A stretch of DNA of 64,000 nt from Fibrobacter sp. (GCA_017503015.1 JAFVTX010000073.1:1-64000), one strand, 5' to 3'; positions 1 through 64,000 are shown, counted from the first letter of the stretch. Made by a program: numbers and translations. The notes: a model not told the origin generated them from the sequence alone.

Positions 1-172
1 CAACCCCCTTTCCGAGGGTGAGGCCAATTATAGAACAATTTTTTGACCCCGGCAAGGGGTTTTGCGAAAATTTTTTCTGTTTTTTAGCTTTTTTTCGCCC
101 GGGGCCCCTGGAAACGGGTCGTGAACCGCATAAGCCCAAGACTGTCAACAGGTTGTCAACAAAAAGCAGGGC

Positions 173-197
173 GATCCCCGCCTGCGCGGGGATGACA
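173..197. repeat. GATCCCCGC-type palindromic dispersed repeat, copy 1
   Basis: Arms GATCCCCGC and GCGGGGATGACA form an imperfect hairpin. Reverse-complement copies occur at 8005-8029 and 26392-26416. Such 'TCATCCCCGC..GCGGGGATC' units are common dispersed intergenic repeats in many bacterial genomes. All three copies here are outside genes. Confidence 0.8.
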
Positions 198-302
198 AGG
201 AAGGTTGCGAGGAGGACAAGGGTGGGCGCGGGGTGACAGGGGGAGCGGGCGTTGCGGGCCGGCGATTGAGGCCCGCAGAGGGGGTAGCGGAAGCGGCGAG
301 GA

Positions 303-396
303 AATCCCCGCCAAGATGATAGTGGATCCTCGCCGGAGCCTGCCCTGAGCCTGTCGAATGGGCGAGGATGACGAGAAATAGGGCGGGGATGACGAG
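303..396. repeat. Composite dispersed repeat
   Basis: This stretch joins pieces typical of genome-wide bacterial repeats: a 'CCTGAGCCTGTCGAA' segment near 342-357 and several GGCGGGGATGACGA / GGCGAGGATGACGA units (361-374, 382-395), plus a reversed CCCCGCCAAGATGA-like unit near 306. It reads as nested or tandem insertions of repeat units and has no coding potential. Confidence 0.55.
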
Positions 397-417
397 ACGT
401 AACCAGTGAGCCAAAAG

Positions 418-526
418 CGACTCGTCTTAACGAGTCGTGTTGGCGAAAGCGAGGCGATGTCGTAGATTCAGCTACGAGATTGAGCCGAGCGGTCTGTGAA
501 GCGAGGGGGAGGCTTCCCCCTTTGTA
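418..526. repeat. Three-hairpin structured element ending in a GGGGGA/TCCCCC hairpin
   Basis: Three stems follow each other: CGACTCGT/ACGAGTCG (418-425 with 430-437), TCGTAG/CTACGA (460-465 with 472-477) and GGGGGA/TCCCCC (505-510 with 515-520). The last hairpin with its flanks (GCGAGG...CTTTGTA) recurs at 62175-62199, and in reverse at 7974-7991. It may be a small non-autonomous element or a structured RNA. It is not a typical terminator for the gene ending at 555, because no T-run follows on the minus strand. Confidence 0.5.
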
Positions 527-554
527 TTATAGACAAATTTGTCCTAATCAAGAA

Positions 555-1328
555 TTAGACAATTAAATCTACGACTAGGTAGATCGCAAGAGCGATGCTA
601 CAGACGCTGATGAAGTTCTCGATGAACTTGTTGCCTTTTTTGCGCTGCAAAAAACTGCCGCAATAACCGCCGAACCAGGCTCCTACCGCCATGATGATGG
701 CGATGGGCCAGTCGATCTTGCCCGCGAGTCCGAGAGCGATGGTGCTCATGCAGAGGAACACGGTGGTGAGGGCGTTCTTGAGGGCGTTCACGTGGATAGG
801 GTCGAGGCCGGTGTATCGCGTGAGGCTGAAAATCTGGACAAAGCCAACTCCCACCTGGACGATGCAGCCGTAGATAGCCACACAGCAAAAACCCAGGGCC
901 CCTTTCCAGGTGAGTTTTTCGGGAGGGGTTGCGGGGGGCTTGCCGAAGATGTCTTTGCGGAGGCGGCTCATGACCACCACGAGGCAGATAACGGCAGCGA
1001 GGATGGCCTGGAAAGCCTTGTCGCCGATGCGGACCAGGAAGAGGATGCCGACGCAGGCCCCGACGATGGTGGGAATCAACAACTGGAAGAAAATTTTCTT
1101 GTTGAGGTAGCCGTGACGGGCGAGGTTTGCCACAGAACTGATGTTTCCGATGATGAGACCGATGCGGTTGGTGCCGTTTGCCACCGTGGCGGGCATGCCG
1201 AGAAATATCATGATGGGGAGACTCAGGGTGCTTCCGCCGCCTGCGATGCTGTTGATGAGGCTAACGATTGCGCCCAGCACGAAAAAAGCGGGATACTGGC
1301 CGTATTCCCACCAGGTGGAGTCCATCAT
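555..1328 (-). CDS. TauE/SafE-family membrane permease
   Basis: The 257-aa polytopic membrane protein belongs to the TauE/SafE (sulfite exporter, formerly DUF81) family. It has the N-terminal family signature with a glycine-rich turn (SIAGGGSTLSLP, about residues 27-38) and about eight hydrophobic segments. Family members export or import small anions such as sulfite or organosulfonates; the substrate cannot be read from sequence. The start codon ATG overlaps the TGA stop of the upstream lipoprotein gene (ATGA), and an AAAGGAA ribosome binding site lies 8 nt upstream. The gene is therefore probably translationally coupled as the last gene of a three-gene operon beginning with the PBP1A gene. 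Length is normal for the family. Confidence 0.85.
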   Translation of the reverse strand: MMDSTWWEYGQYPAFFVLGAIVSLINSIAGGGSTLSLPIMIFLGMPATVANGTNRIGLIIGNISSVANLARHGYLNKKIFFQLLIPTIVGACVGILFLVRIGDKAFQAILAAVICLVVVMSRLRKDIFGKPPATPPEKLTWKGALGFCCVAIYGCIVQVGVGFVQIFSLTRYTGLDPIHVNALKNALTTVFLCMSTIALGLAGKIDWPIAIIMAVGAWFGGYCGSFLQRKKGNKFIENFISVCSIALAIYLVVDLIV

Positions 1329-2578
1329 TTGGCAAGTTCCTTTTTCAGAAATTCCATGTTGTCGAGAACCTTCTGCTTTTGGCTATAGTCGGGATATTCC
1401 ACCAGGCAGTTGTCCAGGGAATCGATGGCATCCTTGAGCAGGGACTTTTTGTTCTGTTCATCTTTTTGCTTTTGGGACTTGGTGAACAGCTGGCTTGTCA
1501 CCTTGCGCTGCTTGTTGCAGTAAGCGTCGGCTAGGGCGTTGTATTTTTCGAGGGCCTGCTGACGCAAGTTGCTGAACATTAACTTGTTCAAAAGCTCCTT
1601 GGCCTGGGGGAATTTTTCTTGACGGGTCAGGGTGTCGGCCTGGGCGAGGGCCTGGGCGGGGTCGTGCTTTGCCCAGTAATCCTTGGCCACGGAATCGGCG
1701 ACGGCGGCAAGTTCTGCGATTCTTGCGGCGAGGGCGGCGGTCTGCAGGGAATCTTCGAAGTCCCGGTAGCGCAACTGGAACTCTTTCAGCTTTGCCTGGG
1801 CCGCATTGAATTCGGCATGGCCTTCGGCAAGAACCCTGATTTCGGAAAGTTCGCGGCGGGCCTTTTGCAAGGTATTGGCGTAGGCCTGCTTTTTCTGTTC
1901 GCCAGCCCAGGCTACAAGGGAATCGCCGGGGCTTAAGGCTATGAGGCTGTCGGCAGTTTCGGCCACGAGGCTGTAGGCGGACTGGGCCCGGTTCATGTTC
2001 TGGATTTTAAGGACCATGGGGTCGAACTGCTTGGACTTTTCGGCGCGGGTCTTGCCGAACTCGTTGAGCAGGGAATCGGCGCGACGCTCCCACTGGAGCC
2101 AGAGGGGCTTGATGACGCGGAAACGCTCCAGGTAGGCGGTAGCGGAATCGGTGTAGCCTGCACGGTACAAGGAGTCGGCGAAGGCGAAGACCTCATCGAC
2201 CAGGGCAGGGAACGCCATGTATGGGTCGATGGGCTGAGACACAGATGGTTGGGACATGCTCGAAACGCCGGTTTGATCTGCGCCGAACTGGGCCGACGAT
2301 GTTTCTACCCCGGGGATGTTCTCGGGCGTGGAGAGACGATAATTGTCCAGCTGCTGGGAGTTGAACATGACGGCGGACTGCTGCCCTTGCTGCGAAGATG
2401 TTGTAGCGGGTGCGGAACTCATTGCGGAACTTGTAGTGGAATTGACCGCAGGTTCAGTGGCAGGTTCTGCTGCGGGTTTCGTGGCATCCCCGGAATCTAC
2501 CGCAGCGGGAGCGGGTGCCGTGCCCGCACAGGCGGACAACAAAAAGAAGATTGCAAAAAGCGGAATAAGCCTATTCAT
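1325..2578 (-). CDS. Lipoprotein with helical, TPR-like body
   Basis: The 417-aa protein starts with a lipoprotein signal peptide whose lipobox is LSAC (cysteine about residue 17). A low-complexity Ala/Thr/Ser/Pro segment follows (about 20-70), then a long alpha-helical region rich in Ala, Leu, Gln, Lys and Glu, resembling TPR or coiled-coil repeats. I do not recognise a named family. The start is preceded by a GGGGGAG ribosome binding site placed in the end of the PBP1A gene, whose stop is only 3 nt away. The stop overlaps the TauE start. Position directly after a class A penicillin-binding protein suggests an envelope role, perhaps as an accessory lipoprotein; this is inference from location only. 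Confidence 0.75.
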   Translation of the reverse strand: MNRLIPLFAIFFLLSACAGTAPAPAAVDSGDATKPAAEPATEPAVNSTTSSAMSSAPATTSSQQGQQSAVMFNSQQLDNYRLSTPENIPGVETSSAQFGADQTGVSSMSQPSVSQPIDPYMAFPALVDEVFAFADSLYRAGYTDSATAYLERFRVIKPLWLQWERRADSLLNEFGKTRAEKSKQFDPMVLKIQNMNRAQSAYSLVAETADSLIALSPGDSLVAWAGEQKKQAYANTLQKARRELSEIRVLAEGHAEFNAAQAKLKEFQLRYRDFEDSLQTAALAARIAELAAVADSVAKDYWAKHDPAQALAQADTLTRQEKFPQAKELLNKLMFSNLRQQALEKYNALADAYCNKQRKVTSQLFTKSQKQKDEQNKKSLLKDAIDSLDNCLVEYPDYSQKQKVLDNMEFLKKELAK

Positions 2579-2581
2579 AAA

Positions 2582-5500
2582 CTACTCCCCCGCTTCCAGC
2601 GGGACGAAGGCGTTGTTTCCGTCCAGGTCGGCAGGCAAGTCCCAGTCGTCGTCCTTGGGCATGGGGGTCGCGGTCTTTGTTTCTGGGGCAGGCGTCGCAG
2701 ATTCCGTCGCAGGGACAGTTGCAGTTTCCGCGGCGGGTGCAGCAGCATTCTCTTCCACAGGCACAATGGAAATCTGGGCGGAGTCTGCACCCTCCGTAAC
2801 AGCGGCAGGAACAGCTGTCACAGCACTATCTGCAACAACACCCGCTTCGGCCTCTGCAGTAACGGGGGCTACGGCTGTAAAGCCCGGAACCTCCAGCCAC
2901 GGCAGGGAGCGGCCTGCAGAAGCTTCGGATTCCGGAAGGACAAAGCCCGTCATGGGGTCCACCTTCAGCTCGCCCCGCTCGTTAGGCAGCACCAGCGGGA
3001 CCTCGCCCGTGGCCAGCATGGAAATGTCGAAGAAGTCGATGTGTTCGGGAATGCCCTGGATGTCGATTTCTTCTTTGGCGAAGGCCGCCCACTGGGGCAG
3101 GCCGCCTGATGCACCTGCGATGCGGGTGCGGCCCGATTTTAGGGGTTTGTTATCGTCGAAGCCCACGTAGCTTCCGATAGCCACTACGGAATCCAGCGCG
3201 ATGCCGTTCTGTTCTGACACGTAAGTGGGAAGCGCTCCCATGAAGGCCACGTTGCGGTAATCGTTGGTGGTACCCGTCTTGCCCATCACCGGGAAACGAA
3301 GCGTGGTGGAGCGGTCTTCGCTTGAAACGGAAAGGTTTGCCACCTGGCTCCTGGCCGTACCGTTGGTGAACACGGAGCGAAGCATCACCGCCATCTGGGA
3401 CGTGACCGTATCGGAAAGTACCTGCTTGGTTTCTACCTCGTTCCTGAAAATCACGCGACCGTCACGATTCTTGATTTCCTTGATAAAGCATGGGTCGGCC
3501 CAGTCGGCATCCAGGCACTTGTAAACCTTCCCGGTGAGCAAGGTCTGGTAGGCCGTGGTGATTTCGCCAAGGGTAATCTCGTTTACGCCCAGGGGCATGC
3601 TGAATACTTTTTGCAGTTTCTGATGAATGCCGATTTCGTTTGCAAAGCGGGCGTATTCCGCCATGGAAAGCGCCCTGCGGAAATCGGGCCAGTAGCGGAG
3701 CTGGCTCAATTCCAAGTAATCCTTTTCGGAATCGACAGGCTCCATCATGGTGGTGAGCCGCTTGAAATCGGCCAGGCTGAAATTGGGGAACAGTTCCACC
3801 GAATCCATGGGCGGGAGAGTGGCCTCTACATCGGGGTCCAGGCTCTTGGCTTCGCGGGCACGCAAAATTTCGGCGTAGTTCTTGTAGTTGTGGTTCAGGT
3901 ACTTGATGAGGGTTTCGTCTTTCTTGGCCTGCTTGACGCCTACATCCGTAAAGGTGCCGTAGCGCAAGTTCAGCACCGCACGGGCGCGGGCGGACTTTCC
4001 CTCGAGTCTGTAGCGTTCTGCAAGGGCGTCGCGGGCGCGGGTAAACTCGATTTCCCGCTTGGATTCTTCTTTCAGGGTGAGGCCGAACTTGTCACGAAGC
4101 CGCTCAAAATATTCCTTGCGTTCTTCGTCGGCATCTTGGGCAAAGCCGTTCTGGGCCGCCACCTCGGCAAACTCGTTACTGTCCAGCTTGTCTAACAAGT
4201 GTTCCAACAGCCAAATGCTGGCGATGTTTTCGGAACGGGTGGTAGCCCAGGCGATGGTCACCACGTCACCCTTGTTCTTGTGGTCGGGCCGGGGGAAATA
4301 GAACTGGTTCACGTACTGGAACACGTTGAACTCGTTTTCCAGCTCGTCCATGTAGTTCCAGTGGTGTTGCAGGGCCAGCGCATAGAGCAGGGGTTTCCAG
4401 CTGGAGCCCAACTGACGCACCGCCTTGAAGCTACGGTCATAACCCGTGTTGTGGAAACCGCCCTGGCTTGCAAGCACCATGCCGTTCTGGATGGCCACGA
4501 GACCGCCCTGCAGCACGGGTTCTGTTTCGATCTTGCAGGGGGCGTAGCCCTCGATCTTGTTTTCGTCCAGCACGCTCACCAGAAGGATTGCTCCCGGTTT
4601 CAGCTGGGAGGCGAGAATCTTGTTCACGTCGCCACCCACCTGGGCTGCAAATTCCTTGACCGCGGCCTCCGTGACGACACCCTTCAGCTGGCCAAAGTCC
4701 AGCTTCAAGGATTTCAGCTTGCCCTTGTCGTCGTAGAAAACACTATCTACGGCACCGTAAAGGTAATCGCCCTTGCGGGCACTCTGGGCACGGTTTGCAA
4801 ACTGGGCCTTGGGGAGCACGAACCCGCCCAACTGCATCTGGAGGTTGCTGATATTGTTCTGCAGGGCGCGCTTCGCCGCGTCCTGACTCCGAGCATCCAG
4901 CGTGGTCACGATTTCCAGCTGGGCCTTGCGCCAGTCGTCGATTCCTTCGCCCTCGAAGAGTTCCTTGAAATATTCGCTGTCCAGGCGTTCTTCCAGCCGC
5001 TCCAGCGTGGTGCTCATGCTGAAGCGGAAATTCCCGTGGTTGAATTCCAGCGGGTTTGCGAGGGCCTTGTCCATGTCCTCTTGCTCGATGTAGCCTTCTT
5101 CTACCATGCGAGAAAGCACGTATTGCAGGCGTTCTGCACCCCGGGCGATAGCCCGGTCACGGCGTTCCTTGTTGCGCTGGATAAAGGGGTCGTAGTTGAA
5201 GGGGCCCTTCACGGAACCAGCGATAAAGGCGCATTCGGCCAGGGTCAGGTCCTTCAGTTCCTTGTTGAAGAAATACTGGGCCGCAATGGCCACACCCTTG
5301 CCCGTGCCCGAAACGTGGAACTGGTTCAGGTAGAACTCCAAGATTTCTTCCTTGGAAAAATGCTTTTCCATACGGAGCGCGTTAATCAGCTCCTTGCCCT
5401 TTTCCTTGACAGAACGTTCCTCGCGGCCAAAGATGTTCTTGACCGCCTGCTGGGTGAGGGTGGAACCGCCCTGCCGCATGTGCCCGCTTTTCAGGTTCGA

Positions 5501-5848
5501 GACCATGGCGCGGGTAAAGCCGTACAGGCTGAACCCGTCGTGGTTCCAGTAGCCCGCGTCTTCGGCGGCCACCAGGGCGTTCACGATGTTCACAGGAATG
5601 TCGCCGTAGGGCACATACACGCGGTGATTGGCATCGAAAAATGCGCCCAGAAGATTGTCACCGTCGCGGTAGAACACGCGGGTCTCGCCGGAGAGCACCT
5701 GCAGGATAGTTTTGCGGTTGAACTGGTTGTCGGGGTCCTTTTCGGGCAGAATTTTGAAAACGACAATGTAGAGGGGGATGCAGCAGATGAGGCCCACCAG
5801 GGCAAATGCCGCCATAATCTTGAGTAATTTTATTAGAAGCCGCACCAT
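2582..5848 (-). CDS. Class A penicillin-binding protein (PBP1A family), unusually long
   Basis: This 1088-aa bifunctional peptidoglycan synthase has an N-terminal membrane anchor (about 10-33) and a GT51 glycosyltransferase domain carrying AAEDAGYWNHDG (catalytic Glu about residue 92) and RQGGSTLTQQ. The transpeptidase domain has the SxxK motif SSWK (about 482), SEN (about 537) and KTG (about 856). It polymerises and cross-links glycan strands on the periplasmic side of the inner membrane. The SxN-to-KTG distance (about 320 aa) is well above what is usual and holds a charged helical insert (about 560-760). The tail after about 960 is Ala/Pro/Thr/Glu-rich and probably disordered. An alternative start at Met12 is possible, because the DNA just before Met1 reads TATAAT. 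It is the first gene of an operon with the lipoprotein and TauE genes. Confidence 0.93.
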   Translation of the reverse strand: MVRLLIKLLKIMAAFALVGLICCIPLYIVVFKILPEKDPDNQFNRKTILQVLSGETRVFYRDGDNLLGAFFDANHRVYVPYGDIPVNIVNALVAAEDAGYWNHDGFSLYGFTRAMVSNLKSGHMRQGGSTLTQQAVKNIFGREERSVKEKGKELINALRMEKHFSKEEILEFYLNQFHVSGTGKGVAIAAQYFFNKELKDLTLAECAFIAGSVKGPFNYDPFIQRNKERRDRAIARGAERLQYVLSRMVEEGYIEQEDMDKALANPLEFNHGNFRFSMSTTLERLEERLDSEYFKELFEGEGIDDWRKAQLEIVTTLDARSQDAAKRALQNNISNLQMQLGGFVLPKAQFANRAQSARKGDYLYGAVDSVFYDDKGKLKSLKLDFGQLKGVVTEAAVKEFAAQVGGDVNKILASQLKPGAILLVSVLDENKIEGYAPCKIETEPVLQGGLVAIQNGMVLASQGGFHNTGYDRSFKAVRQLGSSWKPLLYALALQHHWNYMDELENEFNVFQYVNQFYFPRPDHKNKGDVVTIAWATTRSENIASIWLLEHLLDKLDSNEFAEVAAQNGFAQDADEERKEYFERLRDKFGLTLKEESKREIEFTRARDALAERYRLEGKSARARAVLNLRYGTFTDVGVKQAKKDETLIKYLNHNYKNYAEILRAREAKSLDPDVEATLPPMDSVELFPNFSLADFKRLTTMMEPVDSEKDYLELSQLRYWPDFRRALSMAEYARFANEIGIHQKLQKVFSMPLGVNEITLGEITTAYQTLLTGKVYKCLDADWADPCFIKEIKNRDGRVIFRNEVETKQVLSDTVTSQMAVMLRSVFTNGTARSQVANLSVSSEDRSTTLRFPVMGKTGTTNDYRNVAFMGALPTYVSEQNGIALDSVVAIGSYVGFDDNKPLKSGRTRIAGASGGLPQWAAFAKEEIDIQGIPEHIDFFDISMLATGEVPLVLPNERGELKVDPMTGFVLPESEASAGRSLPWLEVPGFTAVAPVTAEAEAGVVADSAVTAVPAAVTEGADSAQISIVPVEENAAAPAAETATVPATESATPAPETKTATPMPKDDDWDLPADLDGNNAFVPLEAGE

Positions 5849-5906
5849 TATAGCCGCAATTTAGCTTTTTTGGCGGGCTTTTTTGGGCAATTTTGGGCAT
5901 TCACCC

Positions 5907-5935
5907 TTGAAAAACTGCGGATTTTTATGTAAAAT
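5907..5935 (+). promoter_or_regulatory. Sigma-70-type promoter of the tRNA-Ser gene
   Basis: TTGAAA (5907-5912) and TAAAAT (5930-5935) are separated by exactly 17 bp. Transcription would start near 5942, about 9 nt before the tRNA. The spacing and the position make this a well-supported promoter. Confidence 0.75.
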
Positions 5936-5950
5936 TGGAGTCCCCAAGAT

Positions 5951-6039
5951 GGGAAGGTGGCCGAGCTGGCCGAAGGCGCGTCCCTGCTAAGGACGTATAG
6001 GACTTAATCCTATCGCGAGTTCGAATCTCGCCCTTCCCG
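5951..6039 (+). tRNA. tRNA-Ser (anticodon GCT)
   Basis: The acceptor stem GGGAAGG (5951-5957) pairs with CCTTCCC (6032-6038). The anticodon arm CGTCC-CTGCTAA-GGACG carries the anticodon GCT, reading AGC/AGU codons. A long variable arm (about 19 nt), as expected for a class II tRNA, precedes the T arm GCGAG-TTCGAAT-CTCGC. The 3' CCA is not encoded. A promoter sits just upstream and a strong terminator just downstream, so the gene is transcribed alone. Confidence 0.95.
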
Positions 6040-6046
6040 CTGAAAG

Positions 6047-6084
6047 CCCCGGACTTGAGAAATCAGGTCCGGGGTTTTCTTTTT
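6047..6084 (+). terminator. Rho-independent terminator after tRNA-Ser
   Basis: A 12-bp stem CCCCGGACTTGA / TCAGGTCCGGGG with a GAAA loop is followed by TTTTCTTTTT. It ends the tRNA transcript before rpe. Confidence 0.9.
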
Positions 6085-6119
6085 GGGAGCGAATGCGCTG
6101 GTTTTTTCGCGAACTTTCC

Positions 6120-6131
6120 TATATTTTGGGC
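6120..6131 (+). promoter_or_regulatory. -10 element placing rpe on a leaderless transcript
   Basis: TATATT (6120-6125) ends 6 nt before the rpe ATG, and no ribosome binding site is visible. The predicted start site coincides with the start codon. The -35 region is weak (CTGGTT around 6098-6103). Confidence 0.5.
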
Positions 6132-6785
6132 ATGAGTCTAAAGCAAATTATCGCTCCCAGCGTGTTGAACGCGAACTTTTTGGAACTTGGCAAGGGCCTG
6201 AACGCCATCAAGAACGGCGGCGCGGGCCTTGTGCACCTGGACATCATGGACGGACACTTTGTGCCCAACATCAGCTTTGGTCCGGGCATTTCGGCCTGCG
6301 TGGGCAAGGGTACCAAGCTCCCGCTGGATTGCCACCTGATGATCGAGAATCCCGAAAAGTACGTGGGCGAATTTGCGAAGGCGGGTGCAAGCGTCATCAG
6401 CGTGCACGCCGAGACCACCAACCACCTAGACCGCTTGCTGCACCAGATAAAGGAACTTGGCGTAAAGCCCTCCGTGGCCATCAACCCGGCAACTCCCCTG
6501 GAAAGCATCAAGTGGGTGCTGGACATCGTGGACATGGTACTCATCATGTCGGTGAACCCCGGCTTTGGCGGCCAGAGCCTGATTCCCTATTGCCTGGACA
6601 AGATCCGCGAACTGCGCCAGCTGAAGCCGGAACTGGATATCCAGATTGATGGCGGCGTAAAGCTGGACAACATTCTCGCCTGCAAGGAAGCGGGCGCCAA
6701 CGTTTTCGTGGTAGGGAGCGCCATCTTCGGCACCGCCGACCCCGAGGCCACCTGCCGCGAGTTCGTGAAGAAAGTTGGCAGGTAA
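6132..6785 (+). CDS. rpe: Ribulose-phosphate 3-epimerase
   Basis: The 217-aa protein interconverts D-ribulose 5-phosphate and D-xylulose 5-phosphate in the pentose phosphate pathway (cytoplasm). The TIM-barrel family signatures are visible: IAPSVLNANF at the N-terminus, HLDIMDGHFVPNISFG (metal/catalytic Asp and His), DCHLMIENP, HAETTNH, MSVNPGFGGQ (phosphate loop) and DGGVKLDN. The start is set at MSLKQ because the -10 box lies only 6 nt upstream and an upstream in-frame Met (6093) lies before that box. The gene ends 3 nt before the end of the convergent ORF6N gene, with no obvious terminator between them. Confidence 0.95.
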   Translation: MSLKQIIAPSVLNANFLELGKGLNAIKNGGAGLVHLDIMDGHFVPNISFGPGISACVGKGTKLPLDCHLMIENPEKYVGEFAKAGASVISVHAETTNHLDRLLHQIKELGVKPSVAINPATPLESIKWVLDIVDMVLIMSVNPGFGGQSLIPYCLDKIRELRQLKPELDIQIDGGVKLDNILACKEAGANVFVVGSAIFGTADPEATCREFVKKVGR

Positions 6786-6788
6786 TTT

Positions 6789-7862
6789 TCAGCTAGGGAT
6801 GTCCCCTATCCCCTCCTCTCGCAGTAGCCTCTCGAACAGTGCACGATACCCCGCGATATCTTCCAGCTGCATGATGGTCGTGATCTTGTTGCCCGCATCT
6901 TTTGAGGACGCCCCGCAGTGGAAAAGTTTCTCGCTGTCGGTCCCGAAATCCAGATAGATGTACCTGTCGTGGAACAGGTTCCCCGTGGTGCGTACATCGC
7001 CAAGTTCCACATCCGGGCGGGCGGCCCTGAAGTCCGCCAGCATGCTCTCGGTCAGGCGGGTACGCCCGTGCTGTTCGCTGAAAATCTTGACAGAAACATT
7101 CTTCTCCACGCACCGCAGCAAATCGAGGGTCTTTACATCCAGGTAGTCATCTACAATCAGCACCGACCTCTTCGCCATGCCGTAAATCTGTGTGTAGGCG
7201 ACATCGGCCTCCAGCCGCTGCCCGTTCAGAATCAAAAAATGCTTGAAGGTGCTCGGGTCGATGAAATTTGCCATGACTTTTTGCAGGTCCAGGTTCACCT
7301 TTCCGAGGTTTTCACGCATATCATGGACTTCACCAGAAAGTTCCCTAATACCGGCAGAATGTATCGCGATATCCCTCGTATTTTGTGCAGTCTGCAATGC
7401 GATTTGAGCAATTCCGTCATTTCCTAGCAATTGCTTGTTTTCCGCTGCAATGTAGTCCTTCATCTGCTTGAAAAGACGGATAAGGGCCTTGCTCTGTGCG
7501 GTCGCCTGCTCGCCCTTAAGAACCGTCATGAGCATGTAGATGCCTTGCTCGGTAAAGGCATAGGGCATTTTTCTTGTTCCGCCTCGGTTTGATATCAAAA
7601 ATTTTGATATCAAACCGGAAAATTCCGTTTGTGTTATCTGAAACCGGAAATCATCGTCAAATTTTTCAATGTTGTTTTTCACCTGCTGATTAAAGGCTCC
7701 GGTGCTATACCCGTAAATCTCCGCCAAATCGGCATCGAGCATGACCTTTACCCCGCGGATGGTATATATTCGCGACTTGAGCAAATCCTCGTCTATCAGG
7801 GAAAATTCGGGCTTTTTCGGCGCGACGGCCCCGGCCGCACTGGCCGCAACATCTTTCTTCAT
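6789..7862 (-). CDS. ORF6N-domain protein with C-terminal extension
   Basis: The N-terminal region matches the ORF6N domain, a DNA-binding domain of the KilA-N/Bro type found in phage and bacterial genes: LIDEDLLKSRIYTIRG, DADLAEIYGYST, FRFQIT and MPYAFTEQGIYML. A coiled-coil segment (about 155-215) and a C-terminal domain with ILNGQRLEADVAY, SVLIVDDYLD, FHDRYIYLDFG and FHCGASSKDAG follow; this later part resembles the phospholipase D-like region often seen C-terminal to ORF6N. The start is the second of two adjacent ATGs, which lies 6 nt after GAGGAG (the first is only 3 nt away). A perfect 33-bp palindrome lies in the coding sequence (7585-7617). The exact role is unknown; such genes are frequent in defence or mobile regions. 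Confidence 0.85.
   Translation of the reverse strand: MKKDVAASAAGAVAPKKPEFSLIDEDLLKSRIYTIRGVKVMLDADLAEIYGYSTGAFNQQVKNNIEKFDDDFRFQITQTEFSGLISKFLISNRGGTRKMPYAFTEQGIYMLMTVLKGEQATAQSKALIRLFKQMKDYIAAENKQLLGNDGIAQIALQTAQNTRDIAIHSAGIRELSGEVHDMRENLGKVNLDLQKVMANFIDPSTFKHFLILNGQRLEADVAYTQIYGMAKRSVLIVDDYLDVKTLDLLRCVEKNVSVKIFSEQHGRTRLTESMLADFRAARPDVELGDVRTTGNLFHDRYIYLDFGTDSEKLFHCGASSKDAGNKITTIMQLEDIAGYRALFERLLREEGIGDIPS
7585..7617. repeat. Perfect 33-bp palindrome inside the ORF6N gene
   Basis: Sixteen-base arms CGGTTTGATATCAAAA and TTTTGATATCAAACCG flank a single central A. The site lies within the ORF6N domain between the EF..L and the GG.RK.PYAFTEQG parts and adds no obvious extra residues. Confidence 0.9.
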
Positions 7863-7973
7863 CATCAACTCCTCTGGCATACAAGCGGAAAAAAAACGCC
7901 AAAGACTATACACTTGTGCACTAAATATAGATTCAAAAATCTAGTTTGTCAATAGACCCGCGAGTTTTTTTTA

Positions 7974-7991
7974 AGGGGAAAGCCTTCCCCT
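7974..7991. repeat. GGGGAAGGCTT-type hairpin repeat, reverse copy
   Basis: AGGGGAA and TTCCCCT form a 7-bp stem around AGCC. Read on the minus strand it matches the GCGAGGGGGAGGCTTCCCCC-like hairpins at 501-521 and 62175-62194. Confidence 0.5.
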
Positions 7992-8004
7992 CGCTTCTGC
8001 CCCA

Positions 8005-8029
8005 TGTCATCCCCGCGCAGGCGGGGATC
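8005..8029. repeat. GATCCCCGC-type palindromic repeat, copy 2
   Basis: This is the reverse complement of the repeat at 173-197, here between the ORF6N gene and hsdR. Confidence 0.8.
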
Positions 8030-8135
8030 TCCCTGTGGCATACGCTACCCCTTCTAGCGGGGGGACACCCCGCAACGCCCCGACTGCAAAAAAAACGGGA
8101 AATGCTTCGCAAAAAAACGGGATTTGCCTCAAAAA

Positions 8136-8188
8136 TCTTGGGATTGGCGGGCAAAACCTTAGCATTGGGGAGAAAACCTTGGGATTGG
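8136..8188 (+). promoter_or_regulatory. Three phased 12-bp direct repeats upstream of hsdR
   Basis: TCTTGGGATTGG (8136-8147), CCTTAGCATTGG (8157-8168) and CCTTGGGATTGG (8177-8188) are spaced 21 and 20 bp apart, about two helical turns. They lie just upstream of the probable hsdR promoter, whose -10 TATATT (8215-8220) is 7 nt before the ATG. This arrangement suggests a regulator binding site array; the regulator is unknown. Confidence 0.5.
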
Positions 8189-8227
8189 TTGAGTTTTTAC
8201 GTGCGGAATTAACTTATATTTCCAAAT

Positions 8228-10915
8228 ATGACGCCAGAAGCGAAGGCACGCGAAGAAATCGACAAGAAACTAGTCCAGTCGGGCTGGGTTATTCAAGATG
8301 TCAAGGAGGTTAACCTCATGGCATCTCTTGGCGTTGCCGTGCGTGAGTTCCCGACCGATTCCGGGCCTGTGGATTACGCCCTGTTTGTAGATGGGATTCC
8401 CGTTGGTGTCGTAGAGGCCAAGCGCGAAGAAGCGGGCGAAATTTTGACTTCTGTGGAATCGCAATCTGCACGCTACGCCAACAGCACTTTTAAGTGGATC
8501 AAGAACGAATACAAGATTCGTTTTGCATACGAAGCGACGAACAAGTTGACCCGCTTTACCGATTATTGCGATGAAAAATATCGCTCCCGTCGCGTTTACA
8601 GTTTCCATCGCCCCGAGACTCTGCAACTGTTGTTGAAGCAGCCCGACACGATTCGCAACAACTTAAAGAAATTGCCTGCCTTGAATACGGAAGGTTTCAG
8701 AAAATGTCAGGTAACGGCAATCAACAATTTGGACAAGTCCTTTGCCGAGAATAGGCCCAAGGCTCTCGTGCAAATGGCGACGGGTGCGGGTAAGACGTTC
8801 ACTGCGATTACGGCGTCGTATCGGCTTTTGAAATTCGGCAAGATGAAGCGCATCTTGTTCCTGGTTGATACGAAAGGTCTTGGCGAGCAGGCGGAACGCG
8901 AATTTTTGGCGTACCGTCCGTCAGATGACAACAGGTCTTTCTCCGAGTTGTACGAAGTCCGTCGCCTAAAGAAATCCTCTATACCAAAGAGTGCGCAAAT
9001 TTGCATTTGCACGATTCAGCGTATGTTCTCCATTTTGAAAGGTGAAGAACTTGATGAATCTGCCGAAGAAGTTCATTTTGACGAATTTGCGGCTGCGGAC
9101 AAAAATCCCCCGAAGGAAGTCGTTTACAACAAGGAATATCCGCCGGAATTTTTCGATTGCATCATCGTTGATGAATGTCACCGCTCCATTTACAATGTCT
9201 GGAAACAGGTGCTCGAATACTTTGATTCGTTCATTATCGGCTTGACGGCGACGCCCGACAAAAGGACGTTTGCATTCTTTGATGAAAACATCGTGAGCGA
9301 ATATACTCGCGAACAGGCGATTATCGACAACGTCAATGTGGGCGAAGATGTCTTCGTGATTGAAACCAAGGTCGGCAAGAACGGCGGACATATCCTGAAA
9401 CAACAGGTGGAATGCCGTGACAGGATGTCTCGCGAAAAGCGGTGGAAACAGCTCGACGAAGAGGTGGATTATCAGCCGTCCCAATTGGATAGGGATATTG
9501 TCAACTTCAGTCAAATTCGGACGGTAATCAAGGCGTTCAAGGAAAGTCTCTCGACGGTTTTATTCCCGTGCCGCAAGGAAGTCCCCAAAACCTTGATTTT
9601 TGCAAAGACCGACAGTCATGCCGATGATATTGTCCAGATTGTCCGTGAAGAGTTTGGCGAAGGCAATGAGTTCTGCCAGAAAATCACTTGCCAGGCTGAC
9701 AAGGCGGAATCCATACTGTCATCTTTCCGCAACAGTTACTATCCAAGAATTGCCGTGACGGTGGATATGATTGCGACGGGAACGGATGTCAAGCCCATTG
9801 AATGCCTCATCTTTATGCGCGATGTCCGTAGTCGAAATTACTTTGAGCAGATGAAGGGCCGCGGGACGCGAACTTTGAGCAAGGGCGACTTGCAGAAGGT
9901 GACTCCGTCTGCTACGGAGAACAAGGACCATTTCGTGATTGTAGATGCAGTGGGCGTGACAAAATCCAAGAAGACGGATACTCGTCCGCTAGAAAGAAAG
10001 CCGACCGTAAGCCTGAAAGAACTGATGATGAATGTGGCGATGGGCGCGAAGGATGCCGATACCTTGACATCCCTTGCAAACAGGCTCGTGCGTTTGAACT
10101 CCCAAATGACCGAAGATGAACGGACTGGATTCAAGAAGTATGTTTTAAAATCGGCAGGGAGTCTTGCCGAAAATCTCTTGAATGCGTTTGACGAAGATTA
10201 CCTGCAAGGGAAAGACCAGCAAGAAGTCGTCCGCGAGGCGGTGAAACCATTCTACGACCCCAATGTCCGCCAATATATCGAAAATATCCGTCGTGTTCAC
10301 GAGCAGGTCATTGACAATGTGAATCTCGATAGTGTGGAATTTGCAGGCTTTGATACGGACCAGGAAAAAGCCGCCGATATGGTGATTGCGAATTTCCGCG
10401 AGTTTATCAACGAGAATAAGGACGAAATCATCGCCCTGCGAATCATTTATGACCACGCTTATGCTGATCGCCCGATGGTCATTGAAAAACTCAACATGCT
10501 CTATGACAAGCTTACAGCAAAGCATGTGACTGCAGTGCGCCTGTGGAACTGCTACGCCATCAAGAATCCTGAAAAGGTGAAGAAAGGCGTAAAGGCGAAA
10601 ATTGTGGATTTGATTTCCATTATCCGCTATGAACTGGGTTACTCCGAAAACTTGTCGCCGTTTGCAGACCGCGTAGATTATAACTTTATGCAATGGACTC
10701 TGAAATGTAACGCCGGCGATGTCCATTTTACCGAAGAGCAAATGAAATGGCTTCGTTTAATCAAGGAACACATCAAAACGTCGTTGAACGTTGAGCCCCG
10801 CGATTTGGATTATAGCCCGTTTGACGGAATGGGTGGCTTGGGCAGATTCTTTGAACTGTTCGGCGACGATTACGAAACCGTATTGCACCAAATGAGCATT
10901 GAATTGGTGGCTTAG
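8228..10915 (+). CDS. hsdR: Type I restriction enzyme, R (translocase/nuclease) subunit
   Basis: The 895-aa subunit couples ATP-driven DNA translocation to cleavage of unmodified DNA. The N-terminal nuclease domain has the PD-(D/E)XK core D49...E63-A-K65 (PVDYALFVDG, VVEAKRE). The SF2 helicase part shows Walker A MATGAGKT (about 183-190), DECH (315-318), GLTATP, and the later motifs (TGTDVKPIECLIFMR, FEQMKGRGTR). The C-terminal region is of the EcoEI/KpnBI type R-subunit kind. The probable -10 is only 7 nt from the ATG, so the mRNA may be leaderless. It is the first gene of an R - DUF2971 - S - membrane protein - M locus; codon and base use are typical of core genes here, unlike the AT-rich genes that follow. 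Confidence 0.95.
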   Translation: MTPEAKAREEIDKKLVQSGWVIQDVKEVNLMASLGVAVREFPTDSGPVDYALFVDGIPVGVVEAKREEAGEILTSVESQSARYANSTFKWIKNEYKIRFAYEATNKLTRFTDYCDEKYRSRRVYSFHRPETLQLLLKQPDTIRNNLKKLPALNTEGFRKCQVTAINNLDKSFAENRPKALVQMATGAGKTFTAITASYRLLKFGKMKRILFLVDTKGLGEQAEREFLAYRPSDDNRSFSELYEVRRLKKSSIPKSAQICICTIQRMFSILKGEELDESAEEVHFDEFAAADKNPPKEVVYNKEYPPEFFDCIIVDECHRSIYNVWKQVLEYFDSFIIGLTATPDKRTFAFFDENIVSEYTREQAIIDNVNVGEDVFVIETKVGKNGGHILKQQVECRDRMSREKRWKQLDEEVDYQPSQLDRDIVNFSQIRTVIKAFKESLSTVLFPCRKEVPKTLIFAKTDSHADDIVQIVREEFGEGNEFCQKITCQADKAESILSSFRNSYYPRIAVTVDMIATGTDVKPIECLIFMRDVRSRNYFEQMKGRGTRTLSKGDLQKVTPSATENKDHFVIVDAVGVTKSKKTDTRPLERKPTVSLKELMMNVAMGAKDADTLTSLANRLVRLNSQMTEDERTGFKKYVLKSAGSLAENLLNAFDEDYLQGKDQQEVVREAVKPFYDPNVRQYIENIRRVHEQVIDNVNLDSVEFAGFDTDQEKAADMVIANFREFINENKDEIIALRIIYDHAYADRPMVIEKLNMLYDKLTAKHVTAVRLWNCYAIKNPEKVKKGVKAKIVDLISIIRYELGYSENLSPFADRVDYNFMQWTLKCNAGDVHFTEEQMKWLRLIKEHIKTSLNVEPRDLDYSPFDGMGGLGRFFELFGDDYETVLHQMSIELVA

Positions 10916-10923
10916 GGGATAGG

Positions 10924-12093
10924 GTGCTTTATTACAGATACAGACCTTTTAGCGAATTATCCCTAAAAGAATTAATGTACGATGAGTTGTTCTTTGCCTC
11001 AGCAGAAGAGTGCAACGATCCTCACGAATGTTGGGATTTTTTAGCGTTTCCTGCTGATTATGATAAATGGCGTCGTTTATTGGAATTGGCGTGGAAAAAT
11101 GTTGATGAAAAGGTAAAAGCGCCTCTTTATGATGTTGTATGCAGTTATTTAGTTGAAAAATCGCCTATTACTGTATGCGAAATTTTATCAGGGGATTTTT
11201 TTCTTCCTTTGTTGGAAAGGGATAACTTTAAAAGACCATTTAGTTATAGACTTTTGATTGGTTTGGTTGATTTCCTAAATATATATTTAGGAGGAAAAAG
11301 ATATTTTGTTTCTTTTTCAAAGGCTCCTGACAGTTATTTAATGTGGTCGCATTATGCAAATAAGCATAATGGTTTTTGCCTAATATTCAAATCAATAGAT
11401 GATAGTTTGTATCAGGCAAAGGACGGGATGAGAACATCAATTGAAATAAAGGATGCTAATAGTAATAAAGTCCATATAACAGAAAACATTGGACCAAAAT
11501 TTAAATTTCGTGATATTATTTATGGAGAAAGTACTTCCTCCATTGACCCATTTTGCTATTTTCCTGAATATGTAAATAAATGCTGCATAGAGAATGATGA
11601 GGAACGAATAGATTTTTTCAATAAATTGGAAAGACATCATTTGGAAAAAGGGGCGTGCTGGGAATACGAACAAGAAAGCCGCTTACTTCTCCCTTCTCCA
11701 AATTCGTGTTCTTGGCTTACGGGATGTCAGTATGAATATACAAAACATCAGCGCTTATTTCATTACGATTCATCTCAATTAGTGGGAGTTATATTTGGAT
11801 CAAAATTGCAAAAGAACGATAAGAAAAGAATCAAAGAAATTATTGACGAAAAAATAGCCCTTCGGTTGGATTTTGGCTCTTACAATAAGCGATTCTTCAA
11901 TTTTGCATATTTTCAATCTAAATTATCAACTAAAGAGCGAAAATTAGAATTAGAGCCAATAGAAATAAATTCTTTGTCTAGATGCGTGAAAAAAGGAGAT
12001 GGTTTATTTAGCCAAGAATACGAACGGTGGCAGAGCGGTTGGGGAATAGAATTTGATGGTCCAGGTTCGGCGAAAAGAATAACTGTTGAATAG
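10924..12093 (+). CDS. DUF2971-family protein inside the type I R-M locus
   Basis: The 389-aa protein starts with GTG 8 nt after hsdR, with GGGGATAGG just upstream. The N-terminus YYRYRPFSELSLKEL...ELFFASAEECNDPHE and the later MWSHYANKHNGFCLIF are hallmarks of DUF2971, a family of unknown function often found near defence genes. The DNA is strongly AT-rich compared with hsdR, hsdM and the core genome. It sits between hsdR and hsdS, and the gap to hsdS is 11 nt, so it is very likely co-transcribed. It might be a passenger defence gene or a modulator of the R-M complex; nothing in the sequence decides this. Confidence 0.75.
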   Translation: MLYYRYRPFSELSLKELMYDELFFASAEECNDPHECWDFLAFPADYDKWRRLLELAWKNVDEKVKAPLYDVVCSYLVEKSPITVCEILSGDFFLPLLERDNFKRPFSYRLLIGLVDFLNIYLGGKRYFVSFSKAPDSYLMWSHYANKHNGFCLIFKSIDDSLYQAKDGMRTSIEIKDANSNKVHITENIGPKFKFRDIIYGESTSSIDPFCYFPEYVNKCCIENDEERIDFFNKLERHHLEKGACWEYEQESRLLLPSPNSCSWLTGCQYEYTKHQRLFHYDSSQLVGVIFGSKLQKNDKKRIKEIIDEKIALRLDFGSYNKRFFNFAYFQSKLSTKERKLELEPIEINSLSRCVKKGDGLFSQEYERWQSGWGIEFDGPGSAKRITVE

Positions 12094-12104
12094 GCTTTTG
12101 TTTT

Positions 12105-13367
12105 ATGAATAATGGTTGGAAAGAATATTGCTTAGAAGATTTGCTGTCCTATGAGCAGCCAACTCCGTATATAGTTGAATCTACGGAGTATAGTGATGCG
12201 TTTGAAACGCCAGTTTTAACTGCTGGCGCATCCTTTATTCTTGGGTATACAGATGAAGCGGAAGGAATTTATGATCAAATCCCTGTAATCATTTTTGATG
12301 ATTTTACCACAGCTTCAAAATATGTCAATTTCCCATTCAAGGTAAAATCTTCTGCGATGAAAATTTTGACAGCCAATAAAGAATTGGTTTTGCCGAAATT
12401 TATCTATTATCGCATGCAAACGATAAAGTTTGAACATAGCACACATAAGCGGTATTGGATTCAGCAATACTCTAAAATAAAGGTTGCAGTTCCTTCTTTG
12501 TCGGAACAAAAACGAATTGTAGATAAGATTGAAGAACTATTTTCTGAATTGGACAGTGCCGTTGAAATCCTTAAAAAGACCAAAGAACAACTCGCCGTCT
12601 ATCGCCAATCTGTTTTAGAAAGTGCATTTGAAGGGAAGTACACAATTGACTGGAGAAAACAAAATAAATATTCAGTCAGTGAATTCAAAAAAGAGTTGCA
12701 TAAAAAAAGATGTGATGCAGGAAACACCTCTGAATATCAACTTATGGAAGAAATAACTCTACCTTTAATTCCAAAAGGATGGGATTGGGTATTCGTTGGC
12801 GATATTGTAACATCTCCAGAATATGGGACATCAAAAAAATCGCTGAAAAATGGTAAAGTTCCCGTTCTTAGAATGGGAAATATGAAAAACGGATCTATTG
12901 ATTGGGGTGATTTGGTTTATTCCAATGATAAAGAGGACAACAAGAAGTATTGTCTTCATGATCAAGATGTCTTGTTTAATAGAACTAACAGCCCTGAACA
13001 TGTTGGCAAAACATCTATATTTAAGGGCGAGCAAGAAGCAATTTTTGCAGGTTATATTATTAGAATAAATCAGTTGCCAGAAATAAATGCTCAATATCTG
13101 ACTTATTACATGAATAGTCATACGGCAAAGAAATATTCTAACAAAGTTAAGACTGATGGCGTTAATCAATCTAATATAAATGGAAAAAAATTATTGTCCT
13201 ATCCATTCCCTTTGTGCACGCGGGAGGAACAAGATAAAATTGTTGATGAAATTGAGATTAGGCTATCAAAATGTGATAGTATTGAAAAAACTGTAAACGA
13301 AGCTTTAATCCAAGCCGATGCAATGCGTCAAAGCGTTCTCAAAAAAGCCTTTGAAGGAGGTCTTTAA
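12105..13367 (+). CDS. hsdS: Type I restriction-modification specificity subunit
   Basis: The 420-aa S subunit carries two target recognition domains (about 1-150 and 210-365), each followed by a conserved helical spacer: LSEQKRIVDKIEELFSELD (about 127-145) and REEQDKIVDEIEIRLSKCD near the C-terminus. After the first spacer comes the usual YRQSVLESAFEG, echoed by MRQSVLKKAFEGG at the very end. It gives sequence specificity to the HsdM and HsdR subunits. The gene is AT-rich, consistent with frequent exchange of S genes. Its stop overlaps the next start by one base (TAATG). Confidence 0.93.
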   Translation: MNNGWKEYCLEDLLSYEQPTPYIVESTEYSDAFETPVLTAGASFILGYTDEAEGIYDQIPVIIFDDFTTASKYVNFPFKVKSSAMKILTANKELVLPKFIYYRMQTIKFEHSTHKRYWIQQYSKIKVAVPSLSEQKRIVDKIEELFSELDSAVEILKKTKEQLAVYRQSVLESAFEGKYTIDWRKQNKYSVSEFKKELHKKRCDAGNTSEYQLMEEITLPLIPKGWDWVFVGDIVTSPEYGTSKKSLKNGKVPVLRMGNMKNGSIDWGDLVYSNDKEDNKKYCLHDQDVLFNRTNSPEHVGKTSIFKGEQEAIFAGYIIRINQLPEINAQYLTYYMNSHTAKKYSNKVKTDGVNQSNINGKKLLSYPFPLCTREEQDKIVDEIEIRLSKCDSIEKTVNEALIQADAMRQSVLKKAFEGGL

Positions 13368-14065
13368 TGAAAAAAACAAAAAAAATTTTGCTTAAAAATT
13401 CTTATTTATTCAAATCCTCTGATTTTATTGAATTAGACTCACTATTGAGTGAAACATTCAATAAATTTACTTATGAAGCAAAACTTATTGATAAATCTAC
13501 GGTGACATTTGACTCGGTAAATGAATTGATTGAGTGTGATAATTTCAAGAATAATTTAATTATTGAAATCGAAATCCGAGCTGCTAAAGGCGAGTATGTA
13601 TATTCGTCTGTTCCTAATTGCAAAATTAAATTTTTTAGAAAAAAGGGTTATTGGGACGAATCTATAGAGTGTGAGAATACGTATTCCTCGGAACAAGATA
13701 ATTTAATATTAGAAGCATCTATTAAACGTTTTTTGGACAAACGAGTTATTAGTAAAAAAAGAGCCGTAGTTCAGCCGTTAATACACTTAATATGTTCGTA
13801 TTTTATATGCATATTTACAATGTCCTATTTTAGTGATGTAGAAAAAAAAGATGGTGTTTTTTCTCTTATATTAATATTGTTATTTCTATTCAATTGGTTG
13901 ATAGCATACCTTTTTAAGCGTCTTTTTTTAGGATGTATTTTTTCATGGGGAGAAGAAGAGAAGCACTTTTCGCGCCGTCAGCATTTGAATGAAATGATTT
14001 TTTGGGGCGTTATTATAGCGTTTATTATTAACATAGCTTCTGGGAAAATTTCTACATGGTTATAG
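13367..14065 (+). CDS. Unknown membrane protein between hsdS and hsdM
   Basis: The 232-aa protein is not one I recognise. The first 140 residues are soluble-looking (charged, beta-rich). Two or three hydrophobic segments follow (about 142-162, 168-190 and 210-230), separated by a short basic/acidic stretch. Its ATG overlaps the hsdS stop by one base and hsdM begins 14 nt downstream, so it is embedded in the operon and probably translationally coupled to hsdS. It is very AT-rich. Membrane proteins are not part of known type I R-M complexes, so it is either a passenger or an accessory effector. Confidence 0.75.
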   Translation: MKKTKKILLKNSYLFKSSDFIELDSLLSETFNKFTYEAKLIDKSTVTFDSVNELIECDNFKNNLIIEIEIRAAKGEYVYSSVPNCKIKFFRKKGYWDESIECENTYSSEQDNLILEASIKRFLDKRVISKKRAVVQPLIHLICSYFICIFTMSYFSDVEKKDGVFSLILILLFLFNWLIAYLFKRLFLGCIFSWGEEEKHFSRRQHLNEMIFWGVIIAFIINIASGKISTWL

Positions 14066-14079
14066 AGGCGTAATATTGT

Positions 14080-15567
14080 ATGTCCGAACAGTCTTCTTCT
14101 ATCGTTTCCAAAGTCTGGAGTTTGTGTGGCCCGTTGCGTGATGACGGTGTTTCGTATGGCGACTATCTGGAACAACTCACGTATTTGATTTTCCTGAAAA
14201 TGTCAGATGAATATTCCAAGCCGCCTTACAAGCGCGATACGGGTATTCCCAAGGGCTACGGCTGGTCCGATATGGTCTTGCTGAAAGGCTCCGAACTCGA
14301 AAACCAGTATAAACTCACGCTCGAAAAGTTGGGCGAACAGGGCGGTATTCTGGGCAAGATTTTCAAGGGTGCTACGAACAAAATTAGCAAGGCTGCAATT
14401 CTTGCCCGTGTTGTGTCCATGATCGATAGCGAAAAATGGGTTTCGATGTCTTCGGATGTGAAGGGCGAAATTTATGAAGGCCTGCTCCAGAAAAACGCAG
14501 AAGACGTCAAGAGCGGTGCGGGCCAGTATTTCACGCCACGTCCGTTGATTCGAGCCATGGTCAAGTGCCTGCGCCCCGAACCCATGAAAACCATTGCCGA
14601 CCCCTGTTGCGGTTCCGGCGGATTCTTCCTTGCTGCACAGGAATTCATCGCCGACCCGAATAATTACACGCTTGACCGCAAGCAGAAGGAATTCCTCAAG
14701 AACAAGACTTTCCACGGCAACGAACTGGTGACGAACACTTTCAAACTTTGCCTGATGAACCTGTATCTGCACAACATCGGCGACATCTACGGTGAACTGC
14801 CTGTAACCCAGGGCGACGCCTTGCTCACCGACCCTGGAATCCGCGTCGATTATGTGCTCACTAACCCGCCCTTTGGAAAGAAGTCTTCCATCACGTTCAC
14901 CAACGAAGAAGGCGAAAACGAAGACGAAGATTTGGTCTATAACCGCGAAGATTTCTGGGCGACAAGTTCCAACAAACAGTTGAATTTCATTCAGCACATC
15001 AATACCATTCTGAATGCAACGGGCAAGGCCGCCGTCGTGCTGCCCGACAACGTTCTCTTTGAAGGCGGCGTCGGCGAAACCATCCGCCAAAAATTGCTCT
15101 GGACAACAGACCTGCATACGATTCTTCGCTTGCCCACGGGCATCTTCTACAAGCCGGGTGTCAAGGCGAACGTGCTTTTCTTCGACAAGAAACCCGCCAG
15201 CAAAGAAATGCAGACCAAGGAAATCTGGATTTACGATTTCCGCACCAATATTCATTTCACGCTAAAGCAGAACCCGCTTGCTGACAAGGATTTGCAGGAC
15301 TTTATCAAGTGTTACAATCCTGAAAACCGCTTTGAACGCAAGGAAACCTACAACGAAAAGAAAAATCCCGAAGGACGCTTCCGCAAGTTCAAAGTCGAAG
15401 AAATCCTGAAGCGCGACAAGACAAGCCTCGACATCTTCTGGATCAAGGATAAGTCCCTTGCCGACCTCGATAACCTCCCTTCTCCCGACGAACTTGCTGA
15501 CGACATCATCGAAAACCTCCAAAGCGCATTGCAGAGCTTCCAGGAACTGAAAGGGAAATTGGGGTAA
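14080..15567 (+). CDS. hsdM: Type I restriction-modification DNA methyltransferase subunit
   Basis: The 495-aa subunit is an N6-adenine methyltransferase. It has the N-terminal HsdM helical domain (SKVWSLCGPLRDDGVSYGDY) and the catalytic domain with motif I DPCCGSGGFF (Asp174) and motif IV NPPF (Asn262). With HsdS it methylates the recognition site, and it joins HsdR for restriction. Its base composition matches hsdR, not the AT-rich genes between them, so R and M may be an older pair with replaced or inserted middle genes. The DUF262 gene starts 17 nt downstream. Confidence 0.95.
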   Translation: MSEQSSSIVSKVWSLCGPLRDDGVSYGDYLEQLTYLIFLKMSDEYSKPPYKRDTGIPKGYGWSDMVLLKGSELENQYKLTLEKLGEQGGILGKIFKGATNKISKAAILARVVSMIDSEKWVSMSSDVKGEIYEGLLQKNAEDVKSGAGQYFTPRPLIRAMVKCLRPEPMKTIADPCCGSGGFFLAAQEFIADPNNYTLDRKQKEFLKNKTFHGNELVTNTFKLCLMNLYLHNIGDIYGELPVTQGDALLTDPGIRVDYVLTNPPFGKKSSITFTNEEGENEDEDLVYNREDFWATSSNKQLNFIQHINTILNATGKAAVVLPDNVLFEGGVGETIRQKLLWTTDLHTILRLPTGIFYKPGVKANVLFFDKKPASKEMQTKEIWIYDFRTNIHFTLKQNPLADKDLQDFIKCYNPENRFERKETYNEKKNPEGRFRKFKVEEILKRDKTSLDIFWIKDKSLADLDNLPSPDELADDIIENLQSALQSFQELKGKLG

Positions 15568-15584
15568 GAAATAAAGGAGTACCT

Positions 15585-17789
15585 ATGAAAGCAGAATCTA
15601 AATCTTTCTCTTTTTTGGGCGAAATTCAAACATTTGAAATTCCTTTTTTTCAGCGTGCTTATGTTTGGAAAAAGGATAACTGGGCTGAACTCCTAGAAGA
15701 TTTAAAGAATGTGAATCGCAGGCACTTTCTGGGTTCGATAATTCTCAAAAAAATTAACGACCCAAGCGCTAGTGTTTTTGGAGCGACAACGCGTGTAAGT
15801 GTCATTGATGGCCAACAACGCCTGACAACACTAAGCATTTTGATTAAGGCTATTTTTGATTGCTTCGATGAGGCTACAAAAGCAAATACATTGGATGCAA
15901 TGAAAAGTACCCTTTTCTATAAAAAGAAAAAGACAGAATCCGCTTATCATATAAAAGTTAAACATTCAAAAATTGATCGCCCCGATTTTGAGAAAGTTAT
16001 CGGGTCTGTATCTGCAACAGGCATTTCCTCTATTGATTATTCTGAAGTGAAAAACTTGGATGTCGCAGATGATAATTCTAATCACAGGATTCTGTGCTGT
16101 TATAAGTTTTTTTATGATGAACTTAAAGACTGTTCTCAAAATACTTTGAGTGACATTTTCAATGGATTGCTGGATGAAGAAAACAAGATGATTGTCGTTA
16201 TCGCATTAGATGATGATGATCACGAACAGCAGATATTTGATACAATCAATAGTGCTGGAGTTCGTTTAACATCGACAGACATTGTTAAAAATGCATTGTT
16301 CCAAAAATTAATGGAATACGACAAGGACGAAGAAAGCGTTTATGAGTTTTATACGAACACCTGGGATAAGGTCTTTAGTGTAGATGATGATGCTCAATCC
16401 TATTGGAGTAAGAAAAAAACGGTCGGCCGTATTCAACGTGATAACAGTGAAATGTTACTCCAGGCCGTTGCTATTATAGAAGAAATATTTGACCCTAGCG
16501 AGCATACTTTAACAGATATTCCGGATTTATATAAGAAGTATATTAGCACGAGGAATGAAGTCGAAGTTAAAGGTTTTATCAATAAAATTATTGACTATGC
16601 CAAGATTTATCGAAACCATGTTCCTGAAATGAGTAAGACAACTCATTATTCCTACAATGAGGATGTAAAGCGGCTTTTCCATATACTTGATGTACTTGGC
16701 TTGACAACATTCACTCCGTATATATTGTTCTTGTTGAAAAAGTATGAAAAAGATCAGGATACATTGCTGGCTAGGTTAAAAGACCTTGAAAATTTTGTTA
16801 TTCGCCGAATGATTCATCACGAAAGTACTCAAGGATATAATAAGAATTGCCTGGACTTCATAAAAAATGAAGAAAAAGCCGGCGAAATGGCAGCATTGAT
16901 TACGAATGACGAGATTCTAGAAGGACTTTCTAAAATCAATAACAGAGAAGCGACTTTGTTGCTTTTCTGGGTGGAATTGAATCGCCGTAGTCAATCTCCT
17001 ATGTATGATGTGAAAGAATTGTTATACGAATACACTCTTGAACATATTATGCCTCAAAAATGGGAAGAGCATTGGAGCAATTTGCCCTATGTAAATATTA
17101 ATGGTTCCTTAATTGCGAATGCTGATGAAGGTAAGCGGAAACGTTACTTTATGGTGTATTCCTTGGGAAATATGACCTTGCTGAATGGAAAATTGAATGC
17201 CGCTATTCGCAATAATGAATTCAAAGTGAAAATGGAGGGTACTCCAAAGCGTAAGGGAGTAAAAAATTTCGCTTCGCTAAACATCACTAAAGAGGATATT
17301 ATTCAGAATATCTACGAGAAGGGTATTGATTGGAACGAAAGACGAATTTATGAACGCCAAGTTCACTTGACGAAAGAAATTCTTGATATGTGGAGCATTG
17401 GTAACAATGATATCACTATTCCAGATTCTATAAATGTTGCTCCGAATACTCCGAAAGACCCGTTTAAACGTGCAGTACCGAAGAAAATGTCTTCGGGCAT
17501 ACGAGTTGTTAAAGATGATGACACGATAATTGTAGGTGAAACCGCAGCTGAAGTTCTTGTGGAAACTATGAAAGCACTTATTGGAATTTATGGATTGGAT
17601 AAGGTTTGCAAAAATCCTAGCGTCCCTTCGCTTACCAAAAAAGGCCCATTTCCTCAGTCTTCGAAACCTATTGGCAATGGATATTATGTTAATACATGTA
17701 ATAATACAAATGACAAAATTAAGGCGTTGAAGAAGTATTTTGAACACCTTGGCTTAAATTGGAAGATAGAGAAGGTGGAGAAGGGGTGA
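15585..17789 (+). CDS. DUF262/DUF1524 (GmrSD-like) protein
   Basis: The 734-aa protein has an N-terminal DUF262 (ParB-like/GmrS) domain with FQRAYVW (about 22-28) and VIDGQQRLTTLS (Asp75), and a DUF1524 HNH-type nuclease region with EHIMPQKWEEHW (about 486-497) and LGNMTLLNGKLNAAI. In GmrSD these domains give NTP-dependent cleavage of modified DNA; other members act as anti-phage genes. An extra C-terminal domain of about 90 aa (after about 640) is present that I do not recognise. It has an AAGGAG ribosome binding site and follows hsdM by 17 nt, so it is probably in the same operon. A terminator follows it. Confidence 0.88.
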   Translation: MKAESKSFSFLGEIQTFEIPFFQRAYVWKKDNWAELLEDLKNVNRRHFLGSIILKKINDPSASVFGATTRVSVIDGQQRLTTLSILIKAIFDCFDEATKANTLDAMKSTLFYKKKKTESAYHIKVKHSKIDRPDFEKVIGSVSATGISSIDYSEVKNLDVADDNSNHRILCCYKFFYDELKDCSQNTLSDIFNGLLDEENKMIVVIALDDDDHEQQIFDTINSAGVRLTSTDIVKNALFQKLMEYDKDEESVYEFYTNTWDKVFSVDDDAQSYWSKKKTVGRIQRDNSEMLLQAVAIIEEIFDPSEHTLTDIPDLYKKYISTRNEVEVKGFINKIIDYAKIYRNHVPEMSKTTHYSYNEDVKRLFHILDVLGLTTFTPYILFLLKKYEKDQDTLLARLKDLENFVIRRMIHHESTQGYNKNCLDFIKNEEKAGEMAALITNDEILEGLSKINNREATLLLFWVELNRRSQSPMYDVKELLYEYTLEHIMPQKWEEHWSNLPYVNINGSLIANADEGKRKRYFMVYSLGNMTLLNGKLNAAIRNNEFKVKMEGTPKRKGVKNFASLNITKEDIIQNIYEKGIDWNERRIYERQVHLTKEILDMWSIGNNDITIPDSINVAPNTPKDPFKRAVPKKMSSGIRVVKDDDTIIVGETAAEVLVETMKALIGIYGLDKVCKNPSVPSLTKKGPFPQSSKPIGNGYYVNTCNNTNDKIKALKKYFEHLGLNWKIEKVEKG

Positions 17790-17816
17790 CTCTAACTTAA
17801 TATGCTAATTTTATGA

Positions 17817-17850
17817 GAAAGCCAGCCCCTCTAGAGGCTGGCTTTCTTAT
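17817..17850 (+). terminator. Terminator closing the R-M/DUF262 operon
   Basis: GAAAGCCAGCC and GGCTGGCTTTC form an 11-bp stem (17817-17827 with 17836-17846) around CCTCTAGA, followed by a short T-rich tail. It separates the DUF262 gene from the REC/HATPase pair. Confidence 0.85.
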
Positions 17851-17949
17851 TAAAAAGGAATGTTGATGAAAAAAATGTATATAAACTATTTGATTGTTAG
17901 AAAAAATATGTTATATTCAAAAAAAAATACCCCAAAAAGGAGTAATAAA

Positions 17950-18615
17950 ATGTGTTTATCAAAAATAATTGGATTTTTTAAAAAGAAACGCCCTCTTCCC
18001 CATAGGAGCCTTCACGATATCAAGAATGCTTGCAGAATTTTATTTATTGATGATCATAAATTTGGTCTTGTTGATCGATTGAAAACGCAGGAGGGGTGGA
18101 AAAATACTACTTGGATTAAAGATTTGGATAGTATTTCGCAAACAGAGCTATTGGATGCTCATATTGTACTTGTTGATGTACAAGGGGTTGGGAAAAAAAT
18201 GAAATTTGAGGATGAGGGGCTTGGGCTGATTGTGGCTATAAAAGAAAATTATCCGTTAAAGAAGGTTATTATGTATAGCGCGGAGAACCAAGGACAGATT
18301 GATTCGTTCCACAAAGCAAGTAATGTGGTGGATTATCGATTAAGGAAGAATTCAACTCAATATGAGTTTAATGTTGCAATAGAAACATTGGCTAATGAAG
18401 CGTTCAGTCTAGAAAATTGTATTGCAAGGTTAAAACAAACGTTATATAATGAGTATTCTCTAAAACTGACCGATAAGCAAATAGAAGAAAAATTGATGAA
18501 GGTGGATGCAGAGCATTTGGATGAACGCTCAATTGCTTCTGTGTTTAATCTTCAGAACGCTGCTGCGGTAGCACAAATAATTCAGTTATTCTATACTCTA
18601 GGAATGCCAAAATGA
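17950..18615 (+). CDS. Stand-alone receiver-domain protein with helical C-terminus
   Basis: The 221-aa protein contains a response-regulator receiver domain (about 28-150). The acidic pair is D34-D35 (ILFIDDH), the phosphoacceptor D76 (IVLVDVQG), the switch Ser S110 (VIMYSAEN) and the conserved Lys K133. No DNA-binding or enzymatic output domain is present; the C-terminus (about 150-221) is helical. The start is set at MCLSK because AAGGAG lies 7 nt upstream; earlier in-frame ATGs (from 17860) have poor sites. Its stop overlaps the next gene's start (ATGA). The pair lies between the R-M operon and a YhcG gene, and the DNA is very AT-rich. The function is likely signalling within a defence island; the target is unknown. 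Confidence 0.85.
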   Translation: MCLSKIIGFFKKKRPLPHRSLHDIKNACRILFIDDHKFGLVDRLKTQEGWKNTTWIKDLDSISQTELLDAHIVLVDVQGVGKKMKFEDEGLGLIVAIKENYPLKKVIMYSAENQGQIDSFHKASNVVDYRLRKNSTQYEFNVAIETLANEAFSLENCIARLKQTLYNEYSLKLTDKQIEEKLMKVDAEHLDERSIASVFNLQNAAAVAQIIQLFYTLGMPK

Positions 18616-19658
18616 ATATATCGTATTGTTTTTTGACAGAAACGAGTGAAGTTATTTTCACGAATATGACCATAGAAAAAACTGATGATGTGAAAAGAAT
18701 GGAATGTAAATATGAATCATCTTCGATGGGACGTAAACGATGGCTAAAAGAGAAAAAGAAATGCAATGGCGGTTTTGTTTACTTAGAAATAGATGACTCG
18801 ACTGTAACAAAAAAATTGTTTTCAAGACATATGTTATTTGTTGAAGCGTTTTCTAAGGAGATGTTTGAGAATCGAAATCAACTACAAAAAAATATTGAAG
18901 CGAAAGTACGACGATTAAAGCATAATATTGCGAATCATTGCGCAAAAATGCAAGACGAACTTGAGGAAATAATTCCATCGGATTTCACAGAAAAAAAGGA
19001 CAATTGGATAGAGTCTGTAAAAAAAATTCGTGAAACAATAGCCTCTAACAATGAAGCCTCTGCAAGAACATTATTAAGAGTTTTGAAGTATGTGAAAATG
19101 TTGAATGCGGAACTTGATGTTTATGATGTTGTTAATTCGGAAAACACCGAATTGAATTTTTTAAATCATAATATTCGAAAAGTTGTTGATTTATCAATAC
19201 AGCCTTTTTTTCTTGATTTTTTGGAAAAAAGAATTCGTCCTGATATCGGAAAGGCTGCAAGTTTTGTTCATATTGACTTTCCTACTGTGTCCGTCGTCCT
19301 TTCTCATATATGGGATAATGCTGTAAAGTATTGCTATCCAAGAGATCCATTTAGCATTGTTTTTAAAGAAAATGAAACGGATGTACTTGTGGTGATATCA
19401 ATGACAAGTTTGTTAGTTGAAAAAGATGAAATTGAAAAATTATATATTGAAAAATATTCGGGAAAGTGGTCAAAGGAATATGGTTTAAATGGCGATGGAA
19501 TTGGTATGTTTTATGTAAAAAAATTAATGGAGCTGAATAAGGGCTCAATACGTTTTATTCCTGGAAATGAAAAGTTTAAATTTGACAATAAACCCTATGC
19601 AGAGAACGTAATAGAACTCCAATTTCCTAAAGTAAGGCATGGCCCGGTTTCAATTTGA
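18612..19658 (+). CDS. Soluble histidine-kinase-like ATPase partner
   Basis: The 348-aa protein has no membrane segment. A helical region contains RLKHNIANHCAKMQ with a candidate phospho-acceptor His104. A GHKL/HATPase domain follows, with the N-box HIWDNAVKYC (Asn236) and a G-box GDGIGMFYVKKL (about 294-305). The usual D-x-G-x-G box is not evident; that place reads VISMTSLLVEKDE, so nucleotide binding may be altered. It overlaps the receiver gene by 4 nt, so the two are translationally coupled and probably a cognate pair. The N-terminal 90 residues are unrecognised and may be the sensor. Function is inferred from fold motifs only. Confidence 0.8.
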   Translation: MNISYCFLTETSEVIFTNMTIEKTDDVKRMECKYESSSMGRKRWLKEKKKCNGGFVYLEIDDSTVTKKLFSRHMLFVEAFSKEMFENRNQLQKNIEAKVRRLKHNIANHCAKMQDELEEIIPSDFTEKKDNWIESVKKIRETIASNNEASARTLLRVLKYVKMLNAELDVYDVVNSENTELNFLNHNIRKVVDLSIQPFFLDFLEKRIRPDIGKAASFVHIDFPTVSVVLSHIWDNAVKYCYPRDPFSIVFKENETDVLVVISMTSLLVEKDEIEKLYIEKYSGKWSKEYGLNGDGIGMFYVKKLMELNKGSIRFIPGNEKFKFDNKPYAENVIELQFPKVRHGPVSI

Positions 19659-19705
19659 TAACTTTTAACGTGTTTTATTGAACTAGTTATCGCTATCATT
19701 AAGAA

Positions 19706-19740
19706 CCATTTTGCCAACGCCGGCAAAATGGCCTTTTATT
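19706..19740. terminator. Bidirectional terminator between convergent genes
   Basis: CCATTTTGCC (19706-19715) and GGCAAAATGG (19722-19731) form a 10-bp stem with loop AACGCC. A T-rich tail follows on the plus strand, and the site serves the HATPase gene and possibly the convergent small gene. Confidence 0.8.
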
Positions 19741-19918
19741 TCTTCCTCATCCCGCCAGCGATAACCACCAGCAACGCGCCTGCGGCTATGCCACCGACTT
19801 TCTTGAGGTCGCTCCAGAATTGCCGCCGCTTTGCCTTGCACTGCTCACAAAGCTTCTCGGTGTCTTCGGGCTTGTCGCAGCCGCACTTTTTGCATTTGTT
19901 CCAGAGTTTTTGAGTCAT
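19736..19918 (-). CDS. Small zinc-ribbon membrane protein
   Basis: The 60-aa protein has four cysteines in two CxxC-type pairs (CKKCGC at 9-14 and CEQC at 24-27), which look like a zinc ribbon, followed by a hydrophobic segment (about 42-56) and a basic end GGMRKK. An AAGGAGA ribosome binding site sits 6 nt before the ATG. It is probably a membrane-anchored zinc-ribbon protein; its partner is unknown. It is convergent with the REC/HATPase pair. Confidence 0.75.
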   Translation of the reverse strand: MTQKLWNKCKKCGCDKPEDTEKLCEQCKAKRRQFWSDLKKVGGIAAGALLVVIAGGMRKK

Positions 19919-20148
19919 TGCATGTCTCCTTGACAGCTAGATTCTAATATACACTTTTTGCGTTAGGAATAGTTCCCTTTGTAAAATTTTCTTGCCTCTC
20001 TTGCCAAATTTGGGGATAATAGGTACATTAATGCCCGACGTGTTTTTCCGTCTAATGGGAAAATGCGTCTTTTTTTATTTCGGATTTTCGGAATAAAGGG
20101 GACGCCTCTAACATCAACCGGCCGCCAAAGCGGTCAAATGGAGGCAAA

Positions 20149-21171
20149 ATGGCAAAGAAGTCCATCAATATCTTGGACAAGGATTACACCCGCTGGGTAA
20201 AGGAACTCTCTACCTGTTACCGCAAGAGCCAAATTAAGGCGGCGGTAAAGGTAAATAGCGAAATGTTGCGCTACTACTGGGAATTGGGACGCGATATTGT
20301 AACCAAGCAGGCCGAAAGCAAATGGGGCTGCGGCTTCATGAAGAACTTTTATCTTATGTATCGCCCCTATTTGGAAAATGCTCCCAAGATCGGGGAACAA
20401 AAGGAGGATTTTCCAATTACTCCACAAGTTGTGGAGCAAATTGCTCATGACTTCTTTTCTATTCCATGGGGACATCACCGTTTTTTAATCGATCGATTTC
20501 AAAATTATCCACAAAAGGCCCTGTTTTTTGCTCGCCAGACGGTAGAAAATGGCTGGAGCCGCTCTACGCTCTTGAATGCGCTCTCTACCGACCTTTACGA
20601 GCGCCAGGGAAAGGCGTTGACGAATTTCGAGAGGACTCTCCCTGCAGCGACAAGCGACCTGGCTCAGGAACTGACAAAGGATCCTTACAATTTCGCGTTT
20701 ACGGGTATTTCGGGCCGCTATAACGAGAAATTGTTGAAAGATGGCCTGCTGAACAATATTACCCGTTTTTTGGTAGAACTGGGCACGGGCTTTGCGTATG
20801 TCGGCAGGGAATATGGCATCATGGTCGGCGAAAGAGAAAGGTTTATGGACTTGCTTTTCTACAACCTGAACCTTTCCTGTTATGTCGTTGTCGAGGTGAA
20901 AATCGGGCGGTTCGAGTTTGCCGATATCGGGCAGTTGGGCGGCTACATGGTGGCATGCAACCATATCCTTAAAAAGGAAGGGCGTGACAACCCGACAATC
21001 GGTCTGCTGATTTGCAAGGAAAAGGACAAGGTGCAGGCACAGTACGCTCTGGAATCCAGTACGCAACCTATCAGTATATCTGAATACGAACTGGAGAAGT
21101 TCTACCCCGAAAAAGTAGAGGGAACAATGCCTACCATCGAGGAACTTGAACAGAGACTTTCTTCTTGGTGA
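20149..21171 (+). CDS. YhcG/DUF1016-family PD-(D/E)XK nuclease protein
   Basis: The 340-aa protein has the DUF1016 N-terminal helical domain (YTRWVKELSTCYRKSQIKAA, YYWELGRDIV, GWSRSTLL) and the C-terminal nuclease domain with catalytic-type residues D234 (RFMDLLFYN) and E249-V-K251 (VVVEVKIG). The family is widespread beside type I R-M loci and mobile regions; proposed roles include DNA repair or defence nucleases. GGAGG lies just upstream of the ATG. The position next to the R-M island supports a defence link. Length is typical. Confidence 0.92.
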   Translation: MAKKSINILDKDYTRWVKELSTCYRKSQIKAAVKVNSEMLRYYWELGRDIVTKQAESKWGCGFMKNFYLMYRPYLENAPKIGEQKEDFPITPQVVEQIAHDFFSIPWGHHRFLIDRFQNYPQKALFFARQTVENGWSRSTLLNALSTDLYERQGKALTNFERTLPAATSDLAQELTKDPYNFAFTGISGRYNEKLLKDGLLNNITRFLVELGTGFAYVGREYGIMVGERERFMDLLFYNLNLSCYVVVEVKIGRFEFADIGQLGGYMVACNHILKKEGRDNPTIGLLICKEKDKVQAQYALESSTQPISISEYELEKFYPEKVEGTMPTIEELEQRLSSW

Positions 21172-21327
21172 AAGAATGTACTAAAATGAAGAGGTTTACA
21201 ATAGGGCTACAATAAAGGCTACAAAAGTTCAGAAACGTATTTCTCCTGGCAAAATCGGTTATCAGAAAATCCTATAACAGCCGCCCGATGCAAAAAGTTG
21301 TATCTTTTCGGTGTAGAAGGTAACATC

Positions 21328-22116
21328 ATGAAAAGACATTTCGCTTTTTTGCTTTGCGCCCTGCTCCTTGTGGCAGGCGGTGCGACCCGCGCAAACGCGG
21401 CCCCAAAGGCGGCCCCGGCCGAAGACATCAAGATTGTCAAGGTGAACGACGCTAACTTCGAGAGTGAGGTTCTGCATTCCAAGAAGCCGGTCATTCTGGA
21501 TATCACTTCTACGAGCTGCCCGCCGTGCCTCATCATGATCCCGACGCTCATTGGCATCGCGAAGAACTATCCCGACATCAAGATTGCGACGGTGGGTATC
21601 GACGAACCGGGCATCGACAAGATTAAGGCTACGCTCCCGATTCGAGCGTTCCCGACGTTCTTCATGGTGCGCGACGGCAAGATTATAAACCAGCTGGTGG
21701 GCGCTGTCAAGGAAGAGGAACTGCTCTCTGCTCTGCAGTACACGCCTTCCAAGAAGCCCGCTGCCAAGCAGAAGAAGGTCAAGAACGCGAAACGCAACAT
21801 GGTGTGCAAAACTCCGGGGCAGTTCAACGGACTCAAGAACCTGGTGACCATTTCGTTCGTGTTCGGCGACTACGAAATTGAGAATGTGGATATTGTGACG
21901 GACGTCTTTGTTCCGCCCGAACTGAGCGACAAGCGCGAGCAGCTGATGGATCACGTGCGGGCCAGCGGGAAGGGCGAGGTGGAGCCTACCATGACGGGCT
22001 TCCGCATCCATATCGACAACAACTGCCGTTTTATGAAGGCGATGGACATGAAGCGCACGTCCACCTACGGCGAAATGCGCGCGGGCCTCGAACTGCAGGG
22101 CTTTACCTGCCAGTAA
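21328..22116 (+). CDS. Exported thioredoxin-like protein (CPPC)
   Basis: The 262-aa protein has a signal peptide (about 1-24, ending ANA) and a thioredoxin fold domain (about 32-140) with the active site SCPPCL (C64, C67) and the cis-Pro segment IRAFPTFFMVRDG. CPPC is a non-standard dithiol motif. The C-terminal 110 residues, with two further Cys near MVCKT and DNNCRF and a final GFTCQ, do not resemble a family I know. It probably acts in periplasmic thiol-disulfide exchange. The start is the ATG at 21328 (GAAGG upstream), which gives a proper signal peptide; an in-frame ATG 30 nt earlier does not. Confidence 0.8.
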   Translation: MKRHFAFLLCALLLVAGGATRANAAPKAAPAEDIKIVKVNDANFESEVLHSKKPVILDITSTSCPPCLIMIPTLIGIAKNYPDIKIATVGIDEPGIDKIKATLPIRAFPTFFMVRDGKIINQLVGAVKEEELLSALQYTPSKKPAAKQKKVKNAKRNMVCKTPGQFNGLKNLVTISFVFGDYEIENVDIVTDVFVPPELSDKREQLMDHVRASGKGEVEPTMTGFRIHIDNNCRFMKAMDMKRTSTYGEMRAGLELQGFTCQ

Positions 22117-22132
22117 AAACACACAATACACA

Positions 22133-22163
22133 AAAAAGGCCACACTTTCGTGCGAGCCTTTTT
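22133..22163 (+). terminator. Terminator after the thioredoxin-like gene
   Basis: AAAAAGGC and GCCTTTTT form the outer stem and end in a T-run, 16 nt after the stop codon. Confidence 0.75.
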
Positions 22164-22185
22164 GTAATTCAGAATTCAAAATTCA

Positions 22186-22221
22186 GATTTCGGAATTGAT
22201 TTAGAAACTAATTCCGAAATC
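22186..22221. repeat. Inverted repeat in an AATTC-rich intergenic tract
   Basis: GATTTCGGAATT and AATTCCGAAATC (22186-22197 with 22210-22221) form a 12-bp stem in a tract rich in AATTCAGA/AATTCCGA words (22167-22241), between the convergent thioredoxin-like and purM genes. It could be a purM terminator stem, but no T-run follows on the minus strand. Confidence 0.6.
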
Positions 22222-22262
22222 ATAAATCCGAATTCCGAACTACTAATTGCACTAACAGTGCA

Positions 22263-23288
22263 TTAATCCCTGAACTTCACCTGCTTGGAGCCGGCCACCA
22301 CTTCGCCGACCTGTACCCACTTCTCGCCCTTGGCTTCCAGGTGGGCGGTAACTTCGGCCTTGTCCTTGGGGTCGATGAAGATGAGCATGCCCATACCCAT
22401 GTTGAAGGTATTGTACATCTCGTCTTTTTCCACGGAGCCGGCCTGCTGAATGAGTTTGAAAATCATCGGCGGGTCCCAAGTAGTGCGGTCGATAATCACG
22501 TCCACGTTGTCCGGGAGGATACGGGGAATATTGCCCTGGTAGCCCGAACCGGTAATGTGGGCGAGGCCCTGGATAATCTTCTTGTTGCAAAGGTCGATGA
22601 GGCTCGGGTAGTAGCTCCTGTGCGGCATGGCGAGAGCTTCGCCGATGGTCTTGTCCATTCCGTCGACGAGAGTGTCCACCTTGTAGCCGGCCACGTCGAA
22701 CAGCACCTTGCGGGCCAGGGAATAGCCGTTTGTATGTAATCCGGTAGAAGGCAGACCGAGAATAATGGTACCCGGCTTGATCTTCTTGCCGTCGATAATG
22801 TTTTCACGTTCCACCACACCCACGATGGTACCGGAGATGTCGTAGTCGCCCGGACCGTAGAAGCCCGGCATTTCTGCAGTTTCACCGCCAATCAAAACAA
22901 GGTCGTTTTCGCGGCAGGCCTTGGCCATGCCGGCCACCAGCTTGTCCATCACGCCCGGTTCCAGACGGCCCGTAGCCACATAGTCCAAGAAGAACAGCGG
23001 ACGCGCACCCTGCACAAGGATATCGTCGCAGCAGTGGTTCACGATGTCCTGACCCGGCAGTTCGTGAGTGCCCATCTCGATGTCGACCTTGAGCTTGGTG
23101 CCCACGCCGTCCACGGAACTCACGAGGACGGGGTCCTTCATGCCCAGGTGGTTCAGCGTAAACAGGCCGCCGAAGTTGCCCACGTCGCCCAAAACGCCTT
23201 GGTTGAATGTAGTACGTACGGATTTCTTCACACCGACCATGGCTTCGTCAGCTCTGGCCAGGGAAACTCCTGCGTCTGCGTAATTCAT
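22263..23288 (-). CDS. purM: Phosphoribosylformylglycinamidine cyclo-ligase
   Basis: The 341-aa AIR synthetase makes 5-aminoimidazole ribonucleotide from FGAM with ATP, the fifth step of purine synthesis. Diagnostic stretches include YADAGVSLARADEAM, GDVGNFGGLF, VDGVGTKLKVD, HCCDDILVQGA, ETAEMPGFY, GLPSTGLHTNGYSLAR and HITGSGYQGNIPR. An AAAGGAAAAAAG site precedes the ATG. The cyclic-nucleotide-binding gene ends 43 nt upstream in the same orientation, so they may share a transcript. Confidence 0.97.
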   Translation of the reverse strand: MNYADAGVSLARADEAMVGVKKSVRTTFNQGVLGDVGNFGGLFTLNHLGMKDPVLVSSVDGVGTKLKVDIEMGTHELPGQDIVNHCCDDILVQGARPLFFLDYVATGRLEPGVMDKLVAGMAKACRENDLVLIGGETAEMPGFYGPGDYDISGTIVGVVERENIIDGKKIKPGTIILGLPSTGLHTNGYSLARKVLFDVAGYKVDTLVDGMDKTIGEALAMPHRSYYPSLIDLCNKKIIQGLAHITGSGYQGNIPRILPDNVDVIIDRTTWDPPMIFKLIQQAGSVEKDEMYNTFNMGMGMLIFIDPKDKAEVTAHLEAKGEKWVQVGEVVAGSKQVKFRD

Positions 23289-23331
23289 CTTTTTTCCTTT
23301 GCCCTAGAGTCGGGCACTGTGTTCGCCCGTT

Positions 23332-24129
23332 TTACTGGGCACTTTGTTTTTCATCAATATTTCTGAGAGCATCCAGGATGAGGCTCGTGGTGTCGGACAT
23401 CTGGTTGATGTTCACGGTGTCCGGCATCAGGTGGGTATCCAGCTTGAACAGCGTGTCGTCACCCCAGGAGAGCAGCTTTTCCAAGGCATCCGGCCCCGCC
23501 AGTTTGCCGCACTTGGCGCAGCAGATACGGCCGTCCTGGAAGGCGATAAATCCCTTTCCTTCGCCGCTTTCGAAAATAACGGTTCCTGTAATGCGGCTCT
23601 TTTCCATGGTCTGCGCAAAATCGATAAAGGGCAGCACCCTTCCCGAAGCCAGCAGGGAAAGCCTCTCGAATTCGTCGATGGCCTTGTTCTTGGCGCGAAG
23701 ACGCCCGGCAACCACCTTGTACAGGTACACCATGATGCTCGGGTTCTTTTCCAGGAACGCCACGAACTCGTCGCGGGGAATAATCAGCACGGTGCAGCCG
23801 TCTTCGGCGGCAATCACCGTATTGCTGGTGGGCTCGTTACAAATGATGGACATTTCGCCGAAGCATCCGCCGCTTTCAATGTAGGCCAGCACGCTATAGT
23901 GGCCGTCGGGCAGAATCTGTCCACAAATTTGGGCGCGGCCGCTCTGCAGCACGCAAAAAGCCATTCCTTCGGAATCGCCGTTGATAATAATCTCGCCGGC
24001 ATCATATTCGCGAATCTGCGCGTTCAGTAACAAAAAGTCGGCGCAGTCCCTGGGGACCTGCTGCAAGAACGGCGTTCCCGATTCGTAGGACGTCGCAATC
24101 CAGTCGCCAATACCCGTATGCTGTTTCAT
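23332..24129 (-). CDS. Cyclic-nucleotide-binding domain protein with DUF4388-like C-terminus
   Basis: The 265-aa protein has a cNMP-binding beta-roll (about 20-140) with CFGEMSIICNEPTSN as the phosphate-binding-cassette region, although the usual arginine in the R-A motif is not obvious. A C-terminal segment (about 172-235: TGTVIFESGEGKGFIAFQDG, LLSWGDDTLFKL) resembles DUF4388/PATAN domains. No helix-turn-helix is evident, so it is probably a signalling or scaffold protein rather than a CRP-type regulator. It overlaps the substrate-binding protein gene by 4 nt. Confidence 0.8.
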   Translation of the reverse strand: MKQHTGIGDWIATSYESGTPFLQQVPRDCADFLLLNAQIREYDAGEIIINGDSEGMAFCVLQSGRAQICGQILPDGHYSVLAYIESGGCFGEMSIICNEPTSNTVIAAEDGCTVLIIPRDEFVAFLEKNPSIMVYLYKVVAGRLRAKNKAIDEFERLSLLASGRVLPFIDFAQTMEKSRITGTVIFESGEGKGFIAFQDGRICCAKCGKLAGPDALEKLLSWGDDTLFKLDTHLMPDTVNINQMSDTTSLILDALRNIDEKQSAQ

Positions 24130-25424
24130 AGTGAGTTAAAGTTAAAAATATTTCTGTACCAGCGGGGTTTGGCACCGTCGGGAGCGGCGTATTTCACGCT
24201 GTCCGCCTTTTCGGCGTCCTTAAAGGCTCCTATCGCCCAGACGAAATCATTCAGCACCTTTTCGGGCTGTGCCACCGCGCTTTCGTAGAAGTCGTTTCCG
24301 CCGCCCGGCCCCTTGCGGCCGTCGTTCTGGAATACCCGTTTTTCCCTAAAGGCCTTGATGCGGGCGACGCGCGGCTCCGCCCCAAGGATTTCCTCTGCGG
24401 TGCTGAACATGCCGGGGTTTATCCAGATGTCGGCGGAATCGGCCAACGCGATGACCTGCTCCAGCGGAAGCCTGAGTTCCCGTTCCTCGGTGCCTGCCCA
24501 CAGGTAGCAACCGCCTGCATCTTGGATCAGCTGGGCGGTGTAGCTCTGTCCGCCTGGAGCATACCACACGCCGCCGTAGCTCATGCCTACAAGCACGCGA
24601 GGACATTGTTTAGACGAGAGACGAGAGACGAGAGACGAGAGGGTGTCATTGCGAGCCGAAGGCGAAGCAATCTCTAGTCCAGATTTGTTGAAGGAAGCAA
24701 GGTAGTCGTCTTTACTTTGTTCGTAAACAACGTTGGCGAGGGAGTCCACACCGAACAGCATTCCGAACAACTTAATCCATTCGGCCTTGGCCAGGGGATG
24801 TTCCTCTTGCCATTCCGAAGTCAGCATCAGCGGGAGCCCCAGGGCCTCTATCCGCTGGTAATCGTCGTAGGCTCCGCCGGTAGCGAAGTTCATCACCAGG
24901 TCGGGTTTCAGGGCCAGGAGCTTTTCCAGAGAAAGGGTGGGCCCGCTTCCCACTTCGGCTACTTCGCCCTTCTGGACCCGTTCGTACAGCGCGCTGTCGG
25001 CGATGTACTTTCCTTCGCCCACGGCGACGATGGCGTTCTCTAGTCCGAGTCGCGCCATGAAGCCCACCTGTGCCGACGACAGCGCCACCGCACGGGCCAG
25101 CGGGACCTGCAGGACGGTGGCGCCCTCCAGCCCCTTGGGAAGGGTGCCGCGGTCGCCGCCCTTCGGCATCAAGACGAACCGCTTTACCAGGGTGTCGTTC
25201 CCTACGATGGAGCGGATTTCGGCTACCTTTTCCCCGCAGGAATTGCCGATTTTGAGGTTTTTGCTGTATTGTAGAGGCGGGAGCGGGGCGCAGTTCCCTG
25301 CCGTTTTTTCGGGGGCTTTTTCTGGGGAGCAGCCTAGCAGGAGCATGAAGGTGGCCGCCAAAAGGGCCGTCCTCGCCCCCAGGACCGGCCCGAAAAATGT
25401 GCGTAAAGTGTTGATTTTTAACAT
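24126..25424 (-). CDS. ABC transporter periplasmic binding protein (BtuF/FecB type), with a 7-bp repeat tract
   Basis: The 432-aa lipoprotein has a lipobox LLGC (Cys about 32). Its body has the class III metal-chelate binding protein fold: VPLARAVALSSAQVGFMARLG, LSLEKLLALKPDLVMNF, GMSYGGVWYAPGG, DIWINPG and RIKAFREKRVFQN. It would deliver an iron or cobalamin chelate; no permease or ATPase gene is adjacent. The region encoding GLEIASPSARNDTLSS... (24612-24674) is foreign-looking: four tandem ACGAGAG units plus a dispersed repeat. It looks like an in-frame insertion. The 7-bp unit is not a multiple of three, so slippage would switch the frame. A TATAAA box lies about 11 nt before the ATG. The downstream CNB gene overlaps by 4 nt. 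Confidence 0.85.
   Translation of the reverse strand: MLKINTLRTFFGPVLGARTALLAATFMLLLGCSPEKAPEKTAGNCAPLPPLQYSKNLKIGNSCGEKVAEIRSIVGNDTLVKRFVLMPKGGDRGTLPKGLEGATVLQVPLARAVALSSAQVGFMARLGLENAIVAVGEGKYIADSALYERVQKGEVAEVGSGPTLSLEKLLALKPDLVMNFATGGAYDDYQRIEALGLPLMLTSEWQEEHPLAKAEWIKLFGMLFGVDSLANVVYEQSKDDYLASFNKSGLEIASPSARNDTLSSLVSRLSSKQCPRVLVGMSYGGVWYAPGGQSYTAQLIQDAGGCYLWAGTEERELRLPLEQVIALADSADIWINPGMFSTAEEILGAEPRVARIKAFREKRVFQNDGRKGPGGGNDFYESAVAQPEKVLNDFVWAIGAFKDAEKADSVKYAAPDGAKPRWYRNIFNFNSL
24614..24674. repeat. Four 7-bp tandem repeats plus a TGTCATTGCGAG dispersed repeat, inside a gene
   Basis: ACGAGAG occurs four times in a row (24614-24641), immediately followed by TGTCATTGCGAGCC...GAAGCAATCTC (24644-24674), a unit known as a dispersed repeat in many genomes. 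Both are read in frame in the binding-protein gene. Confidence 0.85.
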
Positions 25425-25501
25425 TTTATGAATTTTTATAGACCGCAGGGGCCAAACATAATGTATTTTATATACCTAGAAATTCCTTTTGGGAGTCTTT
25501 T

Positions 25502-26362
25502 ATGAAGACAAAAATAACCTCTTTTCTTTTGCCTGCCTTGCTGTGCGTCATGACTTTTGCGACGGGCGCCCTTGCGGATACCGAGGCCGGTTTTTACGAA
25601 AAGGACCATATACGTGGATTTATCTCTATCGGCGCCGACTACCGCGGCATGTTCTCGGAGTACCAGAAGTACGTGAACAAGACGGCCTTCTTGAACGGTT
25701 ACCACAAGGACCCGACGGGCGATAGCACCAAGTATGCCGGTGAACTGAAGTACGAAACCTTCGATGACTACTATTTCGGCATGCATGTGAACATCGGTGC
25801 CCAGTACAAGCAGTTCCTCACCTGGTTCGACATCAACTTCATGCCTACCCAGACATCGGAACGCCCCAGTTCTTCTTATAGCGCCACCTCCGAAGACGGC
25901 TCTACCTCTATGAAGTTCCCGCTCTACGACGTGCGCTGGTTTGCCTACGGTGCAGACTGGATGTTCGGCTGGAAGCTCTTTGGCGAACATACTTTCATCA
26001 ACTTGATTCCTGCCGTTGGTTTCGGTTTCAACCTCATCAATTTCCACCTGGCTTCCAATTTTGAAGTCTATGACGCGAACGACAAGTCCTCTGTTTCTAT
26101 GAGGGACCGTTACTACAGCACTTTTGCCTCTACCTTCAATTCCGAACTGGAATTGCGTCTGGAATTTGGTCCCATCGCTGTGGGTGCCTACGGCGGTTAC
26201 CGTTGCGTCCGTTACAACGAACTTGAAATCGAAGGCAAGAAGATCGATACCGCCTATGGCGACTACGACACCGACAATATCGGCGATACCTGGTTCGTGG
26301 GTGTGCGCCTCACCTGGATCTTCCGCAGCGAATGGCAGAAGAAACAAGACTCCAAGCTTTAA
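25502..26362 (+). CDS. Probable outer-membrane beta-barrel protein
   Basis: The 286-aa protein has a signal peptide (about 1-25, ending ALA) followed by alternating aromatic/polar beta strands, Gly- and Tyr-rich (YYFGMHVNIGAQYKQF, VGAYGGYRCVRYNELE), and ends with WFVGVRLTWIFRSEW before a short basic tail. This is the pattern of an 8- to 12-stranded outer-membrane barrel. I recognise no named family. It is transcribed divergently from the binding-protein gene, so the two share an upstream region of 77 bp with TATATA at about 25470. Confidence 0.65.
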   Translation: MKTKITSFLLPALLCVMTFATGALADTEAGFYEKDHIRGFISIGADYRGMFSEYQKYVNKTAFLNGYHKDPTGDSTKYAGELKYETFDDYYFGMHVNIGAQYKQFLTWFDINFMPTQTSERPSSSYSATSEDGSTSMKFPLYDVRWFAYGADWMFGWKLFGEHTFINLIPAVGFGFNLINFHLASNFEVYDANDKSSVSMRDRYYSTFASTFNSELELRLEFGPIAVGAYGGYRCVRYNELEIEGKKIDTAYGDYDTDNIGDTWFVGVRLTWIFRSEWQKKQDSKL

Positions 26363-26391
26363 TCTTTGTCCCGGCAACCATAACTTCAGCA

Positions 26392-26416
26392 TGACATCCC
26401 TGCGCAGGCGGGGATC
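26392..26416. repeat. GATCCCCGC-type palindromic repeat, copy 3
   Basis: This is a slightly diverged copy of the element at 8005-8029, placed between the convergent barrel-protein and NYN genes. Confidence 0.75.
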
Positions 26417-26422
26417 TTTCTT

Positions 26423-27118
26423 TTACGACACCCGATTCATCGGCCGCTTGAACAGCTGGTCCAGGGCGTAAATGCGGGTCTCTTTTTTGCTGGGCACATG
26501 CGTGTTGATTTTGAATAAACTAACATCCGAATAGAGCGAGGGCGGGTTGTTGTTGGCCACATGCTCCATGGCGATGTAGTAGGCCGAATTATCCCGCAAG
26601 AGGCTGTCCGTTTTCCAGTGGACCCATCGGTTACATCTTTCAAAGGCGAAATTCCAGCCCAACAGTAGTGTAGGAATTCCCATTTCGCCGAGCCTGTCGG
26701 GCAGGGGCGAATACTGCCCCTGGGTGCTGAGGAGTATCACAGCATCTACGTGCCTGTAGGTGGCAAAGGTCAGGGCGTCTTCTATCAGGGAAAGGTTCGG
26801 TGAATTATCCTGACCTCGTGTGGCGTAGTGAATCTGGAATCCGGCGTAGCGCAGTTCGCGCTCGAGGTTGAAAATACCGTCATTGGTAGAGCCGTAGCTT
26901 TTCGGATCCCTGTCGGGGTGGTAGTAGTGGCAGTCCATCAGGGCGTATTTCTTGGGCGGGTCGAAAAGGCGCAGGGCCTGGTCCCTGGCCCAGTTCTTGA
27001 TTCCCAGAAAATCCAGGGTGGAATGGAAGGGGTGATACTTTCGGTAAAAGGTGTTGACCTTCTTGAGGGTGAAACCGTCAACGTAGAAGGCGATATGGAA
27101 AGGCTGTTTGTGATGCAT
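26423..27118 (-). CDS. NYN-domain (LabA/DUF88-like) protein with altered active site
   Basis: The 231-aa protein has the NYN (PIN-like) fold pattern: FHIAFYVDGFTLKK with Asp14, a central YALMDCHYYHPDRDP strand and VDAVILLSTQGQYSPLPDRL. In active members the last motif reads like SGDGDFVPL, with metal-binding aspartates; here those positions are Thr/Gln, so nuclease activity is doubtful. AGGAGA lies just before the ATG. The upstream region holds a 30-bp direct repeat around a hairpin (27132-27255). It is convergent with the barrel-protein gene. Confidence 0.8.
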   Translation of the reverse strand: MHHKQPFHIAFYVDGFTLKKVNTFYRKYHPFHSTLDFLGIKNWARDQALRLFDPPKKYALMDCHYYHPDRDPKSYGSTNDGIFNLERELRYAGFQIHYATRGQDNSPNLSLIEDALTFATYRHVDAVILLSTQGQYSPLPDRLGEMGIPTLLLGWNFAFERCNRWVHWKTDSLLRDNSAYYIAMEHVANNNPPSLYSDVSLFKINTHVPSKKETRIYALDQLFKRPMNRVS

Positions 27119-27131
27119 TGCTTCTCCTGTA

Positions 27132-27255
27132 ATGACCGCTCGGCCTAGACTCTGGACATCTGTTCAGGGCTGGTCCGAGCTCTCGCAACCGCCTCAGATT
27201 AATATCTGAGGCTTGTTGCTCACTTATGACCGCTCGGCCTAGACTCTGGACATCT
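27132..27255. repeat. 30-bp direct repeats flanking a palindrome, upstream of the NYN gene
   Basis: Two identical 30-bp copies (27132-27161 and 27226-27255, both starting ATGACCGCTCGGCC) are 94 bp apart. Between them lies GCCTCAGAT-TAAT-ATCTGAGGC (27191-27212). The whole lies just before the ribosome binding site of the NYN gene. No open frame in it is credible. Confidence 0.85.
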
Positions 27256-27300
27256 AATACCGAGGCCTGCCGTACATGTATAAAACGGAGATGCAAAACA

Positions 27301-27337
27301 AAAAGAGCCTGAAAATTTTCTTTACAGGCTCTTTTTT
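27301..27337. terminator. Terminator after the TPR gene
   Basis: AAAAGAGCCTG (27301-27311) and CAGGCTCTTTTTT (27325-27337) form a strong stem with a T-run on either strand. It serves the minus-strand gene ending at 27368. Confidence 0.85.
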
Positions 27338-27367
27338 ACATAAGTAGGGGGAAAGTTTACAGAATGA

Positions 27368-28303
27368 CTATAATAGTTTCCTCTTTTTCAGGTCGTCCAT
27401 GAGGGAACCGGGCATCCATTTTTCCAGGGCCTTGTATTCGGGCGCCTTCAGCTTGTCGCGCCAAGCCTGCGCGGCCTTCTGGTCGCCTTTGTCGTTGTAG
27501 ATGCGTATCAGGTTCAGCGCCGAACACCAGTAGCGGATGCTTTTGCCGGTGCGCTTGAGGTAACTTTCGGCACTCTGTTCGTAAATCTTTGCGGCCTCGT
27601 CATAGCGCTTGAGGCGGTAGAGCATGTCGGCCTTGATCTGGAGCATCACCGGGTGGGAGGGCGCCTTCTTTAGGCCCCGTTCCGAAAGTTTCAGCCCTGT
27701 CTCAAAGTCTTCCTTGTCGTAGTGCATCCAGATAAGCGGCGCAAGGAACAGGGGCCAGAACCGCTTGGAGACCTTGGAGGCGCTGTCCAGCACCGTGAGG
27801 TAGTGGCTCCGGTTGTCAGACTTGAAGGGGAGCCAGCTGAAGCTCTGGTCTACATAGTAGGCGTAGATGGCGTAGAAAGCCTGTGGGTCCAGTTCCTTGG
27901 AATCCTCGAACATCTTGGCGGCGGAGCGGGTTTTCATGGCGCCCTTGATGGAATGCCCCGTCTCGCTTTGCACAAAGCCAAGCTCGAACATCTGGAGCCC
28001 TTGCCACAGGCCTTGGGCCTTGCATTTTTCCAGGCTCTCGCCTGCCTTGAAAAGGGCCACCGTGTCGCCTAGGTCGTCGTACATGCTAATCCGCACAATG
28101 CTTTCGATGACGCAGCCCGCCCCTTCGTCTTTTGCCTTGAGGGCCTGTGCCGTACTGAGGGCCGTCTTGTAGTCTAGCGCCATGGTCTCGCCTGTCGCCT
28201 TTTCAACAAGCCGTTCCAGGGAATCGGGCAGGGCGAGGCTCAGGCTTTCGGCAAAGGAAAGGGATGCAAGCAGGAGCGTTATGGTGATGGTGCGTAAGAA
28301 CAT
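27368..28303 (-). CDS. Exported TPR-like protein
   Basis: The 311-aa protein has a signal peptide (about 1-18, ending SFA). The rest is helical with TPR-like repeats, clearest at about 205-275 (LKLSERGLKKAPSHPVMLQI, RYDEAAKIYEQSAESYLKRT, NLIRIYNDKGDQKAAQAWRD). It is probably periplasmic. No specific function can be read; such proteins usually act as scaffolds. No convincing ribosome binding site precedes the ATG, and an AT-rich TATTTTTATTT lies just upstream. Confidence 0.7.
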   Translation of the reverse strand: MFLRTITITLLLASLSFAESLSLALPDSLERLVEKATGETMALDYKTALSTAQALKAKDEGAGCVIESIVRISMYDDLGDTVALFKAGESLEKCKAQGLWQGLQMFELGFVQSETGHSIKGAMKTRSAAKMFEDSKELDPQAFYAIYAYYVDQSFSWLPFKSDNRSHYLTVLDSASKVSKRFWPLFLAPLIWMHYDKEDFETGLKLSERGLKKAPSHPVMLQIKADMLYRLKRYDEAAKIYEQSAESYLKRTGKSIRYWCSALNLIRIYNDKGDQKAAQAWRDKLKAPEYKALEKWMPGSLMDDLKKRKLL

Positions 28304-28330
28304 GGAAATAAAAATAGAATTTTTAATTCT

Positions 28331-29217
28331 TTATTTTGAAGTTGCGTCAACTAGCGGGATATAGAATTCGTGATCTTCCCCATTAACGAAATAAGTGTCG
28401 TGAGCGGTATTTTGCTCAATTAAGGCAGAGTCTATGATGGTGCTTCCGTAAAAAATCGGGCTGTCGAATTCTAAGTGAAATGCTGTCGCAAAGGTCTTGT
28501 ATCCAAAGGCATCGCTGTTTTTCGCTTTAACTGAATCCAGATTTAGCATAGGGCCTTTTTGAAAGGGAATAATTCTATCTGCAGTTCCGTGTATTAACAA
28601 TACTGGAATTGATATATTTTTGATTTGTTCTTTGTCTATTACCGCTCCCCACAGAGAAATTATGGCCTGTGGCGATAAATTATTTCTTTCGCATACTGAT
28701 TGTAAAGCAAGTATTGCTCCCGAACTATTTCCGATAACAAAAATTTTTTCAGAATCTATCCTATGCCTATCTGCATTTGCTTTGAAATACTGGATGGCGT
28801 TCTGTATATCTTGAACGCCCCATTGGATAGCTCTTTTGATTTCTAGACTGTCAATAATCAATTTATTACGTTGAGATTTTTTTATGGCAAGCCCAATCCG
28901 ATAATTTAATGCTGCCACATTATAGCCTCGTGAGGCTAAAGAATCACAATATGCAGTAATAGGTTCATTAGAATCACCTTTGTTTCCAGATACAAATGCC
29001 CCGCCATGTACAACTATAATTAGCGGGCGATTGTTCAGTGTGTCATTTTTAGGTTGGTAAAGGTCAAATTGTAAATCGCGACGGGTGGTTTCATTTGAGT
29101 TTTGATAGAAAGATTACTTGTTTTTGAAACCTCAAAAATGGGGTCAAAATATCGCGTAGCACCTACGACAAATGAGGTGCTAAAAAGCAGCATGACGAAT
29201 AAGACTCGGATACGCAT
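28331..29217 (-). pseudogene. Secreted alpha/beta-hydrolase (esterase), frameshifted
   Basis: Two reading frames together encode one secreted esterase. The first (start 29217) gives a signal peptide, MRIRVLFVMLLFSTSFVVGA, and about 20 more residues before running off frame. The second frame, open from about 29113, continues with QFDLYQPKNDT, VVHGGAFVSG (oxyanion hole HGGA), GNSSGA (nucleophile Ser), HGTADRIIPF and GEDHEF (Asp and His). The shift falls between about 29116 and 29085. It is either a natural frameshift mutation or a sequencing error. The start codon overlaps the stop of the upstream FGE-like gene (TAATG), so both form an operon. The segment is AT-rich compared with its neighbours. 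Confidence 0.8.
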
Positions 29218-30521
29218 TACTCAAGTTTACGGACAAGACGAAAGCCCCACATGCCTCGATGAATATAAGGAGTACATTCGTTATCAATGCAAATCGCTTT
29301 TTTTGATGATTTTCGTGAGGACCGAATCCTTTTTTGTAATAAACAAGCTGGGCTTTGTAAGTAATGTATGGAAAAATCCATACATTCTCCTACAATATTC
29401 GCTTTTTTATTGGTTAGATTAGTAACCATTTCATCTGCGTTCCCATATACATCAAAAAGACCAAAGGGGTTGGGAGCTAATTGTTTCGTTTGATGGACGA
29501 AACCATTATCAGGGGTGCTTAAGTCCCATGCAAATTGTTTGAATTTGTCTTCTTCGCTGCCCCAAAAATAGGGTTCGTGTTGGCCCGCTAACTGTAATGC
29601 AACCCATTCATCATAGGTTGGAATTCTGTAACCATCACTTGTTGTATCTAGTATAGTTTTCATTTTTTGCGATTGTGATTCAAATAAAATATAACCATTA
29701 GTAATGGAATCAATATTCATTTTGGGGTAAGCAATAGAAAGGCCATCTTGTATTGATCTCCATCTCGCATAATCAAGAATCTCTACTGCACTTGAAATGG
29801 ATATAGGGTAATAAAGAAGTTGTTCGCGACTATTTGTTGGATAGTATACTAATTGAATGTTTTTACTACAATTCTTTTTTTTACAGTAGTTTTTCTTGGA
29901 AAATTCAGCCTCTCCTATTGTAAACTCGGTTTTATCAACGATTAAATCATAATCAAATGATTTTTCTTGACATGTCCTCTCTAAAGGCTGTGTTTTAATT
30001 AATTTTTCTATCCACAAACAATGCGTTTTTTTTCTTAAGTCAACAATAGTTTGATTTACGAGAATCCAGCTAGAATCGGCTTCTGTTAAATCGCTTAAGT
30101 CACGAGAATACAAAACTAAAATACTGCGTGTATATGGAGAACCATCTACATATACACAATTTGTGGAATCTATATGTGCTGAACTATTAACTATCCAAGC
30201 ACCATTTCCAGAGTTAAAATTTTTTTCTGGACAAAGTTTTACCCCTTGATTCCAATCCACCTCATACCAACGCTTTTTTCCCTTTGCTTTTTTTGGTTTT
30301 GTCGTGCTATATTTCTTTGATGAGTTATAATCATTTTGTTTTTTGTAATAGATTTTATAACCATTCTCTTCCGTAAGTGATAAAAGATGATTGTTATTGA
30401 AAGACATGACATTGCCACGGGCATCATAAATATAATTTAGGTCTTTTGAATAACAAAATGATGTGGAAAGGATAAGAAAAAAAAGTAAAGAAGTAAATGG
30501 ACGTATGTTAGTGAAATTCAT
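29217..30521 (-). CDS. Exported FGE-sulfatase-like (C-type-lectin-fold) protein
   Basis: The 434-aa protein has a signal peptide (MNFTNIRPFTSLLFFLILST...CYS). The C-terminal third matches the formylglycine-generating-enzyme-like fold: GYRIPTYDEWVALQLAG, PYFWGSEEDKFKQFAWD, PNPFGLFDVYGNADEMV and the final GMWGFRLVRK. The N-terminal half, Lys- and Tyr-rich, is unrecognised. Many such secreted members are non-enzymatic binding proteins. The start is placed at 30521, 6 nt after GGAGG; an earlier ATG at 30545 would precede this site. The gene is AT-rich and coupled to the esterase by TAATG. Confidence 0.75.
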   Translation of the reverse strand: MNFTNIRPFTSLLFFLILSTSFCYSKDLNYIYDARGNVMSFNNNHLLSLTEENGYKIYYKKQNDYNSSKKYSTTKPKKAKGKKRWYEVDWNQGVKLCPEKNFNSGNGAWIVNSSAHIDSTNCVYVDGSPYTRSILVLYSRDLSDLTEADSSWILVNQTIVDLRKKTHCLWIEKLIKTQPLERTCQEKSFDYDLIVDKTEFTIGEAEFSKKNYCKKKNCSKNIQLVYYPTNSREQLLYYPISISSAVEILDYARWRSIQDGLSIAYPKMNIDSITNGYILFESQSQKMKTILDTTSDGYRIPTYDEWVALQLAGQHEPYFWGSEEDKFKQFAWDLSTPDNGFVHQTKQLAPNPFGLFDVYGNADEMVTNLTNKKANIVGECMDFSIHYLQSPACLLQKRIRSSRKSSKKAICIDNECTPYIHRGMWGFRLVRKLE

Positions 30522-30829
30522 AATCCGCCTCCTCCATTTCCTCATTTTTGAAAAACCGGGTCAAGAATATAAAAAAAATGACGTCAATTTTTTAATCCAA
30601 GTTGGAATAATCAAAAAATGTTATCAAAACCATTTAAAAGATAAATGAATGTGGTTGTAACATTTTGACACTCAATACGTTATGGCCGGGTATTTGCTGC
30701 ACTGTGCCGGCCGTGCCGTGCCTCCGCGAATTTTACCCAATTCCTACTAAATCCTTACGGTGCTTGCTTTGCGGCGCGCAGAGTGGTATATTCTAGGGCA
30801 GGGAGAAACCCATTATGGAGGTAACCATT
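30522..30829. other. Intergenic stretch between divergent genes
   Basis: The 308 bp hold an AT-rich half (30522-30670) upstream of the FGE-like gene and a GC-richer half containing the promoter of the small plus-strand gene at 30764-30792. I see no gene here. Confidence 0.6.
30764..30792 (+). promoter_or_regulatory. Sigma-70-type promoter of the small gene at 30830
   Basis: TTGCTT (30764-30769) and TATATT (30787-30792) are 17 bp apart. Transcription would start near 30799, giving a leader of about 30 nt that includes a GGAGG ribosome binding site. Confidence 0.65.
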
Positions 30830-31063
30830 ATGAATTTGTTCCATAAGACATCCGCCATAACATTCTCTATCTTGCATCCGGGATTCCAGGTTTTCAAGGA
30901 CCGTATCCGCGAAGAACTGAGCGCTACTAGCGGCGTTTACCTGGACGATGTCATGGATGACGATAGTTTGTATAAAATCTACCGCGATGGGGAATCTGCC
31001 GAATTCGTGGTGGCAAGCATCAACGGCCCCATGGTGGATTTTGATGACGAAGAAGCCGCCTAG
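30830..31063 (+). CDS. Small acidic protein of unknown function
   Basis: The 77-aa protein is strongly acidic at its end (VDFDDEEAA) and has no signal peptide or membrane segment. The start at 30830 is preceded by GGAGG at good spacing, and a well-formed promoter lies upstream, so the gene is probably real. An in-frame ATG 15 nt earlier overlaps the ribosome binding site and is less likely. I recognise no family. Confidence 0.7.
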   Translation: MNLFHKTSAITFSILHPGFQVFKDRIREELSATSGVYLDDVMDDDSLYKIYRDGESAEFVVASINGPMVDFDDEEAA

Positions 31064-31143
31064 CGCGGTGATGCACATTTGAACGCACCCCTGGCGGGGG
31101 CTGTCATGCAGTTTCTCGCCAGGGCGTGCCGTTTGGGCTCGCC

Positions 31144-32991
31144 TTACTTGGCGGCCTTTTTCTTTTCTTCTTCTTCGGCGGCCTTTTCGGCTTCGAGGCT
31201 CGGGATCTTGCACCCGTCCATGGTTTCGAATTTACCCTTGCGGACAGTGACAATCTTCGAGTTGGTGTTGACTCCGCGGCTAAACGTGATGTCGCCGTAG
31301 ATTCCCTTGAAGTTTGCAGTCTTGTTGATAGTGCCCGTCAGGTCGTTCGGATTTTTGGCAAAGGCCGTGAACACGATGTTTGCGGCGTCATAGCTGAGGC
31401 CGCTCACCTTGTCTTCGCCGGGCTCTTCGCCCCATTTTTCCTGGAAGCTCTCGGCGAATTTCTTGTAGGATTCCGCTTCGGAATTCATGTCCAGGGCAGG
31501 TACGCTGAAGAAGGTGCTGTCGGCCAGTTTCTTGGCCTGGATCAGGAACTCGCGGCCGTACCAGCCCGATGTTCCAAGCCTAATGCCCGAAATCTTGTTG
31601 AAGGCCACCTGGCCCACCATGAGGCCAGCGTCGCCCGGATTGGTGGCGGGGATGAAGATGCCCGGAATCTCGAAGGTGGAGTCTTGCATGTAGAACCGGC
31701 GTTCCTTGGGGCTGATGGCGTCGAGGTCGGTGGCTCCGCGGGCGATGTTCCGGCGGCGGTTCAGCTGCTTGAAGCGCACGTCGCGCAAAAGGTCGAATTC
31801 CGTCTTGTAGTCGGGCCTGCCCTCTTCGTAGTTCCGGAAGGCGATGATGGTGCCGCCCCTGCGGTCCACTGCCTGGGTGAAGCTCTGGGACATGGAGGCG
31901 CCGTAGTCACCCAGTGGCGACAGGATGGCGAATTCCCGAATGTTTAGGCACTTGGTGGCGAAGTCGGCGATGCTCTGGGCCAGGTTGTCCATGGTGATGT
32001 TCACCTGGAAGATGTTAGGGCCCAGCTTTGCGATACCGTCGTCGGTGGCGGTGGGGGTCAGCATGGGGATATTCTGGAAATTGCTTCCGAGCCAGGCTGC
32101 CACCGTCGCCGCCGGTGCGCTCATGATGGGGCCCACGATGGCGATGACGCTGTCCTGGCTGATGGCCTGCTGGGTCCGCATGAGGGCGGTGGCCGCGTCT
32201 GCCCGAGTGTCGGCGAAACGGATGTTCACCTTGTCCTTGAGCTTGGACTGCTCGTGGGCCAAAAACACGCCCTGGACGGCGGCGTTACCGAATACGGCGA
32301 AACTTCCGGAGAGGGGGGCGAGCACCAGCAGGGTGGGCTTGCCCGAACCGGCGTCCTTCATGGAGTCCAGGCCCTTCTGGGCGGTGGAGGTCAGGCTTTC
32401 GGCGTTGCCGCCGTTAATGACTTTCTTGTACCAGTAACGGGCGGCGCGGTAGCGACCGGCGTTCTGGCATTCGCGACCGATCTGGAGCTGCATCCAGCCG
32501 ATGACTTCCTTGTCGGCGGGGTATTTTTCCAGCAGGTTCTGGAGCTGGTCCGCATTCAGCAGGTCGGCGGCCAGGGTCTTGATGAGCACCTCTTTGGTAT
32601 GGGCTCTGGCGGCCGGGTTCTGGGAGTAGGCGAGAATCCGGAGCATGGCCTCGACGCCTTCGTAGACGCCCCCCTGTTCAAGGGTGACGATGGCTTTTGC
32701 CAGTTCCATGCGTTCCCGGTATTCCGAGGAAACGTGGTATTCCAGGAACTTGGAGGTAAGTCCCAGAGCTTCGTCGCGCTTGTGTTCGCGCAGGTAGCAT
32801 TCCGCAAGCATCACGGAGGCTTGGGCTCCGGCGTGTTTCTTGAACTGGGACTTGGAAAGTTTCTGCAACTCGGGCACGGCTTCGGCGCACTTGCCGTCTT
32901 TGATGAGGGCCTTGGCCTTGTCGATTTCACCGTCGGCGAGGGCAGCAGTGGAGAGCAGCAATGTAAAAAGGAGGGGTAGGACTCGGTTCAT
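31144..32991 (-). CDS. Periplasmic type I binding-fold protein with N-terminal TPRs (LpoA-like layout)
   Basis: The 615-aa protein has a signal peptide (about 1-19, ending ALA), TPR-like repeats (about 20-210) and a type I periplasmic-binding domain (about 220-590: LLVLAPLSGSFAVFGNAAVQG, IVGPIMSAPAATVAAWLGS, PMLTPTATDDG, ILSPLGDYGASM, GLSYDAANIVF). This order of domains resembles LpoA, the activator of class A PBPs, but also free-standing branched-chain amino-acid binding proteins with TPRs. The tail is Glu/Lys/Ala-rich. No ABC transporter genes are near, which favours a non-transport role. It follows the nucleotidyltransferase-like gene by 12 nt. Confidence 0.8.
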   Translation of the reverse strand: MNRVLPLLFTLLLSTAALADGEIDKAKALIKDGKCAEAVPELQKLSKSQFKKHAGAQASVMLAECYLREHKRDEALGLTSKFLEYHVSSEYRERMELAKAIVTLEQGGVYEGVEAMLRILAYSQNPAARAHTKEVLIKTLAADLLNADQLQNLLEKYPADKEVIGWMQLQIGRECQNAGRYRAARYWYKKVINGGNAESLTSTAQKGLDSMKDAGSGKPTLLVLAPLSGSFAVFGNAAVQGVFLAHEQSKLKDKVNIRFADTRADAATALMRTQQAISQDSVIAIVGPIMSAPAATVAAWLGSNFQNIPMLTPTATDDGIAKLGPNIFQVNITMDNLAQSIADFATKCLNIREFAILSPLGDYGASMSQSFTQAVDRRGGTIIAFRNYEEGRPDYKTEFDLLRDVRFKQLNRRRNIARGATDLDAISPKERRFYMQDSTFEIPGIFIPATNPGDAGLMVGQVAFNKISGIRLGTSGWYGREFLIQAKKLADSTFFSVPALDMNSEAESYKKFAESFQEKWGEEPGEDKVSGLSYDAANIVFTAFAKNPNDLTGTINKTANFKGIYGDITFSRGVNTNSKIVTVRKGKFETMDGCKIPSLEAEKAAEEEEKKKAAK

Positions 32992-33003
32992 GATGGGGAC
33001 AGC

Positions 33004-33318
33004 CTAGTTTTCGGGGGCGGCCTGGACCACGTCGTGTTCTTTCTTGATCTGTTTCTGGAGGGATTCCGGGAGCTTCACCCAGTCGATGACGTCAACTCCG
33101 AAGGGGAGTCCGCTTTCGGCGAAGGCCTTTTCCACAGCGGTCATGGCCTCGAAGGAAAGGGGCTTGTCGGTGATGACTGCCAGTTCCAGTTGGGTGTCGG
33201 GGGTCAGGTCCACGCCCGTTACCCGGGCGCCGTATGCCCAGACCTCGAGACCCTCGAAATGAAGGCCCACGATGCGCTGGACGGTTTCCAATTGATCGGT
33301 TTCTAAGCAAAGTGCCAT
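33004..33318 (-). CDS. Degenerate minimal nucleotidyltransferase-like protein
   Basis: The 104-aa protein resembles MNT-type nucleotidyltransferases: VWAYGARVTG stands where GSRARG is usual, followed by LELAVITD where the catalytic DxD (DIDLAV) should be, and VDVIDWVKLPESLQKQI at the end. The first catalytic Asp appears replaced by Glu and the GS pair by GA, so activity is uncertain. It lies just upstream of the LpoA-like gene. A TATATT box lies 10 nt before the ATG with GAGG between. Confidence 0.75.
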   Translation of the reverse strand: MALCLETDQLETVQRIVGLHFEGLEVWAYGARVTGVDLTPDTQLELAVITDKPLSFEAMTAVEKAFAESGLPFGVDVIDWVKLPESLQKQIKKEHDVVQAAPEN

Positions 33319-33457
33319 AGTGCCTCAAAATATAGATAAAGCCAGGGGTCAAGGTCCCCGAAGTCGGTGAAACTGGCCCAAAGCGGTAATTTTACTGCAC
33401 AAATGTATAAAATTTAACAGAGAAAGTGTTTTTTAATTGGCGCGGATCACGGTTGGT

Positions 33458-33486
33458 TTGCGTTATGGAATGGATGAATATATATT
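33458..33486 (+). promoter_or_regulatory. Promoter of the lipoprotein gene at 33493 (leaderless type)
   Basis: TTGCGT (33458-33463) and TATATT (33481-33486) are separated by 17 bp. The -10 box ends 6 nt before the ATG, so the transcript should begin at the start codon. No ribosome binding site is present. Confidence 0.65.
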
Positions 33487-33492
33487 AGGACT

Positions 33493-35304
33493 ATGAGATA
33501 TTCCAAAAAGATTTTGATGTTGGCGGCCCTCGCCGCTTCGGCAATCCTCCTTTTCGGCTGCGGCGGTGGAGGCGGTGGTGGTGCTGTCGCTTCGGACGAG
33601 AACCTGCGGGAATACCTCGAGTCCGCCGAGATGCGGAGCGACCTGGACAATTTGGCGGAATTCGCTTACCTTGCCGAGTATCTGCAGGTGGCCCCCATTG
33701 CCTTTATGTCGAGCGAGGACGGCTTTTTCACCGACAGCGTGGACCGGGAAGAAGCCGAAGAGTATGCCGAGGTGATGTCCAAGATGCTCTCCAAGGTCGA
33801 CCAGTACGAGGCCGCTTGGACGCGTATCGATAGCATGCAGGCCCTGGTCAGTGAGACTCCGTCCCTTCAGAAAAATGGGGTGGGCGTCGCCTACGCCCTC
33901 AAGGATTTCTGGTATTCGTTGCGGGGTTGTGGCAAGTCGACCCGCGAAAAGGCCATGGCCGTGGCGGGTTCGTTGAGCAAAAACGACCTGGAAATTCTTT
34001 TTAATGGTCTTGATAAAAACCAGAAAAGAGGGGAGACCGATTACCTGACCTGGTGGAAAAATTTCAATAACGGGGATTACGACGACGTCTCGCTCCAGAT
34101 ATACAACCGCATGTATTACAATACGGAATCTTCTTTTGCTGACGAGGCGGAGTTTATCAACAAGACTGTGGCAAAGACCGGGGCGGAAATATCTAAGAAG
34201 GCTGCCGAATTTGAAGTGGAACTCTTCAAAATGGCTATGCCCGATGCGGTCACGGACGCCATGGACAATATTGAAAAGGTCGAAAAGACTCTCACCCTCG
34301 TCACCAAAGCCAAGGGCATGTCCGCCGACGAAATAAAGGACCAGGCCGCAAGCCTTCTTATAGACGGCTATGACGATGCGAAAAAACTGTCGGAAATGGC
34401 CGGAGAAGATGTAGAGATGTTGTCCAATTTGACTAAGAAGATTGTGGACAAGACAAAGGAAGCCTTGAAGGAACCTACTGTAGTCACCTTGACCGATAAG
34501 GGAGGCGAAGCTTTGGATGGCGGCGCGATGACCATCGCCATCGGCGAAGCCACCGGCAAGGTGATCATCGCCCTGGGTGCCAACGAAGACGGCGAACATC
34601 AGGTGGTGCTTAAAGAAGAAGGTTCCCACCTAGTTTCGTTCATGAATGGCAACGGGAAAAAGTACACCAAGAAGGTTGAGGCAAAAGCCGGGAAAAATAT
34701 CAAGTTGGAAGGGGAGATGAACGAGAAGGAAATTCGGGACGACGCTGCCTCCTCCAAGTCCAAATTTGGCAAGAGTTCCTCTAGCGAGGAGCCGGAGGAG
34801 GAATCTTCTAGCAGTGTAGAAGAGGAATCCTCCTCTTCCATGGAAATGAGCAAAGACGTGAAGAGTATTCTCGGAAGGTGGGTCTTGGTCAAGGACGTGT
34901 TTATTCACAAGATTACCGACGCCGAGCAGTGCGCGGTCGTGCAAGAAGCCATGTCACAGCTCGAGGAATTGCAGCTCGGGGAATTTAGCGAATATGGCGG
35001 AATGATGTCCGAAAATTGTGAAGACAGGGAAGAACCTCAGAGTTCCCCTGCCGGCCAGAAGATGCTGTTCTATTCCGATGGCTCTCTGGATTGTCTTGAT
35101 GGCGGTGGCGATCTGCTCGGTTCCTATGACTATAATTTCGACGAGTCTACCGGAACCATCACCTATGTGAGTGGAGGAGAAACGCCCGAGGGGCATGTCT
35201 CGGCTGATGGCACCACATTGATTTTTGAAACGGTGACCGATGGTGGCTACAAGACCATTACCCACAGGGTCGTTTTCGAAAAGGAATCCGGCGAAATCGA
35301 GTAA
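33493..35304 (+). CDS. Large lipoprotein with poly-Gly tether and Ser-rich linker
   Basis: The 603-aa protein has a lipoprotein signal peptide (lipobox LFGC, Cys about 23) followed by eight glycines. The next 300 residues are mostly helical and acidic. A small beta domain (about 330-410) and a Ser/Glu-rich linker (about 430-455: SSSSEEPEEE, ESSSSVEEESSSS) typical of Fibrobacter surface proteins lead to a C-terminal domain of about 145 aa starting ILGRWVLVKDVF, resembling lipocalin-like lipoprotein domains. The helical part is unrecognised. The mRNA is probably leaderless. Confidence 0.75.
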   Translation: MRYSKKILMLAALAASAILLFGCGGGGGGGAVASDENLREYLESAEMRSDLDNLAEFAYLAEYLQVAPIAFMSSEDGFFTDSVDREEAEEYAEVMSKMLSKVDQYEAAWTRIDSMQALVSETPSLQKNGVGVAYALKDFWYSLRGCGKSTREKAMAVAGSLSKNDLEILFNGLDKNQKRGETDYLTWWKNFNNGDYDDVSLQIYNRMYYNTESSFADEAEFINKTVAKTGAEISKKAAEFEVELFKMAMPDAVTDAMDNIEKVEKTLTLVTKAKGMSADEIKDQAASLLIDGYDDAKKLSEMAGEDVEMLSNLTKKIVDKTKEALKEPTVVTLTDKGGEALDGGAMTIAIGEATGKVIIALGANEDGEHQVVLKEEGSHLVSFMNGNGKKYTKKVEAKAGKNIKLEGEMNEKEIRDDAASSKSKFGKSSSSEEPEEESSSSVEEESSSSMEMSKDVKSILGRWVLVKDVFIHKITDAEQCAVVQEAMSQLEELQLGEFSEYGGMMSENCEDREEPQSSPAGQKMLFYSDGSLDCLDGGGDLLGSYDYNFDESTGTITYVSGGETPEGHVSADGTTLIFETVTDGGYKTITHRVVFEKESGEIE

Positions 35305-35340
35305 TTTCGCTGAGGATTGGCGCCGGAACATCGGCAGGCT

Positions 35341-35976
35341 TTACTTCTGTAGCCTTGCCTTGACCAGCTTATACAGGTCCGCAAAAACTTCGTCGGGACT
35401 CCGGTCAGCGTCGATGGCGGAAACGCAGTCCGGGTAGTCGCGGGCCGCGGCAAGGTAGCCCTTGCGCACCCGTTCGAAAAAGTCCGCCTTTTCCTGTTCC
35501 AGCCGATCGGGTGCTTCGCCCCGCCTTGCGGTGCGAGCGCGGCCCCGTTCTACGGCAATGTCCAGCACAACGGTCAGTTCCGGAAAGCAGCCGTCACAGG
35601 TCAGTTCCGTCAGCCGCTGGACCTGCTCGGCCCCAAGACCCCGGGCGTACCCCTGGTAGGCAAACGTGCTCCAGGCGAAACGGTCGGCGATGACGATTTT
35701 TCCTGCGTCGAGGGCGGGCTGGATGATTTCGGCAATGACCTGCGCCCGTGCGGCGTTGTACAGCAAGAGCTCCGTCTTGTCGGCCATGACGCCCTTGAAA
35801 CTCGGGTCCAGCAAGATCTCCCGGATTCGTTCCGAAATCTTTGCGCCGCCAGGTTCCCTGAGCTTCACCACAGAATAGCCTTCTTTTGTGAGGGCGTCGA
35901 TAAGCATGTCTATCTGGGTGGACTTGCCGGAACCGTCGATGCCTTCTAGGCTAAAAAAGCGCTTTGCCGTTTTCAT
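35341..35976 (-). CDS. tmk: Thymidylate kinase
   Basis: The 211-aa enzyme phosphorylates dTMP to dTDP. It has the P-loop LEGIDGSGKSTQ (about 11-22), the substrate motif LREPGG, DRFAWSTFAYQG (the DRx motif and LID-adjacent region) and VLDIAVERGRARTARR. The upstream terminator at 35991-36015 belongs to the neighbouring gene, so tmk has its own promoter; TATTTA lies 5 nt before the ATG and no ribosome binding site is seen. Confidence 0.95.
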   Translation of the reverse strand: MKTAKRFFSLEGIDGSGKSTQIDMLIDALTKEGYSVVKLREPGGAKISERIREILLDPSFKGVMADKTELLLYNAARAQVIAEIIQPALDAGKIVIADRFAWSTFAYQGYARGLGAEQVQRLTELTCDGCFPELTVVLDIAVERGRARTARRGEAPDRLEQEKADFFERVRKGYLAAARDYPDCVSAIDADRSPDEVFADLYKLVKARLQK

Positions 35977-35990
35977 GGCTGTAAATATGC

Positions 35991-36015
35991 AAAAAAAAGC
36001 GCCCGTTGTGGGCGC
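35991..36015 (-). terminator. Terminator of the repeat-protein gene
   Basis: On the minus strand GCGCCC-ACAAC-GGGCGC is followed by eight T. It ends the transcript of the gene at 36052-36450 before tmk. Confidence 0.9.
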
Positions 36016-36051
36016 CTAGTCCTTACAAGGATCCCTTATCGAAATTTTATA

Positions 36052-36450
36052 TCACACGAGGCGAGGGTTGATTCCCCAGTCGTCATCGTTCCGGTGTGGC
36101 CAGGCTCCTGTTTTCTCGTATATGGCAACTGCAGGGTTCCACCAAACCTCTTTTTTATCACAGTTGGAGTAGTGGTTCCACTGGTTGGCGCCCTGGTCCA
36201 GAGCGAGCTTGGAACCGCCCCTAGGTACAAAATGATTCCATTCGTTTGCGCCTTGGTCCAGAGCGATGCTCTCACCGCGGAAGTACTTGTCCTGGGAAGA
36301 GAAATGATTCCACTGGTTAGCGCCTTGGTCCAATGCAACACTCTTGGAAGCGTCGGCGCCGGTGGTGTTTGCGATGGGGAGTGCATTTGCGAATCCGCTA
36401 AAACCTGCGATGCTAGCGACGAAAATGAATGTTGCGATTGCGTGTTTCAT
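36052..36450 (-). CDS. Small secreted protein with three ALDQGANQWNHF repeats
   Basis: The 132-aa protein has a signal peptide (about 1-25, ending ANA), then three near-identical motifs, VALDQGANQWNHF, IALDQGANEWNHF and LALDQGANQWNHY, spaced 20-25 residues apart, and a Trp-rich end (EVWWNPAVAIYEKTGAWP, DDDWGINPRLV). I do not recognise the family. AAGGAG precedes the ATG at 36450; the longer frame upstream is not supported. The strong terminator after it and its own ribosome binding site indicate a real, separately transcribed, probably abundant exported protein. The conserved aromatic and amide residues suggest ligand or carbohydrate contact, which is only a guess. Confidence 0.8.
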   Translation of the reverse strand: MKHAIATFIFVASIAGFSGFANALPIANTTGADASKSVALDQGANQWNHFSSQDKYFRGESIALDQGANEWNHFVPRGGSKLALDQGANQWNHYSNCDKKEVWWNPAVAIYEKTGAWPHRNDDDWGINPRLV

Positions 36451-36544
36451 GATAAACTCCTTTGTGTTTTTAAGTTCTTTGTTTCTTATGTCCATAATAT
36501 ACCTTCCTAAATTCATAAAGTCAAATACATAATTTTCATTGAAA

Positions 36545-36599
36545 TGATAGAATTAAGTTATGAGTTGTGAGTAATCAGTTATGAGTTTTGAGTTATAGC
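36545..36599. repeat. GAGTTATGAG-type simple repeat tract
   Basis: The tract consists of degenerate words such as AGTTATGAGTTGTGAG and TCAGTTATGAGTTTTGAG. A similar tract lies at 59203-59237. Confidence 0.7.
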
Positions 36600-36624
36600 G
36601 GAAATAAGAAGTGTTGAAAAATGG

Positions 36625-36649
36625 AAAAAGCCCCGGCCTAGGCCAGGGC
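36625..36649 (-). terminator. Terminator of the FISUMP gene at 36677
   Basis: On the minus strand GCCCTGGCC-TA-GGCCGGGGC is followed by TTTTT, 28 nt after the stop codon. Confidence 0.85.
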
Positions 36650-36676
36650 GATTCGTCGAATCGGAAAATTATCCGT

Positions 36677-37432
36677 TTAGGCGTTCTTTATGCAGCGCAC
36701 CGACATGGCATCGGAGCGGTACACGCCTTCGATGTCGAAAGTCTTGTTGGTGATGCTCAGGCGGTAGGCGTTGGATTTGCCGTATTCGTCCTTGCACCAG
36801 AAACGGGCGCGACGGCTGAAACGGTAGAAGCTGCCGTTGTCAAAACGGTAACCCGCAGGCACGGCAAAGAACCCGAAAGAATCTTCACCCGGAACAGCCC
36901 AGAAGCAGGCACTGCGCAGTTCGTCGCCGGTGGACTTGGGAGGCAGATTGCTTAAAAGCTGTTCCCATTCCTTGAGGCTCGGGATATGCCAGCCCTCGGG
37001 TGCAATTCCCTGGTAGTTTTCTTCGCGAATCTTATGGCATATTTCCAGGTCCTTGGCAGGATCCTGCTCACCGTATTCCGCAGGGATGCCGAGTGCAGCC
37101 GTCCAGGTGTAGAGCCTGCCGTACTGGGCCACGTTGGCCTCTTCGTTGCTCGGAGCGTAGCTGCCTTCGGTCTTGAAACGCAAGTTGTCCACCATCCAGA
37201 CCTGGTCACCGATTTTTACGGTGCGGTAGGTCTCGCCGTCGCGGGCATCCGTGAAAGAGCCGTAATTGAACTTCTTGGCGTTACGGGCCATGCATTCTTC
37301 GTAAGAAATGTTGTTCTGCTTTTCGGAGGCTTCCTTTTTCGTGGCCTTGCTCACGGAAGCACCGATACGGAATGCGGCCACGATGACCACGATAAGGGCG
37401 ATGACGTTAAAAATGATAAAGGATATATGCAT
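36677..37432 (-). CDS. Membrane-anchored FISUMP-domain protein
   Basis: The 251-aa protein has one N-terminal hydrophobic anchor (about 2-24) and then a single FISUMP domain (TIGR02145, C-type-lectin-like fold): FTDARDGETYRTVKIGDQVWMVDNL, YGRLYTWTAALGIP, GIAPEGWHIPSLKEWEQLL, FGFFAVPAGYR and the closing MSVRCIKN. It probably faces the periplasm. The start is set at 37432, where AAGGAGG lies 8 nt upstream. Unlike the other FISUMP proteins here it is anchored by a transmembrane helix rather than a lipid. It lies directly after secA in the same orientation but with its own terminator. Confidence 0.88.
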   Translation of the reverse strand: MHISFIIFNVIALIVVIVAAFRIGASVSKATKKEASEKQNNISYEECMARNAKKFNYGSFTDARDGETYRTVKIGDQVWMVDNLRFKTEGSYAPSNEEANVAQYGRLYTWTAALGIPAEYGEQDPAKDLEICHKIREENYQGIAPEGWHIPSLKEWEQLLSNLPPKSTGDELRSACFWAVPGEDSFGFFAVPAGYRFDNGSFYRFSRRARFWCKDEYGKSNAYRLSITNKTFDIEGVYRSDAMSVRCIKNA

Positions 37433-37494
37433 ACCCGCCTCCTTGAACGATACATCAGAAATGTAACAATTTAGGGCGAGAAAATCTTTTTGAA

Positions 37495-40458
37495 CTACTC
37501 TACATCCTTTCCATGGCACTTCTTGTACTTGAGGCCGGAACCACACCAGCAGGGGTCATTGCGACCCAGCTTGGGGCCTGCCTGTTGGGCGCGCCTTGCG
37601 GCGGCGGCAACGGCAGGGTTTGTGTAGGTGCGACGTACCGTAGGCCTTGTGCCCGGCAGAGCCGACTGGGGCATGGGCTGTGCAGCCTCGCTTGCCGCCT
37701 GTTGACCTTCGGAAATGGCGTTGGTCTCGGAGCTTGCGGCCTGACCGGCAAGACCTGCGGCCTTGGCGCCTTCGGTACTCGGCTGCTCGGCGTTTTCAGG
37801 AGCCTGCGCGGTCTCAGCGGACTGTGCGGATTCCTGCTGGCCATCGCCAGCTTCACTTTCAGGCTTCGGCTGTTCACGCAGTTGCAGCTGGTCCGGCGAT
37901 ACGGTCTGTCCGTTGGGCAGGGTAATCCGGATGTTCAAGATACGGAGCATTGTCAGGGTGGCAATCTTTTCGATGCAGCCCTCGAACATCTTGTAGCCTT
38001 CGTTCTTGTAAATCATCAGCGGGTCTTTCTGGGCGTATCCGTGGAAACGGATGGCGTCCTTCAGCTGGTCCATGGCGTACAGGTGTTCTTTCCACACCTG
38101 GTCGATGGTCATCAGCAAGAACCTGCGTTCGATATTGCGGAAGTCCGCGTCGGGAATAATTTTGGTGAGCTTGTCGTAGCGCGCCTTGCAAAGCTCGATG
38201 ATTTCGTCCAGCACCTGGTCCGGCGTCTTTTTGGTGGCATCGTCGAAGCTCAGATTGTATTCCATACCGAGGCTGCGCTGCAGGTCGGTGTGAAGCCCTT
38301 CCAGGTTCCAGTTTTCCACATAGCTCTTGGGCGGAATGTAGTTGCTGACCTTGATGTCGCAGGCGTCCTCGATGCGGTTCATAATTTCGTCGCGAATGTC
38401 TTCGCCGTTCAGAATACGACGGCGGAGTCCGTAAATCACCTTGCGCTGTTCGTTCATCACGTTGTCATAATCCAGCAAGTGCTTACGGATATCAAAGCTC
38501 TGGCCTTCCACGCGGCGCTGGGCGCTACGGATGGAGCGGCTTACGATGGGGTGGGTAATCACCTCGTCTTCGCCTACGCCAAAGCGGGTCATCAGGTTCT
38601 TGACGCTGTCGCCGCCGAAAATGCGCATCAGGTTGTCGTCGAGGGAGAGGAAATACTGGCTGGAGCCCGGGTCGCCCTGACGGCCGGAACGTCCGCGCAG
38701 CTGGTTGTCGATACGGCGGGATTCGTGGCGTTCGGTACCCAGCACGTGCAGGCCTCCCACCTCGGTAACTCCGGGGCCGAGAGCGATGTCGGTACCACGG
38801 CCCGCCATGTTGGTGGCGATGGTCACCTTGCCCTTGTAGCCGGCGTACTGGATGATTTCGGCTTCGCGGCTGTGGTTCTTGGCGTTCAGCACCTCGTGGG
38901 GGATTCCTTCCTTTTCCAAAAGGCCGTGGAGGTGTTCGGACTTTTCGATGGAAGCGGTACCCACCAGCAAGGGCTGGCCCTTTTCGTGACGGTCCTTGAT
39001 TTCTGCCACGATGGCTTTCCACTTGGCCCCTTCGGACTTGTACACCATATCCTGCATGTCCTTGCGGATGCAGGGCTTGTTGGTGGGAATCACCCAGGTG
39101 TTCATGTTGTAAATCTTGATGAATTCCGTAGCTTCCGTCTCGGCAGTACCGGTCATGCCGGAAAGCTTCTTGTACATGCGGAAGTAGTTCTGGAACGTAA
39201 TCGTTGCAAGGGTCTGGTTTTCGCGACGGATCTGCACCTTTTCCTTGGCTTCGATGGCCTGGTGCATGCCGTTGCTGTAGCGACGGCCTTCCATGAGGCG
39301 GCCCGTGTTTTCGTCCACGATGATGATTTCGCCGTCACGGACGATGTAATCTACGTCGCGCTCGTACAGATGCCAGGCGCGAAGTGCCTGGTCCAAGAAG
39401 TGCACCCAGTCCGCGTGTTCGCCGTACAGGTTGGTAATCTGCATCAGGCTTTCCACGTGGTTCACGCCCTTTTCGGTGAGCTGGATGTTCTTGTCCTTTT
39501 CGTCAACGGAAAAGTCCTTGTTCTTGACAAGCTTCTGGGCGATTTCGTTTGCCTTCGCATACTTGTCGGTAGCGTCTTCGGCAGGTCCGCTGATGATGAG
39601 CGGCGTACGGGCCTCGTCAATCAAGATGGAGTCCACTTCGTCAACGATACAGAAGTTCAGTTCCCGCTGCACCAGCTGGCTGGGTTCTACCGCCATGTTG
39701 TCGCGGAGGTAGTCGAATCCGAATTCGTTGTTGGTGCCGTAGGTCACGTCGCTGTTGTAGCTCTTGCGGCGCTGTTCGGAATTGAGCCCGTTCACAATGA
39801 GGCCCACGGTGAGTCCCAGGAACTGGTACACCAGGCCCATCTGCTTGGCGTCACGGCCGGCCAGGTAGTCGTTCACCGTCACCACGTGCACGCCATGTCC
39901 AGAAAGACCGTTCAGGTAAACGGGGAGGGCTGCGGCAAGGGTCTTTCCTTCACCGGTGGCCATTTCGGCGATGGCGCCTTCGTGTAGCACCAGGCCACCG
40001 ATCATCTGCACGTCAAAAGGCATCATGCGGAAGGGCTTTACCGACTCGGGGTAGAGCTCGCGGACTTTCGCATAGAGGGCGGCGGGCAGGTAAACTTCCC
40101 ATTCGTTCTTGCCGCTGGCAAGTTCTGCCTTGGCCGTTTCCACCGCGCCCTGCAGTTCGGGTCCCAGGCGGCTGAAGTCGAATTCGAATTCCGGCTTGAA
40201 GATATTGAAGATACCCAGGCGGCGGTCGCAGGCTTCTTGACACACGGCAAAGGCTTCTACCTTGATGTCTTCCAGGGTGGCGCCGTTTTTCAGTTTTTCC
40301 CGGAATTCCGCACTCTTTGCGGCCAGGGCGGCGTCATCAAGGGCTTCCAGGGCCTGCTTCGCTTCGTGAATTTTTGCGATGACGGGCCTAAGCTGCTTCA
40401 CCTTGCGTTCATGGGGCGTACCAAAGATCTTGTGGAGTACGGTATCGACTACGCTCAT
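37495..40458 (-). CDS. secA: Preprotein translocase ATPase SecA
   Basis: The 987-aa motor drives proteins through SecYEG. It shows VLHEGAIAEMATGEGKTLAAALPVYL (Walker A region), VHVVTVNDYLA, DEVDSILIDEARTPLIISGPA, NMAGRGTDIALG and LRGRSGRQGDPG. A low-complexity linker rich in Ala, Glu, Gln and Ser (about 860-960) precedes the C-terminal zinc-binding SEC-C motif DPCWCGSGLKYKKCHG, which binds SecB or the ribosome. AAGGAAATGAA precedes the ATG. Length is normal for the bacterial family. Confidence 0.97.
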   Translation of the reverse strand: MSVVDTVLHKIFGTPHERKVKQLRPVIAKIHEAKQALEALDDAALAAKSAEFREKLKNGATLEDIKVEAFAVCQEACDRRLGIFNIFKPEFEFDFSRLGPELQGAVETAKAELASGKNEWEVYLPAALYAKVRELYPESVKPFRMMPFDVQMIGGLVLHEGAIAEMATGEGKTLAAALPVYLNGLSGHGVHVVTVNDYLAGRDAKQMGLVYQFLGLTVGLIVNGLNSEQRRKSYNSDVTYGTNNEFGFDYLRDNMAVEPSQLVQRELNFCIVDEVDSILIDEARTPLIISGPAEDATDKYAKANEIAQKLVKNKDFSVDEKDKNIQLTEKGVNHVESLMQITNLYGEHADWVHFLDQALRAWHLYERDVDYIVRDGEIIIVDENTGRLMEGRRYSNGMHQAIEAKEKVQIRRENQTLATITFQNYFRMYKKLSGMTGTAETEATEFIKIYNMNTWVIPTNKPCIRKDMQDMVYKSEGAKWKAIVAEIKDRHEKGQPLLVGTASIEKSEHLHGLLEKEGIPHEVLNAKNHSREAEIIQYAGYKGKVTIATNMAGRGTDIALGPGVTEVGGLHVLGTERHESRRIDNQLRGRSGRQGDPGSSQYFLSLDDNLMRIFGGDSVKNLMTRFGVGEDEVITHPIVSRSIRSAQRRVEGQSFDIRKHLLDYDNVMNEQRKVIYGLRRRILNGEDIRDEIMNRIEDACDIKVSNYIPPKSYVENWNLEGLHTDLQRSLGMEYNLSFDDATKKTPDQVLDEIIELCKARYDKLTKIIPDADFRNIERRFLLMTIDQVWKEHLYAMDQLKDAIRFHGYAQKDPLMIYKNEGYKMFEGCIEKIATLTMLRILNIRITLPNGQTVSPDQLQLREQPKPESEAGDGQQESAQSAETAQAPENAEQPSTEGAKAAGLAGQAASSETNAISEGQQAASEAAQPMPQSALPGTRPTVRRTYTNPAVAAAARRAQQAGPKLGRNDPCWCGSGLKYKKCHGKDVE

Positions 40459-40608
40459 TTCATTTCCTTATACTGCCGGGGGCCCTTGCCCGCGGACACT
40501 GTTAAAAATTACGGCGAAAAGATAGAAAAAGGTAAACAATCCTTTGCCCTAAAATGCTTGAAATTACAAGACAAATGGCTATATTTCTGTCAAATATAGG
40601 GAGTTTAT

Positions 40609-43152
40609 ATGGATTGGAAAGTGCTCGCCTTGGCCGGGGTCCTTTGTACCCAGGCTTTTACTGCAGAAAAATACGAATGGGGTAATGTCCGTTTTGACGG
40701 TGGCGGATTCGTGTCTGCCGTGATATTTCACCCGAAGCAAGAAAACTTGCTTTACGCCCGCACCGACGTGGGTGGCATCTACCGCTTTGATTTTTCGTCG
40801 AAGACCTGGATTCCCCTGATGGATTTCATCTCGGAAAACGACAAGGGACTTTACGGTACCGAGGCCTTTGCGTTGGACCCCACGGACCCGAAGCGCATTT
40901 ACGTGCTGGCCGGAACGGGCTACTTTAGCGATGGACGGACTGCAGTGCTCCGCAGCGAAGATTACGGCTCCACCTGGGACACCAGCTATGTGGAAATGCT
41001 GGCTCACGGCAACGGCATGGGCCGCCAGACCGGCGAAAAGCTGGCTGTGGACCCCAATAAGACGAACATTCTCTTTTGTGGGAGCCGCACCAAGGGCCTC
41101 TACAAGAGTACCGACTACGGCAAGACATGGACCAGTATTTACCAGGTTGCGCTTTCTTCTGCGACAGGCAACGGTCTTACCGGTGTGAATGGCATCAGCT
41201 TTGTGCTGTTCGACGAATCCCAGGGCAAGAATTCCGATGGTTCCACCAAGACGATATACATCGGCATTTCCGCTACCAAGGACAACTTGCAGGTGAGCCA
41301 TGACGGTGGCGCTACCTGGACAACCATTTCGGGCGGTCCCGAAGATCTGATGCCCCACCGCGCAAAAATCGTGGGTGGCGACATGTATATTACCTATGCA
41401 AGTTCAGAAGGCCCCCATAGCGTAAACAAGGGCGCTGTGTACAAGTACAACATCGCAGGCGGTACCTGGACCAACATTACCCCCTTCCAGGACGAAAGCA
41501 CTACGGCCCGTATGGGCGACGGAAGCCAGAGCGCAAGCCACGGCTTTGGTGGCATTGCCATTGACCCGAGTGATCCCAAGCACATTGTGGTGACTACCCT
41601 CTGTTATTATGGAGGAAGACACCTTTACAAGGATGGAAAGGACAACTATGGCGACCGCATTTATGTTTCAAAAGATGGCGGTTCCACTTGGACTCACGGC
41701 CAGGGTTACAATGACGGTGTCAACGTAGATGCAAACGGAACGGCGTGGATTTCGGGCAACGCCATCCATTGGGCGGGTTCTGTGGAAATTAACCCCTTCA
41801 ACAACAAGGAAGCCTGGGTCACCAGCGGAAACGGCGTTTTCCAGACGGATGACATCACCGCGAAAGTCCCCCTGTGGAAATTCCAGAGCAGGGGCATCGA
41901 AGAGACCGTGCCTCTTGATATCGTGAGCGTTCCGGGAGGCCCGCTGGTAACGGCCATCGGCGACTATGACGGCGCCGCCTATACCGACATCAACAAGAGC
42001 ACTCCGCGCCACTCGCCCACCATCGGCACAACCAACAGCTTGGGGTACGCGCCTTTGGCAAAGGCCTTTGTGCGGACGGGCCAGGTGACGGATTACTCCA
42101 CCGGGACGGGGATTACCTCTATGGTCATGTACCGTAGCGACGACAATGCGTCCACCTGGAAAAAACTGGAAACGACCTTGATGGGAGCCCAGGGAACCCT
42201 TGCCATGTCTGCCGACGGCAAGGTGATTCTCCACCGTCCAGATAACAGCAGCGACGTGTATCGCACCACGGATAACGGCAAGACCTGGAGCAAGGTGACG
42301 GGAATGGACGGCCAAAGTCAATACGCCCGCATTACTCCGGATCCGGTAAACCCCGACGTGTTCTACCTGGTGGATCAGCAGGCCAACTTGAAGGTATCTA
42401 CCGATGGCGGCGCCACGTTTGCGACTTCGGGAGCCCGCCTGCAGAACGATGCCGCAGGCGAATACTACAACGGCGGCGGCCTCATCCGCACGGTGCCGGG
42501 TAGGGAGGGCCACCTGTGGGTTCCCATGGATCAGGCGCAGGTCTGGCTGCCCAAGGGATTCTCCGAAAACGGCCTTGCCTACACCGAAGATGGCGGCAAG
42601 ACCTGGAACCGCTGCGCGGGTGCAAGCACCGCCATCGCTGTGGGTATTGGCAAGGCCAAGGAAGGTGCTAGTTACGAGACCGTCTTTATCTGGGGTGCAG
42701 CCAAGTCCGGTGACCCGATTGGAATCTACCGCAGTACCGACAAGTGCAAGACTTTTGAGCGCGTGAACGATGACATGCACCAGTTCGGCGGCCCGGGCAA
42801 CGGGAACTTTGTGCAAGGCGACATGAACAACTTTGGCGTGGTGTACATGAGCACGGTAGGCCGCGGGCTTATCGTAGGCGCTCCTGAAGGCACCAAGTTC
42901 ATTACGGGAATGAAACGGGTCAACGTGACCGCGGCCGCCCGCATGTTCATTGAAAACCGTACCCTTCATGTGAGTGCGCCTGGCATGAGCAGGCTTAGCC
43001 TGTTCAGCTTGAACGGAAGACTACTCTTGAGCAAGGATATGGGCAGTAATGCCTCCGTTTCCCTGAATAAGTTGCCCGCAGGCAAATATATTGTCCGGCT
43101 AGAAAACGAAAAGGGCACGGCCATCTTGAACCGCACCCTGATCTTGAAATAA
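40609..43152 (+). CDS. GH74-family xyloglucanase-type glycoside hydrolase with C-terminal sorting-like tail
   Basis: The 847-aa protein has a signal peptide (about 1-19) followed by two beta-propeller halves typical of GH74: WGNVRFDGGGFVSAVIFHP, LYARTDVGGIYRF, and repeated Asp-box/BNR motifs (SEDYGSTWD, SHDGGATWT, SKDGGSTWTHGQGYND, TTDNGKTWS, STDGGATF, TEDGGKTWN). GH74 enzymes cleave the beta-1,4-glucan backbone of xyloglucan. The last 70 residues (LSLFSLNGRLLLSKDM, LPAGKYIVRL) resemble type IX secretion C-terminal domains, which suggests export to the cell surface for plant cell-wall digestion. AGGGAG precedes the ATG. It is divergent from secA. Confidence 0.9.
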   Translation: MDWKVLALAGVLCTQAFTAEKYEWGNVRFDGGGFVSAVIFHPKQENLLYARTDVGGIYRFDFSSKTWIPLMDFISENDKGLYGTEAFALDPTDPKRIYVLAGTGYFSDGRTAVLRSEDYGSTWDTSYVEMLAHGNGMGRQTGEKLAVDPNKTNILFCGSRTKGLYKSTDYGKTWTSIYQVALSSATGNGLTGVNGISFVLFDESQGKNSDGSTKTIYIGISATKDNLQVSHDGGATWTTISGGPEDLMPHRAKIVGGDMYITYASSEGPHSVNKGAVYKYNIAGGTWTNITPFQDESTTARMGDGSQSASHGFGGIAIDPSDPKHIVVTTLCYYGGRHLYKDGKDNYGDRIYVSKDGGSTWTHGQGYNDGVNVDANGTAWISGNAIHWAGSVEINPFNNKEAWVTSGNGVFQTDDITAKVPLWKFQSRGIEETVPLDIVSVPGGPLVTAIGDYDGAAYTDINKSTPRHSPTIGTTNSLGYAPLAKAFVRTGQVTDYSTGTGITSMVMYRSDDNASTWKKLETTLMGAQGTLAMSADGKVILHRPDNSSDVYRTTDNGKTWSKVTGMDGQSQYARITPDPVNPDVFYLVDQQANLKVSTDGGATFATSGARLQNDAAGEYYNGGGLIRTVPGREGHLWVPMDQAQVWLPKGFSENGLAYTEDGGKTWNRCAGASTAIAVGIGKAKEGASYETVFIWGAAKSGDPIGIYRSTDKCKTFERVNDDMHQFGGPGNGNFVQGDMNNFGVVYMSTVGRGLIVGAPEGTKFITGMKRVNVTAAARMFIENRTLHVSAPGMSRLSLFSLNGRLLLSKDMGSNASVSLNKLPAGKYIVRLENEKGTAILNRTLILK

Positions 43153-43161
43153 CTTTCATAA

Positions 43162-43188
43162 AGCCGCGAAACTAAGTCGCGGCTTTTG
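43162..43188. terminator. Bidirectional terminator between GH74 and rubrerythrin genes
   Basis: AGCCGCGA and TCGCGGCT form an 8-bp stem around AACTAAG, followed by TTTT. Confidence 0.85.
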
Positions 43189-43190
43189 TA

Positions 43191-43730
43191 TTAGTAATTC
43201 TCGGCGTTCACCTCGAAATAGGCCTGCGGGTGTGCGCATACGGGGCAAAGGGCCGGGGCCTTGGTGCCCACCACGATGTGGCCGCAGTTGCGGCATTCCC
43301 AAACCTTCACCTCGCTCTTGGCGAATACTTCTTGCATTTCCACGTTCTTTAGTAGGGCGCGGTAGCGCTCCTCGTGGTGCTTTTCGATGGCGGCCACCAT
43401 GCGGAACTTGGCGGCCAGGGGTTTGAAACCTTCGGCTTCGGCGGTCTTCGCAAAGCCTTCGTACATGTCGGTCCATTCGTAGTTCTCGCCGTCGGCGGCG
43501 GCCTTCAGGTTCTGGGCGGTATCGCCGATGCCTTCCAGTTCCTTGAGCCACATCTTGGCGTGTTCTTTTTCGTTGTCGGCGGTCTTCAAGAAGAGCGCTG
43601 CAATCTGCTCAAAGCCTTCCTTCTTGGCCTTGGAGGCAAAGTAGGTGTACTTGTTGCGGGCCTGGGATTCGCCAGCGAATGCGGCCTGCAGGTTCTTTTC
43701 GGTTTGGGTTCCAGCGTATTTGTTTGCCAT
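43191..43730 (-). CDS. rbr: Rubrerythrin
   Basis: The 179-aa protein has a ferritin-like diiron domain ([45 protein letters not shown]) and a C-terminal rubredoxin domain with [10 protein letters not shown] and [11 protein letters not shown] (two CxxC pairs). It reduces hydrogen peroxide in anaerobes. AAAGGAT precedes the ATG and a TATATT box lies about 40 nt upstream, so it has its own promoter. Length is typical. Confidence 0.96.
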
Positions 43731-43855
43731 AGATTTTATCCTTTTTTATGATAATGTTTTTGTGTCTCATATGTGAATATACATTATTTTATAGGAAAAA
43801 GCCCAGCGGTTTTGCCGCGGACCTTTATGAGTGCGGATTTTTGTGTGGAAATACG

Positions 43856-46723
43856 TTAGGGCGCGGCGTTTTCTACGCAGCGGACAAATGCGGGTTGTGA
43901 AAAATCATAATTACCAATGTCATGTAAATTTTGGGTAAAGCCGAATAGCTCTATCGTATAATACTTGGATTCGGGCGTAGTAGCAGTTATAAAGTAGGTT
44001 GATTGTCCGATTTCTTCGCCCTCTGAATGTCCCCAACTGTAGTATTGTCCTGTACCAAGTATGGATAATCCCGTAGAATTCGTCGGGGCTTGTTCTTTGC
44101 TGAACCATGTCCACCCATCAACAGCCTTTAATGCTCTAGACGGAGCGACTTCACCATAAACAGATATGACGAAATCAAAAAGTTCGTTCCATTCGTCATA
44201 TGTAGGTATATGCCAGCCATTAGGGCATAAGCCTTGATGTTTATCCGTGATAGGGTAGCTTGCGGCAATGCGATTTTTGTATATGGGCGATATGTTCATG
44301 GCTGCCGTCCAAGAATAATGATAGCCGGACTTGCTGCAGTATTTTTCGTCATTCCAGGGGCATAAATTTTCCTCGGCCAAATTTGCCAATGTGGTGGCGT
44401 CAGCTTTTTCCCCCGCGTAGTGCAGATTCTCAGCCATCCAGTTTTGTGTGCCGATGACTACAGTCCTGTAAGTTTGCCCATCGCGCTGGTCAGTTAAAGT
44501 GCCATAGGTAATATCTGGATTGAACCAGGAATCCTTTTCCATATCGATAAGGAGCAAGGAATACCACAACCCGCTCTTGCATATAAACGAATTATTGTAT
44601 ACCTTCTTCACGGCACTCTCGTTTTTGCTATTGCAGGTTCCCAAGATGGCCAGAAGTTCCGGATCAATGATGGATGTATTCTCGTCGTAGGGAGAGTCAA
44701 TGGTGGTGGCGGATTGCTGGGAAGAACTGCTTTGCTTGACCGACGAACTGGAATTTTCGCTGGATGTGGGCGCGGCGTTTTCTACGCAGCGGACATTGAA
44801 TGCATCAGATGTGCTAATGAATTCCTTTATGTTATTTTCGCTGTAGAAAAATTCCTGGATAGCAAGGCAGGGTATGCCCAGCGAGATTGTTGGAACATCT
44901 CCAGAAATAAAGGCTGTTGATACGCCCATATCGATTCGTCCCCATGATTCAAAGGTCATCCCCGTGGCGAGCATCGAAAAGCCGGTTACATTTGTCGGGG
45001 CAATATCCTTGCTAAACCAGACCCAACTGTCGGAGGCTCTTATTGCGCCGAGGCCTTCACTGTAGGTATTCTTCACGTATTCGATGAGAACGTTCCATTC
45101 TTCTTTAGAGGGGATATGCCACCCATCGGGGCAAATTCCTTGGTGGTTGCTTGTAATAGGGTAGCTGCTTACGATTCTTGTCCTGTATGTGGGGGAAAGG
45201 TTCATAGCTGCGGTCCAGCTGTAGACATACCCGGCCTTTTCACAATATTCTTCGTCTCCGGAGGGACACAGGTTTTCATCTGCCATATTTGTCGCAAGTT
45301 CCTCGCTCGCATTTTCGCCCGCATAGTGCAGGTTCTCGGCCATCCAGTTTTGTGTGCCGATGACAACGGTTCTATAAGTTTGTCCGTCTCGTTGGTCAAT
45401 CAGTGTACCATAGGTAATATCTGGATTGAACCAGGAATCCTGTTCCATGTCGGCGAGGAGAAGGCTATACCACAGTCCGCTTTTACATACGAATGAAGAA
45501 TTGAAAGCCTTCTTGACCGACCCCTCGCTTTCGCCGTTGCACGTTCCCAGTATGGCAAGGACTTCCGGGTCGATGATGGATGTTTCTTCTTTGTAGGGCG
45601 GGTCGATGGTGGCGGTGGACTGCCTAGAGGAACTACTGCGTTTTATAGAGGAACTGGAGTCGCTGGAACTGGAGTCGCCGCTTTCCGATGAGTCGTTTGC
45701 CGAACTAGAAGAACTTTCAGCAGAAATGCTTGAACTGGAAGATTCTTCTGTTGAGCTTGATGATAGTTTTTTCCCAAGCAGGTGCCAATGCAGTTTTTCG
45801 CAAATAAATTTTTCATTGAAATAACGGGATTTGGGGTTTGTGTCGGGGCGGATTTCGCCCTCCCTCTTTTCGGTGCACCTGCCTAGCCCGAAAACATCGC
45901 TCCAGAAATATTCAACGTAATTCTCGAACATGGAAATTTTTTGGGAAATGTTCCAGCCCAGGATGTTCTCACGGACTTGGGCCAACTCGACTTCGAAGGC
46001 GTTATCTGCGGATTGGGCCCGTTCCAGGGAGTCGTTCCAGACGCCGTCCTCTTCGATGTCCTTGGCTAGGTCTGCCAGGGAAAGGGAGAATTCGCCTTCG
46101 CTCCTGCCGGCCTGCATGATGATGGAGATGGTGAGCAGAACGGCATCGCCGTCGGCATTTCCGAATATGTCCAGATCCTCCACGCTTTCGCCCGCAAAGT
46201 CCTCGGCAAAGGCTTCGAAGATTTCCTGGTCCGCAATTTTCTTGGCTTGCTTTACGGTCATGTCCTCGTTTTGCGCAAGCCATAGCGCCCGCTCGTATTC
46301 CAGGTGGGTGAGCAGGTTGATGTTCACGTTGTCGCGGTCCGAAAGGTCGGAGATGGCGTTTAGGGTAATCTGGCTTGCAGATACCTTTCCCGTTACTTCG
46401 TTGCGGTAGAACCCGTCGACACGCAACAGGGCGTACTGCGACGCCAGTTCGATTTTGGAGATGGCGAAGGTGCCCATGTCTTCCGATATTCTGCCCAAGA
46501 AACTCTTTCCCGTCTGGGCACGGGTTTCAAAGTTCAGTTCGTACAGGGTCACGCTGGAACCCTTCACAAACGGCCCCTTTTGGGACACGCCCGCAATGTC
46601 CTTGTTCTCGATGGCGATGGAGTTTTCGGCTTCCGAGGTGCCGCCCGCGTTCTTGTCTTTGTCGGAACAGGCGACAACAAACAGGAGCAGGTAAACCAGA
46701 AGGGCGACGAATCTCAGGTACAT
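43856..46723 (-). CDS. Large lipoprotein with two tandem FISUMP domains
   Basis: The 955-aa lipoprotein has a lipobox FVVAC (Cys about 19) and an N-terminal domain of about 300 aa (KGPFVKGSSVTLYELN, INLLTHLEYERALWLAQ) found in many Fibrobacter lipoproteins. A serine-rich linker (about 315-365) follows, then two FISUMP domains (about 440-645 and 745-955), each opening with SWFNPDITYGTL, DQRDGQTYRTVVIGTQNWMA and closing with VRCVENAAP. A second short Ser linker separates them. The two domains are very similar at DNA level over their first 130 bp, so one arose by recent duplication. It is likely a surface-exposed binding protein. It follows the TIGR02147 gene by one base and is probably controlled with it. 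Confidence 0.9.
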   Translation of the reverse strand: MYLRFVALLVYLLLFVVACSDKDKNAGGTSEAENSIAIENKDIAGVSQKGPFVKGSSVTLYELNFETRAQTGKSFLGRISEDMGTFAISKIELASQYALLRVDGFYRNEVTGKVSASQITLNAISDLSDRDNVNINLLTHLEYERALWLAQNEDMTVKQAKKIADQEIFEAFAEDFAGESVEDLDIFGNADGDAVLLTISIIMQAGRSEGEFSLSLADLAKDIEEDGVWNDSLERAQSADNAFEVELAQVRENILGWNISQKISMFENYVEYFWSDVFGLGRCTEKREGEIRPDTNPKSRYFNEKFICEKLHWHLLGKKLSSSSTEESSSSSISAESSSSSANDSSESGDSSSSDSSSSIKRSSSSRQSTATIDPPYKEETSIIDPEVLAILGTCNGESEGSVKKAFNSSFVCKSGLWYSLLLADMEQDSWFNPDITYGTLIDQRDGQTYRTVVIGTQNWMAENLHYAGENASEELATNMADENLCPSGDEEYCEKAGYVYSWTAAMNLSPTYRTRIVSSYPITSNHQGICPDGWHIPSKEEWNVLIEYVKNTYSEGLGAIRASDSWVWFSKDIAPTNVTGFSMLATGMTFESWGRIDMGVSTAFISGDVPTISLGIPCLAIQEFFYSENNIKEFISTSDAFNVRCVENAAPTSSENSSSSVKQSSSSQQSATTIDSPYDENTSIIDPELLAILGTCNSKNESAVKKVYNNSFICKSGLWYSLLLIDMEKDSWFNPDITYGTLTDQRDGQTYRTVVIGTQNWMAENLHYAGEKADATTLANLAEENLCPWNDEKYCSKSGYHYSWTAAMNISPIYKNRIAASYPITDKHQGLCPNGWHIPTYDEWNELFDFVISVYGEVAPSRALKAVDGWTWFSKEQAPTNSTGLSILGTGQYYSWGHSEGEEIGQSTYFITATTPESKYYTIELFGFTQNLHDIGNYDFSQPAFVRCVENAAP

Positions 46724-46724
46724 T

Positions 46725-47585
46725 TTACGAATCCTTGTTGGGATGTTTCTTTTGCATTGCGGGCGGAATTTTCTGGGAAAGGGGGAACAGCTGCAGGTTC
46801 AGTTCGTAGACCCGCTCTGTCCCCTGGTCTTTGGCTGCAATATCCACCACCTTGCGTCGAAAGTTCTGCATCTCGGCAACGATATCTTCGTACGCCCCTT
46901 CGGTAAGCCCCAGGGTAATGGTGGAAAAGTTCCGCTCCGAAACGGGAACGCTGTCCAGGGATTCCACGGCCAGGTTCCCCATTTGCCGGTGAAGGTTCCG
47001 CACCGCCATCACCGAAGAGGGGAGCGTCCCCGTAGAAATAGACTTGCGGCCCTGCGTGTATTGCCCCTTTCTGGTGGACTTGCGCAGGAGTTTGCTGCGG
47101 GTCAAGAACTTGAGGCTTTGGGCGACGGCGTCTGCGCTGACCTCCGGAAAACAGAGCTTGGCGAGCCCCTTCGGGCTTGCCGAATCTACGGATGCGGCAA
47201 GTTCCCGTATGGCCGAATTTAGCCAGTTGGAGTAGTATTCGAAAAACGCCCTTTCGAGAACGCCGACCCTGTTGCTCAGAATGATTTCTTGCAGGCTATT
47301 AAAAATCTCTGTTTTTGTTTTGGCATCCTTTGCCTGGTCATAGGCTACCAGGAGTACAAAAAAGTCGCTTTCGAATCCGGAAAGGCCCATGGCGCTTGCA
47401 ACGCGGACTCTGGCTTTTTTTGAGAGCCCGCTCTTGCCCTCGCATACCAGTTTCAGATACACGGGTGAACTGAATTTCGCGGCCTTCGCGAAACTCCTCC
47501 ACGAAAAGCCGGCAATTTTCTTCTGCTCGGCATAGTAATCCGCCATATACTTGCGGAAATCCTTGTATTCGTATATGGACTTCAC
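46725..47585 (-). CDS. TIGR02147-family protein
   Basis: The 286-aa protein begins YEYKDFRKYMADYYAEQKK and continues FSWRSFAKAAKFSSPVYLKL, the signature of TIGR02147, a family multiplied in Fibrobacter. The N-terminal 90 residues look like a helix-turn-helix domain and the C-terminal part is of the DUF4423 type, so it is probably a transcriptional regulator. It is separated by 1 nt from the FISUMP lipoprotein gene, its likely partner or target, and lies divergent from the FISUMP/cargo run starting at 47887. The intergenic region holds repeated GATAC words that may be its sites. Confidence 0.88.
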   Translation of the reverse strand: MKSIYEYKDFRKYMADYYAEQKKIAGFSWRSFAKAAKFSSPVYLKLVCEGKSGLSKKARVRVASAMGLSGFESDFFVLLVAYDQAKDAKTKTEIFNSLQEIILSNRVGVLERAFFEYYSNWLNSAIRELAASVDSASPKGLAKLCFPEVSADAVAQSLKFLTRSKLLRKSTRKGQYTQGRKSISTGTLPSSVMAVRNLHRQMGNLAVESLDSVPVSERNFSTITLGLTEGAYEDIVAEMQNFRRKVVDIAAKDQGTERVYELNLQLFPLSQKIPPAMQKKHPNKDS

Positions 47586-47886
47586 GATTTATAAAATACA
47601 AATAAAAATGTGAAAGCGGATAGGCTAAAATTCAATAAATCAAGGAATTGTACCGCAGACGATACGAAACAGGGCTGTTTTTGAATCTGTTATGATACAC
47701 CTGTGCAAAATGAGGAACGGGCCACAAGTCGCTTATTTGTTGGGATTGATAAAGGTGTATCTATTTTGCGTATCATTTCAAAATTAAAGAAAGTCGTATC
47801 ATTTTTTGGGAAAGGATACTTTTTCTTGTAAAAAGGGGTAGATTTGAAAGAAAAATCAATGAAAATGTTCACCAGGGGTGGAGATT
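47586..47886. promoter_or_regulatory. Divergent regulatory region with six GATAC/GTATC words
   Basis: This 301-bp gap lies between the TIGR02147 gene (minus) and the FISUMP/cargo run (plus). GATAC or its complement occurs at 47661, 47694, 47758, 47770, 47796 and 47815. The pair GATACACCT (47694-47702) and AGGTGTATC (47753-47761) is a widely spaced inverted repeat. I see no gene; an AT-rich minus-strand frame at 47690-47872 lacks a ribosome binding site. Confidence 0.45.
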
Positions 47887-48423
47887 ATGAAAAAAAGAAA
47901 TGTTTCTCTTAAAAATAAAAAAAGGTTAGACGCTTATGTCATTGTCGGTGACCCTAATATGGGCAAGTCCAGTGTCGCCAGGCATTTATATGGGGCCACA
48001 AAAGGCCCTTATAATAGGACTGCCGGAAATATCTTAATAAAACCGATTAGGCTTTTGAATGGCAATATAATTCGTGTTGGTATAGAAGGTTATCAGTCGC
48101 TTCAGGAAGCTGGTGTGTCTCCGCAACAATTCGCTAATTATCTACAGAAATTAAAGCAGCGACCCGATGCGATTCTGTTCACTCTACAGCTCAATCCTCG
48201 TCCAAAATTGAATGCGGGCGCTCAGGCTTATTTTATTGCACTGCGTAGAATACTTCATATTGTCGCAACGGCTGTTCTTGATGTAAATCCCAATGCAGTG
48301 CATAATTTCCCCAATAGTCGTACATTTCAGTCATTTCCAAAAGGCGTTCCAATGGCCGGAAGTGCGGTCATTACAACAAATGAATTAGCACGAAGCGTAA
48401 GACAATTTTTTCAATGGGTTTGA
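47887..48423 (+). CDS. Small P-loop NTPase-like protein
   Basis: The 178-aa protein has a Walker A motif GDPNMGKSS (Gly21, Lys27, Ser28) after a basic N-terminus and a beta strand (DAYVIVG). A possible switch strand RVGIEGYQSLQ follows, and ILFTLQLN and VATAVLDVN may be later core strands. No full G-protein motif set (NKxD) is visible, so it could be an NTPase or nucleotide kinase. I do not recognise a named family. The ATG at 47887 follows GGGTGGAG. It is the first gene of the plus-strand FISUMP/cargo run; the next gene begins 9 nt after it. Confidence 0.75.
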   Translation: MKKRNVSLKNKKRLDAYVIVGDPNMGKSSVARHLYGATKGPYNRTAGNILIKPIRLLNGNIIRVGIEGYQSLQEAGVSPQQFANYLQKLKQRPDAILFTLQLNPRPKLNAGAQAYFIALRRILHIVATAVLDVNPNAVHNFPNSRTFQSFPKGVPMAGSAVITTNELARSVRQFFQWV

Positions 48424-48432
48424 GAAGTAAAT

Positions 48433-49065
48433 ATGGAAAAAACAAAAATAAAATTACTCGCCAAAGTCATTAGTATGACGGGTCTTGTGCTTATCTTTGC
48501 CGCTTGCGGCGATGATAGCAATCCAACTAATACGGAGCAAACTAATACGGAGGTCACGTCACTTGTAGACGTAAGAGATGGAAAGACATATAAAATCACG
48601 ACTATTAGAAGCCAGATTTGGATGGCGGAGAACTTGAACTATGAAACGGCAGACAGTTATTGCTATGGAGATGTTGCTTCCAACTGCGCTATATATGGTC
48701 GTCTATACAGTTGGTTTGATGCTTTGACTGCTTGCCCCAGCGGATGGCATTTGCCCGACTCTTTGGAATTTAAGGCCTTATTCTTAGCAGTTGGCGGCAG
48801 AGATGTGGCAGGTAAGTTGCTCAAGTCCACTACAGGATGGGATAGTAACGGCAATGGTACCGATGACTATTCCTTTTCGGCGTTGCCTGCAGGTTTCTAC
48901 GATGGGGTTTTCCGCGCCGCGGGCAGCATCGCGTACTTCTGGAGTTCTACGGAGAGAAGCGACGGCAACGCGAGCATCATGCTCTTGGACTTCGCTTTCG
49001 ACAGAGGGTACTTCCTTAACTTCCCTAAGCCCACGGGGTTGTCTGTTCGTTGCCTTAAGGATTAA
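48433..49065 (+). CDS. FISUMP-domain lipoprotein
   Basis: The 210-aa lipoprotein has the lipobox FAAC (Cys about 25) and one FISUMP domain: VDVRDGKTYKITTIRSQIWMAENL, YGRLYSWFDALTACPSGWHLP, GGRDVAGKLL, FSALPAGFY, AYFWSSTE and LSVRCLKD. The stretch between AYFWSSTE and SVRCLKD is very different from that of the FISUMP protein at 51909, although the flanking DNA is the same. It is probably an outer-membrane or periplasmic lipid-anchored binding protein. Spacing of 9 nt to the P-loop gene indicates co-transcription. Confidence 0.9.
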   Translation: MEKTKIKLLAKVISMTGLVLIFAACGDDSNPTNTEQTNTEVTSLVDVRDGKTYKITTIRSQIWMAENLNYETADSYCYGDVASNCAIYGRLYSWFDALTACPSGWHLPDSLEFKALFLAVGGRDVAGKLLKSTTGWDSNGNGTDDYSFSALPAGFYDGVFRAAGSIAYFWSSTERSDGNASIMLLDFAFDRGYFLNFPKPTGLSVRCLKD

Positions 49066-49111
49066 CTAAAAAACGTAATCAAATTAAACAACAGTCTTCC
49101 AAGGAGGAAAT

Positions 49112-49387
49112 ATGAAAAAGGAAACCTATATCCGGAAATTGAAAAAGAATCCTGTTTTGAGTTCTGCGAATTTATTCGCTAGCGCAGATGATATGATTAC
49201 TCTGATAATAGAATGTAAACATAGGGTTGGTGAAATATCATTTGTTAATACTCACCATACAGGTTTTACAAATGACGACTTGAAAACAGATGAAAAGTTT
49301 TTTGTTGCCATAGTAGAATTCATGAATATGGAAAATAAAAAGATTATTTCAAAGGTACACAAGATTGATATAGAACGAGATTTCTAA
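49112..49387 (+). CDS. Small protein coupled to the metallo-beta-lactamase gene
   Basis: The 91-aa protein has a basic start (KKETYIRKLKKNP) and mixed alpha/beta composition, with no signal peptide or membrane segment. I recognise no family. AAGGAGG precedes the ATG. Its stop TAA shares its last base with the next gene's ATG (TAATG), so the two proteins are translationally coupled and probably act together. Confidence 0.75.
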   Translation: MKKETYIRKLKKNPVLSSANLFASADDMITLIIECKHRVGEISFVNTHHTGFTNDDLKTDEKFFVAIVEFMNMENKKIISKVHKIDIERDF

Positions 49388-50490
49388 TGATTTACAATAC
49401 TAAAACATTTTATGCCGTTGGACAAGGTGGTTTCTACTCCGAACGGATATGGAGTAATGGAATGGACTACACAATCGTATATGATTGTGGTGCTGTTGTC
49501 GACAAATCGTTAGAAGGACCAACAATTGAACTGGGAAATGCTATAGACAATTCTGGATTTGAGAGAATAGATTTTGTCGTAATTAGCCATTTAGATGAAG
49601 ATCATATCAATGGTCTAAAAAAATTGAATAGATATGTCAATCAAATTGGACAAAAAAGGCCTCCTGTTTTAATTCTTCCTAATCCGACTCCCTTGGATAG
49701 GCTTCTTTTCTTTAGTTCTGTATCAATTAAAACCATGGAAATTTTTTTCGATATAATAAGCAATCAGCCGGTCTTGTGTATTTCCAGTGAAGGAGACAAT
49801 GACGAAACGGAAATAGCATTAAATGCTGACTGGAAAAAGGGAATGAACAATCCTTTTTCTCACAACCGTGTATTTACCTTATTTGGATGTACAGATTGTT
49901 CTGAAAAGTGGTTGCTGAAATTTTATGTTGATAGGTCAAAGTATGCTCTTCAATTCGATTTATTATTGAAAAAAGAACCTGCGCTAATTGATTTGATAAA
50001 AAGTATAAAATCAATTAAAGATTTTGAATTTTCTAAAGAAAAGTTGGTGCGCGCTTACAAAAAAATTTCAGAGAAAGGCAAAACTTATGGAGATAAGAAT
50101 TGGTCAAGTATGGCGATGATTTCTGCGCCATTCATCCATGATATGCAAACGAGGAATTGTGAACGGGGTGTAGAGTCTCCTTACATTTCGTGGATGAATG
50201 GTGATATAAGGTTGAAGGATGATAATGAGATGCTGGCCATTGAACAGCATTTTGCGGATTTCTTATCCCTAAATATTGATTTTCAAATACCCCATCATGG
50301 AAGCCATAATAATTTAGGGCGTATTCCAGCTTTTAACAGGCGGGTTCGGACCTACATTTGGGCGGGAGAAGACAATCAGTACGGTCATCCTAACGGAACA
50401 ATCTTACGAATGCTAAAGAGAGCAGGACTTAAAATCAATTGGATTACCGAAAACGATTCGCATATCGTTCGCCACGAAAAATGGCTTTAA
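49387..50490 (+). CDS. ComEC-type metallo-beta-lactamase-fold protein
   Basis: The 367-aa protein has the metallo-beta-lactamase metal motif as SHLDEDHINGL (H68, D70, D72, H73) and the C-terminal IPHHGSHNN (about 301-309), the pattern of ComEC/Rec2-related hydrolases. It lacks membrane segments, so it is a free soluble enzyme, not a DNA uptake channel. The middle (about 150-260) is divergent. The substrate is probably a phosphoester, perhaps nucleic acid, by family analogy. Related free-standing MBL genes occur in conflict and defence loci. It is coupled to the 91-aa gene and followed by a FISUMP gene after 9 nt. Confidence 0.85.
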   Translation: MIYNTKTFYAVGQGGFYSERIWSNGMDYTIVYDCGAVVDKSLEGPTIELGNAIDNSGFERIDFVVISHLDEDHINGLKKLNRYVNQIGQKRPPVLILPNPTPLDRLLFFSSVSIKTMEIFFDIISNQPVLCISSEGDNDETEIALNADWKKGMNNPFSHNRVFTLFGCTDCSEKWLLKFYVDRSKYALQFDLLLKKEPALIDLIKSIKSIKDFEFSKEKLVRAYKKISEKGKTYGDKNWSSMAMISAPFIHDMQTRNCERGVESPYISWMNGDIRLKDDNEMLAIEQHFADFLSLNIDFQIPHHGSHNNLGRIPAFNRRVRTYIWAGEDNQYGHPNGTILRMLKRAGLKINWITENDSHIVRHEKWL

Positions 50491-50499
50491 GGAGGCCTT

Positions 50500-51876
50500 A
50501 TGGCACAAAAAACAAAAACGGTTCTCTCGGGTTTCGCACTTGCCCTCGTTCTCGCTGCTTGCAGCGATGGAACAGTGCCTAGCAATGCGGGGTCAAATAT
50601 TCCAGGCTCGAAAGAGTCACTTTCGTCGGGAACCATGACGGATCCTCGTGATGGCCAGGTTTATAAGATTGTGACGATAGGTCCCTGGAGTTTGATGACA
50701 GAAAACTTGAGATATGATGCCATGGATCATTGTGAACACACGCGTCCATGCGCGTGCATAGAAGAAAATGAATCGGGATGCATTAAATGGGGATTAAGTC
50801 AAGACGACCGTAAATGTTTTGCAAGGGCAGGAGAGACATTGGTATGCGTTAACTGGGCGGAAAGTGCTGATTCTGACTTTATGTGCAATAATTATGGAGA
50901 ATATTACAACGTGATTGGCACGAGTATGGAATGTCTTGAAAAGAGTAAAATTTACGGAGTTGCTTATCAGAGGGATGAAGAAGTTTGTCCAGAGGGATGG
51001 GTTCGTCCATCGTGGGTGGAATGGTCCGTTGTTCTTCACAAAATTTATGGTGAGCCAGAAAATTTTGATGAACATGATAGGTATTCTCTAGATTATGATC
51101 CGCTCAATTTTTTTGATGGCAATGATTTTTTTTCAAAAATAAAATTACCAATTCATGGTTTGGGCACCATAGATTATGAGCAAAAAGCTCTTGTCGTATT
51201 TAATGAAAACGAGTTTTCATCATTGAATAGAGATAGATATTTTGTAAGATGCATGTACACTGTTCCCTGTGATAGGGCGAATTTTGGTGAGAATCGAGAT
51301 GGATATATATGTTCACAAACTGGATGGGGAGATGCGACAGTGTTCGAAACAATGACAGATGAACGTGATGGCAATGTTTATCGGGTTGTCATCATTGGAT
51401 CTCAAACCTGGATGGCCGAGAATCTTAATTTCGAGACAGAAAACAGTCACTGCTATGCGGATGATCCAGCCAACTGTGCCCAGTATGGTCGGCTGTACGC
51501 CTGGAATGCTGCAATGAGTGCCTGCCCCAGTGGATGGCATCTACCCAGTTCTGCGGAATGGAATACCTTGTTTACAACGGTGGGAGGGCAGTCTATGGCG
51601 GGCAAGGCTCTCAAGTCGGTGACAGGTTTTCCTATTGACGCTCCTGGCCTCAGCGACGGTACCGATGCTTTTGGGTTTGGTGCCTTGCCTGCGGGCAATG
51701 ACAACGAGGCCTACGATATCAGGAGTGACGGCGCATACTTTTGGAGTTCTTCGGAGTATGATGATGATTGGGACTTCGACTCATACTATATATCCTTGCA
51801 CAACTATGACGACAATGCGTATCTGGGTGCTTCTGCCAAGGATCTTGGCTTTTCTGTCCGTTGTGTAAAAGACTAG
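50500..51876 (+). CDS. Lipoprotein with two FISUMP domains, the first divergent
   Basis: The 458-aa lipoprotein has the lipobox LAAC (Cys about 22). The first FISUMP domain (about 43-255) starts MTDPRDGQVYKIVTIG and has a shortened core with many Cys (CEHTRPCACI) and ends FVRCMYTVPC. The second (about 285-458) is regular: MTDERDGNVYRVVIIGSQTWMAENL, YGRLYAWNAAMSACPSGWHLP, FGALPAGND, YFWSSSE, FSVRCVKD. GGAGG sits before the ATG and the gap to the MBL gene is 9 nt. The extra cysteines may form disulfides in the periplasm. Confidence 0.9.
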   Translation: MAQKTKTVLSGFALALVLAACSDGTVPSNAGSNIPGSKESLSSGTMTDPRDGQVYKIVTIGPWSLMTENLRYDAMDHCEHTRPCACIEENESGCIKWGLSQDDRKCFARAGETLVCVNWAESADSDFMCNNYGEYYNVIGTSMECLEKSKIYGVAYQRDEEVCPEGWVRPSWVEWSVVLHKIYGEPENFDEHDRYSLDYDPLNFFDGNDFFSKIKLPIHGLGTIDYEQKALVVFNENEFSSLNRDRYFVRCMYTVPCDRANFGENRDGYICSQTGWGDATVFETMTDERDGNVYRVVIIGSQTWMAENLNFETENSHCYADDPANCAQYGRLYAWNAAMSACPSGWHLPSSAEWNTLFTTVGGQSMAGKALKSVTGFPIDAPGLSDGTDAFGFGALPAGNDNEAYDIRSDGAYFWSSSEYDDDWDFDSYYISLHNYDDNAYLGASAKDLGFSVRCVKD

Positions 51877-51908
51877 CAATTTAAATGTTGCTATAGGGTG
51901 ATTCTCCA

Positions 51909-53396
51909 ATGAAAATGTTCAAAGAGAAATTCAATATGATGCCGTCTCGCACGATTAAAGCGATAGCATCTCTCTTGTTACTTTGCATTGTGTTGCTGCT
52001 CTCTGCCTGCAGCGACGAGACGGTACCCTCTGTACCCATGGATAGCGCTATCCCGCAGGACGGCGATGGCGGTGGGGTTGTGGTAGATGTTGAGAATGCG
52101 GAAAACGTCCCGACTGGGGAACCTGGCGAATTGGACGGGGCAACCAATGTCCAAGGAACATCTTCTAGCGAAATGGCTCCTCTTGATCCGCCGATTTCTA
52201 GTAGCAACCAAAACGTAGTCTCTAGTTCTTCTGTCTCATCTGTACAAGTTACTACTGCTATTTCAAGTTCAAGCATCAAAGAACAAAGAAGTGGGACTTT
52301 TGTTGATCGGCGTAATGGCCAAGTCTATAAAACCATAACTATAGGGAATCAAGTATGGATGGCAGAAAACTTGAAATATGAAACTCCTTATTCTCTCTGT
52401 TATAGTAACAATGAATCGAATTGCTCAATATTTGGCTATTTATACCAGACCAATGCTTTACATAACAATTCGGTATGTCCCGACGGATGGCATTTGCCAA
52501 GTAAAAAGGATTTTTTGGAATTGATTTCAAATGCGGGTGGAGAACAAAATGCTGGTCTAACTCTTAGGGCGGATTCATCATGGATAGGAGAGAACGGCGT
52601 AGATGAGTATGGTTTTGCAGCGCTGGCATCGGGTTATTCGGTAAACCAGGCTAATCCATTCCGCGGGAAAGGGGAAGAGACCATGTTTTGGAGTAATGAT
52701 GAAAAAGGTTTTTTGCACCTAACCGGCGAAATAGCGGAATATGTGGAGAACGTAGACAATTCTTTGGATGCTTCAAAGCATTCGTTTTCTGTACGATGTG
52801 TGGGGGGAGGGGGCACAACGTTGTCTTCCTCATCACAATTTGCTGACAATCCCGGCTCAAGTTCTGCCGAGTCGCCTCCGGGAACATTTACCGATTCTCG
52901 TGACGGGCAAGTCTATAAATATGTGACTATAGGAAGTCAAGTGTGGATGGCGGAGAACCTGAACTACAAAACGTCGCCATCTTGGTGTTACGAAGGTTCT
53001 TCTTCCAAATGCGCCGAGTACGGTCGCCTCTACACTTGGTCGGCAGCGAAAACTGCATGCCCCGCGGGCTGGCACTTGCCCGATACAACTGAATGGCATT
53101 CTTTGTTCGATGCTGTGGGCGGAAGTTCCGTAGCAGGCGTGATGCTCAAGTCTGCTACGGGCTGGGAGAACGATTGGAACGGAACTGACGCCTTCGATTT
53201 TTCCATCTTGCCGGCTGGCCGTTTCTACGACTATAATGGCTACTTCTACGACGCCGGCAGAAGAGCGTACTTCTGGAGTTCTACGGAGTACCGTGATTTC
53301 TACGCGTACCACATGAATTTTGAATACGACTATGCGAGCCTGGACGAGGCCGGCAAGGACGTCGTTGGGTTCTCTATTCGTTGTCTTAAGGACTAG
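51909..53396 (+). CDS. Lipoprotein with two FISUMP domains and a Ser-rich linker
   Basis: The 495-aa lipoprotein has a long N-terminus before the lipobox LSAC (Cys about 34); a start at one of the later Met codons (MMPSRT) is possible. A Ser/Thr/Pro linker (about 75-125) leads to FISUMP domain one (about 130-300: VDRRNGQVYKTITIGNQVWMAENL) and domain two (about 325-495: TDSRDGQVYKYVTIGSQVWMAENL, CPAGWHLPDTTEWHSLF, YFWSSTE, FSIRCLKD). A short stretch GGGGTTLSSSS joins them. It is 32 nt after the previous FISUMP gene. Confidence 0.9.
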   Translation: MKMFKEKFNMMPSRTIKAIASLLLLCIVLLLSACSDETVPSVPMDSAIPQDGDGGGVVVDVENAENVPTGEPGELDGATNVQGTSSSEMAPLDPPISSSNQNVVSSSSVSSVQVTTAISSSSIKEQRSGTFVDRRNGQVYKTITIGNQVWMAENLKYETPYSLCYSNNESNCSIFGYLYQTNALHNNSVCPDGWHLPSKKDFLELISNAGGEQNAGLTLRADSSWIGENGVDEYGFAALASGYSVNQANPFRGKGEETMFWSNDEKGFLHLTGEIAEYVENVDNSLDASKHSFSVRCVGGGGTTLSSSSQFADNPGSSSAESPPGTFTDSRDGQVYKYVTIGSQVWMAENLNYKTSPSWCYEGSSSKCAEYGRLYTWSAAKTACPAGWHLPDTTEWHSLFDAVGGSSVAGVMLKSATGWENDWNGTDAFDFSILPAGRFYDYNGYFYDAGRRAYFWSSTEYRDFYAYHMNFEYDYASLDEAGKDVVGFSIRCLKD

Positions 53397-53466
53397 TAGC
53401 CAACTTATGATATTTAAGAGACATTATTTGATATTGAATGTGTATTACCTTAAAAAAGGAGTAAAG

Positions 53467-53574
53467 ATGGAATTGATTGAAAGGATTATACAGTACATAA
53501 AGGGGAAAATTCAAAAAAGGAAAAAGGAACAGATTATAAAAAAGAAAATCAAAAAAATTCAAGATGACTTTTAA
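53467..53574 (+). CDS. 35-aa lysine-rich peptide
   Basis: The open frame of 35 codons has a good ribosome binding site (AAGGAGTAAAG directly before the ATG). The product starts MELIERIIQYIKGK and continues with a run of Lys, Ile and Gln that would form an amphipathic basic helix. It lies between a FISUMP gene and the interrupted nuclease gene. It may be a small partner or antitoxin-like peptide of the latter, or a leader peptide; no family is recognisable. Confidence 0.5.
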   Translation: MELIERIIQYIKGKIQKRKKEQIIKKKIKKIQDDF

Positions 53575-53612
53575 GAAAATAAATCATTGATTCAATAAAA
53601 AGGAAATTTAAA

Positions 53613-54404
53613 ATGAATGAGATTTATCGGGCAAATGTTAACGAACGATACAAAAGTCTTTACTCAATATATTTGGGCAAGAAAATTTTGAAAGAGGGCC
53701 TATTAGAGGCAGGACAAGTGACAGTTGTTGCGGATTATGAACCTCCAATTGATAAAAATGAGGATACATCCCTGGTTCTTACCTGTGGACTTAATGCGAA
53801 TAATTCAATTTTATCGGGCCTGAAGAAACTGTATACTTTAGGTGTTTTAAGTGTAGGAGATAATCCCTATGAAGTTATAGATAAACATAGTATTCGGTTT
53901 ACAAAAAAAATCAAAAAGCCGCTAGCGGACGAAACATTTTTGGACACAGGATTTGAAAAAAATCCCAGTGAAAATACAAGTATTGTATTTGAGCGAAAAA
54001 ATTTGAAACACATACATATAGAACCATTTAGACCCGAAAATCTCTCTTATTGGGAACCAAAATCTGAAACAGATATTTATATGGCTTGGGGTATTTTACA
54101 GGAATATACGGGGTACAAGTATTGTTGAGGGACAACTATTGCGTTGTTGAGAGATTTGGGGTATGAAGCGTCAAACGATACAAAACCAGATGCAATTTTA
54201 ATAAATGATGCTACAAACTGTTATGAAATTGCCGAAATGAAAACACGTTCTTCTGATTTTGATCGAAACCACAAAAAAGAAGATATTGATGTTCTTGTTG
54301 TGTGGCATGATGATGAACAGGATAGATCAAAGTTGCCAAGAACTGTAATAGAACTTTACCAAACAGCAAAGGATGCTTTGAATGATATAATGGATGAAGA
54401 TTAA
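53613..54404 (+). pseudogene. PD-(D/E)XK nuclease-like gene interrupted by an in-frame TGA
   Basis: One 264-codon frame is broken only by TGA at 54126-54128 (codon 172). After it the same frame continues as GTTIALLRDLGYEAS and KPDAILIND (Asp193), EIAEMKTRS (Glu208, Lys210) and KKEDIDVLVVWHDDE, a good PD-(D/E)XK core of the restriction-endonuclease kind. The N-terminal 170 residues are unrecognised. AAAAGGA precedes the ATG. Explanations are a nonsense mutation (TGG to TGA, Trp to stop, is one base), a sequencing error or recoding; a selenocysteine role is unlikely because the site (YC-stop-GTT) is not one known for selenoproteins. It is AT-rich and lies in the FISUMP/cargo run. Confidence 0.75.
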
Positions 54405-54423
54405 ACAGAATCAAGGAGAGCCT

Positions 54424-55527
54424 ATGCGATTCAACAATGTAACATTATGTCTAGTGGGCGTTGTGCTTGTGTTTAACGCCTGCGAGACTTCCACACAACC
54501 TGCGGTGCAGCAGACCGTCCAGGTACCAAGCGACGATGCCGCAACCCTGGAAGACCTGCCCAACTGCACCGGTAGTCGCGAGGGCGACATCGAGAGAGTA
54601 GCCTCGGAAAAGACGTTCTACATCTGTAGCGACGGCAAATGGGGGCCGCTTCAGATAACGAAGGAGACCGGGGACAATCCCAAAAGAGAAGACGGTTACG
54701 GTGCGGCGGCGTCAAACGGCACGCAGGATGACGACAATACGCCAACATCGTCGGTAACAGTCGTTCCCTCGTCATCTGGCATGGACATTCCGGCATTGCC
54801 TTCGGGGGATGAATCTTCGTCTTCGGCTAGCGTGATTCCGTCATCGGCAAGTGAGGTGGTGATAACGCCCTATCCAAGCGTAAGAGTGACTACTGTCTCA
54901 GCCATCGATTGCTCAAATGCGATGTACTGCCCGCAGGATTGCATGCACACGTCCGAAACAACCCGCTGCGGCAAGGTCTATACCGGCCTGGATGACGGGA
55001 CCGGGACCCAGGGCTACCTATGGTCGTACACGGATTCAGATAACGGAGGGACGAGTTCTTTTTATTGGCCTTCAGGGATGGCCTTCGGCAGTTTCGAGGT
55101 CCCCTCCAGGGACAATCTCGGCTATCTGAAGGGGACCGCCCAGTTCGGGAGCGGCTTCGAATACCCCTTCGTCCGCCTGGGTTTCCATATTGCAGGCGAA
55201 AAGAAATCTGCGGATATCACGACATGGGGCGGCATGTGCCTGGTCTATTCCGCGACACAGGACTTCTATCTCATCGTCAGGTTCAACGGTGACGATGAGG
55301 CGACCGGCTCCGACCTTATCCAGGCGAAGATTCCCTTGAAAAAGGACAAGTCTCTTGCCAATGTAACTTGGGCCGATTTCATACAGGAAGGCTGGGGGAC
55401 TGCCGTAGACAAGGGAGAGGCAATCGCCAAGGCCGCTCGCATTGAAATTGGGTTTAAGGGAAGTGCCGGAACGACCAATGACTTTTCCATCTATGCCATA
55501 GGCAAGTACGGCACCTGCGACTGGTAG
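54424..55527 (+). CDS. Lipoprotein with Ser-rich linker and beta-sandwich-like C-terminal domain
   Basis: The 367-aa lipoprotein has the lipobox FNAC (Cys about 20). A small domain (about 45-75, GDIERVASEKTFYICSDGKWG) common in Fibrobacter lipoproteins and a Ser/Pro/Thr linker (about 100-160) precede a C-terminal domain of about 200 aa with many Gly, aromatic and beta-strand residues (GYLWSYTDSDNGGTSSFYWP, FVRLGFHIAGE, WGGMCLVYSATQDFYLIVRF). This last part resembles a carbohydrate-binding beta-sandwich, but I cannot name a family. The start at 54424 follows AAGGAGAG. It is the last gene of the plus-strand run and is GC-richer than the cargo genes. Confidence 0.75.
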   Translation: MRFNNVTLCLVGVVLVFNACETSTQPAVQQTVQVPSDDAATLEDLPNCTGSREGDIERVASEKTFYICSDGKWGPLQITKETGDNPKREDGYGAAASNGTQDDDNTPTSSVTVVPSSSGMDIPALPSGDESSSSASVIPSSASEVVITPYPSVRVTTVSAIDCSNAMYCPQDCMHTSETTRCGKVYTGLDDGTGTQGYLWSYTDSDNGGTSSFYWPSGMAFGSFEVPSRDNLGYLKGTAQFGSGFEYPFVRLGFHIAGEKKSADITTWGGMCLVYSATQDFYLIVRFNGDDEATGSDLIQAKIPLKKDKSLANVTWADFIQEGWGTAVDKGEAIAKAARIEIGFKGSAGTTNDFSIYAIGKYGTCDW

Positions 55528-55554
55528 ATGAAATTCTCCCTCTTTTAAAACCAC

Positions 55555-55585
55555 AAGCGGCTCCCCATCGGGAGCCGCTTAGATG
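55555..55585 (+). terminator. Terminator of the FISUMP/cargo run
   Basis: AAGCGGCTCCC (55555-55565) and GGGAGCCGCTT (55570-55580) form an 11-bp stem, followed by a short T-rich sequence. It closes the 47887-55527 gene run. Confidence 0.8.
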
Positions 55586-55603
55586 TTTTACAAGTTTGGA
55601 AAA

Positions 55604-55900
55604 CTACTTTCCCAGAATCGCTTCTTCGGAAAGGTTGAACCGTCGGGTCAAAATTTCTATGGAAACTCCGTCTTGGAGGAGCCCCCTGGCCGTGTTCAAT
55701 TTGTCTTCGTTGGCTTTTGCTTCAAGTTTTTGTTGCGTGTCGGCAATCTGTTGGCGAAAAACATCACCGGCGCTCACAAAGCCGTATTTCTGTCCTATGC
55801 TCTTGAAGGCCATGCTCAACTCCTCGATGAGGTTGTCATCTACGTACTCTTCTAAATATAAACTCATTTTGACTTTTTGCCAATGTTGCCATTTTTCCAT
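55604..55900 (-). CDS. Small helical protein, resembling the C-terminus of Rpn-type nucleases
   Basis: The frame of about 98 aa ends DKLNTARGLLQDGVSIEILT and RRFNLSEEAIL, which is the usual C-terminal pattern of Rpn/PD-(D/E)XK transposase-family proteins (a helical ARxxLxxGxxxExIxxxTGLSxEEI tail). The N-terminal nuclease domain is missing, so it could be a remnant or a stand-alone C-terminal module. There is no ribosome binding site; the start could be ATG 55900 or 55867. Tandem palindromes lie just upstream (55911-55945). Confidence 0.5.
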   Translation of the reverse strand: MEKWQHWQKVKMSLYLEEYVDDNLIEELSMAFKSIGQKYGFVSAGDVFRQQIADTQQKLEAKANEDKLNTARGLLQDGVSIEILTRRFNLSEEAILGK

Positions 55901-55910
55901 ATTGAGCAAA

Positions 55911-55945
55911 AATTGCCTAAATTAGGTTGCCTAAAATAGGCAATT
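55911..55945. promoter_or_regulatory. Two adjacent palindromes with TTGCCTA half-sites
   Basis: TTGCCTA-AAA-TAGGCAA (55927-55943) is a perfect palindrome; next to it lies TTGCCTAAATTAGG (55913-55926), containing CCTAATTTAGG on the other strand. The site lies between the small minus-strand gene and the end of ttcA, where an operator would fit. Confidence 0.55.
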
Positions 55946-55966
55946 TTGTCAAAATTTCATTTCGCC

Positions 55967-56689
55967 CTACAGCAGATAATCCATCCGTATATTCCGCATG
56001 CTTTCGAAGAGGTTCGCCTTGAGGGTGGAATTGCCCTTGGTAAGGCTCTTGATTTCTTCGCGGATGGATTTACGGTGGCTTGCCTTTGAAAACTCGCAGG
56101 TGCAGGTAAACCTGCGGATATCGGCGTCTTCGGCGTATTCGATAATCTCCGATTCTTCGCAGTAGCATAGCGGACGGATAACGCTTACCGGGTATTTTTC
56201 GTAGGGCACCATGGGCGGCATGCCGCTGAATTCGCCCTTGTAGAGCATGTTCATCAGCAGGGTCTCCACGATGTCGTCCATGTGGTGGCCCAGCGCAATC
56301 TTGTTGTAGCCGTTTTCCCGTGCGAACTTGATAAGCTCGGTGCGGCGCTGGGTGCTGCACCAGTAGCAGTTCAGCTTGCGACCTTCCTTGAGTCGGCCTT
56401 CTACCGCCACGTCCTTGAAGTAGAAGGGAATCTGCGGATATTGCTGCGCCATGCGTTCCAGAAATTCCCGGGGGGCCTTGTCCGCAAAGTCGCTCTGGAT
56501 ATGGATGGCCCCGATTTCGCAGTCGGGCAAGAACTTTCCCATGCGGGCGGCCAGTTCCATCAGGAGCACGCTGGAATCCTTGCCGCCACTGACGGCAACC
56601 AGCACCTTGTCGCCGTCTTCAATCAGGCCAAAGTCGTGGAGTGCCTTGGTAATCTTCTTGCTGATGCGTTTGCGGATGGCGTTGGACAT
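55967..56689 (-). CDS. ttcA: tRNA 2-thiocytidine biosynthesis protein TtcA-type
   Basis: The 240-aa PP-loop ATPase adenylates tRNA for sulfur insertion at cytidine 32. It shows the PP-loop SGGKDSS (about 33-39), the paired cysteines CYWCSTQRR (about 110-118), GHHMDDIVETLLMN and the C-terminal RPLCYCEESEI. These match the TtcA family, including the iron-sulfur-binding Cys pair. The ATG at 56689 is preferred; an upstream in-frame GTG at 56698 has no better ribosome binding site. It lies just downstream of dnaN, 66 bp apart. Confidence 0.9.
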   Translation of the reverse strand: MSNAIRKRISKKITKALHDFGLIEDGDKVLVAVSGGKDSSVLLMELAARMGKFLPDCEIGAIHIQSDFADKAPREFLERMAQQYPQIPFYFKDVAVEGRLKEGRKLNCYWCSTQRRTELIKFARENGYNKIALGHHMDDIVETLLMNMLYKGEFSGMPPMVPYEKYPVSVIRPLCYCEESEIIEYAEDADIRRFTCTCEFSKASHRKSIREEIKSLTKGNSTLKANLFESMRNIRMDYLL

Positions 56690-56755
56690 ATATTTCACAT
56701 TAAAAAAGGGCTCGCTTGTGCGACACCCCTTTTTTAGTTTGTTTGCACCTTGCGG

Positions 56756-57877
56756 TTAGTCGTCGGTCAGGTGGGTGGGCATCAGCAAGAAGCTGAAGTT
56801 CAGGCCTTCGCCAACGGGCTCGATGATGCAGGCGCCAATGGGGTTGTTCATCTTCATCACCGTTTCTTCGGACTTGCACATGCTGAAGATTTCAGAAATG
56901 TAGCGTCCGTCAAAGCCGATGCTGAAGGAGCCTTCGCCGTTGTGGGTCACGGAGAGGGCTTCGCGGGAATCGCCGCCCACATCCGGGTCAGAAGCGCTGA
57001 GTTCCAGGTTGTTGCCTTCGAACTGCAGGCGCACCTTGTGGGTGCGGGCGTTGGCCATAGAAATCACGCTGCGCATCTTGTTCAAAAATTCTACGGTGTT
57101 CAGCTGCACGGTGCGTTCAAAGTTCTGGGGAATCACCGCACGGTAGTTGGGGTACGGTCCTTCGTAGAGCTTGGAAATCACCTGGATGGATTCGGTGCTG
57201 AACAAAATGTGGGTCGAAGACGCACGGGCCTCGATGGTGGCATCGGCCTTGGCCATGTGCAGAATCTGTTCCAGGGGCTTGCGGGGGACGATGACGCCAT
57301 TGCTCAGGCTTGCGCCTTCTTGCTCGATGGCGGCACGGCCCAGACGGTGACCGTCGGTTGCAATCATGGAGACCTTGCCGTCGCCCGCTTCCAGGAAGAT
57401 GCCGTTCAGGCTTAAACGGGTGGAGTCGGTAGAGGTGGCGAACTTGGTCTTTTCGACCAGGAATTCCAGTTCGCTCTTGGCAAAGTTCAGAGTTTCGCCT
57501 TCGTTCACTTCGGGGAACGGCGGGAAATCGCTGGCGTCGAAACCGGTGATGCTTGCCTGGCCCTTTTCGCTCCAGCGGATCTTGGCGAGGTAGTTTTCCA
57601 CATCTACGCTTACGGTAGTGATGCTCGGATCTACGAGGCTCTTCACCAGTTCCAGAAGCTTGCGGGCGTTGATGACCACGGAACCATCGCGTTCACCTTC
57701 GACTTCTACCTTGACCCTGATGCCCAGGTCCAGATCCGTCGCGCTCACCTCGAGGACATTGCCTTCGAGCCTAAGGGCGAAGTTATTGAGAATCTGGATA
57801 GTGGACTTGTTCGGCACCGCGTTGACGGCGGCGCTAAGAGCATCCAGGAATACAGCTTTTTGGATTTGGAATTTCAT
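56756..57877 (-). CDS. dnaN: DNA polymerase III beta subunit (sliding clamp)
   Basis: The 373-aa protein forms the dimeric ring that tethers DNA polymerase. It shows the three-domain clamp pattern, with family sequence such as MKFQIQKAVFLDALSAA, IMIATDGHRLGRA-like (SMIATDGHRLGRAAIEQEG), VIVPRKPLEQI and the end FSFLLMPTHLTDD. Length is normal. dnaA or gyrB are not adjacent, so this is not a conserved origin cluster. The 50-aa membrane protein upstream is only 3 nt away and presumably co-transcribed. Confidence 0.96.
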   Translation of the reverse strand: MKFQIQKAVFLDALSAAVNAVPNKSTIQILNNFALRLEGNVLEVSATDLDLGIRVKVEVEGERDGSVVINARKLLELVKSLVDPSITTVSVDVENYLAKIRWSEKGQASITGFDASDFPPFPEVNEGETLNFAKSELEFLVEKTKFATSTDSTRLSLNGIFLEAGDGKVSMIATDGHRLGRAAIEQEGASLSNGVIVPRKPLEQILHMAKADATIEARASSTHILFSTESIQVISKLYEGPYPNYRAVIPQNFERTVQLNTVEFLNKMRSVISMANARTHKVRLQFEGNNLELSASDPDVGGDSREALSVTHNGEGSFSIGFDGRYISEIFSMCKSEETVMKMNNPIGACIIEPVGEGLNFSFLLMPTHLTDD

Positions 57878-57880
57878 AGA

Positions 57881-58033
57881 TTAGGCACCCCTTTGAATGA
57901 TAGTCGTTCCGACGAAAAATACTACAGCGATTACGGCCAGGGCCACGATGACCCACTTGTTCATGGAATTGGACTTTTTAGGCGTGAAATTCTTTGCATT
58001 CTGCATAGCACGCCTACGATCTCTCCGGCTCAT
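57881..58033 (-). CDS. 50-aa single-pass membrane protein upstream of dnaN
   Basis: The frame of 50 codons starts ATG with GGAGA 6 nt upstream. The product begins with a basic segment MSRRDRRRAM, continues NFTPKKSNSMNKW and has one strongly hydrophobic helix (VIVALAVIAVVFFVGTTII), ending QRGA. It should be a membrane protein with the basic end inside. Its stop is 3 nt before the dnaN ATG, so they share a transcript. I know no family; it is too short for routine gene finding. Confidence 0.7.
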   Translation of the reverse strand: MSRRDRRRAMQNAKNFTPKKSNSMNKWVIVALAVIAVVFFVGTTIIQRGA

Positions 58034-58045
58034 AAAAAATCTCCA

Positions 58046-58074
58046 TTGTTTTATGGAGTAAAAACTACTATTTT
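58046..58074 (+). promoter_or_regulatory. Promoter of the plus-strand gene at 58097
   Basis: TTGTTT (58046-58051) and TATTTT (58069-58074) are 17 bp apart in the divergent gap upstream of the 50-aa membrane protein. An AAAAGGA ribosome binding site follows before the ATG. Confidence 0.55.
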
Positions 58075-58096
58075 AAGAGTGAAAAAAGGAACGCTT

Positions 58097-58381
58097 ATGG
58101 ATAAAACAGTGCTAAATAAGCTGAAAAACCATGCCATGGGGTTTGCCTCTGCGACCCTGGTCCGTGTTGAACTGGCAACCGAAGAAAGCCGACTCAAGAC
58201 CAAGTTCCAGGCCCTGGGGCAAAAGCTCTACGGGGCTGTGCAGGACGACCTTCTGAAAGCCATCAAGGACGACCCGTCGGTGGTGGAAATTATCGGCGGC
58301 ATCGAAGAAAGCCAGAAAAAGATTGCCGAACTGGAAAAGAAGCTTTCCAAGGAATCTGCGGGGAAGAGTGAAAAAGCTTGA
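58097..58381 (+). CDS. Small charged helical protein
   Basis: The 94-aa protein is almost wholly alpha-helical and rich in Lys, Glu and Ala, ending in the coiled-coil-like SQKKIAELEKKLSKESAGKS. It has no signal peptide. AAAAGGA precedes the ATG. It overlaps the M23 peptidase gene by 14 nt, so they are translationally linked; it could be a cytoplasmic partner of cell-envelope proteins. I recognise no family. Confidence 0.7.
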   Translation: MDKTVLNKLKNHAMGFASATLVRVELATEESRLKTKFQALGQKLYGAVQDDLLKAIKDDPSVVEIIGGIEESQKKIAELEKKLSKESAGKSEKA

Positions 58382-59198
58382 GGTTCATGTTTTCCCGAGC
58401 AAGACCTCGGCGCCCAAGAACTACAAGATTTCCCTGACCAGGGTAATCGTGATGGTGGTTCTCCTGGCTTGCGCCATTCTCGGGTTCGTGCTGTTTTCGC
58501 CCCAGAAGATTGTGGCGAACCTCTCCGACGGAAACGTGCTTTCGGTGTACCGTCAGAACATGGCCATCAAGAAGGAGATTAAGGATATCCGCCAATCGGT
58601 GGACGAGTCCATCCTCAAGGCCGAAGAAACCAGGCTCTTGCGGGACAGCACCGTAAGCCTCAGCGGGCTCGGGTTCACCCTGGAAGAATCCGGCCGGGAC
58701 ATGCGTTCGGGAAGCGAACGCAAGAGCCTTGCCGAAATCGAGAAGACCTTCAGGCGCCTGCTTGCCCGGCTGGAGCAGGATTCCGTGACGGCGGCTATGG
58801 TGCCTGTGCTGCACCCATTTAAGAACAGCCACGCCGTCAAGAACCGTTTCGAAATGATTTACGACCACTTTACCGAGCAGGAACTGCCCCATCGTGGCAT
58901 TGATTACGTGGCTGCCGTGGGCGATACCGTAGTGGCCACCGGTGCGGGCGTCGTGGCCGAAGTCCGCAACCATCGCGGGTTCGGGCTTTCCATGAAAATC
59001 GAGCACATGCCGGGCATCAAGACGTTTTATGCCCATCTGGGGCAGGCCCTGGTGCAGCCGGGCATGCGCGTTCGGCGCGGGCAGCCCATCGCCATCATCG
59101 GCGAGAGCGGCACGGAGTCCAGCGTGGCGCTCCATTACGAAATCCGCCTAGACGGCACTCCCATAAACCCGGAGGACTACTTCATAACGAAACAGTGA
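58368..59198 (+). CDS. M23 (LytM-type) metallopeptidase
   Basis: The 276-aa protein has a single N-terminal membrane helix (about 25-45), a coiled-coil stretch (about 65-140) and a C-terminal LytM domain with HRGIDYVAAVGD (metal ligands His and Asp), FYAHLGQ and LHYEIRLDG (second His pair). It cleaves peptidoglycan cross-links or activates amidases in the periplasm. The start is GTG 58368, just before KKLEVHVFP and after GGGGAAGA, overlapping the previous gene; an upstream TTG at 58323 is less likely. Confidence 0.9.
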   Translation: MKKLEVHVFPSKTSAPKNYKISLTRVIVMVVLLACAILGFVLFSPQKIVANLSDGNVLSVYRQNMAIKKEIKDIRQSVDESILKAEETRLLRDSTVSLSGLGFTLEESGRDMRSGSERKSLAEIEKTFRRLLARLEQDSVTAAMVPVLHPFKNSHAVKNRFEMIYDHFTEQELPHRGIDYVAAVGDTVVATGAGVVAEVRNHRGFGLSMKIEHMPGIKTFYAHLGQALVQPGMRVRRGQPIAIIGESGTESSVALHYEIRLDGTPINPEDYFITKQ

Positions 59199-59202
59199 TA
59201 TG

Positions 59203-59332
59203 AGAGTAATGAGTTATCAGTAGTCAGTTATGAGTTTTTATATCCTCACCTCGCACTCCACATTACACATCTCTCATCTCCCTAGATCCTAGCCCCTAGA
59301 TCCTAAATCCTAACCCCTATCCCCTAACCCCC
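59203..59332. repeat. Simple-repeat tract: GAGTTATGAG words then CCCTAA-like words
   Basis: 59203-59237 repeats AGTAATGAGTTATCAG/AGTTATGAG words like those at 36545-36599. 59275-59332 consists of CCTAGATCCTA, CCCCTAGATCCTA and CCCCTAACCCC words reaching the ATG of the HAD gene. The second part recurs at 60299-60323 and 62229-62257. Confidence 0.8.
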
Positions 59333-60295
59333 ATGACTCCTTTCGAACAGAACATCATCGCCCTCGTGTGGGATTGTGACAAGACCCTCATCAGCAGTTA
59401 CATGCAAGAGCCGCTGTTCCGCCATTACAACGTAGATGGCGGCAAGTTCTGGCGGGAGGTAAACTCCCTCCGCGAATACTACGGCCGTAGCGGCGTGCAC
59501 GTGAATCCGGACACCAGTTACCTGAACCACGTGCTGACCTACGTGAAGCAGGGGCTGTTCAAGGGCCTTTCGAACAAACTATTACATCAGTTCGGGAGTG
59601 AGCTCGTGTTCTATCCGGGGCTTCCTGAATTTTTCGGGAACATCAAGGGGCTGGTGGAATCGGACCCGAAATACAAAGCCTTCGATATCAAGCTGGAGCA
59701 TTACGTGGTGAGCACTGGTTTTGCGGAAACTATCCGGGGGAGTGCAATAGCCCCCTTCGTGGATGGAATTTTCGGATGTGAATTTATCGAGACGCCGGCT
59801 CTCCCTGGTTTTGATACGGATGCGTCGAAGGTATGTGCCGCTCCTGCCGAAGGAGAAATCAGCCAGGTGGCCTGCGCCCTGGACAATACTTCCAAGACCC
59901 GCTACCTTTTTGAAATCAACAAGGGGAGCAACAAGTATCCCGACGATATCGACGTGAATTCCACCATCGCCCGGGGCGACCGTCGCGTGCCCTTCGAGAA
60001 CATGCTCTACATTGCCGACGGGCCATCGGATGTGCCCGCTTTCAGCATCTTGAATTACAATGGCGGCTCTACCTTTGCGGTTTACCCGAAAGGGGACGTG
60101 AAGGCTTTCCGCCAGGTGGAAAAGATGCGCCAGGACAGCCGCGTGCAGATGTTTGGGGAGGCGGACTATACCGAAGGTTCACAGTCGTGGCTGTGGCTTA
60201 CCGAAAAGGTCCGTTCCATCGCTGACAAGATTGTGGAGTCCAAGCAGGCGGCCATCAAGAACAGCGTCAGCGCCCCTCCGGGCCATTTGAGCTAG
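59333..60295 (+). CDS. HAD-superfamily hydrolase
   Basis: The 320-aa protein has HAD motif I as WDCDKTLISS (Asp14, Asp16) and motif IV as YIADGPSDVPAF with two Asp. The cap and core order suggests a phosphatase; the substrate is unknown. No ribosome binding site is seen before the ATG; a CCCTAA-rich tract runs directly into it. The same type of tract starts immediately after its stop codon, so the gene is bracketed by repeats. Confidence 0.85.
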   Translation: MTPFEQNIIALVWDCDKTLISSYMQEPLFRHYNVDGGKFWREVNSLREYYGRSGVHVNPDTSYLNHVLTYVKQGLFKGLSNKLLHQFGSELVFYPGLPEFFGNIKGLVESDPKYKAFDIKLEHYVVSTGFAETIRGSAIAPFVDGIFGCEFIETPALPGFDTDASKVCAAPAEGEISQVACALDNTSKTRYLFEINKGSNKYPDDIDVNSTIARGDRRVPFENMLYIADGPSDVPAFSILNYNGGSTFAVYPKGDVKAFRQVEKMRQDSRVQMFGEADYTEGSQSWLWLTEKVRSIADKIVESKQAAIKNSVSAPPGHLS

Positions 60296-60298
60296 AAT

Positions 60299-60323
60299 CT
60301 AGCCCCTAGATCCTAGCCCCTAA
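60299..60323. repeat. CCCTAGATCCTA-type repeat after the HAD gene
   Basis: CTAGCCCCTAGATCCTAGCC and a following CCTAA word form a short copy of the tract at 59275-59332. Confidence 0.75.
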
Positions 60324-60326
60324 CTT

Positions 60327-61292
60327 CTATTCCTCTCGCACCAGGCGTCCTTTCAGGTCGAAAAATTTCTTGCTCCGTGAATTGATTCTGGAGCGGTTTA
60401 CGATATTTGACTTTTTCCGGATAGTCTGGGACTCTTCTTGATTGACGACTTCTGATGAACTGGAACTATGTTCTTCGGGGTTTTCTATTTCGGCGTTGTC
60501 TTTCGGGGCGGGTTCGTTGTAGAGCGCTAGAATTTCGCTTTCGGAAAGGGCACGGCTGTAGATTCTCAGGTCGTCGATGCAGCCCTGGAAATAGCTCCAC
60601 TTGGAGCGGGTCCCGAGTCTGAGGGGAGCTGTCCCGTTTTGGACCTGCACACCGTAGGTCTTGTCGTATAAATCGTCCTGGTCTTTCTGGATACCGTTTT
60701 TAAACAAAGTAATCTTGTTGGATTCTATGTCGTAGCGGGCCACAAAGTGGATCCATTCTTTTTCTTGGATTTCTTCTTGCACGTAGCTTCCGGAACCGAG
60801 GCCGCCTTCTAGATTGAAGGCGTAGGCGGACATCCTGTTTGGCCTGTTTTCTTGGCCTTGGGCAAGGTCCTTGTTGTACATGCGGAATACCCATTCATGC
60901 TGGTGGGGCTCCCCTTTGCCCATCCAGTGCACGTAGCCGCCGGCTTCGGCATTCTGGAAGTTCAGCACTTCGGGGCTTACCCACACCGAAACCGTCAGGG
61001 CGCCTGTGGTGGAAATGCTGAAAACGTCGTTGTCCGGAATTTCCAGGTAGGCTCCGTTGCCGTCGAAGGCGACGCAGGAATTCTCGTTGCCGAAGCGGTC
61101 CGTGGAAAATGTGGCTCCGTGGTTTTCGGCGGTGGCGATTTCTGTGCCGGCATTGTTTTCGAAAGAGCCGTTGAACGGGTAATACGCCACAAGCCCTTCA
61201 GAAGGGATTGCGGCGTATTCTTCGGCTGCAACCGCGGTGGAAATCATTGCCACCAGATAAAGAACTTTACGGAACACTGCAAAACGACCCAT
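60327..61292 (-). CDS. Secreted LamG/concanavalin-type lectin protein with sorting-like tail
   Basis: The 321-aa protein has a signal peptide (about 1-23, ending AVA). One LamG/laminin-G-like jellyroll domain (about 30-240) has LVAYYPFNGSFENNAG, GAYLEIPDNDVFS, LTVSVWVSPE and LRIYSRALSESEILALY, the last being typical of concanavalin A-like domains. A Ser/Glu linker follows and the C-terminus ends KKFFDLKGRLVREE, resembling the start of type IX secretion tails (FDLKGR). It is probably a secreted carbohydrate- or surface-binding protein. Confidence 0.85.
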   Translation of the reverse strand: MGRFAVFRKVLYLVAMISTAVAAEEYAAIPSEGLVAYYPFNGSFENNAGTEIATAENHGATFSTDRFGNENSCVAFDGNGAYLEIPDNDVFSISTTGALTVSVWVSPEVLNFQNAEAGGYVHWMGKGEPHQHEWVFRMYNKDLAQGQENRPNRMSAYAFNLEGGLGSGSYVQEEIQEKEWIHFVARYDIESNKITLFKNGIQKDQDDLYDKTYGVQVQNGTAPLRLGTRSKWSYFQGCIDDLRIYSRALSESEILALYNEPAPKDNAEIENPEEHSSSSSEVVNQEESQTIRKKSNIVNRSRINSRSKKFFDLKGRLVREE

Positions 61293-61440
61293 CGTGAATA
61301 ATGATATAAAATCTAATCCGTTTCGTCAGGTTCATTGGCGAGGTTTGTGAAAAAAACTTTTTACTCGTTTCAAAGGCAATTTTTCTTGCAAAAATACGTC
61401 TATACATGTAGGGACCATAAGGAGGATTTAAAAACACCCC

Positions 61441-61469
61441 TTGACATTATGTCAAATTTGATATATATT
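61441..61469 (+). promoter_or_regulatory. Promoter with palindromic operator of the HigBA-type operon
   Basis: TTGACA (61441-61446), a 17-bp spacer and TATATT (61464-61469) form a near-consensus promoter. The perfect palindrome TTGACAT-T-ATGTCAA (61441-61455) overlaps the -35 box, as expected of an autoregulated antitoxin operator. The -10 box lies directly before the toxin ATG (61471), so the real transcription start may differ. Confidence 0.65.
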
Positions 61470-61470
61470 T

Positions 61471-61806
61471 ATGAACCAGAACTACAAACCCATAGCATGG
61501 CTACATGAGCAACCTCAAACGCCACCTTTATCGCAAAAAGCAAGGATTGAGACAGGATACTTATTACGGTTATTGCAATCAGGAATGAAATTGTCGTTGC
61601 CGCAAAGCCGACCTATGCCTTCTATAGGAGCACATTGTCATGAATTGCGTATCAATGATGAGGATAAGACATGGAGACTTTTTTATCGGATTGATGTGGA
61701 TGCAATTGTCGTAATTTTATGGACAGAAAAGAAAACGAACAAGACGCCTGATGAAGTTTTGGAACTTTGTCGCAAGCGCTTGAAATCTTATGACTCGAGG
61801 GACTAA
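61471..61806 (+). CDS. HigB/RelE-type toxin (phage Gp49-like family)
   Basis: The 111-aa protein has the RelE/HigB-like pattern KPIAWLHEQPQTPPLSQKAR, ETGYLLRLLQSG, HELRINDEDKTWRLFYRIDV, VVILWTEKKTNKTPDEVL and RKRLKSY, typical of Gp49-like host-killing toxins that cleave mRNA on the ribosome. The antitoxin gene follows after 2 nt. AT-rich DNA and toxin-first order are usual for HigBA modules. Confidence 0.88.
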   Translation: MNQNYKPIAWLHEQPQTPPLSQKARIETGYLLRLLQSGMKLSLPQSRPMPSIGAHCHELRINDEDKTWRLFYRIDVDAIVVILWTEKKTNKTPDEVLELCRKRLKSYDSRD

Positions 61807-61808
61807 AA

Positions 61809-62123
61809 ATGGATAAACAGAAAAAAGAGCGCCTGGAGAAAAAAGGCTGGATAGTTGGTGATGTGGACAATTTTTTGGGATTAAGTCCTGCCGAAATGGC
61901 AATTGTTGAAATGAAGGTTGCTTTGGCAAAGGCACTTGTCAATAAGCGAAAGAGTTGCGGAAAAACCCAGGTTTTGGCGGCAGTCCTTGCGAACACAAGC
62001 CAGTCTCGATATGCAAAGGCTGAACATGCTGATGCAAGTGTTTCGCTTGAGTTGATGATTAAGATGTTTTTTGCCCTAGGGGCGAACAAGAGGGAATTGC
62101 TGAAAGTTCTATCCATCGTATAA
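61809..62123 (+). CDS. HigA/XRE-type antitoxin
   Basis: The 104-aa protein has a helix-turn-helix domain (about 35-95): KALVNKRKSCGKTQVLAAVL, ANTSQSRYAKAEHADASVSL and ELMIKMFFALGANKREL. It would neutralise the toxin and repress the operon through the palindrome at 61441-61455. It lies 2 nt after the toxin gene and is presumably co-transcribed. Confidence 0.88.
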   Translation: MDKQKKERLEKKGWIVGDVDNFLGLSPAEMAIVEMKVALAKALVNKRKSCGKTQVLAAVLANTSQSRYAKAEHADASVSLELMIKMFFALGANKRELLKVLSIV

Positions 62124-62153
62124 AAAGACCAATTCATGACGACGGAGGGGGTA

Positions 62154-62199
62154 GGCGAAGACTACAGGCTTCGCCGAGGGGGAGGCTTCCCCCCTTGTA
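62154..62199. repeat. Two-hairpin copy of the GGGGGA/TCCCCC element
   Basis: GGCGAAG/CTTCGCC (62154-62160 with 62169-62175) is followed by GGGGGAGG-CT-TCCCCC (62178-62194) and TTGTAG. The end matches the element at 501-526. Confidence 0.6.
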
Positions 62200-62228
62200 G
62201 TAAGAAAATTAGCGTTTTTGCCCTGCAA

Positions 62229-62257
62229 TCCCTAACCCCTAACCCCTAGATCCTAAT
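62229..62257. repeat. CCCTAA/CCTAGATCCTA repeat, copy 3
   Basis: CCCTAACCCCTAACCCC and CTAGATCCTAATCT words lie in the gap between the antitoxin gene and the RNase E/G gene; they match the tracts at 59275-59332 and 60299-60323. Confidence 0.7.
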
Positions 62258-62409
62258 CTCTTATTATATATTTAAAGTCCCTAGACCTCGTTTTGGCGGG
62301 CGGGCGGTACTTTCCGTCAAGAAACCGGCGGGGTTCGGAGGCGTTCCATACTTTTGGAGGGCCTTTTAGGGGTTTGTCTAATCGATTTTGCTTTACTTTT
62401 AGGAGTTTT

Positions 62410-63945
62410 ATGGCAAATAAGTGTAAGCGCGGAATCCTGATTAGCAAGACACCTTACGAGAAGCGCATCGCCATCATGGAAGACGGCGAACTTGCGGAAT
62501 TGGTCGTGGAAAGCGTGTCTTCTACCAGGGTCCTGGGCAATATATATAAGGGTGTCGTTCAGAAGGTGCTTCCCGCCTTGAAGGCCGCGTTTATCGATAT
62601 CGGTCTGGAAAAAGCGGGGTTCCTGCACCAGGACGACGCCATGGACAGGAACGAGCTGTTGCGCCGGGAATACGGCGACGACGGTGACGAGGAAGGCGCT
62701 TCCAAGGAAATCTCCATCGACGAGATTCTCCAGGAAGGCCAGGAAATTATGGTCCAGGTGGTGAAGGAACCTATCAGCACCAAGGGTGCCCGTCTGACGA
62801 CTCATCTGAGTTTTGCAGGCCGGTTCCTGGTGTGCATGCCGGGTACCAACTTCGTGGGCGTGTCCAAGCGCGAGCGCGACCATGCCAAGCGTCGGGAATT
62901 CCAGAAGGTGGTCCGCCGCCTGAAGGCCCGCGACGTGGGCTATATCGTGCGCACCAACGGGCTGAACGAGTCCGAATTCGAAATCCAGAAGCAGATGCGT
63001 GAACTGGAGAGCAAGTGGGAACAGACGAAGTACAACTTCGAGACCATGCCCGCCGAGACCTGCATCTACGAGGAGTCGGATTCTATCGAGCAGACGGTCC
63101 GCGAATACTTTGGCGAGAACACGGACTACGTGTACATCGACAATCGGGACGAATACTTCGCCCTTCGCGACTACCTGAAGGTGCTGTCTCCGGACAAGCT
63201 GGACAAGGTGAAGCTCTGGAGTTCCAACGAGAGCCTGTTCGAGTATTTCAAGATTGAAAACGATTACGCCCGCTCCCTGCAGCGCCAGGTGCCGCTCCCC
63301 CGCGGAGGAAACCTGGTCATCGAGCAGACCGAGGCCCTGGTGTCCATCGACGTGAATACCGGTCCAAAGGTCCACGGCAAGGACCAGAGCAAGATCATCC
63401 TCGAGACCAACATCGACGCCTGCCACGAGATTGCAAAGCAGCTCAGGCTTCGCGACGTGGGCGGTCTTATCATCATCGACTTCATCGATATGGAGACCGA
63501 CGAGGACCGCGAAAAGGTTTACCAGGAATTCCGCAAGGCGATCCGCCGGGACAAGGCACCTATCAGCCCCGCTCCCATTAGCCAGTTCGGCCTGATGGAA
63601 GTGACCCGCAAGCGCGTGCGCGTGAACCTGATGACCGAGAAGACGGAAATCTGCCCGGTGTGCCACGGCGGTGGTCGCATTGCCACGCTGGAATCTACCT
63701 TGGGCATGATCGACCGCTGGATGGCCCGCGCTCACGGCAAGGGAAAACTGAAGGAAGTGACCCTGGTGGTGAGCAGCCCCCTGGTGGACGTGTTCTGCAA
63801 GGACATGGCCCGTATGTTCCACTATCTGGAATACAAGCACAGCATGAAAATCGACCTGGTGGAAGACGAACATGCACATGTGAACCAGTTCTGGATGTAC
63901 GACAAGGCGGGCGAGGATATTACGGACCTTTACAATTTCGCGTAA
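62410..63945 (+). CDS. rng: Ribonuclease E/G
   Basis: The 511-aa endoribonuclease processes rRNA precursors and mRNA. It has the S1 domain (NIYKGVVQKVLPALKAAFIDIG, GFLHQDD), the RNase H-like and catalytic parts (TTHLSFAGRFLVCMPG, ALVSIDVNTGPKVHG, NIDACHEIAKQLRLRDVGG and IDFIDM with the metal Asp residues) and the zinc-link CPVCHGGGR. Length is that of RNase G, without the long RNase E scaffold tail. AGGAGTTTT precedes the ATG at 62410; the in-frame extension upstream (from 62293) is not supported. It is followed by 55 bp in which I see nothing. Confidence 0.95.
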   Translation: MANKCKRGILISKTPYEKRIAIMEDGELAELVVESVSSTRVLGNIYKGVVQKVLPALKAAFIDIGLEKAGFLHQDDAMDRNELLRREYGDDGDEEGASKEISIDEILQEGQEIMVQVVKEPISTKGARLTTHLSFAGRFLVCMPGTNFVGVSKRERDHAKRREFQKVVRRLKARDVGYIVRTNGLNESEFEIQKQMRELESKWEQTKYNFETMPAETCIYEESDSIEQTVREYFGENTDYVYIDNRDEYFALRDYLKVLSPDKLDKVKLWSSNESLFEYFKIENDYARSLQRQVPLPRGGNLVIEQTEALVSIDVNTGPKVHGKDQSKIILETNIDACHEIAKQLRLRDVGGLIIIDFIDMETDEDREKVYQEFRKAIRRDKAPISPAPISQFGLMEVTRKRVRVNLMTEKTEICPVCHGGGRIATLESTLGMIDRWMARAHGKGKLKEVTLVVSSPLVDVFCKDMARMFHYLEYKHSMKIDLVEDEHAHVNQFWMYDKAGEDITDLYNFA

Positions 63946-64000
63946 GGTCTTTGGCGCCTGCTCGACGATTGCTTAAGTCGCCGCCGGGTGCCGCCTCGAA

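What the first reader, a model, noticed from the sequence alone, without database searches (positions are those of the whole stretch)
47887..55527. Tightly packed run alternating FISUMP lipoproteins with cytoplasmic cargo genes: candidate undescribed system
Nine plus-strand genes lie in close succession: P-loop protein, FISUMP, 91-aa protein overlapping an MBL-fold protein, FISUMP, FISUMP, 35-aa peptide, PD-(D/E)XK gene with a stop, lipoprotein. Gaps are 9, 46, -1, 9, 32, 70, 38 and 19 nt, and a terminator follows. Secreted lectin-fold lipoproteins combined with soluble enzymes resembling nucleases and an NTPase is an unusual partnership. One reading is a surface-sensor/effector conflict system; another is a FISUMP array acting as homologous landing sites that collect cargo genes. 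The sequence does not decide between them.
Basis: partly seen in the sequence, partly recalled or inferred. Interest (0 to 1): 0.7.

Follow-up and report, generated by a model that had tools for sequence, protein, structure and literature searches.

The report
Swappable gene cassettes between lectin-like genes
In Fibrobacter, small cell-interior genes that resemble anti-phage genes sit directly in front of genes for lectin-like surface proteins, and related species carry different ones at the same chromosomal spot, which points to an exchange system for defence-like genes that I found no description of.

Summary
The nine-gene run is real at the stated coordinates, and it is not a chance cluster.

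(1) The pairing recurs. Four families of soluble genes (P-loop NTPase, 91-aa/MBL pair, a DUF2971-like protein, a 174-aa protein) were searched by sequence. Outside the discovery loci, 20 of 22 genomic loci have a secreted-protein gene directly downstream on the same strand: FISUMP, or GLUG in three cases. An unrelated accessory gene (RhuM) shows this at 0 of 30 loci.

(2) Cargo is swapped at fixed sites. At the window's own TtcA site, five species carry arrays with three different cargo sets; four relatives lack the array. At the HipBA-Suf site, MBL and DUF2971-like cargo sit upstream of the same resident terminal FISUMP domain. Between the window and its closest relative, the 91-aa/MBL cassette is nearly identical inside more diverged flanks, and both edges of that patch fall inside FISUMP genes.

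Best explanation: a cassette-exchange locus with FISUMP genes as homology arms; the cargo is probably conflict genes. Exchange is well supported, the defence function is inferred, and sensor-effector coupling is untested. The PD-(D/E)XK-like cargo is broken.

The parts
47887..48423 (+). Cargo 1: P-loop NTPase (178 aa), Walker A GDPNMGKS
   Evidence: Homologues in 6 of 168 Fibrobacterota genomes, each followed by a secreted-protein gene; predicted P-loop NTPase fold
48433..49065 (+). FISUMP1 lipoprotein (210 aa)
   Evidence: TIGR02145 186 bits; lipobox in the sequence; left edge of the low-divergence patch lies inside it
49112..49387 (+). Cargo 2a: 91-aa protein
   Evidence: A similar small ORF (L023:8034-8303, resemblance read by eye in the N-terminal part) precedes the MBL homologue in G049; no family match
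49387..50490 (+). Cargo 2b: MBL-fold protein (367 aa)
   Evidence: Motifs HLDEDH and PHHGS; weak matches to LmuA, RTasMBL, 6A-MBL and ComEC
50500..51876 (+). FISUMP2 lipoprotein (458 aa, two domains)
   Evidence: TIGR02145 248 bits; right edge of the low-divergence patch lies inside it
51909..53396 (+). FISUMP3 lipoprotein (495 aa, two domains)
   Evidence: TIGR02145 370 bits; second domain replaced in G064
53467..53574 (+). 35-aa lysine-rich ORF
   Evidence: ORF with a ribosome-binding-like AAGGAG upstream; absent in G064
53613..54404 (+). Cargo 3: PD-(D/E)XK-like gene broken by TGA at 54126-54128
   Evidence: Motif PDAIL...EIAEMK in the sequence; 41-aa remnant in G064
54424..55527 (+). Closing lipoprotein (ORF opens at 54394; the start at 54424 with GGAGAG fits better)
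   Evidence: conserved in G064, truncated remnant in G024
55555..55580 (.). Terminator-like hairpin, both strands
46725..47585 (-). Divergent DUF4423 (TIGR02147-type) putative regulator, followed by the FISUMP lipoprotein gene 43856-46723
   Evidence: PF14394 98 bits; the same divergent pair borders the arrays of G082 and G085
48517..51057 (.). Low-divergence patch shared with G064, taken as a recent exchange tract; both ends inside FISUMP genes
   Evidence: 5 differences in 2541 nt against about 2.3% in the flank; pS 0-0.005 in p91 and MBL against 0.08-0.10 in flanking genes

Best explanation
The run is a cassette-exchange locus. Each cassette is one or two soluble cytoplasmic genes placed directly upstream of a multi-copy secreted-protein gene (FISUMP, sometimes GLUG), in the same orientation and probably co-transcribed with it. 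Homologous recombination within FISUMP genes and the conserved outer flank replaces cargo, so that one chromosomal site carries different cargo in different species while a resident FISUMP domain stays. Shown: the recurrent pairing, the cargo replacement at fixed sites, and one patch of recent exchange bounded by FISUMP genes. Inferred: co-transcription, and that the cargo works in anti-phage or other conflict, since several families resemble known or candidate defence proteins. What FISUMP adds to that function is unknown; it may be only the recombination arm plus an independently useful surface protein.
For: Pairing: 20 of 22 non-discovery loci, control 0 of 30. Replacement: TtcA site with P-loop/MBL, SIR2 or c206/DUF2971-like cargo, and relatives without the array; HipBA-Suf site with MBL or DUF2971-like cargo upstream of a shared last FISUMP domain; FISUMP domains group by site, not by cargo. 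Exchange: 8 differences against 57.6 expected in 48440-50960, patch ends in FISUMP1 and FISUMP2; repeated FISUMP2-3 junction and a replaced domain in G064. Joint presence or absence at the DnaX site. Defence-like cargo: SIR2_2, DUF2971/PDC-S31, weak MBL similarity to LmuA/RTasMBL, plasmid MBL relatives near NACHT and WYL genes.
Against: Only one clear exchange tract was mapped. The fixed order cargo -> secreted gene is not predicted by recombination arms alone. Most of the genome's FISUMP genes carry no such cargo. PADLOC matches to the P-loop, p91, c174 and c206 proteins: none. Relatives are mostly draft metagenome genomes.
Confidence: 0.62

Rival explanations
1. Each cassette is a functionally coupled two-component conflict system: the secreted lectin-fold protein senses, blocks or binds an attacker at the surface, and the cytosolic partner is its effector or immunity factor.
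For: Strict order and tight or overlapping spacing across families at 24-32% identity; GLUG, another secreted protein, can stand in for FISUMP; cargo resembles effectors.
Against: FISUMP partners follow the site and not the cargo, so no partner specificity is visible; an outer-membrane or periplasmic lipoprotein has no evident route to a cytosolic effector, and no membrane-spanning link was seen in the run; MBL in G006 has no such partner.
Confidence: 0.2
2. Mere co-transfer: cargo and FISUMP happen to sit next to each other in an old genomic island that is inherited and moved as one block; neither a recombination role nor a functional link exists.
For: Several loci share flanks and are not independent; FISUMP genes are very numerous.
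Against: The same site has unrelated cargo upstream of a related FISUMP domain; the low-divergence patch ends inside FISUMP genes; RhuM, also a mobile accessory gene, is not paired.
Confidence: 0.12
3. FISUMP variation here is made by a diversity-generating retroelement, with cargo as bystander.
For: Fib_succ_major is a reported DGR target domain in human microbiomes (PMC4159848), and the C-terminal part differs between G000 and G064.
Against: No reverse transcriptase (PF00078) in this 99.94% complete genome although control genomes ring; the variation is by insertions, deletions and whole-domain replacement.
Confidence: 0.03

Closest known systems
Type VI secretion auxiliary clusters and immunity-gene arrays of Vibrio cholerae (PMC5361080; title and abstract only)
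   Same: Conflict genes displaced one after another at a fixed locus, leaving arrays and remnants (comparison from abstract and general knowledge)
   Different: No secretion-system or effector/immunity genes recognised in this run; the repeated element is a secreted lectin-fold gene that follows each cargo
Defence islands and defence hotspots
   Same: One site, many alternative defence-like genes, frequent decay; BREX genes and a RhuM gene lie at the TtcA site of other Fibrobacter species
   Different: Here cargo alternates with paralogous surface-protein genes; no integrase or prophage carrier was recognised in the run
Diversity-generating retroelement target proteins with Fib_succ_major or DUF1566 domains (PMC4159848)
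   Same: Same domain family and C-type-lectin-like fold
   Different: No reverse transcriptase in the genome; variation by recombination
MBL-fold defence proteins (6A-MBL, Avs1a, LmuA, RT-associated MBL)
   Same: MBL motif region, weak HMM hits
   Different: Far below curated cut-offs; partners are a 91-aa protein and FISUMP
FISUMP proteins counted as 'other cellulose-binding proteins' in Fibrobacter (PMC4704652)
   Same: Same family TIGR02145, 54 in F. succinogenes S85
   Different: No earlier report found of cytosolic partner genes or of a recombination role

Membership tests
FISUMP (TIGR02145) | Score above the curated cut-off of 41.65 bits | tested here: met
   186, 248 and 370 bits
C-type-lectin-like fold (FISUMP domain) | Predicted structure matches solved C-type-lectin/FGE-like folds | tested here: met
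   pLDDT 90; Z 10.3 CarF, 8.9 Bd2740, 8.6 Lcl, with C-type lectins at Z 6.5-7.9 below; a prediction, not a solved structure
P-loop NTPase (cargo 1) | Walker A motif and P-loop fold | tested here: met
   GDPNMGKS conserved in all homologues; best Z 8.1 to P-loop NTPase folds, middling
Curated MBL defence families (NCBIfam 6A-MBL, Avs1a) | Score above the curated cut-off | tested here: not met
   21.8 against 220 and 18 against 420 bits
PD-(D/E)XK nuclease (cargo 3) | Recognisable nuclease core | tested here: inconclusive
   Motif by eye only; no HMM or PDB sequence match
DUF2971 / PDC-S31 (cargo c291, elsewhere in this genome and in relatives) | Pfam gathering score of 22 bits | tested here: inconclusive
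   One member reaches 22.7 bits, others 15.6-16.7 or none; PDC-S31 E 1e-19 to 3e-23
SIR2-like (cargo in G067) | PF13289 gathering score of 24.5 bits | tested here: met
   26.4 bits
Diversity-generating retroelement | Reverse transcriptase gene | tested here: not met
   No PF00078 match in the genome
Integron-type cassette array | Integrase gene and attC sites | not tested
   No integrase family among the Pfam hits of the genes in the run, but attC sites and an integrase elsewhere were not searched
Anti-phage defence system | Reduces phage infection | not testable with these tools
   Needs an infection assay

The most novel reading that the evidence does not exclude
FISUMP-cargo cassettes are a modular two-component conflict system: a secreted lectin-fold protein acting at the cell surface together with one of many interchangeable cytosolic effectors, spread between Fibrobacter species by recombination through the FISUMP gene itself.
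Probability: 0.2. Interest if true: 0.85.

Novelty: new variant of a known kind. Interest (0 to 1): 0.62.

Why it matters
FISUMP is a very large paralogous surface family of a major fibre-degrading rumen genus and has no settled function. If FISUMP genes are the arms by which defence-like genes are exchanged, that gives a testable reason for part of their abundance, and FISUMP becomes a bait for finding new defence genes in Fibrobacter, the genus with the third-highest mean defence-system count in one rumen survey (PMC11834463). Several cargo families here (P-loop, p91, c174, c206) match no known system.

Tried and rejected
Diversity-generating retroelement: rejected, no reverse transcriptase. 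Phage origin: the P-loop, p91, PD-(D/E)XK, c174 and c206 proteins have no PHROG match at E 0.01, an MBL scan of viral contigs found no relative, and the PD-(D/E)XK gene (read through its TGA for the search only) has no relative in the plasmid or phage records. Membership of a curated MBL defence family: cut-offs not met. Known RNA elements: none. Single-operon test by promoter scan: uninformative, 27 matches against 16.5 expected. P-loop relatives in the genome collection: five loci, all Fibrobacterota. 'FISUMP' gave no hits in the paper library. The SIR2 cargo was found only in G067, so its pairing cannot be tested independently.

Full report
Observation. The nine plus-strand ORFs exist with the gaps given. 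Three are FISUMP lipoproteins far above the family cut-off. The genome has 81 FISUMP domain matches, and I counted 62 FISUMP ORFs in the regions fetched around them. Most of those sit alone, in tandem, or beside other secreted-protein genes, so tight pairing with rare cytosolic genes is the exception.

The proteins. The FISUMP domain is predicted to have a C-type-lectin/formylglycine-enzyme-like fold: pLDDT 90, Z 10.3 to CarF, 8.9 to Bdellovibrio Bd2740, 8.6 to Legionella Lcl. The P-loop protein has a Walker A motif and a P-loop NTPase fold and occurs in 6 of 168 genomes of the phylum. The MBL protein has weak similarity to defence MBL proteins, below cut-offs, and to ComEC. A plasmid relative in Pseudomonas putida lies near a NACHT gene and one in Hymenobacter near a WYL gene. 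The PD-(D/E)XK assignment is by motif only; the gene carries an in-frame TGA, and in G064 only its last 41 residues remain. It looks like decaying cargo.

Recurrence of the pairing. P-loop homologues at 25-32% identity lie directly upstream of FISUMP at two further Fibrobacter sites and upstream of a GLUG-type protein in another genus. The 45% MBL homologue in G049 is preceded by a small ORF resembling p91 and followed by FISUMP. A survey of the genome's own FISUMP genes gave two more cargo families: a 174-aa protein (c174) and a 291-aa DUF2971-like protein (c291; candidate defence family PDC-S31). Searching these by protein sequence alone showed the same arrangement in nearly all relatives. 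Over all non-discovery loci, 20 of 22 have a FISUMP or GLUG gene next on the same strand. After collapsing shared sites by my own judgement it is 12 of 14, or 9 of 14 counting FISUMP alone. The control gene RhuM gives 0 of 30 same-strand; one RhuM has an opposite-strand FISUMP or GLUG gene next to it. The Fisher P values (2e-12, 4e-9, 3e-6) assume independence, which related genomes do not fully have; some of the c174 loci share a flanking gene and may be one site.

Replacement of cargo at a fixed site. At the window's site, between the divergent DUF4423 gene and TtcA, G067 has FISUMP-SIR2-FISUMP-degraded SIR2, G082 has c206-c291-FISUMP, G085 has c206-FISUMP-c291-FISUMP, G024 has only a 3' remnant of the closing lipoprotein, and G031, G066, G072 and G073 lack the array. 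The G085 contig ends before TtcA, so its placement rests on the left flank. At the HipBA-Suf site, G049 carries p91-like-MBL, and G050 and G052 carry c291 cargo. The left flanks are 91-95% identical up to the cargo, and the best DNA similarity on the right is in the last FISUMP domain, at 79-83%. FISUMP domains group by site rather than by cargo. At the DnaX/PheT site the P-loop-FISUMP pair, with an upstream gene resembling PDC-S68, is present in G049 and G051, while G047, G048 and G050 have DnaX next to the 126-aa gene.

Recent exchange bounded by FISUMP. Between the window and G064, flanking genes differ at 8-10% of synonymous sites, MBL at 0.5% and p91 at none. Differences are frequent up to 48516, inside FISUMP1; then only five occur before 51058, inside FISUMP2. 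Over 48440-50960 there are 8 differences against 57.6 expected (P 3e-16). A low synonymous rate argues against protein-level selection as the cause. The plain reading is recent transfer of the p91-MBL cassette with crossovers in the flanking FISUMP genes. G064 also shows a repeated FISUMP2-3 junction and a replaced FISUMP3 domain, as unequal recombination would leave.

Mechanism. I commit to a cassette-exchange locus with FISUMP as homology arm (0.62). Shown: pairing, replacement at fixed sites, one exchange tract. Inferred: co-transcription and a conflict role of the cargo. Not shown: any interaction of FISUMP with cargo. The strict order cargo -> secreted gene, and the fact that GLUG can stand in for FISUMP, leave room for functional coupling (0.2), but GLUG is also repetitive and could equally be an arm.

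Novelty. The kind (a variable locus that collects conflict genes) is known; the anatomy (soluble cargo alternating with paralogous surface lectin-fold genes that also serve as recombination arms) was not found in the papers searched. The library is open-access only, so this is weak evidence of novelty.

Limits. The relatives are mostly draft metagenome genomes; contig ends, strain mixtures and frameshifts (G064 FISUMP3) may be assembly faults. ORF starts were called by rule and several gaps are uncertain.

Noticed in passing
window 52802-52815 (inside FISUMP3): A G-rich tract (GGGGGGAGGGGG) between the two FISUMP domains is shorter in G064, where the frame is broken; possible phase variation or an assembly fault.
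   Followed up: no
window 43856-47585; L040, L046, L156, L158: A DUF4423/TIGR02147-type gene directly upstream of a FISUMP lipoprotein gene (gap 1, -4, -8 nt) recurs within the genome and borders the arrays; a possible regulator-surface protein pair.
   Followed up: partly
L100 and L101 (TtcA site of G018 and G062): BREX genes (PglZ) in G018 and a RhuM gene in G062 lie next to a FISUMP gene beside TtcA, so the site may be a defence hotspot in the wider genus.
   Followed up: partly
L028:3544-7728, L160:9056-16744, L162:9276-13913: Very large GLUG-type secreted proteins take the place of FISUMP downstream of P-loop or c291 cargo.
   Followed up: partly
L130-L135, L149-L153: A divergent 91-aa helix-turn-helix-like gene (not p91) precedes c174 at most of its loci; it may be part of that unit or mark one shared site.
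   Followed up: no
window 55604-55909; L085:2654-3589; L156:10798-11712: Transposase_31/Rpn-like genes, in part truncated or duplicated, close the array on the TtcA side.
   Followed up: no
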